In this document: piece after piece, positions 1-34,041 of the stretch | Layout: each line of letters starts with the position of its first letter | Position numbering within the stretch: position 1 is the stretch's first letter | From: an uncultured Verrucomicrobiota bacterium | Lineage (GTDB): Bacteria; Verrucomicrobiota; Verrucomicrobiia; Limisphaerales; UBA9464 | DNA: 34,041 bases | Assembly: GCA_903842505.1 (NCBI GenBank) | Contig: CAIMMI010000298.1 | Coordinates: forward strand, 1 to 34,041 | Reading direction: 5' to 3' | Made by a program: the position numbers and the translations under genes | Notes under the pieces: generated by a model | Seen by the model: the letters and a program-made list of their open reading frames with translations, nothing else | Databases searched by the model: none | What the model was told of the DNA's origin: nothing

Positions 1-108
1 GATGTTCGCGAGGCTCAGGCCGGCAAGGCCCGCGCCACCGATGCGCAGGAACTCGCGGCGGGAGAAGCCGTCACACGTGGCGCCGTATTGGCCGGGGATG
101 GAGATCAT
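1..108 (-). CDS. DUF1501 family protein, N-terminal fragment (cut by window edge)
   Basis: Only the first 36 codons are inside the window, starting at the ATG complementary to 106-108. The visible N-terminus contains SRREFLRIGGAGLAG, a twin-arginine (Tat) signal of the kind that begins DUF1501 proteins, so the product is probably folded before export. It begins 15 bases after the stop of the large DUF1549/DUF1553 gene on the same strand. This order (DUF1553 gene, then DUF1501 gene) is a common pair in Planctomycetota and Verrucomicrobiota. The function of DUF1501 is not established; some members resemble sulfatases. The family call rests on this short signal and the neighbour, so it is an inference. 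Confidence 0.75.
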   Translation of the reverse strand, partial: MISIPGQYGATCDGFSRREFLRIGGAGLAGLSLANI

Positions 109-123
109 GGCGGGAGGTGGGAT

Positions 124-2646
124 TCAGCGGTTGAAGAGGAAGGCGGGGCTGTTGAGGAGGGCCCAGGCAAGGTCCTGGGCGCCGGCAAGGCGATTGGCTC
201 CGGAACCGAGCTGGACGGCAGCCAGTTCCTTGTCGGTGGGCGGGCGGCACAGGCAGGCGAGATAGACCTGCTCGATGACCTTGCGGTCGTCGGCTTCCGA
301 CTGGATGAGGCGGGCGAGGTCGTTGCCGGAGGCGGTGACGCATTCGCCGAGCATCGGGCCGTTCACGAGGTTCAGGGCGTGGGCGAGCGTGACGTTGCCG
401 GCGCGTTCGCATTCGCAGGCGCTCTGGCGTTTCGGTCGGCCAAACAGAGCGAGGAAGTCGCCACCGCCCACCATGCCGTCGGGCGCGGTGACGGCGCGGA
501 CGCCTGCGGGCATGTCCTTGAACTGGGGCCGGTGACCGGTGGCCACGGCGACGGCGTCGAGGAGTTGCTCGGCCGAGAGGCGGCGCGGGAGGGCGTGGGA
601 GAAGTTGACGAGGTCGTCCTGGTTCCATCGGTTCGGCGTGATGGAGAGCTGGTAGGAGCGGGACGTGCAGAAGCTGCGCATGAGCTTGCGCAGGTCGTGG
701 CCGCCGGCGACGAAGTCGCGCTCCAGCATGGCCAGCAGTTCCGGGTTGCTGGGCGGGTTGCCGGCGCGGATGTCGTCGACGGGATCGATGATCCCGCGGC
801 CATAGAAGTAGCTCCAGAAGCGGTTGACGGTGGAGCGCGCGAAGTACGGGTTGTCCGGTGAAGTGAGCCATTCGGCGAACGCCCGGCGGGGATCCTCATC
901 CGGAGCCGGCGCACGGGTCCGGCCGTACGGGACGTGGGGCTTCATCACGGCATCGTTCTTGGGATGCCGGACTTCGCCACCGTTGTAGTTGCGGTAGACG
1001 ATCTCCTCCGAGACCTGCTCGGAGGCGTAGGTCTCAGTACCGCGGATCAGGACGTCGCGTCCGAGCGTCCCGCGCTTGAACGAGACCTGGGCAAAGAAGG
1101 CGCCGAACTCGTAGTACTGGTTCTGGGTCCAGCGTTCGAAGGGATGGTCGTGGCACTTGTTGCAGTTGAAGCGCACGCCGAGGAACGTCTGAGAGATGTC
1201 CTCGGTCATCTTGCCGGAGTCGCGCAGGGCGCGCAGGTAGTTGCCGGCCGGGTTCTCGAAGGTGCTGCCCTGGGCGAGAACAAGGTCGCGGACGAACTGG
1301 TCGTAGGGCCGGTTCTTCGCCAACTGCCCTTCGATCCAGCTGCGGAAGACCCAGACACCCTTCTTGCCGAGGTTCTCGGAGTTGCACTGGAGCAGATCAG
1401 CGAACTTGTTTGCCCAGAACTCGGAGAAGGCCTTCGAACCGAGCAGTTCGTCGACAACGGCTTCGCGCTTCTTCCGCGATTCGACCGGATCCGCCAGGAA
1501 CTTCCGGACCCGATCCGCGGTCGGCGGTTGTCCGGTGAGGTCCAGCGAGACGCGCCGCAGGAACTCGGCATCCGTGCAGGTGTCCGAGGGCAGGATCTGC
1601 ATCCGCTTCAGCTTGGCGTTCACGTGGCCGTCGATGGCGTTGTACTCGGGCATCGGCGTGAACGCGAAGCCCGTCCGGTCCCCCATGACGGCGACTTCGC
1701 GGGCGGAATAGAGACCCTCGTACCGGACGAGTACGGCCATCTCACCGCGGCGGATCGCGGTGAGGGTATTGTCCTTGATGACGGCAATCTCGTCGTTGTT
1801 TGAGGACAGGACGGCATCGTCGGTGACGTCCCGGGTGGTGCCGTCGTTGTACTGGGCCAGGATGATGAACTGCTGGCGGCGCCCCGGCAGGTCGATCTCC
1901 ACGGTCGAGGGGAGGATCGTGATGTTGGTGGCGCGGGCGGAAAGCGACTCGAACTTCGCCCCCTCGGCGATCCATTGGCGCAGGAGCGAGTGGGACTGCG
2001 ATCCAGGCCGGATGGCCTGGCGCCCCTCGTGCGGCACGTCGCCGAGGGGCTTCTGGAGCATGAGCGATTCGTCGACCCGGACGCGGTTCAGGCGACGCCC
2101 GCCGAGGTCGTTGATCAACGCCTGATAATCGTACTCGGGATCGTAGCCGCGGAGGGAGAGCTTGAAGCCATTCTTGCCCTTGGCGGAACCGTGGCAGGGA
2201 CCGGCACTGCAACCGGCCTTGGAAAGGATGGGTTCGATGTCACGGACGAACCCAACGGGCCGGGTCTGCACGCCGGTGACCTTCACCGGGAGCGTGGCCT
2301 TCTGTCCGCCGGCTTCCACAGTGACCGTTCCCTCGCCGGTCTTGAGTCCGCTGACGAGTCCGTTGGTGGTGACGCGAAGGGTCTCCGAAGAAACGGTCCA
2401 GCGGGCGTCGCCCGTCAGGTCGATGCGGCCTCCGTCGGAGCGTTCGCCGATCACCAGGACGCGGCGGGCGTCGCGGGCGTCTTCGAGGCTGAGGGAGGTC
2501 GGTTCCAGGCGGATCGCCTTGAGCGCGGGAAGGGGCGGCGCGGGCGGCAGGACCTTGTCCGATGTTGCCATCTCTGCGGCAACGGCCATCGAGGCAAGCC
2601 AACCCAGGCCGGTGGCCAGGGCGAACGGTTGGAGCAGAATGCGCAT
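124..2646 (-). CDS. Secreted DUF1549/DUF1553 protein with cytochrome-like and Ig-like domains
   Basis: 840 residues with an N-terminal signal peptide (about 1-24, ending AVAA). An Ig-like Big_2-type domain lies at about 45-125. A planctomycete cytochrome C-like segment follows with CSAGPCH at 146-152. A second Ig-like domain is at about 243-322. DUF1549 runs from about 335 to 530 and contains CNKCHDHPFE at 495-504, and DUF1553 runs from about 590 to 830. CxxCH motifs suggest covalent haem, but CSAGPCH has four residues between the cysteines, so haem at that site is uncertain. The family is known from Planctomycetota and Verrucomicrobiota, usually beside DUF1501, and its biochemical role is unknown; a role in extracellular polymer breakdown has been guessed. 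The ATG at 2646 is directly followed by the signal peptide. Confidence 0.9.
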   Translation of the reverse strand: MRILLQPFALATGLGWLASMAVAAEMATSDKVLPPAPPLPALKAIRLEPTSLSLEDARDARRVLVIGERSDGGRIDLTGDARWTVSSETLRVTTNGLVSGLKTGEGTVTVEAGGQKATLPVKVTGVQTRPVGFVRDIEPILSKAGCSAGPCHGSAKGKNGFKLSLRGYDPEYDYQALINDLGGRRLNRVRVDESLMLQKPLGDVPHEGRQAIRPGSQSHSLLRQWIAEGAKFESLSARATNITILPSTVEIDLPGRRQQFIILAQYNDGTTRDVTDDAVLSSNNDEIAVIKDNTLTAIRRGEMAVLVRYEGLYSAREVAVMGDRTGFAFTPMPEYNAIDGHVNAKLKRMQILPSDTCTDAEFLRRVSLDLTGQPPTADRVRKFLADPVESRKKREAVVDELLGSKAFSEFWANKFADLLQCNSENLGKKGVWVFRSWIEGQLAKNRPYDQFVRDLVLAQGSTFENPAGNYLRALRDSGKMTEDISQTFLGVRFNCNKCHDHPFERWTQNQYYEFGAFFAQVSFKRGTLGRDVLIRGTETYASEQVSEEIVYRNYNGGEVRHPKNDAVMKPHVPYGRTRAPAPDEDPRRAFAEWLTSPDNPYFARSTVNRFWSYFYGRGIIDPVDDIRAGNPPSNPELLAMLERDFVAGGHDLRKLMRSFCTSRSYQLSITPNRWNQDDLVNFSHALPRRLSAEQLLDAVAVATGHRPQFKDMPAGVRAVTAPDGMVGGGDFLALFGRPKRQSACECERAGNVTLAHALNLVNGPMLGECVTASGNDLARLIQSEADDRKVIEQVYLACLCRPPTDKELAAVQLGSGANRLAGAQDLAWALLNSPAFLFNR

Positions 2647-2803
2647 AGTGGGAACTTCCGCAGGCTACGCCTCGGCGCGAAGCTTGCGCAAGAGGCCGGG
2701 TGGGAAGATTCCGGAGTACAAGGCGAGAAGCGGATCGCATCGAGGGGGGATGCCCGACCTAGGCCTCGTCTGAGCCGTAACCATGCGATTCAAGGCGGGG
2801 AAA

Positions 2804-2943
2804 GGTTCACGCGGAGACGCGGAGACGCGGAGAAAGGCCACTTGGATGGCAAGCGGGTCAGTCACCGTTGGGTGAATGGATGCCGACGTTGGAATAGTCG
2901 TGACCGGGCTCTCTCTCCGCGCTCTCCGCGGCTCCGCGTGAGA
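2804..2943. repeat. Dispersed inverted repeat, TTCACGCGGAGACGCGGAG family, copy 1
   Basis: The left arm TTCACGCGGAGACGCGGAG (from 2806) is matched by an imperfect inverted right arm ending CTCCGCGTGAG near 2942, with about 100 bases of unrelated spacer between. The same arms, in the same order and with similar spacing, recur at 21634-21770. The element occupies most of the otherwise empty gap between the DUF1553 gene and the PEP-CTERM gene (2647-3046). I see no gene or clear terminator in that gap. Confidence 0.75.
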
Positions 2944-3046
2944 TTACTACTGCATGGACACGGCATGGCGGGTTTGTTCCATGCGCCGGACGTTCACCTG
3001 GGACGAGCGGTGAGGTGGATGGTCCGAGCTTGGCAACCGCTGCCCA

Positions 3047-3724
3047 TCATCGGCCGGACTTCGGGTCCTGCGGCCTTGACCGGAGGCAGGCCTTCGCGAG
3101 CAGGCCGCCGCCGAGCACGAGGAGGATCCAGGTGGACGGCTCGGGAATGGTCGCGAACTGGAAGTTGGCGCCGAAGGTCGTCGGCGAGAGCGGTTCGCGG
3201 AATCCGGTGGGGTAATTCAGTCCGGGAGCTTCGGCTGCGCCGCGGCTGCCCTCAAAGGTGATTCCGGGACTGGCGTAAAACTGGTTGGCAAGGATCAAAC
3301 TGGCGTACAGGTCCCCGACGCTCCCGTAGAAGCCCGATGCGGCGACGATGTAGTCGGTGTTCGCGGCGAGGGTGAAGCCGGCGATGTCGACATACCGGAA
3401 CGCACCCACCAACGAGGTTTCCGCCCCGGCGGGAATCGTCGCCGTGATCAGCGGCGATTCGTTGCCGACGGTCCAGATCCCGACGGTGTGGGCATCGATG
3501 AATCCGTCTCCGAGATGGTCGAAGGCACCCAGGGCCGTGACGCGGATGTCCGTCTGCGTCCGGAACTGGAATCCGATCGTGAACGGGCCGTCGTCGTCGC
3601 TGAAGAAGTCCGCGTTGAGGCCATCCCAGACGAGGGCAGGATCCGCGGCGTGGGTGGCGACGGAGAAGCTGGCGAGCAGGGCGAAGCTCACCGCGACACC
3701 GCTTCGGTGTCGGAAGGGATGCAT
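3047..3724 (-). CDS. PEP-CTERM sorting-domain protein (DUF4082-like body)
   Basis: 225 residues from the ATG complementary to 3722-3724. I chose this start because it is directly followed by a signal peptide (MHPFRHRSGVAVSFALLASF, then VATHAA); the frame stays open upstream but encodes unlikely sequence. The C-terminus has the PEP-CTERM pattern: IPEPSTW, a hydrophobic stretch, then Arg-rich CLRSR. Such proteins are exported and processed by an exosortase, and are often linked to extracellular polysaccharide. The body (FFSDDDGPFTIGFQF, IGIWT-like and YIVAASG segments) resembles DUF4082 beta-sandwich domains. No exosortase is in the window. An AraC-type regulator starts 136 bases away in the opposite direction, which could mean local control. 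Confidence 0.85.
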   Translation of the reverse strand: MHPFRHRSGVAVSFALLASFSVATHAADPALVWDGLNADFFSDDDGPFTIGFQFRTQTDIRVTALGAFDHLGDGFIDAHTVGIWTVGNESPLITATIPAGAETSLVGAFRYVDIAGFTLAANTDYIVAASGFYGSVGDLYASLILANQFYASPGITFEGSRGAAEAPGLNYPTGFREPLSPTTFGANFQFATIPEPSTWILLVLGGGLLAKACLRSRPQDPKSGR

Positions 3725-3860
3725 GGTTCGGATTTCAGGCGAAGGCACCGTCATTGGCGAGTCCGGTCTTCGGAACGGCTCATCCAGAGTCTCGCCCCCC
3801 TGGCTTCGCGGGCGCGTGGCGGCAATTGCGGTTCGGCGGAACAGCCCATAGCTTCGACGC

Positions 3861-4829
3861 ATGGCGTCCGGAGTTCGCAAGATGGCTGCACCGGTCCTGA
3901 GCGAAGCCGCGACGTGGCGGGCGATCGGGGCCAGTTGGGGACAATTGTTCGGGGATTTCCGTCGGTTGGGCGTGAGTTTCGAGTGGCATGAGTTCACCCC
4001 GCGGGAGCACTTCGACTGGTCGCGGAGTTTTCATCCGGAAAGCCTCGAGATCTGCCTGAACCTGTCGGGCACTGCCGAGGTGGGGCCGGCGGGGCAGGCG
4101 GTCCGTTTTGGTCCCGGAACAGCCGGATTCTATCGACAGGGCAAGACGCCGTTGCGGGCGGTCCGGTTCGCTGGGGAGGCGCACCAGTTCATCACGGTGG
4201 AACTCTCACCGGCCTTCCTGACGCGGCACCTCACGGTCGAGACCCCGGATCTGCATCCACTGGTTGTGGCCGCGCTCGGCGGCAAGGATCGCGACAGCGG
4301 CGTGGCTCCGGTGACGGCCTTGAACGCACGCCAACGGGAGTTGATGGCGAGCCTGCGCCAACCTCCGGTGCTGGCCAGCGCCCAGACCCTGTGGTTCCAG
4401 GCCAAGGCCATGGAGTTGATGGGAGAACTCTTCTTCCAGCCTTCTTCGACGGACGAACTCTTCTGCCACCGGCAACAGCGGGTGGCCCGGGATCGTGTGG
4501 AGGCAGTGCTTGCCATCCTGCGGCGGCATCTGGCCCAGACGCCACCGCTCGAACAGATTGCCCGGGAGGTCGGGTGCAGCCCCTTCTACCTCAGCCGGAC
4601 CTTCTCGAAGGAGACCGGCCAGACCATCCCGCAGTATGTCCGACAACTGCGCATGGAGAAGGCCGCAGGCCTGTTGCGGACGGGTCGATACAACGTGACG
4701 GAGGTCGCGATGGAGGTCGGGTACAATTCCCTGAGCCACTTCAGCCAGACGTTTCACCAGACTTACGGGTGCTGCCCAGGGCTGTATCCCATGGCGATCC
4801 CGGGTACCGCAGAATCCAAGCAACCCTGA
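3861..4829 (+). CDS. AraC family transcriptional regulator
   Basis: 322 residues. The C-terminal 100 residues (about 210-310) form two helix-turn-helix units: LEQIAREVGCSPFYLSRTF at 230-248 and VTEVAMEVGYNSLSHFSQTF at 279-298, ending with the AraC-typical pattern GYNSLSHFSQTFHQ...G..P. The N-terminal part (about 40-130) looks like a cupin-type sensor domain, which in this family binds a small ligand, but the ligand cannot be read from sequence. It is divergent from the PEP-CTERM gene and 99 bases upstream of a dehydrogenase gene on the same strand; either could be a target. ATG 3861 is used; ATG 3882 is possible. Confidence 0.9.
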   Translation: MASGVRKMAAPVLSEAATWRAIGASWGQLFGDFRRLGVSFEWHEFTPREHFDWSRSFHPESLEICLNLSGTAEVGPAGQAVRFGPGTAGFYRQGKTPLRAVRFAGEAHQFITVELSPAFLTRHLTVETPDLHPLVVAALGGKDRDSGVAPVTALNARQRELMASLRQPPVLASAQTLWFQAKAMELMGELFFQPSSTDELFCHRQQRVARDRVEAVLAILRRHLAQTPPLEQIAREVGCSPFYLSRTFSKETGQTIPQYVRQLRMEKAAGLLRTGRYNVTEVAMEVGYNSLSHFSQTFHQTYGCCPGLYPMAIPGTAESKQP

Positions 4830-4928
4830 GTTCGGGGCCACGAAGGTCTCCGGGCCCGTGAACCCGGGAACGTCCTCCGGTCCACTGGCATCTGGCCAGC
4901 CCGTCCCGACCCGGGTTACCTTGCCGAC

Positions 4929-5717
4929 ATGCAGACGGATCTGTCCGGCAAGGTGGTCGTGATCTCTGGGGCGGCGCGGGGCATTGGCGCGGCGACGGCG
5001 CGGGCTTTCAGCCGGGAGGCGGCGTGGGTCGTGATCGTCGATCGGGACGTGCAGGCGGGGAAGATGCTGGAGCGGACGATCGGCAAGGCCCAGTTCATCG
5101 AGGCCGACCTCACCTCGGAGGCCGCGTGCGAGAACGTCATCCAGGCGACGTTGAAGCAGTTCAAGGGGGTGGACGTGCTGGTGAACAACGCGGGAGCGAA
5201 TGACGGCCTGGACCTCGAAGCCAAGCCGTCGGTGTTCATGGAGTCGGTGAAGAAGAACCTCCTGCATGTCTACGCACTGACCCACTTCGCACGGGAGGCG
5301 CTGATCCAGTCGAAGGGCTCGATCGTGAACATCAGTTCCAAGGTGGCTGAAACGGGACAGGGCGGGACTTCGGCCTATGCCGCTGCCAAGGGGGCGATCA
5401 ACGCCCTCACCCGCGAGTGGGCCGTGGCCTTTGCCAAAAAGGGTGTCCGCGTGAACTGCGTGGTTCCAGCCGAATGCGACACCGACCAATACCAGCGTTG
5501 GTTCGCAACGCAGAAGGACCCGGCGTCCGCCCGGGCCGGGATCGAACGGTTGGTTCCGTTCGGTCACCGGTTGACCAAGCCTGAGGAAGTTGCCGACACG
5601 ATTGTGTTCCTGTCTTCGATCCGCGCCTCGCACATCACGGGACAGTTCATCCATGTCGACGGTGGATACACCCACCTCGACCGGGCAGCGTCCGGTGACC
5701 AGACGAAGTGGAGCTGA
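4929..5717 (+). CDS. Short-chain dehydrogenase/reductase (SDR)
   Basis: 262 residues, full length for a classical SDR. The nucleotide-binding motif SGAARGIG is at 13-20, NNAG at 86-89, a catalytic Ser at about 136-137, and YAAAK at 150-154 (Tyr150 and Lys154). The C-terminus has the usual ITGQFIHVDGG block. It should be a cytoplasmic NAD(P)-dependent oxidoreductase. The substrate is not certain; the overall look is of sugar-type dehydrogenases such as L-fucose dehydrogenase, which is only an impression. It follows the AraC regulator by 99 bases, so sugar-responsive control is a reasonable hypothesis. Confidence 0.9.
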   Translation: MQTDLSGKVVVISGAARGIGAATARAFSREAAWVVIVDRDVQAGKMLERTIGKAQFIEADLTSEAACENVIQATLKQFKGVDVLVNNAGANDGLDLEAKPSVFMESVKKNLLHVYALTHFAREALIQSKGSIVNISSKVAETGQGGTSAYAAAKGAINALTREWAVAFAKKGVRVNCVVPAECDTDQYQRWFATQKDPASARAGIERLVPFGHRLTKPEEVADTIVFLSSIRASHITGQFIHVDGGYTHLDRAASGDQTKWS

Positions 5718-5803
5718 GATCCGGCTCGGGGCTCCGAGGCCAACGCCGATGAGGCGGCGTGGAACTTCTGGTCAGCATCCCTCGGCCATTCCACCCTTGG
5801 AGC

Positions 5804-6214
5804 ATGAGCGCGCACAGCGTCGACCCCACGCCTGAAGACAAGCTGGCCCGTCGGATGGTGGCCTTGGGTATTGCCGAGGAGGACCTCGAGGAGACGTTCG
5901 TCCGGTCGGGCGGCAACGGAGGACAGAACGTGAACAAGGTCGCCACGTGCGTCGTGCTGGTCCACCGGCCAACCGGGATCCAGGTCAAGTGCCAGACGAC
6001 CCGGCATCAGGCCCAGAACCGCTTCCTCGCCCGCGAGCAGTTGATGGATCGCATCGAGTCAGAGCGGAAGGCGCGGATCGATGCCGAACGGGACCGCATC
6101 GAGAAGGCGCGCCGCCAGAAGCGACCCCGGTCGCGCGCGGCGAAGCAGCGCATCCTGGCCAACAAGGCGCATCAGTCCGCGAAGAAGTCCTCGCGAAAGC
6201 CGAAGTACGATTGA
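5804..6214 (+). CDS. Stand-alone GGQ-domain release-factor-like protein
   Basis: 136 residues. [11 protein letters not shown] at 35-45 carries the GGQ motif (39-41) that triggers peptidyl-tRNA hydrolysis in class I release factors. The C-terminal half is a long, very basic Lys/Arg-rich tail ([16 protein letters not shown]), as in ribosome-binding rescue factors of the ArfB/YaeJ type. No codon-recognition domain is present. I chose ATG 5804 (preceded by TTGGAG) over the upstream ATG 5759, which adds 15 unlikely residues. It probably rescues stalled ribosomes or hydrolyses peptidyl-tRNA. Exact subfamily (ArfB-like or the short PrfH-like group) is not resolved. Confidence 0.85.
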
Positions 6215-6305
6215 GACCGGAAGCAGCGGTGAGGTCCGAGGATCCCAACAACGGCAATGGGGTCCTCCACAGGTTGCCCCGGGTTACGGTCGTCCCCGCT
6301 CACCC

Positions 6306-6713
6306 TCAGCGGACGAAGGCAACCCAACCGTAGACGACCGGAAGCGCTGCGAAGACAAGGTTGGCCAGGTGGAGCCCGATGCGGCGCCACGGGTCAGTGA
6401 GGTAGGGACGGAGGTCGAAGATGAAATGCGCAGCGACCAAGCGGACGGTCCAGAAGACCATGAGGAATCCGCAGACCGCCCGGGCGAGGCGCGTTCCGGA
6501 CGCGAGGTCCTCGGCGAGAAGAAAGGTCCCGAGGCCAAAGGAAACCAGGCTCAGCCCGATGAAACTGTAGTAGACCCAGAACAGGGAGCGGACGAAGGGT
6601 GGCACGCTCGCGAGGTGGGTCCGCAGTCCGACGACGCCGGGCATCAGGAGCCCCGCGGCGATCAATCCCAGATGGGTGAGGGCAGCAAGCTTGAGGATGA
6701 GGACAGCATTCAT
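6306..6713 (-). CDS. Small integral membrane protein, unknown function
   Basis: 135 residues with about four predicted membrane segments (around 5-30, 38-62, 78-98 and 112-133). I do not recognise the family. The ATG lies 5 bases after the stop of the acyltransferase-like gene on the same strand, so the two are almost certainly co-transcribed and may work together in the membrane. The start is the only ATG that leaves the first hydrophobic segment intact. Confidence 0.75.
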   Translation of the reverse strand: MNAVLILKLAALTHLGLIAAGLLMPGVVGLRTHLASVPPFVRSLFWVYYSFIGLSLVSFGLGTFLLAEDLASGTRLARAVCGFLMVFWTVRLVAAHFIFDLRPYLTDPWRRIGLHLANLVFAALPVVYGWVAFVR

Positions 6714-6718
6714 GGTGT

Positions 6719-7609
6719 TCAGGGGAGACGTTGGATCCAATCCAGCATGGGAAGAATGACCCGTTCGACGAAGACCGGGGGAAAGAGACAGCCCACAGGC
6801 CCGAGCAGGAGGATCCACGCAAGGGCTCGTCGTCGGATCGGGTGAGTTGCGAAGGCAGGCTGCCTCTCCAGCAGGAGTCCGCCGGCCTGGATCGAAAAGA
6901 AGAGCGTGGGCAGTCCGTATCCGCCGCCCGCCGGCAGGGTGATGACGGCTTCGTGAAGGAATCCGGAACCGATGAAGACAACAACGAGCGCGGACCGGGG
7001 TCCGATCCTGCGGGCGAGCGGGCGGAACACCTGCCTGTCCGCAAGGGCCGCAAAGGCCGTGTTCCATCGACGCCCCCAGAAGTCCGCCAGGGAGTCGGAG
7101 CGCAGGGGTTGGAGCATGAGGGGCCGGGCATTGAGCCCGAAGGACCGGTAGACGAGGGCGAGAAGGTGGAAGCTTCCGAAGTGCAGCGTCAGAATCATGC
7201 CGACCATGCCGATCCATCCGCGGACCATCGGGTGGCTGATCCGTGGCGCGACGAAAACAACGAGCAGGAGGCCAACCAGGAGGAGCCGCGCCGGGGGAAA
7301 CCAGTCGGTGCGCGAGGGCCGACCACTCTCCAGCAGTGGTCGGGTGAATTCGTCGGGGGCCAGCCCCGGCCAGGCAGCGAGGTAAAGGAATCGGGTCCGG
7401 AGCGGGACCAGGTTCTCCCTGGAGGTGGCGTAGGTGAGCCATTTGAATCCGAGGAAGAGGGCGATGGCCATGAGCCACATGAAGGCCCAGGACGGAACGG
7501 GATTCCGCAGGGAGAGGGCGAAGAGAGGGAGGATGACGAGGGGGACGAAGGCGGTGGCCCGGAGGGAGCGGGGGCAGGCGGTTCGCTTTACTTCACACGC
7601 GTCAATCAT
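6719..7609 (-). CDS. Wax synthase / MBOAT-like membrane acyltransferase
   Basis: 296 residues with about seven hydrophobic segments. The block SLADFWGRRWN at 173-183 followed by GSGFLHE at 214-220 matches the conserved region of the wax-synthase-like branch of membrane-bound O-acyltransferases, where the His of the FLHE block (His219) is the presumed catalytic residue. The reaction would be transfer of an acyl chain to an alcohol or sugar acceptor at the membrane; the substrate is unknown. I use ATG 7609; a TTG at 7651 would add 14 residues. It is followed after 5 bases by the small membrane protein gene. Confidence 0.75.
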   Translation of the reverse strand: MIDACEVKRTACPRSLRATAFVPLVILPLFALSLRNPVPSWAFMWLMAIALFLGFKWLTYATSRENLVPLRTRFLYLAAWPGLAPDEFTRPLLESGRPSRTDWFPPARLLLVGLLLVVFVAPRISHPMVRGWIGMVGMILTLHFGSFHLLALVYRSFGLNARPLMLQPLRSDSLADFWGRRWNTAFAALADRQVFRPLARRIGPRSALVVVFIGSGFLHEAVITLPAGGGYGLPTLFFSIQAGGLLLERQPAFATHPIRRRALAWILLLGPVGCLFPPVFVERVILPMLDWIQRLP

Positions 7610-8040
7610 TTCACTAAAGACAGAAATAAAGGAATCAAGGCGCGCGGACAAGCCGGATCTCAGCCCGACCCGTCACTCAGGGAGTTGGGCTCCGATGTAT
7701 TTCTTACCCCTACAGAGACCGGCCCCCTGAAATGCCCTTTATGGGGTATTCTTAATCCAAGACGAAATCCAGGTGGCTCCCATCCATTGCAAACACCTTT
7801 AAACGAATGGATACCGTGGATTTTATGACTGCCTGAGCCGGCATTTGCACCTGTTCCACGGCAATTTTTGTACCTACTTATGGCTATTTTAATCAAATAA
7901 TCTTTTTGCGTACCCGTAAGAAGTGTTGGCCTTTACATCACGGTAGGGGTTATTACTACACGCACAGTTTGAACGCCCTGTAGGGGTGACGGTAGGAACC
8001 GTCCAGAACCGAGGGGCTCAAGCGTCCAACTGATACTGTT
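7610..8040. other. AT-richer intergenic gap with TGTAGGGG boxes
   Basis: About 430 bases between the divergent acyltransferase gene and the secreted-protein gene at 8041. Composition is clearly more AT-rich than the surrounding genes, especially about 7860-7910. It contains CCCCTACA at 7707-7714, GGTAGGGG at 7942-7949 and TGTAGGGG at 7979-7986. I see no convincing coding region; short frames here have no recognisable domain. It probably carries the promoters of both flanking genes. Confidence 0.6.
7979..7986 (+). promoter_or_regulatory. TGTAGGGG box upstream of the 8041 gene
   Basis: TGTAGGGG ends 54 bases before the ATG at 8041. The same box, on the other strand, ends 56 bases before the ATG of the metalloprotease gene at 13749. 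Shared sequence at a matching distance suggests a promoter or regulator site, but a dispersed repeat is not excluded. Confidence 0.35.
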
Positions 8041-8691
8041 ATGAAGGGCTATCTGGGGTTCGGTCGGTGCACGGAGATCTGCGCGACCGGTGAGGGGAAC
8101 GGGAATTTTTCGGCGCTCGCGACCGCAGGTGCGGTGGGCCAGCTGCTTCGGACGCTGGTGCTGTTGGCATTGCTGACCTGGTCTGCTGCTCCGGCGCGGG
8201 CCGGCCGGCCATTGGCAGAGAACCTCGTTTTTGGCTCGGTTTCCAAGGCGGGTCGGGGGGAACTCGGCACGAATCTCGTGATCGAAGCGCGGCGCGGCGA
8301 TGTCGGGCCGGTGGTCGCCCGATGCCGGATCGGCGAGGATCCCGGAGCGGGGGATCTCTTCTTCCTCCGCATCCAACGCGAGTCGGCCCCGGCGCTGTCT
8401 CCGGTGGCGGTGGATGCAGAAGACGTGCTGACGCTGGTGGTCAGCGAGGCTGGAAAAGCCTCGTACAAGACTCGGATCAAGATGCCGGCTCCGGGGCGCT
8501 GTCTCCGGATCGATTTCGGCGAGGCAGGTGTTGAAGTGGTGGTGACCGAGGTGGATCAGGCGCCGATGCCTGTCCGGAAGCCGATGATCGTCCGTACCGA
8601 CCGTGGTGGAGCCAATGCTGAATCGGCGAGACCCATGGAACTCGCGGCGTCGACCCTGCGGGTGGTTGAGCAACGCTGGATGGTTCGCTGA
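8041..8691 (+). CDS. Secreted protein of unknown function
   Basis: 216 residues. A hydrophobic stretch at about 36-46 (LLRTLVLLALLTW) followed by APARAG looks like a signal peptide with an unusually long N-region, so the true start might lie further in. The mature part (NLVIEARRGD, FFLRIQRES, IDFGEAGVEVVV) looks like a beta-sandwich domain, but I do not recognise the family. It ends 13 bases from the convergent gene at 8705, leaving little room for a terminator. Confidence 0.55.
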   Translation: MKGYLGFGRCTEICATGEGNGNFSALATAGAVGQLLRTLVLLALLTWSAAPARAGRPLAENLVFGSVSKAGRGELGTNLVIEARRGDVGPVVARCRIGEDPGAGDLFFLRIQRESAPALSPVAVDAEDVLTLVVSEAGKASYKTRIKMPAPGRCLRIDFGEAGVEVVVTEVDQAPMPVRKPMIVRTDRGGANAESARPMELAASTLRVVEQRWMVR

Positions 8692-8704
8692 AGCGTCCGA
8701 AGGA

Positions 8705-9514
8705 TCACCGATCCGCCGGGGTGGCGATGGACGTGAGGAGGTAGTGGTCCGGGAGCTCGACGCGGAGCAGTTCTCCGGCGCGGCTGATGTAGGCCACGAC
8801 CGTGAAGTGCTCCAGGATCCGACCCTCGATCCGGAAGGCTCGCATCGAATGGCCGCCTACGCGTAATTCGCCGTCGCTGGCTTCCCAACGAATGGGAGGA
8901 GCGGTGGGGTGGTTGGTGGCACCGGCCCCTGAAAGCGGGGTGAGTCCGAAGCCTGGAGGGAGCAGGGCTGCGACAGGTCCGAGAGCGGTGGGAATCTGGG
9001 TCAGGTCTTCCCGGGTGAAGCGCTGGCGGAACGTCTTTCCGCGCCCCTCGTCGATGATCATTTCAACAGCGTCCTCGCCCCGGCTGGAGCGGAGTTCCCA
9101 GGTCATCGGGCGCTGGATGAGGCGGAAGACGAGTTGTTCCCATTGGTATTTCAGGTCGAGGTCGACCTGGCCGACGACGTACCAGCGGGCGTCCGGAGTT
9201 TGGCCTTTCAGGGTGAGATCGACGTCGAGATGGAAACCCGTGGCGGCCGAAACCATGCCTTCGGGGGCGAGCGAGTTGGTTTCCGGGGGATGTTCGCGGA
9301 CGCTGGGCAACCAACGGAGTTGGCCCAGTTCCTGACCCTGACGGGTGAGACGGAGTGTCGAGGGATCCGCCGCGTTGAGGATCCGTTCGACGACGGCTTC
9401 GAGGGGCACGCGGGAGACCAGCTTTCCGCCCGCGCCGGACTCGGTTCGCCACAGGAGGATCACCATGGTGAGCCAGAAGGCTCCGATCACGGCGGTCATG
9501 AGGTGCCGGACCAT
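8705..9514 (-). CDS. Membrane-anchored protein of unknown function
   Basis: 269 residues with one N-terminal membrane segment (about 5-21, MTAVIGAFWLTMVILLW) and a long extracytoplasmic part. I do not recognise the domain. The mature region looks like beta-strand repeats that handle charged substrates or lipids (for example RAFRIEGRILEHFTVVAYI near the C-terminus). It lies 36 bases downstream of the TPR-LysM lipoprotein gene on the same strand, so both likely form one operon and act in the envelope. Confidence 0.65.
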   Translation of the reverse strand: MVRHLMTAVIGAFWLTMVILLWRTESGAGGKLVSRVPLEAVVERILNAADPSTLRLTRQGQELGQLRWLPSVREHPPETNSLAPEGMVSAATGFHLDVDLTLKGQTPDARWYVVGQVDLDLKYQWEQLVFRLIQRPMTWELRSSRGEDAVEMIIDEGRGKTFRQRFTREDLTQIPTALGPVAALLPPGFGLTPLSGAGATNHPTAPPIRWEASDGELRVGGHSMRAFRIEGRILEHFTVVAYISRAGELLRVELPDHYLLTSIATPADR

Positions 9515-9550
9515 GGGATTCGGTTGCGGGGTGAGGAAGGGCAGGCCGAA

Positions 9551-10417
9551 TCAGCGGCCGGCCGGGGCTGGGATGGCGAGGACCTGCCCCTTGGAGAGCC
9601 GCCGGGAGTCGACGCCTGGGTTGGCGGCCTGGAGTGCGGGGATGGTGACCCGGTACTGCCGGGCGATGCTTGAAAACGACTCGCTGGCGAGGACCCGATG
9701 CGTGCGGGCCTGCGGTGTGGGGGTCGAAGGAGACACCGGAGTGCGGGCGGAGGGGGCGAATCCGGTGGGACTGGGCTGAGGTACGGTACGGGAAGTGGGC
9801 GCTGGAGGGTTGGAGGCGATGGACAGGAAGCGTTCCTGGGGTGGCTGGATGAGCGGATTCGTCTGGGCGACGACCTGCCGGCTGAGAATGCCGATGTGGT
9901 GGTTGAGGACGTCGATCTTCTGCAGGAGCATGGAGTTCGTCCGGCGCAGGTTTTCGAGTTCGAACTGCTGCTGGTCGCGGAACATCCGCTCCGCGTAGCG
10001 CCGGGCCAGCTCGACCTCTGCGTTGCGGATGCCATCGGTGGCCGACTGGTCGCGGAACTCACCATTGCTCTGGCTGCGGCCGATTTCGAGGTAGCGCTGA
10101 TAATGGTACATGGCCATCACCTGAGCGGGGCCCTGATTGGTCAGACGGGTGCGGTAAAGGTCTCCGAGGGCAAGGTGGGCGAAGAGGTTCTGGGGGTTGG
10201 ATTCCAGAGCCCGGTAGTAGCTTTCGCGGGCATTTTCCCAGCGGCCCTGATCCGCCCAGCGCAGCCCGTCCTGATAATTGCCTTCACGATGGGGATCGCC
10301 GGCAGGCCGGTTGAGCCAGTCGCATCCGCCGGACGCGACGGCCAGCAGGAGGAGACTCAGGCAGCGCAGGATCCTCACCCGGAAGTGTGGTTCGTCAGAA
10401 GGTCGCACGCTACGCAT
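9551..10417 (-). CDS. TPR and LysM domain lipoprotein
   Basis: 288 residues from the ATG complementary to 10415-10417. I chose this start because it is followed by a lipoprotein-type signal (LSLLLLAVASGGC, Cys32), although Ser at -3 makes the lipobox atypical. A TPR-like helical repeat lies at about 47-90, a probable coiled coil at about 137-182, a Pro/Ser/Thr-rich linker at about 192-238, and a C-terminal LysM domain at 239-283 (HRVLASESFSSIARQY, LQAANPGVD). LysM binds N-acetylglucosamine in peptidoglycan, so the protein is probably tied to the cell wall. It is the first gene of a pair with the membrane-anchored protein downstream. Confidence 0.85.
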   Translation of the reverse strand: MRSVRPSDEPHFRVRILRCLSLLLLAVASGGCDWLNRPAGDPHREGNYQDGLRWADQGRWENARESYYRALESNPQNLFAHLALGDLYRTRLTNQGPAQVMAMYHYQRYLEIGRSQSNGEFRDQSATDGIRNAEVELARRYAERMFRDQQQFELENLRRTNSMLLQKIDVLNHHIGILSRQVVAQTNPLIQPPQERFLSIASNPPAPTSRTVPQPSPTGFAPSARTPVSPSTPTPQARTHRVLASESFSSIARQYRVTIPALQAANPGVDSRRLSKGQVLAIPAPAGR

Positions 10418-10535
10418 GGGCACAGGCTGACGCCGGAGGCTTCGGATTTCAAACTTGGGTTCTTCGCATTGCGCGGTGGCTGGGTGGACCAAATCCAGAT
10501 TGGAAAGCTGGCGTGCGGTGGCCAAGGTGCACCGC

Positions 10536-11300
10536 ATGAAATCTCCTTGGATCGTGCTGCTGCTGCTTTTCGTGACCGCAGGCTGTGCGAAGGCACCGAA
10601 GACCGTGATCACGCCAACCCCGGGAGCTGCCGGGCGTCAGGTGGAGACGATGTTCCGTCAGGTGGTGACGCGGACGAACTCGCTGCGGTTCCTGCTGTCC
10701 CTGCCGGCCGAGTATGGAGTCGATCCGGCGAAGCGGTGGCCGATGGTCTTGTTCCTGCATGGCGCGGGCGAACGCGGTACCGACCTGAAAAAGGTGGCGG
10801 TGCATGGACCGCCGAAGCTGGTGCAGCAGGGGCGTTCCTTTCCGTTCATCCTGGTCTCGCCGCAATGCCCGGAGAACCAGGTGTGGGACACCGAAGTCCT
10901 GATGGCTTTGGTGGACACGCTCCAGGGCGAGCTCCAGGTGGATCCGAGCCGAACCTATGCAACCGGGTTGAGCATGGGCGGGTACGGAACGTGGGCGTTG
11001 GCATCGCGCTATCCCGACCGTTTTGCAGCAGTCGCACCCGTGTGCGGTGGGGGTGAGCGGATCCGGGCATTGCTCCCGAACCAGCGTGAGGCTTTGAAGA
11101 CGCTGGGCGTGTGGGCGTTTCATGGTGGCAAGGACAACGTCGTGGCCCTTTCCGAAAGCGAGCGGATGGTCGACGCGTTCAAGCGTGCGGGTGTTACGGA
11201 TATCCAGCTGACAGTCTATCCCGAGGCTGGCCACGACTCGTGGACGGAGGCGTTCAACACGGCGGGATTGTACGACTGGCTGCTGAAGCACCACCGGTGA
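10536..11300 (+). CDS. Alpha/beta hydrolase esterase lipoprotein
   Basis: 254 residues. The signal ends in a good lipobox, VTAGC (Cys17), which fixes ATG 10536 as the start. The alpha/beta hydrolase fold shows LFLHGAGERG at 72-81 (oxyanion-hole region), GLSMGGYG at 144-151 (nucleophile Ser146), Asp200 in HGGKD and His233 in EAGHDSW. The combination resembles PHB-depolymerase / feruloyl-esterase-like secreted esterases that act on carbohydrate esters. The substrate is not determined. It is divergent from the LysM lipoprotein gene. Confidence 0.85.
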   Translation: MKSPWIVLLLLFVTAGCAKAPKTVITPTPGAAGRQVETMFRQVVTRTNSLRFLLSLPAEYGVDPAKRWPMVLFLHGAGERGTDLKKVAVHGPPKLVQQGRSFPFILVSPQCPENQVWDTEVLMALVDTLQGELQVDPSRTYATGLSMGGYGTWALASRYPDRFAAVAPVCGGGERIRALLPNQREALKTLGVWAFHGGKDNVVALSESERMVDAFKRAGVTDIQLTVYPEAGHDSWTEAFNTAGLYDWLLKHHR

Positions 11301-11346
11301 GGGGTTGGTTCTGGATGGGGCCAAACACCTCGATTCACTGACCCAC

Positions 11347-13749
11347 TCAGCGAAGCGTCTTCACGGTCACCCTCGAGGTGTAGGCCGATCCGCCGCCGGA
11401 ATTGAAGGCCCGCACCCGGAAGTAGTAGGTCGTCGCCGACCTCAGGCCCGTCGCCGCATACGACCGCACGTTGGTGCCAACGGTACCCACCTGCGTCCAG
11501 GTGGATCCATTGGTCGACTGTTCAATCCTGAATCCGGTCTCGTTGGTCGAGTTGTCCACCCAAGTCAGGTTGATCTGGCTCTTCGAGACGGCCGAGCCCA
11601 CCAGCGCTGTCGGAGCGACAGGAACCGCCACGGGGACCAGAACCGTTCCCGCATTCGAAGCCAGGGAATAGCCAACCGCGTTGGCTGCAACAACCCGGTA
11701 GGAATACGTGCTCCCCGCAACCACGGCCGTATCCAGATAACCGGTGGTCCCGGCATTCAGCACCACCCACAGCAGGTACGAACCTCCGTTCACCGAACGC
11801 TCCAACCGGTACGAGACCTCGTTCGTCGCCTGATCCACCCAACTCACCGACACGGCGTTGCCCACGAGCGCAGCCACCAGACCGGTGGCAGCCACAGGCA
11901 CCGTCTCCGGGATGATCACCGCAGGACCACTGGCCGGGATACTCGATCCCACCGCATTCACCGCGAGGACCCGGTACACGCAGGTCGTGCCGGACGGCGG
12001 AGCGATGTCGGTAAATCCAACCACTCCCGTCGCCACGGTTCCCACAACGCTGGGGACACCCCCATTCACCGAACGTTCCACGCTGAAACCCGTCTCATCC
12101 GTCGAGAGGTCCGCCCAGGTCACCAAGACCTGCCCGCCCGAAAAGGTCGTCATCACGGAGCCAGGGGCCAATGGGACAGTCGGCACCACAACAGCCGGTG
12201 CCAGAGGCACATCCACTCCCAGTACGGCCGAGACGTCCGAAGCCCCGGCACCATTGACGGCGCTCACCCGGTAGTACCATTTCTCCCCGGCGGCAACCGC
12301 ACGATCCGCATACGAGGTCACATCCTTGCCGAGCACAGCCAGCAGGCTCCAGTCCACACCATCGGCCGACCGCTCGACGGCCTGCACCGCTTCCAACAAC
12401 GAAGTATCGACCCAGGCCAGCATCACTTCGGTCGGCCTGACCGACTGGGCGACCAACCCCATCGGCGCCGTCGGAACCGACCCCACGGCTGACGGGCGAA
12501 AATCCACCGCAATGGCGGAGTTCAACTCAACCGCCCGGGAATTGTCCGAGGCATTCGCCGGATCCGTCGCTTCATCCACACCCAGCGGAAGACCCGCATA
12601 GCTCAACCTCGGATTGGAAAAGTAATTGATCCGGATCGCACTCCCGCAGGCATAGGACATCACTGTCCGGAACATCACCTCGTTCGTCGAACACTGCCTC
12701 CAACCGTAGGCGAACGGATAGGCCGCCGGCCCGACGGCGTTTGCCCGGTCATGCTGGCAGCCCAGGTTATGGCCCCACTCGTGCACCAACGTCAGCGACG
12801 CCAGACAACCCGAGTAAACGACCGAGAACGCATTTGCCGCGAACCCCGTCGACGGCACAGACATCAGGTAGGAGAGCCCGCAACTCGAGGTATCCTCATC
12901 AACCAAGGTCACCAGATCGGCGCCGTATTGGTCCCGCAAAGCGTGAGCCTCGTCCATCAGGCCATCGGTCGTCCGCTGCAACGCCATCAGCGCTGCCGTC
13001 ATCGAACCGGTCTCCACGTAAGCGACCTCCCCGAGGTAAACCAACGCAAACCGGGCCGGGATCCGGCTGTTCTCCATGGTCGAGTTCGCATCCGCAACCG
13101 CCTGCAGGATCTTGGCCTCGATCCCCAACTGCCCGTACCGCGTCCTCGACGCCGGGGTGTACAGCATCATCACGTCAATGACCCGCACCGCACCAACCGC
13201 ACCAACGGCCAGCGGCGCCGCACGCCGCGCGTCTCCACCACCTTCCATCTCCATCGTATCGCCCGTCGCCGAAACCGGATTCTCGGCGTGCTGGAACAGG
13301 ATATGACCGCCCGCACCGTCCGCCTCGATCTCGTACAGATCGTTGCCCGTCGACATCGCCCGGTCCACGACACCCGAAACGACCCCACCCCGCGACGCGA
13401 ACGTTGCCCGGCTCAGGGGCTCTCCCTGAATCCGGCCAGACCACACCCGGTCGCCGCCCGGAAGCTCCACCACCCGATCCCGCTCCAGGCGGACACTTTC
13501 CCCGCCAAACAGGTTCAACGTGAAGGCTGCCTCGCCCAGCAAGGCCGCCTGGATCTCGATCGAACGGCACCGATCCGGCATCGCTTCCCGGGGCATCGCC
13601 CACTTCCGCGCCCGGCTTCCACCCACCCTGGATTCACGCGACCCGGAACGCACCGATGCCGAGACGGAAGTCCATCCCAACCCCAGGACGAGCAGGCCAA
13701 CGACCATGCCCAGACCCCGACGACAAACCGAACTGATGTAGCACTTCAT
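11347..13749 (-). CDS. Secreted metzincin zinc protease with four fibronectin type III domains
   Basis: 800 residues from ATG 13749, chosen over a GTG at 13770 because AGGAAAG lies about 7 bases before it. A signal segment is at about 11-32. A propeptide-like region follows to about 185. The catalytic domain (about 187-420) carries HEWGHNLGCQHD at 323-334, the HExxHxxGxxHD zinc site of metzincins (reprolysin/adamalysin type), with Met364 in VMSYACGS as the likely Met-turn. Four fibronectin type III domains follow at about 426-516, 527-615, 619-707 and 711-800, each with a WVD or WAD strand motif and a YYRV/YFRV strand. No C-terminal anchor or sorting signal is visible after the last domain. 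It likely cleaves extracellular proteins. Confidence 0.92.
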   Translation of the reverse strand: MKCYISSVCRRGLGMVVGLLVLGLGWTSVSASVRSGSRESRVGGSRARKWAMPREAMPDRCRSIEIQAALLGEAAFTLNLFGGESVRLERDRVVELPGGDRVWSGRIQGEPLSRATFASRGGVVSGVVDRAMSTGNDLYEIEADGAGGHILFQHAENPVSATGDTMEMEGGGDARRAAPLAVGAVGAVRVIDVMMLYTPASRTRYGQLGIEAKILQAVADANSTMENSRIPARFALVYLGEVAYVETGSMTAALMALQRTTDGLMDEAHALRDQYGADLVTLVDEDTSSCGLSYLMSVPSTGFAANAFSVVYSGCLASLTLVHEWGHNLGCQHDRANAVGPAAYPFAYGWRQCSTNEVMFRTVMSYACGSAIRINYFSNPRLSYAGLPLGVDEATDPANASDNSRAVELNSAIAVDFRPSAVGSVPTAPMGLVAQSVRPTEVMLAWVDTSLLEAVQAVERSADGVDWSLLAVLGKDVTSYADRAVAAGEKWYYRVSAVNGAGASDVSAVLGVDVPLAPAVVVPTVPLAPGSVMTTFSGGQVLVTWADLSTDETGFSVERSVNGGVPSVVGTVATGVVGFTDIAPPSGTTCVYRVLAVNAVGSSIPASGPAVIIPETVPVAATGLVAALVGNAVSVSWVDQATNEVSYRLERSVNGGSYLLWVVLNAGTTGYLDTAVVAGSTYSYRVVAANAVGYSLASNAGTVLVPVAVPVAPTALVGSAVSKSQINLTWVDNSTNETGFRIEQSTNGSTWTQVGTVGTNVRSYAATGLRSATTYYFRVRAFNSGGGSAYTSRVTVKTLR

Positions 13750-13804
13750 AGCGTCTTTCCTGAACCGCACTGCCTTGGTCGGGGAAATCCGCCTTCCTGA
13801 CAGG

Positions 13805-13837
13805 CCCCCTACAACGCAGCCGGAACTGCATGTAGGG
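13805..13837 (-). promoter_or_regulatory. Paired TGTAGGG boxes upstream of the protease gene
   Basis: CCCTACA and TGTAGGG form an inverted repeat flanking a 17-base spacer that itself contains GCAG/CTGC. On the gene strand TGTAGGGG ends 56 bases before the ATG at 13749, nearly the same distance as at the 8041 gene. A role as operator or promoter element is inferred. Confidence 0.35.
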
Positions 13838-14169
13838 TTTCACCTTACTACCGTGTGCTGGCAATCACTGCTTTGATGTCGGGTTTAACAATATTCGAGC
13901 TGTGCGCGATTTAATAGCCTAAGTTAGGTATCTGAGATACTCGTTATTTAGGTGCTACTCTTGGTTTTTGGCGGATTTACTTTTTGCATGTCATTGCTCG
14001 ACAACCGTTTATGAAACTTAATGAAAACCCATTTATCTTCGTCGCAGAAAATCCCCCATTCAGGCTATTCATGTTTCAAAACCCTCCTTGAACCTGCCCA
14101 AAATTAGCTCCCGCAAGCCAAACCGAACCCTTCCGAACACCATCCCCCGACCTACTGTAGGGGGATTTT

Positions 14170-14200
14170 TGTAGGGGCTTTCACTTCGGAAACCCCTACA
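14170..14200. repeat. TGTAGGGG hairpin
   Basis: TGTAGGGG at 14170-14177 pairs perfectly with CCCCTACA at 14193-14200, and the inner TTTC pairs with GAAA around ACTTCG. Another TGTAGGGGG lies directly before it at 14156-14164. It could be a hairpin in the uppP leader, a double operator, or a repeat unit. Confidence 0.6.
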
Positions 14201-14320
14201 CACCGCCGGTTTGTCGACTCCACCCGCCGCCTTGAGGCCAACCCCGGGGAGAATCCTCAATTCAGCCTGCGGGCAAGTCCGGGCTTGCCCCCACCGTTGC
14301 TTTCCTGTTGAACCACAGGG

Positions 14321-15103
14321 TTGTCAGACTGGCTCTCCACCCTCCTGCTCGGATTGATCGAAGGGATCACCGAGTTCCTCCCGGTGTCCTCCACCGGTCA
14401 CCTCCTGCTCGCCGAACACTGGCTGGGGCATCGCTCTGAACTGTTCAACGTCGTCATCCAGTGCGGCGCCGTCCTCGCCGTACTGACGGTCTTCCTGCGC
14501 CGCGTGACGGATCTGGTGCTGCGCTGGAACCTGCCGGAGAATCGGGACTACCTCCTCAAGCTGGCAGCCGCCTTCCTCCTCACCGCCGTCGGCGGTCTGA
14601 CGATGAAGAAAATGGGCCTCAAGCTGGCGGCTGACCCGGGCCCCGTGGCCTGGGCCACCCTGATCGGGGGCGTCGCGTTCCTGCTCGTCGAATACCTCCT
14701 GCGGAACCGCAAGCCGACCGAGAACGTGACCTGGACGATCGCCATCGCGGTTGGCCTCGCCCAGTTGGTCGCCGCAGCCTTCCCGGGCACCTCACGCTCG
14801 GGCTCGACGATCCTTTTTGCCCTCGCTCTGGGCCTTTCCCGGCCGGCCGCCACCGAGTTCGCCTTCCTCCTCGGCATCCCCACCCTGCTCGCTGCAGGCG
14901 CGAAGGAAATCTGGGATTTCCGCAAGGAAGGCACCGCCCATGAACCGTGGTCGATGATCGTACTCGGCTCCGTCGTGGCCGCCCTCTCGGCCTTCGTCGT
15001 GGTCCGCTGGCTTCTCTCCTACGTCCGCAGCCACCCGTTCACGCCCTTCGGCATCTACCGGATCCTGCTCGGCACCGCGATTCTCCTCCTCATCCGCAAG
15101 TAG
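14321..15103 (+). CDS. uppP: Undecaprenyl-diphosphatase UppP/BacA
   Basis: 260 residues, the usual length. The family motif EGITEFLPVSSTGH is at 14-27 (Glu14, Glu18 and His27) and PGTSRSGST at 155-163 (Arg159). Around eight membrane segments are visible. It removes one phosphate from undecaprenyl diphosphate so the lipid carrier can be reused in peptidoglycan and other envelope polymers, and overproduction gives bacitracin resistance in other bacteria. The start must be TTG 14321: a TGA lies in frame at 14309-14311, there is no ATG between, and the family N-terminus begins exactly here. Confidence 0.95.
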   Translation: MSDWLSTLLLGLIEGITEFLPVSSTGHLLLAEHWLGHRSELFNVVIQCGAVLAVLTVFLRRVTDLVLRWNLPENRDYLLKLAAAFLLTAVGGLTMKKMGLKLAADPGPVAWATLIGGVAFLLVEYLLRNRKPTENVTWTIAIAVGLAQLVAAAFPGTSRSGSTILFALALGLSRPAATEFAFLLGIPTLLAAGAKEIWDFRKEGTAHEPWSMIVLGSVVAALSAFVVVRWLLSYVRSHPFTPFGIYRILLGTAILLLIRK

Positions 15104-15151
15104 GTGCGGGTGGGGTGCGTGTCCGCCGAGCCGCTCCTCGCCTTCCTCCCC

Positions 15152-15267
15152 TCGTACTCGTACTCAGCCCGCAGGGCGGTACTCGTACTCGTACTCGAGC
15201 CGAGCAATCCCCCCCGCTACTCCCCAGGGCCCCCATTGGATCGAGTACGAGTAGGAGTACGAGTACG
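15152..15267. repeat. (GTACTC)n element, copy 1
   Basis: Two GTACTC units, a small hairpin GCCC-GCA-GGGC, then three GTACTC units ending GAGCCGAG at about 15204, followed by about 35 bases of unrelated sequence and the inverted run GGATCGAGTACGAGTAGG and further GAGTAC units to 15267. It lies in the convergent gap between uppP and the membrane protein gene. The core is shared with the copy at 16048-16132 in the same orientation. Confidence 0.85.
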
Positions 15268-15285
15268 CCCTCCACGGGTGCCGGC

Positions 15286-15981
15286 TCAACCTCCCCCGCC
15301 ACCGAGCCGCTTCCATCGGGAGTAAAACAGGAAGAAGACCGCCGGCCCGAACGCCAGCAGCATCACGGACAATCCCATCGTGATGCCGAAGAACGTGAAG
15401 AAGCCCGCACAGCAGTCGGTCCGGCCGCGCGTCACCACGTGCGTCGGCACCGCCACCAGCAACTCGAGGATGCTCCCTCGCAGCATCCAGCGGTTCTGGA
15501 CCTCCGACAGCGCCTGCGCACCCGACGCGCGGCTCCATCGACCAAAGGCCACAGCCCACCCAAACCACGTCAGCAACGGCAGCCCGAGCCAAAGCAGCCG
15601 AAGCTGCCCCGGTTGCCAGTGGGGGGCACGCCACTCCAACACGCTCAACACGCCACCCATCATCAGGCAACCCATCCAGAATCCGGTGGCCACGATCGGC
15701 AGCCACAACCCACGTCGGGTCACCGGACGCCCCAGCTTCAACCGCACCGGCACGCGGATGAGCAGGAACTGGCTCAAACCCACCCATAGGACAAACATCC
15801 AATACGGCGGTTCCGCGAAGACCTCCCAGGGGATCTTCCCCTTGGCCTTTTCCTCCGGAAACGCCGTCAGCAACACCGGCATCGTCAACAGCACGAGCAG
15901 CACCACGTAGACCATCGCCGTCAGCGCCCCCCAGTGCAGCCACGCATGCCGGGGACCGGATTGAGGATTGTCTTCCGCCAT
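15286..15981 (-). CDS. Polytopic membrane protein of unknown function
   Basis: 231 residues from ATG 15981. About six membrane segments are visible (around 16-40, 59-78, 92-116, 126-150, 175-190 and 195-225). A motif near the C-terminus, VVTRGRTDCCAGFFTFFG, with a Cys pair in a loop between the last membrane segments, looks conserved-protein-like, but I do not recognise the family. Copies of the (GTACTC)n element lie on both sides of this gene in the same orientation. A frame open upstream of the ATG only encodes repeat sequence (Tyr-Ser and Glu-Tyr runs) and is not used. Confidence 0.7.
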   Translation of the reverse strand: MAEDNPQSGPRHAWLHWGALTAMVYVVLLVLLTMPVLLTAFPEEKAKGKIPWEVFAEPPYWMFVLWVGLSQFLLIRVPVRLKLGRPVTRRGLWLPIVATGFWMGCLMMGGVLSVLEWRAPHWQPGQLRLLWLGLPLLTWFGWAVAFGRWSRASGAQALSEVQNRWMLRGSILELLVAVPTHVVTRGRTDCCAGFFTFFGITMGLSVMLLAFGPAVFFLFYSRWKRLGGGGG

Positions 15982-16047
15982 GCCCTGGAGAATGCACCAC
16001 CCGACCCGGTGGGGCGAGACTCCGTCGAGCCTCTCCGCGCCTCCCCC

Positions 16048-16132
16048 CGTACTCGTACTCGTACTCAGCCCGCAGGGCGGTACTCGTACTCGTACTCGTA
16101 CTCGAGCCGAGTACCAGTACCAGTACGAGTAT
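16048..16132. repeat. (GTACTC)n element, copy 2
   Basis: Three GTACTC units, the same GCCC-GCA-GGGC hairpin, four GTACTC units and GAGCCGAG, then a degenerate GTACCAGTACCAGTACGAG run. It differs from copy 1 mainly by unit number. It lies in the divergent gap between the membrane protein gene (starting 15981) and the esterase gene (starting 16241), so it may overlap their promoters. Confidence 0.85.
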
Positions 16133-16240
16133 GCACCCCGAGCCTCATGGACGCGGGGTTCCCCCACCCCCGCACCCCCAGCCGCATCATGCCCATTCTC
16201 GGAATTTGAATTCCCGATCCGCTTCCTCCAGCATCGCCCG

Positions 16241-17812
16241 ATGTTCCACTCCCTGACTCCGTCCCGGGTGGCCCGCGCGCTTCGCTCGGCCTTTGCCGGA
16301 ACCGTCCTGGCAGCCGTTGCGGCCCACGCCGACGTCCGACTCCACCCCCTCTTCACCGAACACACCGTCCTCCAGCAGGGCAAGCCGGTTCCCGTCTGGG
16401 GCTGGGCGGATCCCGGCGAGAAAGTCACCGTCCAATTCGCCGGTCAGACCGTGTCCACCGTGACCGACGCTGGCGGGCGTTGGTCAGTGAAGCTCAAGTC
16501 CCTCAAGGCGACCGCCGCCTCCCGGACGCTGCAGGTCACCGGCAAGAACACCCTCAACGTCGGGGACGTCGTCGTTGGCGAGGTCTGGGTCTGCTCTGGC
16601 CAATCGAACATGGAATGGCCGATGCGGGCGTCCGCGAATCCCGAGGCGGATATCCAGTCGAGCGCCAATCCGCTCCTGCGCCTGTTCACCGTCCAGAAGG
16701 CCACCTCCCAACTCCCGCTCGCCAACTTCAACAACCCCGCCAACCATTCCTGGAGCCTTTCCGCCCCGGATTCCGTCCGCGGCTTCTCAGCGGTTGCCTA
16801 CTACTTCGGCCGCGACCTCCAGAAGTCCCTTGGCGTTCCCGTCGGCCTGATCCACACCTCCTGGGGCGGCAGCCCGGCCGAGGCCTGGACCAGCCCGGCG
16901 ACCCTCCGCGAGAACCACACCTACGCCCGCGACATCCTCCCCAACTCGATCAACACCCTCCGCAACCGCAAGGCCGCCATGGCCAAATGGGAGGCGGATC
17001 GCGACACCGCCGTCGCCGCCGGCAAGCCCGCCCCCGGCAAACCCTTCGCCGGTTGGCTCCCCGGCGACCTCTACAACGCCATGATCGAACCCCTCCTGCC
17101 CTACGGCATTGCCGGTGCCATCTGGTACCAGGGCGAGTCCAATGCCGGCCGCGCCTGGCAGTACCGTTCCCTCTTCGCCGACATGATCTCCGACTGGCGC
17201 CGCGCCTTCGGCCAGGGCGACTTCCCCTTCCTGGCCGTCCAACTCGCCCCGTGGGACAAGAACCGCAAGCGCTCCCTCGAAGACATCACCCGGGAACCCG
17301 GCGAAAGCGACTGGGCCGAACTCCGCGAGGCCCAGAACCACGCCACCCGCGTCCTCCGCAACGTCGGCGTTGCCGTCATCACCGACGTCGGTGACAAGGA
17401 CGACATCCATCCCACCCAGAAGCAGCCCGTTGGCTCCCGTCTCGCCCTGCTCGCCCTCCGCATCGGACACAACCGCCGCGGTCCCGCCGAAGGTCCCGTC
17501 TACAGCTCGCTCGCCAAGGGCGACGGCAAGCTCATCCTCAACTTCAACGAAACCGCCGGCGGACTGAAGTCCCTCGACGGTGCCCTGCTCACCGGGTTCG
17601 CCATCGCGGGTGAAGACCGGAAGTGGCACTGGGCCAAGGCCGAGATCCGCGGCGCTCACCAGATCGTTGTCTCCTGTCCGGACGTCCCCAAGCCCGTCGC
17701 CGTCCGTTATGGCTGGTCGGACTTCCCCGTCGTCAACCTCGCCAACGGCGCCGGTCTACCGGCCTCGCCGTTCCGCACCGACGACTGGCCGGCCATCACC
17801 AACAAGCCCTGA
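16241..17812 (+). CDS. Sialate O-acetylesterase family protein (paralogue 1)
   Basis: 523 residues with a signal peptide (about 11-30, ending AAHA). An N-terminal beta domain (about 31-112) leads into the SGNH-type esterase core: CSGQSNMEW at 118-126 (nucleophile Ser122 by family rule), WYQGESN in the middle, and DIHPTQK towards the C-terminus supplying the catalytic Asp/His pair. The family removes O-acetyl groups from sialic acids or from plant polysaccharides; acetylated xylan or pectin is a likely target in environmental bacteria. The start is the first ATG before a signal peptide. A second paralogue lies at 20020-21408. Confidence 0.93.
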   Translation: MFHSLTPSRVARALRSAFAGTVLAAVAAHADVRLHPLFTEHTVLQQGKPVPVWGWADPGEKVTVQFAGQTVSTVTDAGGRWSVKLKSLKATAASRTLQVTGKNTLNVGDVVVGEVWVCSGQSNMEWPMRASANPEADIQSSANPLLRLFTVQKATSQLPLANFNNPANHSWSLSAPDSVRGFSAVAYYFGRDLQKSLGVPVGLIHTSWGGSPAEAWTSPATLRENHTYARDILPNSINTLRNRKAAMAKWEADRDTAVAAGKPAPGKPFAGWLPGDLYNAMIEPLLPYGIAGAIWYQGESNAGRAWQYRSLFADMISDWRRAFGQGDFPFLAVQLAPWDKNRKRSLEDITREPGESDWAELREAQNHATRVLRNVGVAVITDVGDKDDIHPTQKQPVGSRLALLALRIGHNRRGPAEGPVYSSLAKGDGKLILNFNETAGGLKSLDGALLTGFAIAGEDRKWHWAKAEIRGAHQIVVSCPDVPKPVAVRYGWSDFPVVNLANGAGLPASPFRTDDWPAITNKP

Positions 17813-17832
17813 CCAAGGCTGACAGACTCGCC

Positions 17833-17863
17833 CCGCCGCCCCGGTCCAATCCCGGGCGGCGGG
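17833..17863. terminator. Strong hairpin between convergent genes
   Basis: CCGCCGCCC pairs with GGGCGGCGG around a short loop, 21 bases after the esterase stop and just before the end of the APS-kinase-like gene on the other strand. There is no T-run on either side, so termination is likely only in part or factor dependent. Confidence 0.4.
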
Positions 17864-17866
17864 TCC

Positions 17867-18421
17867 TCATCCTTCGCGCCGGATCTCCTGCAGACAGCGC
17901 AGACAGTATTCCACGAGCCGCCGGTGGCTCTCCCCGATCGGCTCCGTCCCCGTCTCCAGCAGCAGGTCGACCTCTCCCGGGCAGGGTAGGTCAAATCGGC
18001 CGCGGATCGGCACCGGCAACTCCCCGCGCGACGCCTTGCGGTAAAGCGCCTTCGCGTCCCGCGCCTCGCACACTTCCCAGGAGGCGTCGAGGTGGACCCA
18101 CCGCAACCGATCCCCCAACACCCGACGCAGGACCACCCGCTGTTCGACCCCGGGAACCATGCTCGATCCCACCACCACTTGGCCTTGGTCCGACGCCATC
18201 CGCGCCACCTCGGCCATCCGACGATGATTCTCCGTCCGGGAGGCCTCATCAAACCCGAGATCGGAACTGAGCCCACTCCGGACGACATCGCCGTCGATCC
18301 GGAACACGCTCCACCCAAGCTCCCCCAGGCTCTGGCAGGCCATTGCGGAAAGCGTGGTCTTCCCCGCACCCGACCTGCCGTACAACCAGAAAACGGGCGA
18401 GGGTTCATGCGTTGATCTCAT
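17867..18421 (-). CDS. APS-kinase-like P-loop kinase (divergent CysC)
   Basis: 184 residues. Walker A GRSGAGKTT is at 15-23. The APS-kinase block IDGDVVRSGLSSDLGF at 42-57 and RTENHRRMAEVA at 62-73 follow, then VCEARDAKALYRKASRGEL at 117-135, matching the CysC pattern CExRDxKGLYxKARxGEI. The next CysC block (FTGIDxPYE), which contacts the substrate, is missing or changed here (PVPIRGRFDLP), so true APS phosphorylation is doubtful. The gene starts with an ATGA overlap on the mobA-like gene upstream. In many bacteria mobA is followed by mobB, also a P-loop protein, so this kinase occupies that place. No sulfate assimilation genes are nearby. Confidence 0.8.
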   Translation of the reverse strand: MRSTHEPSPVFWLYGRSGAGKTTLSAMACQSLGELGWSVFRIDGDVVRSGLSSDLGFDEASRTENHRRMAEVARMASDQGQVVVGSSMVPGVEQRVVLRRVLGDRLRWVHLDASWEVCEARDAKALYRKASRGELPVPIRGRFDLPCPGEVDLLLETGTEPIGESHRRLVEYCLRCLQEIRREG

Positions 18422-19083
18422 GCCGCTCCCGAAACCCTAACCGGACCCTTCATCCGTCGGAACCCGAATCCCGCGCTGCCGCCGTCCCAATCCCCCGGTT
18501 GGTTCCAGTTCACCAGACACGCCTGGTCCGGCTCCTCCACCCGCCACGATTCCATCCAGCCTTCCTTCAGGCCGTCCGACACCAATCGACGCGGTGAACA
18601 CTCACCGCTCCCGTCCCACGCCTTCACCGCCGCCAGAGCCTGACCAACCGGATACACCGCACAGAGGGGCTCCAGCCCCCGCACTCCTATCGGCACCACA
18701 CCACCCCCGGCACGCCGCTTCGCCATCAACCGCCCGAGGAATCCCGTCGAAAGCCCCGGCAGATCCACCGCCAGCACCAGCAGGTGCGCCGTGCGACTCC
18801 GCTCCAGCACCTGTCGGATCCCCTCCATCGGCCCGCCATCCTCCACCTCGTCCCGCACCCGCGACACCCCCTCATCCAACCCCTCCCACTCTTCCCGTCC
18901 ACCAAACCCCATCGAAACCCAGCACTCGCCAACGCCTGCCTCCTGCATCAGTCGGACCTGCCGCGCCAGCAAAGTCTCGCCACCGATCCGGAGCCCAGCC
19001 TTGTCCTGCCCCATTCGACGCGACCGCCCGCCAGCCAAAACCAGGCCTGCAATCGCGCCCGTCACTGGAATCAATCCATTCAT
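18418..19083 (-). CDS. mobA: MobA-like molybdenum cofactor guanylyltransferase
   Basis: 221 residues. The nucleotidyltransferase motif LAGGRSRRMGQDKAGL is at 16-31, followed by EDGGPMEGI at 81-89, VDLPGLS at 106-112 (metal-binding Asp), EPLCAVYP at 138-145 and a C-terminal VNWNQPGDW that corresponds to the family's N-NTPEDL block. MobA attaches GMP to molybdopterin, giving the guanine dinucleotide form of the cofactor. The order and motifs fit MobA better than other nucleotidyltransferases, but MocA-type cytidylyltransferase activity is possible. The stop overlaps the start of the APS-kinase-like gene by ATGA, implying translational coupling. Confidence 0.85.
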   Translation of the reverse strand: MNGLIPVTGAIAGLVLAGGRSRRMGQDKAGLRIGGETLLARQVRLMQEAGVGECWVSMGFGGREEWEGLDEGVSRVRDEVEDGGPMEGIRQVLERSRTAHLLVLAVDLPGLSTGFLGRLMAKRRAGGGVVPIGVRGLEPLCAVYPVGQALAAVKAWDGSGECSPRRLVSDGLKEGWMESWRVEEPDQACLVNWNQPGDWDGGSAGFGFRRMKGPVRVSGAA

Positions 19084-19181
19084 CTTTGGTTTCCTACCGT
19101 TCCATCACCTGCCGCTCATCCAGACCAAGAGGGGCGGCAGAGAGGGGTGGGGCGAGTGTCCTCACGAGCCGGTCAGGAGTC

Positions 19182-19243
19182 CCAGGTTTCAAGGCTCAAG
19201 TTTCAAGCCGCGGGTGCTTCAAACCTGAAACAGAAACTTGAAC
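19182..19243. repeat. TTGAAAC-type dispersed repeat with interleaved inverted arms
   Basis: AGGTTT pairs with AAACCT, and CAAGTTTC pairs with GAAACTTG, in interleaved order. It contains CTTCAAACCTGAAAC at 19217-19231, a 15-base word that also occurs at 29067-29081 inside a gene and at 32417-32431. The rest of the gap 19084-19337 shows only G-rich tracts and no gene. Confidence 0.7.
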
Positions 19244-19337
19244 CGCCCCCAAGCCGCGCGCCGCCCCAGAATACTCACTTGCGGGCAACCGCCAACTGGG
19301 GTCTAGTGCCTCCAGAATCATTCTAGCCACTTTATCC

Positions 19338-19649
19338 ATGAAAAAGTCCATCCAGCTCCTCGCCACCCTCGCCGCCCTCGGTATCGCCAGCACCGCGTTC
19401 GCCAAGGACGTCACCTTCTCCGGTGAAGGCAAGTGCGCCAAGTGCGCCCTCAAGAAGGCCGACAAGTGCCAGAACGTCGTCGAGGTGAAGGACGGCGACA
19501 AGGTCACCACCTACTACCTGAAGGGCGCTGCCTCCGATAAGTTCCACAAGGAAATCTGCGGCGAGACCAAGAAGGTCGACGTCACCGGCGAAGTCTCCGA
19601 GGCCGACGGCAAGAAGTGGCTCACCGTCTCCTCCATCAAGGCGAAGTAA
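19338..19649 (+). CDS. Small secreted Cys-rich protein, DUF6370-like
   Basis: 103 residues with a clear signal peptide (about 1-22, ending AFA). The mature protein is Lys-rich with GKCAKCALKKADKCQNVV (Cys at about 33, 36 and 44) and one more Cys in EICGE. This layout matches DUF6370, a small periplasmic family common in Planctomycetota and Verrucomicrobiota. The Cys pattern could bind a metal or form a disulfide; function is unknown. The gene is a single unit with its own terminator directly downstream. Confidence 0.85.
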   Translation: MKKSIQLLATLAALGIASTAFAKDVTFSGEGKCAKCALKKADKCQNVVEVKDGDKVTTYYLKGAASDKFHKEICGETKKVDVTGEVSEADGKKWLTVSSIKAK

Positions 19650-19666
19650 TCTTCTCCGCCTCATCC

Positions 19667-19698
19667 AGCCCGGCCCTTCCAGGCCGGGCTTTTTCTTT
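19667..19698 (+). terminator. Rho-independent terminator of the DUF6370-like gene
   Basis: A 9-bp perfect stem, AGCCCGGCC with GGCCGGGCT, with a 6-base loop, followed by TTTTCTTT. It lies 17 bases after the stop codon and is the clearest intrinsic terminator in the window. Confidence 0.92.
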
Positions 19699-19788
19699 GC
19701 CCGCGCACCATCGAACCGATGGCTTCAGCCCAAAAGCGGTCCTCAAAGCCGCGAGGGCCGGGGCGAGTATTCTACAGCATCGTGGGAC

Positions 19789-19851
19789 GTAGGCCGCGTG
19801 CCCCCACGCGGCGTTTCGGGATCCGCGCCGGGTGAGGGCACCCGGCCTACA
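19789..19851 (+). repeat. Double-hairpin palindromic repeat, complete copy
   Basis: Outer arms GTAGGCC and GGCCTAC enclose two hairpins: CGCGTG-CCCC-CACGCG and CCGGGTG-AGGG-CACCCGG, joined by a 15-base linker. The same plan recurs at 32291-32353, 33025-33089 and 33101-33165 with different linkers. Confidence 0.85.
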
Positions 19852-19874
19852 AGTGGGGCTTCGGCGACGAGTTC

Positions 19875-19919
19875 TGTAGGACGCGTGCCCCCACGCGGCG
19901 TTTCATGGGTCTCGCCCCA
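19875..19919 (+). repeat. Double-hairpin repeat, partial copy
   Basis: Begins TGTAGGACGCGTGCCCCCAC with the first hairpin intact and then diverges after the linker; the second hairpin is absent. It lies 24 bases after the complete copy, upstream of the second esterase gene. Nothing else was seen in the gap 19699-20019. Confidence 0.7.
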
Positions 19920-20019
19920 CCCGCTTTCCGGGGCTGTACCCGGATGCGCCCTCATGAGCCCGCAGGAAGGAGGATTGCCAGAAGCACGCAGCCCACCTTG
20001 ACTGGTCTCACTTCGCCTC

Positions 20020-21408
20020 ATGAATTCCTTCCTGCGTTCGTTGCTTCTCTTCGGCCTGTTCGCCGCTCCCCTGGCCGCCGCCGTGCGCCTTCCTGCCATC
20101 GTCGGCTCGCACATGGTCCTCCAGCAGAAATCCACCGTCACGCTCTGGGGATGGGCCAATCCCGCCGAGGCAGTCACCGTCTCCACGAGTTGGTCCACCA
20201 ACACCGCCCAGGCCACCGCCTCCAACGGCGGACGCTGGAGCGTGGCCATCCAGACTCCCCAGGCCGGCGGACCGCACTCCGTCCGCATCCGCGCCGCCAA
20301 TGAGATCGTCCTCGACGACGTCCTGATCGGCGAGGTCTGGCTCTGCAGCGGTCAGAGCAACATGGAATGGTCGGGCGACCTCGGCGTCCGCCAATCCCAG
20401 GAGGAAGCCCCCGGCGCCACCAACAACCTCATCCGGTTCTTCCATGTGCCGAAGGCCACCGCCGACGCCCCCCAGGATCACGTCGACGCCCAATGGGTCG
20501 TCTGCAATCCAGCCGACATGCGGCGCTTCAGCGCCATCGGCTACTTCTTCGGCAAGCGGATCCACGAACGGCTCGGCGTCCCGGTCGGCCTCATCAACAG
20601 CAGCTGGGGCGGAACTCCCGCCGAGGTCTGGACTCCCCGGGAAGTCGTCGAAGCAGCCCCCGATCTCCGGTCCGCCGCAACCGAGATCAAGCCGACGGCG
20701 TGGTGGCCCCATCAACCGGGTCTCGCCTACAACGCCATGATCCATCCACTCGTTCCCTTCCGGATCGCCGGCGTCCTCTGGTACCAGGGCGAAAGCAACG
20801 TCGGAACCCACTCCACCTACCGGAAGCTCTTCACGTACATGATCGATTCCTGGCGCGCTGCCTGGAAGTCCGAGCTCCCCTTCTACTTCGTCCAGATCGC
20901 TCCCTTCACCTACGGCGACGACCACATCCGCGGCGCCCTCCTGCGCGAGGCCCAGACCCAGGCTGCCGACCATCCCCGCACCGGCATGGCGGTCATCAGC
21001 GATCTCGTCGACAACGTGAAGGACATCCATCCCCAGATGAAGCGCGAGGTCGCCGAGCGCCTCGCCGCGCTCGCCCTCGCTGACACCTACCACGTCTCCA
21101 GCCCCAGCCCGCGCAGCCCCAACTACCGCTCCCACCGCATCGAGGCCGATGCCGTCCGCCTCGAACTCGACCCCGTCCCCACCACCCTCGTCTCCCGGGG
21201 AGGCCCTCCGACCGGATTCCAGATCGCGGGCGCCGACGGGAAGTTCGTTCCCGCCGAAGCCACCATCGACGGCAAGTCCCTGCGCGTCTCCAGCACCAAC
21301 GTCCCCAGCCCCGTCGCGGTCCGTTTCGGCTTCCGCAACGATTCCATCCCCAACCTGTTCACCGCCGAGGGCCTCCCCGTGAACCTCTTCCGAACCGACC
21401 GGCCCTGA
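20020..21408 (+). CDS. Sialate O-acetylesterase family protein (paralogue 2)
   Basis: 462 residues with a signal peptide (about 6-21). CSGQSNMEW is at 109-117 (nucleophile Ser113 by family rule), with WYQGESN, SSWGGTPAEVW and DIHPQMK also conserved. The overall plan is the same as the protein at 16241-17812, but it is about 60 residues shorter, mainly in the middle. Both should act outside the cytoplasm on acetylated glycans. The two genes are on the same strand, 2.2 kb apart, separated by unrelated genes and repeats, so they do not form one operon; an old duplication is possible. Confidence 0.93.
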   Translation: MNSFLRSLLLFGLFAAPLAAAVRLPAIVGSHMVLQQKSTVTLWGWANPAEAVTVSTSWSTNTAQATASNGGRWSVAIQTPQAGGPHSVRIRAANEIVLDDVLIGEVWLCSGQSNMEWSGDLGVRQSQEEAPGATNNLIRFFHVPKATADAPQDHVDAQWVVCNPADMRRFSAIGYFFGKRIHERLGVPVGLINSSWGGTPAEVWTPREVVEAAPDLRSAATEIKPTAWWPHQPGLAYNAMIHPLVPFRIAGVLWYQGESNVGTHSTYRKLFTYMIDSWRAAWKSELPFYFVQIAPFTYGDDHIRGALLREAQTQAADHPRTGMAVISDLVDNVKDIHPQMKREVAERLAALALADTYHVSSPSPRSPNYRSHRIEADAVRLELDPVPTTLVSRGGPPTGFQIAGADGKFVPAEATIDGKSLRVSSTNVPSPVAVRFGFRNDSIPNLFTAEGLPVNLFRTDRP

Positions 21409-21489
21409 CCCCACGATCCTCCACCTGAAAACGGCAGTTGGGTTATCCACCGATTCCTCAGATTCCACAGATTTCAGGAACCCGTTCTC

Positions 21490-21614
21490 CCGCAGTGGCG
21501 CAGAGACGCTGAGGTTTGGACCGCCGAGGTCGAGGCACCCTTCGCGTTCCTCGCGACTTCGCGCGAGGCCTTCCCATCCCCTTCTTTCGCCCCCTTTCGT
21601 TTCTTTCGGCCACC
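21490..21614. repeat. Dispersed repeat cluster upstream of the ATPase
   Basis: A CCCGCAGTGGCGCAGAG start is followed by a TTCGCGTTCCTCGCG run (21541-21569) that matches 25206-25234 with one difference over 29 bases. A pyrimidine-rich word beginning TTCCCATCCCCTTCTTTCGC lies at 21571-21614. That last part recurs almost unchanged at 23453-23500, after the ATPase gene, in the same orientation. Confidence 0.8.
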
Positions 21615-21633
21615 CACTACAAACGCTGCAGAA

Positions 21634-21770
21634 GGTTCACGCGGAGACGCGGAGGAGGCCGGTTCTGGCGAGTGCGAGTGCGGGAGGGGGATGCCGGTGG
21701 GTGCGTCAAGTCCCGACGGTGAACTACGGTGTCTGTTGGCCTCCGCGCCTCCGCGTCTCCGCGTGAGAAT
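21634..21770. repeat. Dispersed inverted repeat, TTCACGCGGAGACGCGGAG family, copy 2
   Basis: The left arm GGTTCACGCGGAGACGCGGA begins at 21634 and the inverted right arm CTCCGCGTCTCCGCGTGAG ends at about 21767, with about 90 bases of unrelated spacer. Length and layout match copy 1 at 2804-2943, while the spacers are unrelated. Confidence 0.75.
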
Positions 21771-21860
21771 TCCGCTGTTCCCGCAGGAGACAGTCCGGCC
21801 GGAGACGTGCAGGGACACGGCCACAACCGCGTTGCGGTTGATACTCGAATGGGCTTCGAA

Positions 21861-21896
21861 CCCAGGGTTGTCCCCGTACCTCGGACCAACCCTGGG
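21861..21896. repeat. CCCAGGGTTG inverted repeat
   Basis: CCCAGGGTTG at 21861-21870 and CAACCCTGGG at 21887-21896 form a perfect 10-bp stem around a 16-base loop. A GCGCCACAACGCCGTTGGCG stretch follows and could form another imperfect hairpin. It is one of several unrelated repeats in the 640-base gap upstream of the ATPase gene. No gene is seen in the gap; the open frame there is only an upstream extension of the ATPase. Confidence 0.6.
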
Positions 21897-22046
21897 CCAA
21901 GCGCCACAACGCCGTTGGCGTGGCTGAGCGCAAGAAGAGCGGCGTCCGGCATCCCTTCCCCCCTCTGCGCCACAGCGCCCCTGCTGGAAACCGTCCCCTC
22001 CCCGGACCGATTCCGGATACCAGTCTTTACAGAAGACTGCTTTTGG

Positions 22047-23411
22047 ATGAAATTGGTCTCTATGGACGACCGTATTCGGGGAGCCATCCGACAAAAGCTG
22101 GGCGATGCTATCTCGCTGCCCTTCCCCCAGTTCACTCCGCGGGAAGCGGGTACGACAGCACTGGAGGGAAAGGTCCGGGCGGTGATCGGGATGCGCAGGG
22201 CCGGGAAGACCACCTTCCTCCACCAATGCCTCGCGTCGAGACTGGCGGAGGGAGTGTCGCGGGAACGGCTCGTGTACTTCAACTTCGAGGACGAACGCCT
22301 GGCTGACCTCGAAGCCGCGGACCTGGGCGCAATCCTGGACGAGTATTACCGGTCCTTTCCGGAGTTTCGACGCCGCGAGCGGGTGACCTGGTGCTTCGAC
22401 GAGATCCAGCGGATTCCTGGCTGGGAAGCTTTCGTACGGCGCATCCTGGACAGCGAGAACGTCGAACTCCTGATCAGCGGATCATCCGCCCGGATGTTGA
22501 GTCGGGAGGTCGCCACCACCATGCGGGGAAGGGCGTTGGAAACCGTCATCACACCCTTCAGCTTCCGTGAGTTTGCGGTGTCGCGCGGAGCGGCGTTGCC
22601 ACACAGGAACCGCCTGATCGGGGCCGCTGAAGAATCAACCTGGCTGGCCCACTTCGATGCCTACCTGGAGATTGGTGGCTTCCCGGAGGCGGGCCGCGAG
22701 TCCCTGCGCCCGCATCGGGTCGACCTGCTGCAGGGCTACGTGGATACGGTTGTCTTCCGGGACGTGGCCGAACGGCATGGCATCAGCAACCTCGTCGCAC
22801 TTCGCGCCTTTGTGCGACACCTGCTCCGACAACCGGCGAGTCCCATGAGCGTCAGCAAGGTTCACGCGGACTTCCATTCGCGCGGCATCGGGATCTCCAA
22901 GGAAACCCTCCTGGCACTGCTGGCCCACCTGGAGGATGCGTTCCTCGTCTTCACCGTTCCGGTCGCAAGCCGATCCGAGCGGCGTCAGCAGGTAAACCCC
23001 AGAAAGCTCTACCTGGCGGATCATGGACTGGCCGCTGCATTCAATCCGGTCAGCAGGACCGATCGCGGGCACCATCTGGAGAATGTGGTCGCCTGCGAAC
23101 TGGCGCGAAGGCGGATGAACCTGGCGTACGTGCGGACCTCCGAGGGACACGAAGTCGACTTTCTGGCCACCGCTCCCGACGGCTCCGCCCAACTCATCCA
23201 GGTGGCCGCCGAGATTGGAAACAGGGACACGTTCGAACGCGAGATCCGGGCGCTCCAAGGGGCTGCGGCCGAGTTTCCCAAGGCCCGCAAGGTGCTCATC
23301 GCCGAAGGCACACCGCCTGCGGGGATCCGAGTCCCCGACGGCATCCAAATCCTGCGGATGTGGCGATGGCTCCTGGAGCCCACGGTCCCAACCAAAGGGA
23401 TCGTGGGCTGA
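22047..23411 (+). CDS. AAA_14 / DUF4143 family ATPase
   Basis: 454 residues from ATG 22047; ATG 22062 is also possible, and no clear ribosome binding site decides. Walker A GMRRAGKTT is at 48-56 and Walker B VTWCFDEIQ at 113-121 (Asp118, Glu119), with a sensor-like LLISGSSA at 141-148. The C-terminal DUF4143 part carries a nuclease-like residue set: HLENVVACEL near 343-352, GHEVDF at 367-372 and IQVA at 384-387. Members are often found in accessory regions and some are grouped with toxin-antitoxin or defence genes, but no activity has been shown for most. This copy stands alone between repeat-rich gaps with no partner gene. Confidence 0.9.
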   Translation: MKLVSMDDRIRGAIRQKLGDAISLPFPQFTPREAGTTALEGKVRAVIGMRRAGKTTFLHQCLASRLAEGVSRERLVYFNFEDERLADLEAADLGAILDEYYRSFPEFRRRERVTWCFDEIQRIPGWEAFVRRILDSENVELLISGSSARMLSREVATTMRGRALETVITPFSFREFAVSRGAALPHRNRLIGAAEESTWLAHFDAYLEIGGFPEAGRESLRPHRVDLLQGYVDTVVFRDVAERHGISNLVALRAFVRHLLRQPASPMSVSKVHADFHSRGIGISKETLLALLAHLEDAFLVFTVPVASRSERRQQVNPRKLYLADHGLAAAFNPVSRTDRGHHLENVVACELARRRMNLAYVRTSEGHEVDFLATAPDGSAQLIQVAAEIGNRDTFEREIRALQGAAAEFPKARKVLIAEGTPPAGIRVPDGIQILRMWRWLLEPTVPTKGIVG

Positions 23412-23426
23412 TCACGAGCTGGCTTC

Positions 23427-23500
23427 CCGCAGAGGCGCAGTGGCGCGGGGATTTCCCATTCCCCTTCTTTCGCCCCCTTTCGTTCTTTTCGGCCAACCAC
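23427..23500. repeat. Dispersed repeat downstream of the ATPase
   Basis: CCCGCAGAGGCGCAGTGGCG is followed at 23453-23500 by the same pyrimidine-rich word as at 21571-21614, in the same orientation; a 24-base core is identical. It fills the gap before the end of the next gene. Confidence 0.8.
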
Positions 23501-23533
23501 CCCACGTCTCCGCGTTGGAATCCGCTCGAAGGC

Positions 23534-25006
23534 CTACCTGCGGATCGCGATCGCTGCGTCCTGCGGTGCCGAGGGTTCGCGGCCAGGGCGCTTCGGGACA
23601 CCGCCATCATCGATCCTGTCCGGGCCGAGCGAATACACGACGTAGCCGACATCCAGCACCCGATACTTCAGGCTGTCGCCAAAGGGATCGGTCCGGAGCG
23701 AACGGTCCGTCGGGGCCGGCAGTTCCTGCAGACTCGTGGGAAGCCGGCCTCCGTTGGCCGCCCGGAAGCGCTCCACCTCGACGACGGCCACCGCACAGCG
23801 GCGCAGGGCCTCCATCCGGGCCGACTTGGTCCCAGCCCTTTCGACGGGCTTGATCATCATGCTGGTGATGGGATGCAAAAAGGGGTTGTCCTCCCGCAAG
23901 GGCTCGAGCAGCGATCCCAGCCCCGAAGCTCCGCCAGCCGGGTCCTTCTCCAAGGCCGATGCCATTTGCTCGTGGACCTCCAGCAACCGCGCCCGATCCA
24001 GGTGTCCCAACCCAAGGGCGCGAGAGACCCGGAGCACCAGGACCATCTTCTGATAGGATTCGGAGAGTTCACCGTCGGCCGCACCCAACCGGATGAACTT
24101 CTCGGCCGACATCTCCATCGCGTCCAACACCGCGGCCCGTTCGGTCCTCAAGCATTCCGCGAGGTGGCCGCCGGTATTCGTGCTCGCGAGGAGGCGTTCC
24201 ACCCGGGCCAGGTCGGCCGCGCCGAGAGGCGCGGCGGATAGCAGCCGTTCCACGCCCTCCACGACGCCTGTGCAAACCACAAGGCGGACCAGATGGCTGA
24301 TGAGATTGACGTCTTCAGCCAGCAGACGGGCGAGCCGCTCCATGTCCTCCAGGTGCGAGATCGCCTCGGCCGTGTCCCGCCGACTCAGCGCATCCACAAA
24401 GGCGAGCCGGAACTCCGAATGGGTGTTCTTGATCGAGGCGAGGTGCGGCAAGCGGCTCCCGAAACCTGCTTCATGCTGGATGGGGAAAATGCAGTGCGGC
24501 CGTTCCAACGCCTTGCGCACTGCCGCCCGATATCCCTCGCGCCGGGCCACGTGCGCGGCGATCTGATCCAGCATGGCCTTCGGCAGTGGGAACGATGCCG
24601 GCAGCTTCACGCCGGCCTTGCCGAGCAGTGGGAGGTCGGCGGGAACGTCGTCGCCAGGACCGGCCTGATCCATCGACTTTCCGAACTCGAAGGCCTCCCA
24701 GTGCTTCGGATCCTCTATCCGCCAGAGCGCCATCAGGGGAATGGCGGCGTTCTGGTCATCGGGAACCTTCGGTTGCGCTGCGGCAACCTCCCGCGAAGTC
24801 ACCGGTTCCCCTCGGGCCCGGATCTTGGCCTCGGCGCTCGCATTGCCGGCGACGTAAAACAGGATGAAGCCGCCATAGAGCACAAACGGCAGGCTCAGCA
24901 GCGTCAGCACCACGGGAAGCACGCGCCGTTTCCGCCGGGGGGCAGGCAAGACGGGCAGCTCGGGTGGACCTGAAATGACGGGAGGGAGGCTGTCCGGGGA
25001 ACTCAT
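23534..25006 (-). CDS. Membrane-anchored protein of unknown function
   Basis: 490 residues. A Pro-rich cytoplasmic start is followed by a basic patch (RRKRR) and one membrane segment at about 30-52, then a long, mostly helical extracytoplasmic part. The C-terminal 45 residues (TDPFGDSLKYRVLDVGYVVY, then SLGPDRIDDGG) resemble the C-terminus of type II secretion pseudopilins, where such loops bind calcium, but the N-terminal pilin cleavage motif is absent. I do not recognise the whole family. It is monocistronic as far as can be seen. Confidence 0.75.
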   Translation of the reverse strand: MSSPDSLPPVISGPPELPVLPAPRRKRRVLPVVLTLLSLPFVLYGGFILFYVAGNASAEAKIRARGEPVTSREVAAAQPKVPDDQNAAIPLMALWRIEDPKHWEAFEFGKSMDQAGPGDDVPADLPLLGKAGVKLPASFPLPKAMLDQIAAHVARREGYRAAVRKALERPHCIFPIQHEAGFGSRLPHLASIKNTHSEFRLAFVDALSRRDTAEAISHLEDMERLARLLAEDVNLISHLVRLVVCTGVVEGVERLLSAAPLGAADLARVERLLASTNTGGHLAECLRTERAAVLDAMEMSAEKFIRLGAADGELSESYQKMVLVLRVSRALGLGHLDRARLLEVHEQMASALEKDPAGGASGLGSLLEPLREDNPFLHPITSMMIKPVERAGTKSARMEALRRCAVAVVEVERFRAANGGRLPTSLQELPAPTDRSLRTDPFGDSLKYRVLDVGYVVYSLGPDRIDDGGVPKRPGREPSAPQDAAIAIRR

Positions 25007-25089
25007 GTTCAGTACCAGTCAGCGTATCTATCGACACACCCAGACCCCGCGCAAGGCCCAAGACCCGCACTCACCCCATCGTTGGTAGG

Positions 25090-25265
25090 CCCTCTGCGCC
25101 TCGGCGCCTCTGCGGGAAAAACCTCCCCTCCCCAACTCAACAGGACGCCAACTGGACTCCCGCTGAGGCGCAGGGGTTTAGCCAATCGAAACCCTCTTCG
25201 CGTTCTTCGCGTTCCTCGCGGCTTCGCGCGAGGCTCTCTTCCCTACTTCGCGTCTTCGCGCGAAA
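25090..25265. repeat. TCGCGCGAAG-type repeat cluster overlapping the end of the RND gene
   Basis: CCTCTGCGCCTCGGCGCCTC near 25090, CCGCTGAGGCGCAGGGG near 25157 and a TTCGCGTTCTTCGCG run at 25196-25265. The last part covers the final codons of the pump gene, whose stop codon is at 25243-25245. A stretch at 25206-25234 differs from 21541-21569 at one of 29 positions. No gene is seen in the gap 25007-25242. Confidence 0.8.
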
Positions 25266-28200
25266 CCTTCTCCGCACCCCTTCTCCTCCATTCGCGGATC
25301 ATCAGGAACAGCACCGGCGTGACGATCAGGATGTGGAGCAGGCTGCTGATGCTCCCACCGATCACGGGCACGGCCAGCGGCTTCATCACCTCCGCCCCGG
25401 GACGCGTGCTCCACAGGATCGGCACGAGGCTCGCCACGGTCGTGGCGACGGTCATGAGCTTGGGTCGGAGCCGCAGGCGTGCGCCGGCCATCACGGCCGC
25501 GACCAACTCCGCGTGGTCGAGTTCGCGCCCGCGCTCCGCCCGGGCCTTCGCCACCGATTCCTCCAGGTACACCACCATCACGACACCCGTCTGGATCGCG
25601 ATGCCGAACAACGCGATGTAGCCAATCCACACCGCCACGCTGAACGGGTATCCATACCACGCCTGCAGGAACACCGATCCGCTCAACGCGAACGGCACCG
25701 CGAGGATCACGTGCGCCGCCTCGATCGCATCGTGATACGCGATGAACAGCAGCAGGAAGATCACCACCAACGACACCGGCACGATCATCCGCAACGTCTT
25801 GCCTGCGCGGATGAGGTCCTCGAACTCCCCGCTGTACTCCAGCACCACCCCCGTCGGCAGCCGCGGCTTCAGGTCCGAGTCCATGCGACGCTGCACTTCT
25901 TCCACGAATCCACCGAGATCGCGCCCCTGCACGTTCGCCTGCACGAACACCCGCAACCGCCCGTTCTCCGAAGCGATCTCGCTCGGTCCCAGCACACGCT
26001 TCACCGTGGCCACCTGACCGAGCGGCACCGTGCGCCCGCCCATGCCCGTCACCGGAAGGTCCGCCAACCGCTCGATGTCGTCCCGTGCCGACCGATGCAG
26101 CCGGACCTGAATGGGGAAGCGTTCGCGTCCTTCGATCAAGGTGCCCACGTTCGAACCGCCGATTCCGGTCTCCACCACTTCCATCACGTCGCGGACGTTC
26201 ACCCCGTATCGGCCGGCCGCCACGCGATCGACCTCGACCTCGACGTACGGCTTGCCCTGCACGCGGCTGGGTGCGACGCCCGAGGCCCCGGGCACGGTCC
26301 GCAACACCCGCTCAGCCTCGAAGGCCCAGTGCTGGAGGGCGTCGAGGTCGTCGCCCAGCAGCTTCACACCGAGCTGCGCGCGGATGCCCGTCGAGATCAT
26401 GAGCACGCGATTCTCGATCGGTTGCAGGAAGCCCGGCGCATAACCGGGGATCACCGAAAGCTTCTCCTGCAATTCGGCGATCAAGTCGTCCTTCGTCAGA
26501 CCCGCGCGCCATTGCGATCGCGGCTTCAACTCGATCGTCGTCTCGATCATCTCAATCGGCGCGGGGTCCGTCGGCGTCTCTGCCCGGCCCAGCTTCCCGG
26601 CCGCACTCACGACCTCGGGCACGCTGCGGATCACCCGATCCTGCCACGACAGGATCCGCTGGATCTCGGGCAACGACGTGCTGGGCAACAGCACGGGCAT
26701 GAAGAGCAGGGCGCCCTCGTCGAGAGGCGGCATGAACTCGCGTCCGAATCCGCCCAACCGCCGGGCGGCATCGTTCCAACCCGCCGACTTCATGCGGTCG
26801 AGCACGGGCTGCGGAAGCCCGAAGCCCACGGTCAAGGCAGACCCCAGGATCACGCCCGCCAAGCCCAGCACGGCGCCCCGATGCGACAAAGCCCAGCGCA
26901 ACACCGGCTCGTAGCCGTGCAGCATCCAACGCATGAGCCGATTGTCTTCCTCGCGATGGAACGGGCCCTTCACCAGGAACGAACACAGCACCGGCACCAC
27001 CGTCACGGCCAGCAGCGTGGCCGCCACGCAGGCGAACGTCTTCGTGTACGCCAGGGGGTGGAACAGCTTTCCCTCGCGCCCAGCCAGCGCGAACACCGGC
27101 AGGAACGCCAGGACGATGATCGCCATCGCGAAGAAGATCGGCCGCCCGACCTGCAACGCCGCCTCCCGCGTACAGGCCATCGTCTCCGATGCGCTCAATG
27201 GCCGGCCAGCCAATCGCTCCCGCTCCTCGCAATGCCGGATGACGTTTTCGGTCATCACGATTCCCGCATCCACGAGCACGCCGATCGCGATCGCGATTCC
27301 CGACAGCGACATGACGTTCGAGGTGATCCCGAATCCCTGCATCATCAGGAACGAGATCAGGATGCTGGCCGGCAGCGGCAACGTGACGATGAGGATGCTC
27401 CGGAAGTGGAACAGGAAGAGCACGTGCGCGAGCGTCACGAGCAGCACCTCCTCCACCAGCGCATCCCGCAACGTGGCCACCGTGCGCCCGATCAATTCAC
27501 TCCGGTCGTAGAACGCCCGGACGGTGACGCCCGGGGGCAGGCTTCCCTCGATCGACTTCAACCGCGCCTTCACCCGTTCGATCACCGCCATGGCGTTCTC
27601 GCCCGTCCGCATCACGACCACGCCGCCCACGACCTCGCGTCCGTCGACATCCAGCGCGCCGCGGCGGAAGTCACCCGTGACCTCGACGTGCGCCACGTCC
27701 TTGATCCGCACCGGCACGCCGTTCGTCTCCATCAGGACGATCTCTTCGAGGTCCCCGGCGCCCCGCACCAGCCCGACGCCGCGCAGCACGAACTCCATGC
27801 CGTTTTCCTCCACGGCCTTTCCGCCGACGTTAAGGTGGTTCTCCTGCACCGCGGCCACCACCCGCGACAACGGCAGCCCCGTCAACTTCAGCCGCAACGG
27901 ATCCACCTCGACCGAGTACTGCTTCACGAACCCGCCCACCGACGCGACCTCGGCCACGCCGGGCACGGACTGCAGTTGGTAACGCAGGAAGAAGTCCTGC
28001 ACCGCGCGCAACCGCCCCAGGTCGGTCAACGCTTCGACCCGGTTCGTGTCGACGTGCAGGTAGTACTGGTAGACCCAGCCCAGCCCGGTCGCGTCCGGCC
28101 CCAGCAACGGCGTCACACCGGAAGGCAACTGCGCCGCCAGCAACCCGAGCCGCTCGGACACGCGTTGCCGCGCCTCCAGCGCGGGAACCGCATCCTCGAA

Positions 28201-28488
28201 CACCACGGTCACCAACGAGAACCCGAACATCGACGTCGCCCGTACCGCACGCACGCCGCGCAAGCCCTGAAGGTTGACACTCAGCGGATACGTCACCTGG
28301 TCCTCGACCTCGCGCGGACTGCGGCCCATCCAGTCGGCGTAGACCATGACCTGGTTCTCCGACAGGTCCGGGATCGCATCCACCGGCGTGTCCTTCAACG
28401 CGCGCATCCCGAATGCGGCGACCAACAGCGCCCCGCACAACACGAGGAATCGGTTCGCCAGCGAACCTTCAATCAATCGACGGATCAT
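25243..28488 (-). CDS. cusA: CusA/CzcA-type heavy-metal efflux RND pump
   Basis: 1081 residues with twelve membrane segments in the RND arrangement and two large periplasmic loops. The N-terminus (MIRRLIEGSLANRFLVL, DAIPDLSENQVMVY, RSPREVEDQVTYPL) and AIGVLVDAGIVMTEN are those of heavy-metal efflux pumps; the latter resembles CusA (Cu+/Ag+) more than CzcA. The CusA copper-path Met in the RIDMLSTGIK region has a counterpart here in VLMISTGI. It pumps metal out of the periplasm and cytoplasm using protons. ATG 28488 overlaps the adaptor stop by ATGA. The last residues (EKVSREDAK) are encoded by a dispersed repeat. Confidence 0.93.
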   Translation of the reverse strand: MIRRLIEGSLANRFLVLCGALLVAAFGMRALKDTPVDAIPDLSENQVMVYADWMGRSPREVEDQVTYPLSVNLQGLRGVRAVRATSMFGFSLVTVVFEDAVPALEARQRVSERLGLLAAQLPSGVTPLLGPDATGLGWVYQYYLHVDTNRVEALTDLGRLRAVQDFFLRYQLQSVPGVAEVASVGGFVKQYSVEVDPLRLKLTGLPLSRVVAAVQENHLNVGGKAVEENGMEFVLRGVGLVRGAGDLEEIVLMETNGVPVRIKDVAHVEVTGDFRRGALDVDGREVVGGVVVMRTGENAMAVIERVKARLKSIEGSLPPGVTVRAFYDRSELIGRTVATLRDALVEEVLLVTLAHVLFLFHFRSILIVTLPLPASILISFLMMQGFGITSNVMSLSGIAIAIGVLVDAGIVMTENVIRHCEERERLAGRPLSASETMACTREAALQVGRPIFFAMAIIVLAFLPVFALAGREGKLFHPLAYTKTFACVAATLLAVTVVPVLCSFLVKGPFHREEDNRLMRWMLHGYEPVLRWALSHRGAVLGLAGVILGSALTVGFGLPQPVLDRMKSAGWNDAARRLGGFGREFMPPLDEGALLFMPVLLPSTSLPEIQRILSWQDRVIRSVPEVVSAAGKLGRAETPTDPAPIEMIETTIELKPRSQWRAGLTKDDLIAELQEKLSVIPGYAPGFLQPIENRVLMISTGIRAQLGVKLLGDDLDALQHWAFEAERVLRTVPGASGVAPSRVQGKPYVEVEVDRVAAGRYGVNVRDVMEVVETGIGGSNVGTLIEGRERFPIQVRLHRSARDDIERLADLPVTGMGGRTVPLGQVATVKRVLGPSEIASENGRLRVFVQANVQGRDLGGFVEEVQRRMDSDLKPRLPTGVVLEYSGEFEDLIRAGKTLRMIVPVSLVVIFLLLFIAYHDAIEAAHVILAVPFALSGSVFLQAWYGYPFSVAVWIGYIALFGIAIQTGVVMVVYLEESVAKARAERGRELDHAELVAAVMAGARLRLRPKLMTVATTVASLVPILWSTRPGAEVMKPLAVPVIGGSISSLLHILIVTPVLFLMIREWRRRGAEKVSREDAK

Positions 28489-30287
28489 GGGACCTCCGTT
28501 CCGCAATCGAGCATTTCCGCGCCGAACCACGGGTTCCGCAGCGGTCCGCCGAACTGCCACCAGACCGCCTTCACTGGCGCCCCGGGAAACGCCTTGGCCG
28601 TCATCGGACACCGGTAGACCTTCAGGTCACCGAATCCGTCCTGCTTCCGCGCGCCCAACACGACCGGCGTCCACGCCTCCACCAACCCGTGGAACATCTT
28701 CCGCGCTGTCGCCAGATCCCGCGCCTCCGGCAACTCCACCAGCATCTTCTCCGTGTAGCCGCCGACGTGAGGAGGCGTTCCCTCCTTGTAGGCGCCGCCG
28801 TCAGGAGGCGTTCCCTTTCCATGGCTGCCGACGTGAGCAGCCGCATTCGTCCCCGCCGCCCGCACTTCCGCCACCGCCTTCCCCCACTCGACCCGTGCCC
28901 GATTGAACCCCGCGAGATCATCCTTCGCCAACTCCCCCGCCACCCCCGCCAGCACCCGCATCAATTGTCCGCGGGCCGCATCGGGCTTCCCTTCTGGACG
29001 CTGGGAACTGGCAACTGGCAACTTCGCAGCGTAGTCGCCGACGTCAGGAGGCGCCATCTCCCCTGCCTTCAAACCTGAAACTGAAAACTCGGAACTCCCC
29101 CCCAACACCCCCGCGTTGACCACCACACGTTCCCCCGCTTCCAGCCCACCGACGACTTCCCACACCGCATCGCCGACACGACCCACACGGATCGTCCGCT
29201 CCTGATAGCTCCCGGCTCCAAGCTCCACCCACACCCGCGCCACGCCCCCGGGATTCAGCACCGCCGACCGCGGCACCACCAACACGGGTTCGCTCTCCAC
29301 GCGCACCCGCGCCTCGGCATACAACCGATGCCGGAACAGCCGGCCGCGTCCCTCGCCCTGCTCCGGGTTCGGGACCTCGACCCGGATCCGAGTGCTCCGC
29401 GTCATCATGTCGAGGTTCGGATCGATGAACGTGATCCGGTTCGTGAACAGCCGCCCGGGCAACGACGGCGTCGTCAGCTCCACGTTCTGCCCAACGCGCA
29501 GCCAGGGCAGATCGCGTTCGTAGACGTCGCCCTTGAACCACAGGGTCCCAAAGTCCGCGACCTCGAACATCGGGTCGCCCTCCTTCACCCATTGCCCCGC
29601 GTACACCATCCGCTTCACGACGGTGCCCGACATCGGCGAGAGCCACGGCAGCGTGCGTTGCTCCCCTCCAAAGCCCGATGGCAACGCCTTCACCTGCGCC
29701 TCGCCCAGACCCATCTGGCGTAACCGCAGCGCGGCCGCCGCCATCAAGGGACCCGTTTCGCCTCCTGCTGCCAGCGACACATACTCCCGCACCGCACCCA
29801 GCAACGGCGGGCTGTACAACGTCGCCAACTCCGTTCCCTCGCGGATCTCCACGCCTTCCGAAGCCACCGCCAGCGTCTCGATCCGCCCCTCGACATAAGC
29901 CGATACGATCCGATGTCTGGAATCATCATCATCCAACGTGCCCGCCAGCCGCAGCGTTTTCACCACGCGCCCGATCTCGACCGGTGCCGAGGCAATGCCC
30001 ACGGCTGTGATCGAATTGCTGCCCAACCGAAGCACGCCTTCGGCCGCATCAAAGCCCGCCTCGCCTTCGTAAACCGGCACCAGCTTCATGCCGCAGATCG
30101 TGCACAGGCCCGGCTCCGGCGACGTGATCCACGGATGCATCGGCGACTGATAGAACCGCACCTTGCGGGTGCCCGACGCCACAGCTGCGTCCGCGTGGAT
30201 ATGCCCGGATCGCCCGCGCCACCACCACCCGGTTCCCAGACCCGCGCCCACCAGCAACACCGCCAGAACTGCATTCATCGCTTTCAT
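28485..30287 (-). CDS. cusB: CusB-type RND periplasmic adaptor with extra metal-binding modules
   Basis: 600 residues from ATG 30287, which overlaps the outer-membrane factor stop by ATGA. An N-terminal membrane segment is at about 5-22. A heavy-metal-binding domain follows at about 44-72 (SPMHPW then CTICGMKLVPV). The membrane-fusion core runs from about 105 to 395. The C-terminal part (about 440-600) looks like DUF3347 with VYRCPM at 557-562 and FGAEMLDCG at 588-596, a second likely copper-binding site. In the C-terminal half, residues about 399-433 and 483-513 are encoded by dispersed repeats, including three tandem 11-residue units, all in frame. The core is intact, so it should still work. 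Confidence 0.9.
   Translation of the reverse strand: MKAMNAVLAVLLVGAGLGTGWWWRGRSGHIHADAAVASGTRKVRFYQSPMHPWITSPEPGLCTICGMKLVPVYEGEAGFDAAEGVLRLGSNSITAVGIASAPVEIGRVVKTLRLAGTLDDDDSRHRIVSAYVEGRIETLAVASEGVEIREGTELATLYSPPLLGAVREYVSLAAGGETGPLMAAAALRLRQMGLGEAQVKALPSGFGGEQRTLPWLSPMSGTVVKRMVYAGQWVKEGDPMFEVADFGTLWFKGDVYERDLPWLRVGQNVELTTPSLPGRLFTNRITFIDPNLDMMTRSTRIRVEVPNPEQGEGRGRLFRHRLYAEARVRVESEPVLVVPRSAVLNPGGVARVWVELGAGSYQERTIRVGRVGDAVWEVVGGLEAGERVVVNAGVLGGSSEFSVSGLKAGEMAPPDVGDYAAKLPVASSQRPEGKPDAARGQLMRVLAGVAGELAKDDLAGFNRARVEWGKAVAEVRAAGTNAAAHVGSHGKGTPPDGGAYKEGTPPHVGGYTEKMLVELPEARDLATARKMFHGLVEAWTPVVLGARKQDGFGDLKVYRCPMTAKAFPGAPVKAVWWQFGGPLRNPWFGAEMLDCGTEVP
28755..28853. repeat. 33-bp tandem repeat inside the adaptor gene
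   Basis: Three direct units of 33 bases at 28755, 28788 and 28821 share the word GCCGACGTGAGGAGGC with variations; a fourth lone copy is at 29031-29055. Each unit adds 11 residues in frame (such as GTPPHVGGYTE and GTPPDGGAYKE), inserted in the linker of the adaptor's DUF3347-like domain. Confidence 0.85.
28989..29093. repeat. In-frame mixed repeat block in the adaptor gene
   Basis: Contains the CTTCAAACCTGAAAC word at 29067-29081 (identical at 19217 and 32417), one GCCGACGT-type unit at 29031-29055, and an AACTGGCAACTGGCAAC stretch near 29007. All are read in frame and sit between the membrane-fusion core and the DUF3347-like part. Confidence 0.8.
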
Positions 30288-31699
30288 CGCTTCATCCCTC
30301 CTTCCTTCACCGCACCACCCACCAACTCCCGCACCGTTTCCAGGTCTTCGAGCCCGCAACACAGCAGCAGCTCGGACACCGCCATCCAGTACTCCGCCGT
30401 CGCACGGACCTCAGCCATTTCGGCCTCGATCCGCTGGCGTCGGACCTCCAACAAGTCCCGGAGTTCCCCACGGCCCGACGCCCACAATCCCTCCAACGAG
30501 TCCTGCAATCGCCGTGTCCGCGGCAGCACGACGTCGCGCATCAGCACCGCCTCGCGCCGCCCCGCGTCGATCTGCGTCACCAACCGATGCACCTCACGGC
30601 GCACCTGCAACCGCGCGTCCTCGGCCTGCGCCGCCGCCGACGCCATCCGCGCCCGATCGCGTTCCAGGTCCCGTCGATAGTTCGCCCGGTTGAACCACGG
30701 CACCGACATCGTCACCGTGAGCATCCCCTGCGCAGCCGTGCCGGTGGCCGAGTCATGGTACGACTGCACGCCCACCGCAAGGTCCGGACGTTGCGAGCGC
30801 CGCGTCACCTGCACCGCCGCCGAGGCCACGCCGATCTCCCGCTCGCGCCGCAGGACCTCCGGTTCCGCCCGCTCTGCAAACCGGACCAGCACCGGCCCGA
30901 ACGGCACGGCATCCGAGACCGGGGGGAGCGAGTAGGACGGGGAGTTGCCAGTCGCCAGTGACCAGTGGCCAGAGGGGGCCCCGCTTGAAACTCCCGTCCT
31001 TGAAACTTTCCCCTGCCCAACTCCCGATCTTGAAACTTGAAACTCCACCGCCAGCTCCGCATCGCGCCGGCGCGCGACGGCGTTGGTCCAGTCGAGGCGG
31101 CGTCGGTCGAGTTCGTTTTCCATGCGGAGCACCATCGCGGCCGGTTCGGTGCCGGAGGCCACCCGCGTCCGGCCGAGTCGTACCTGGGCTTCAAGCCACG
31201 CGACGTCCGCGGCGATCAATACGGCTTCCGATCGCGCCGCGGCCGCGATGAACAGCTTTACCGCCAGGTCCCGGCGCAACTCTGCGAACCGCGCCTCGAC
31301 CCGCACTCCCGCCACCACGGCATTCGAATCAGCCAGCGCCCGCGCCGCCTTCTCCTTACCCATCACGGGCAGCTTCTGTTGGACGCCGTAGTAGAGGTCG
31401 CCGTTCTCGCGGGCCATGTCGGCGTAGCGGTATAGGCCGCCGCCCAGCATCACGTCGGGGTCCGCCCACCGTCGCGTTCCCTCCGCGTTCAGGCGCTCGG
31501 CGCGAGAGGCGTCGGCCAACCCGCGCAATTCCGGATGCCGCTCGCGCATCTGCTCCGAGAGCCGCCGCACGAGATCCGCGGTCACGACTTCGGGCGGCGG
31601 TTCGGGGTCCGCCCGAACCGCGACGCAACACAACCAACCCGCCAACATCAACCAGGCGCGGTTCCGACCGCACCCGACACCACCAGATGAAAAGGACAT
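30284..31699 (-). CDS. cusC: CusC-type outer-membrane efflux factor (TolC family)
   Basis: 471 residues from ATG 31699, followed by a signal peptide (about 14-30, LMLAGWLCCVAVRA). Long helical repeats with QQKLPVMGKEKAA at 107-119 and the mirrored SVPWFNRANYRRDLER block are typical of the two halves of the outer-membrane efflux protein fold. It forms the outer-membrane exit duct for the pump. A short stretch between the halves (about residues 219-258) is encoded by dispersed repeats and contains GAPSGHWSLATGNSPSYS. The stop overlaps the adaptor start by ATGA. The upstream frame is open, but encodes Arg-rich shadow sequence and is not used. Confidence 0.88.
   Translation of the reverse strand: MSFSSGGVGCGRNRAWLMLAGWLCCVAVRADPEPPPEVVTADLVRRLSEQMRERHPELRGLADASRAERLNAEGTRRWADPDVMLGGGLYRYADMARENGDLYYGVQQKLPVMGKEKAARALADSNAVVAGVRVEARFAELRRDLAVKLFIAAAARSEAVLIAADVAWLEAQVRLGRTRVASGTEPAAMVLRMENELDRRRLDWTNAVARRRDAELAVEFQVSRSGVGQGKVSRTGVSSGAPSGHWSLATGNSPSYSLPPVSDAVPFGPVLVRFAERAEPEVLRREREIGVASAAVQVTRRSQRPDLAVGVQSYHDSATGTAAQGMLTVTMSVPWFNRANYRRDLERDRARMASAAAQAEDARLQVRREVHRLVTQIDAGRREAVLMRDVVLPRTRRLQDSLEGLWASGRGELRDLLEVRRQRIEAEMAEVRATAEYWMAVSELLLCCGLEDLETVRELVGGAVKEGGMKR
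30941..31046. repeat. In-frame repeat block in the outer-membrane factor gene
   Basis: GTTGCCAGTCGCCAGTGACC begins near 30943 and TTGAAACT-type words occur at about 30984, 31000 and 31030-31046. The block lies between the two homologous halves of the protein and keeps the reading frame. Confidence 0.8.
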
Positions 31700-31793
31700 G
31701 GAGCCATGGGAGGAAAACTCAGGAAACGCCCACGAACGGATCCGGACACGTGCCGGCGCAGGGCACACTCCGGGCAGGGACCTTCCCGAAGGC

Positions 31794-32207
31794 TCAGATC
31801 CGGAAGACTCGATCCCGCAGGAAGAGCGGGACCGGAACCACAAAACCTTCATCCACCCACGAAACCGCCGGCGCCCAGCGCACCAGGGCGAGGTCCGGCA
31901 ATTCCAGATGCTCCACCACCGTCGGCACCCACTCCAGCAGCGGGTGAACCGTGGGAGGAACCGGCAACGCCGGCAGCGGCATCGAACGATCCGACTTCTC
32001 GACGACGCAGCAATCCGCCACGCCACCCGAACAGCAGGGGGGCGCTTTCGCCTTGCGCGCACAGCAACCCGAAACCTGCCCCACCGACCTCTCCGCACCG
32101 GCCTGAAGCAACCGGACTCCACCCACTCCCGCTCCCAGTCCGCACGCGATCAACCACAGCCCCAGCAGGGCTGCGATCGAGCGTACGGATGAGCTGGAAG
32201 TTTTCAC
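31794..32207 (-). CDS. Exported Cys-pair-rich small protein
   Basis: 137 residues with an N-terminal hydrophobic segment (about 11-32). Three Cys pairs follow: Cys48-Cys49, Cys58-Cys59 and Cys66-Cys67, in GCCARKAKAPPCCSGG and DCCVV. Pairs of this kind suit soft metal ions such as Cu+ or Ag+, and the gene lies 94 bases upstream of the efflux genes on the same strand, so a metal-capturing role is likely but unproven. I do not recognise a family. The start is GTG 32207: a TGA lies in frame 24 bases upstream and there is no ATG. The first codons come from a GTGAAAACTTCCAGCTC repeat that is present twice. Confidence 0.65.
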   Translation of the reverse strand: MKTSSSSVRSIAALLGLWLIACGLGAGVGGVRLLQAGAERSVGQVSGCCARKAKAPPCCSGGVADCCVVEKSDRSMPLPALPVPPTVHPLLEWVPTVVEHLELPDLALVRWAPAVSWVDEGFVVPVPLFLRDRVFRI

Positions 32208-32250
32208 GGAGCTGGAAGTTTTCAGTTTTCAGATTCAAGCCGGACAAAGC

Positions 32251-32390
32251 CTTCGCCGCGTGGGGGCACGCGGCCTACAACCCGCAACCCTGTAGGCCGG
32301 GTGCCCTCACCCGGCGCTGCCCATGCTTCGCCGCGTGGGGCACGCGGCCTACAGCCCTCAACTCTGGAGGCCGGGTGCCCTCACCCGGGG
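32251..32390 (-). repeat. Double-hairpin palindromic repeats: one complete and two partial copies
   Basis: A complete copy at 32291-32353 is in the opposite orientation to that at 19789; partial copies flank it at 32251-32279 (one hairpin) and 32365-32390 (the other hairpin). The complete copy has the same linker (GAAGCATGGGCAGCG) as the copy at 33101-33165. Confidence 0.85.
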
Positions 32391-32402
32391 CGGCCCCTTG
32401 GG

Positions 32403-32433
32403 CTTCAAACTTGAATCTTCAAACCTGAAACTC
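32403..32433. repeat. TTGAAAC-type dispersed repeat
   Basis: Two TTCAAAC words, including CTTCAAACCTGAAAC at 32417-32431, directly after the stop of the lipoprotein gene that reads towards it. Near 32205-32235 a related TGAAAACT run precedes the Cys-pair protein. Confidence 0.75.
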
Positions 32434-32438
32434 CTGCC

Positions 32439-34041: not shown

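Follow-up and report, generated by a model that had tools for sequence, protein, structure and literature searches.

Two kinds of dispersed repeat lie in frame within linkers of efflux proteins from an uncultured Verrucomicrobiota bacterium

How do repeats that are scattered through a bacterial genome come to lie within the reading frames of an efflux operon, and are they spreading there? The question is raised by a window, i.e. a whole stretch of 34,041 nucleotides (contig CAIMMI010000298.1), for which the original prediction was that repeat words inserted in the genes of an efflux adaptor and an outer-membrane factor (OMF) keep the frame, spread actively and are tolerated by protein linkers, as with the palindromic elements of Rickettsia. 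We analysed the Verrucomicrobiota MAG that holds the window (G000; 5,212,368 bases or 5.2 Mb, 362 contigs, 95.6% complete) together with its near relatives, which are MAGs of Verrucomicrobiota as well, the closest being G006. One MAG deposited as Akkermansia muciniphila (CAMCFL010000052.1, L304) places in the window's genus, and its deposited name looks wrong. Genic shares were determined in a 1.05-Mb sample, a fifth of G000, by a codon-usage gene finder made for the purpose (coding fraction 0.876); the sampled contigs were taken from those with earlier matches, which possibly biases abundance and not the genic share. The genes and repeats of the operon are as follows.

25243-28611, minus strand: CusA-type pump gene
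28485..30287, minus strand: CusB/HlyD-type efflux adaptor gene with repeats in two linkers (Pfam HlyD_D23, E 2e-52; HMBD)
28749..28841, minus strand: adaptor linker 2, residues 483-513 (length between anchors, pLDDT)
28755..28778, plus strand: GTAG REP hairpin copy 1 (GTAGCCGCCGACGTGAGGAGGCGT), with minus-strand reading PPHVGGY in the adaptor
28788..28811, plus strand: GTAG REP hairpin copy 2, in tandem at 33 bp
28821..28844, plus strand: third REP copy of the tandem array, degenerate; a single unit here in G006
28986..29108, minus strand: adaptor linker 1, residues 394-434, consisting of heptamers, REP and heptamers (pLDDT, alignment)
29003..29023, plus strand: heptamer tract (GGGAACT/GGCAACT), with minus-strand reading LPVASSQ
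29031..29054, plus strand: GTAG REP hairpin (GTAGTCGCCGACGTCAGGAGGCGC), not in G006
29067..29096, plus strand: heptamer tract (TTTCAGG type), with minus-strand reading SEFSVSGLK
30284..31648, minus strand: OMF gene (OEP/TolC-type) with one repeat insert (Pfam OEP, E 9.5e-25)
30929..31045, minus strand: OMF linker insert, residues about 202-240, with heptamer tracts FQVSR...KVSRTG and GHWSLATGN (orthologue length, pLDDT)

All the words named in the original prediction were located at their coordinates, and genome-wide they lie far above reversed controls. Across G000, 14 exact copies of CTTCAAACCTGAAAC and 48 copies of ACTGGCAACTGGCAACT were counted versus 0 for each reversed control, and the core of the 33-bp unit, GCCGMCGTSAGGAGGCG, occurs 191 times at ≤1 mismatch versus 3 times when reversed; this core is also the commonest 14-mer of the 1.05-Mb sample, with the TTGAAAC words closely after. 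Two seeming in-gene matches of the core (C304:36323 and C351:49534) were discarded, being without the GTAG hairpin. The words, which had been treated as one group, are thus dispersed and strongly over-represented as proposed, but they belong to two unrelated kinds, namely a hairpin REP and 7-bp repeats.

Reading all copies of the 33-bp unit with their surroundings revealed that it holds a 24-nt element starting with GTAG; the unit, present in the window as three tandem copies (starts 28755, 28788 and, degenerate, about 28821) and one at 29031, is a GTAG-headed REP element. The REP pattern GTAGCNGNCGANGTNANGAGGC yielded 516 copies in G000 versus 3 for the reversed control, and 153 versus 0 in the sample. 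Each of the four positions of the GTAG tag at one REP end is kept in 150-152 of these 153 copies, as counted with a search pattern that itself contained GTAG and allowed 2 mismatches anywhere. Folding of single copies was in most cases no better than that of shuffles, so the hairpin rests on covariation: stem pair 12-17 is CG in 109, GC in 38 and AT in 1 of the 153 copies (97% paired versus 60% shuffled), pair 6-23 is CG in 89, AT in 35 and TA in 10 (88% versus 48%), and pair 9-20 is CG in 141 and GC in 9. These three pairs and the weaker 5-24 came out above 1000 of 1000 column shuffles, and covariation was found also at positions that the search pattern left open. Positions 10/19 and 11/18 form a near-invariant tandem G·A mismatch, and the loop is GTNA. 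Besides tandem arrays, the sample contains 35 head-to-head pairs, 2-13 bp apart throughout, and 32 tail-to-tail pairs. Another class of GTAG REP, GTAGGCCGSGTGCCCYCACSCGGC, which forms a perfect and strong hairpin (about -11 kcal/mol), was seen in inverted pairs at window positions 19772-19940, 32251-32396 and 33025-33166; its two arm types have 22 and 19 loci in the sample, nearly all intergenic.

The TTGAAAC/TTTCAAG and GTTGCCA/TGGCAAC words are 7-bp repeats, dispersed in tandem units. Adjacent units gave 323 matches in the sample versus 7 with reversed words, the word list having been picked from the same data. One heptamer word is distributed patchily across the genus, with counts of 191 in G000, 141 in G004, 48 in G002, 23 in G006 and 0-2 in five others. 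Since 7 is not divisible by 3, (TTTCAAG)n has the same state in all three frames: it is open in one direction, where it reads FQVSSFK, and stopped in the opposite one; (TGGCAAC)n is open in both directions. The two kinds of repeat are found together: in 27 of 52 intergenic clusters, heptamers occur at ≤50 bp from a REP, a number reached in 0 of 1000 null trials (10.0 ± 2.8). A further dispersed family, GTGGGGCGAGTGTC / GTGGGGCGAGACTC, has 83 loci in the G000 sample (e.g. near C146:6885 and C8:5636), avoids REPs and, in 47 of 80 cases against a null of 12, lies ≤50 bp from heptamers. GTACTC/GAGTAC hexamer repeats were noticed at window positions 16080-16104 and around; they have 18 sample loci, all intergenic, and give EYEYEY or VRVRV in spurious frames.

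Placement relative to genes sets the efflux operon apart. Outside genes were 138 of the 153 sampled REPs, and the heptamer loci comprised 118 outside genes, 9 at edges and 8 inside. Since about 90% of the loci of both kinds are intergenic though 87% of random 20-bp windows of the same sample fall inside genes, the copies in the efflux operon are exceptions; with three of its linkers carrying repeats, the operon stands out as exceptional in the fifth of the genome that was sampled. The REPs are enriched between convergent genes and rare between divergent ones (2 of 49 classified), and several REPs and heptamers scored inside genes sit at gene ends. At G000:C80:17854-19380, three REPs (VAADVRR) lie at the 5′ end of a gene before an apparent signal peptide, where the start is possibly mis-called; the G006 gene has one copy.

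Within the operon, open frames run through every REP unit and heptamer tract of the adaptor and OMF genes, the OMF tracts lying within 30942-31044, and ascertainment accounts for part of this in-frame retention, as copies breaking the frame would escape gene calling. The repeats lie in linkers, as had been expected, and these are of low predicted order: in the AlphaFold models, pLDDT is <50 over adaptor residues 394-434 and 483-506 and 46-75 across the OMF insert, whereas it is >85 for most of the remainder of both proteins. The dN/dS between G000 and G006 outside the inserts was 0.105 for the adaptor, 0.096 for the OMF and 0.054 for the pump; it is low on both flanks of each insert, and reaches 0.33 and 0.64 inside the insert ranges. 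The flanking dN/dS of ~0.1 and the low predicted order suggest that functional proteins read through the repeats, and support, without proving, translation through them and their tolerance by linkers. Linker tolerance is accordingly supported for these two genes, both under purifying selection, but is the exception in a genome where most repeat loci avoid genes.

Alignment with orthologues revealed that the repeats are absent or different there, i.e. the efflux-operon repeats are lineage-specific. Length comparison bore out insertion for two of the three linkers: between fixed anchors, the OMF linker has 65 residues in G000 and 41-42 in 21 of 21 aligned relatives, and adaptor linker 2 has 63 residues versus at most 47 in 26 orthologues. 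Adaptor linker 2 carries one REP unit in G006 versus three in G000, and is there 22 residues (66 bp) shorter. Adaptor linker 1, in contrast, with 61 residues in G000, is inside the orthologue range (median 58), so the repeats have replaced linker sequence and were not simply added. Both of its heptamer tracts are common to G000 and G006, the REP between them is missing in G006, and a DAQ motif at the linker start, nearly invariant elsewhere, is lost in both genomes.

Different repeats were found at the same sites in the sister species. The OMF linker of G006 holds a longer, different insert of heptamers around the palindromes GGCGATGTCCTCATCGCC and GGCGACGAGGACGTCGCC, the latter of which has 726 copies in G006, 20 in G000 and 0-6 in other relatives, and so represents a recent burst. 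In a DEAH (HrpB-like) helicase on contig C304, G000 has a REP, read ASLLTSAAT, at the point where G006 has heptamers (FPVASAQFPV); the linker varies in length among the other orthologues, none of which has a comparable repeat. REP arrays at two further loci differ as 3 versus 1 and 4 versus 2 copies (G000 versus G006). These differences in presence and copy number, together with the lineage-specific bursts, lend less direct support to a recent spread, the comparison of sites having covered one 20-kb region and 30 G006 REP loci, with a handful of informative sites.

Hairpins of the GTAG REP type are substrates of HUH/Y1 transposases in other bacteria. Only two PF01797 (Y1) genes, with open frames of 359 and 379 codons, were found in G000. 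The Y1 features of the two sister genomes are as follows.

G000:C116:13269-13601: Y1-domain protein L165, flanked by TGGGGTCAGTCCC-type repeats
G000:C21:34861-35187: Y1-domain protein L166
G006:C254, positions 376-745: Y1 transposase gene (locus L199), abutted by one palindrome pair of the GGCGACGAGGACGTCGCC burst type

No copy of the GTAG REP of the 33-bp unit was seen beside the two Y1 genes of G000, the surroundings of the second having been checked in part, and none flanked the ~50 Y1 loci of relatives; at these loci, a RAYT flanked by this REP was thus looked for and not found. The enzyme may have been lost, have diverged or be absent from the fragmented assembly. The search thus yielded no transposase to demonstrate the active spread originally proposed.

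Given the few orthologous sites open to comparison, the best explanation, which we hold to be probably right, is that two dispersed kinds of repeat, purged from coding DNA, survive in frame in flexible linkers. REPs and heptamers would disperse through the genome and gather between and downstream of genes, coding DNA being normally purged of both; a genic copy would survive only if it landed in a flexible linker and its net length were a multiple of three. The adaptor, the OMF and the DEAH helicase would be the surviving cases, with translation presumably running through the repeats. The REPs may have been seeded beside or inside heptamer tracts and then have grown locally into tandem arrays by slippage or recombination, and because the array step is 33 bp, such growth would be neutral to the frame. 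Transposition may be catalysed by a RAYT-like enzyme, as with REPs elsewhere, and the inserts would bring no benefit to the protein. A more tentative extension is that heptamer tracts serve as landing sites for unrelated hairpins, certain linkers being recurrent hot spots that heptamers enter first and that different REP families then reach independently in each sister species; if true, working proteins would have the same linkers rewritten over and over by mobile repeats.

Spread without transposition, in which similar tracts undergo ectopic recombination or gene conversion and arrays arise by replication slippage, is an unlikely though serious alternative. The empty search for a cognate transposase speaks for it, array-specific periods of 33-79 bp and the copy-number changes fit slippage, and heptamers are tandem units prone to it. 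However, ~500 hairpins with conserved GTAG and compensatory stem changes suggest a recognised substrate, and the REP of adaptor linker 1 is a gain in G000 or a loss in G006, which goes beyond a change in copy number. A selected role for the inserts, either as mRNA hairpins tuning adaptor-to-pump ratios or as longer linkers aiding the efflux complex, appears improbable: dN/dS rises inside the inserts from about 0.1 outside, the same sites hold different inserts in G006, and other relatives miss them, against which stand the several inserts in one operon and the possibility that REPs elsewhere are RNA elements (PMC3733652). That low-complexity linkers drifted toward these words by chance, or that the MAG assembly is chimeric, is scarcely credible: adaptor linker 1 is indeed variable and A/P/S-rich throughout orthologues, but the reversed-pattern controls are near zero, the heptamer inserts are present also in the independent MAG G006, and the flanking sequences show both colinearity and purifying selection.

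The survival of dispersed repeats in linkers, as we read this locus, has precedents. GTAG REPs in frame inside genes have been published already, with Opitutus terrae, of the Verrucomicrobia, the richest and RNA helicases included (PMC3733652), so the present case belongs to a known kind, and adds to the lineages with REPs inserted in frame an uncultured one of the Verrucomicrobiota, where REPs are linked to heptamers. Like the surveyed GTAG REPs, those of O. terrae among them, ours have a GTAG head, a short imperfect hairpin, stem sub-families with compensatory changes and head-to-head dimers, and are mostly intergenic near gene 3′ ends with some in frame within genes; O. terrae shares the phylum and the RNA helicases, the likeness being one of described traits, not of sequence (PMC3733652). 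Unlike the surveyed REPs, ours are tied to heptamers and no flanking RAYT was found, an association that is frequent and not universal among GTAG REPs (PMC3733652). With E. coli REPs and TnpA-REP group 2, they share GTAG and a hairpin broken by two conserved mismatches; the paired G·A mismatches are reminiscent of the bulge in E. coli REPs, although here they form a tandem G·A motif with a GTNA loop (PMC8266576). The suggested kinship with Rickettsia palindromic elements found no support in that form: both are short palindromes in frame within otherwise normal protein genes, but phylum and sequence differ, with GTAG here and not the CGTC class of RPE-4 and RPE-6 (PMC3733652). The heptamers resemble those of Xanthomonas and Nostoc as genome-dispersed 7-bp tandem units, but differ in unit sequence and phylum, and the TTTCAAG form is not of the G-quadruplex type (PMC4692102).

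What is novel may be the co-location of REPs and heptamers, and also that different families of repeat have repeatedly occupied the same linkers in sister species. Three shared linkers hold different dispersed repeats in the two species while the adjoining domains are still under selection, which makes them a natural experiment in how bacterial proteins gain new linker sequence. To our knowledge, the pairing of REPs with heptamers is otherwise known only from the small dispersed repeats of cyanobacteria. Mazel in 1990 and Elhai in 2008 reportedly described STRR repeats of cyanobacteria and small dispersed repeats that lie embedded in heptamers, and the repeats of the present genome are, like those, small palindromic elements beside heptamers.
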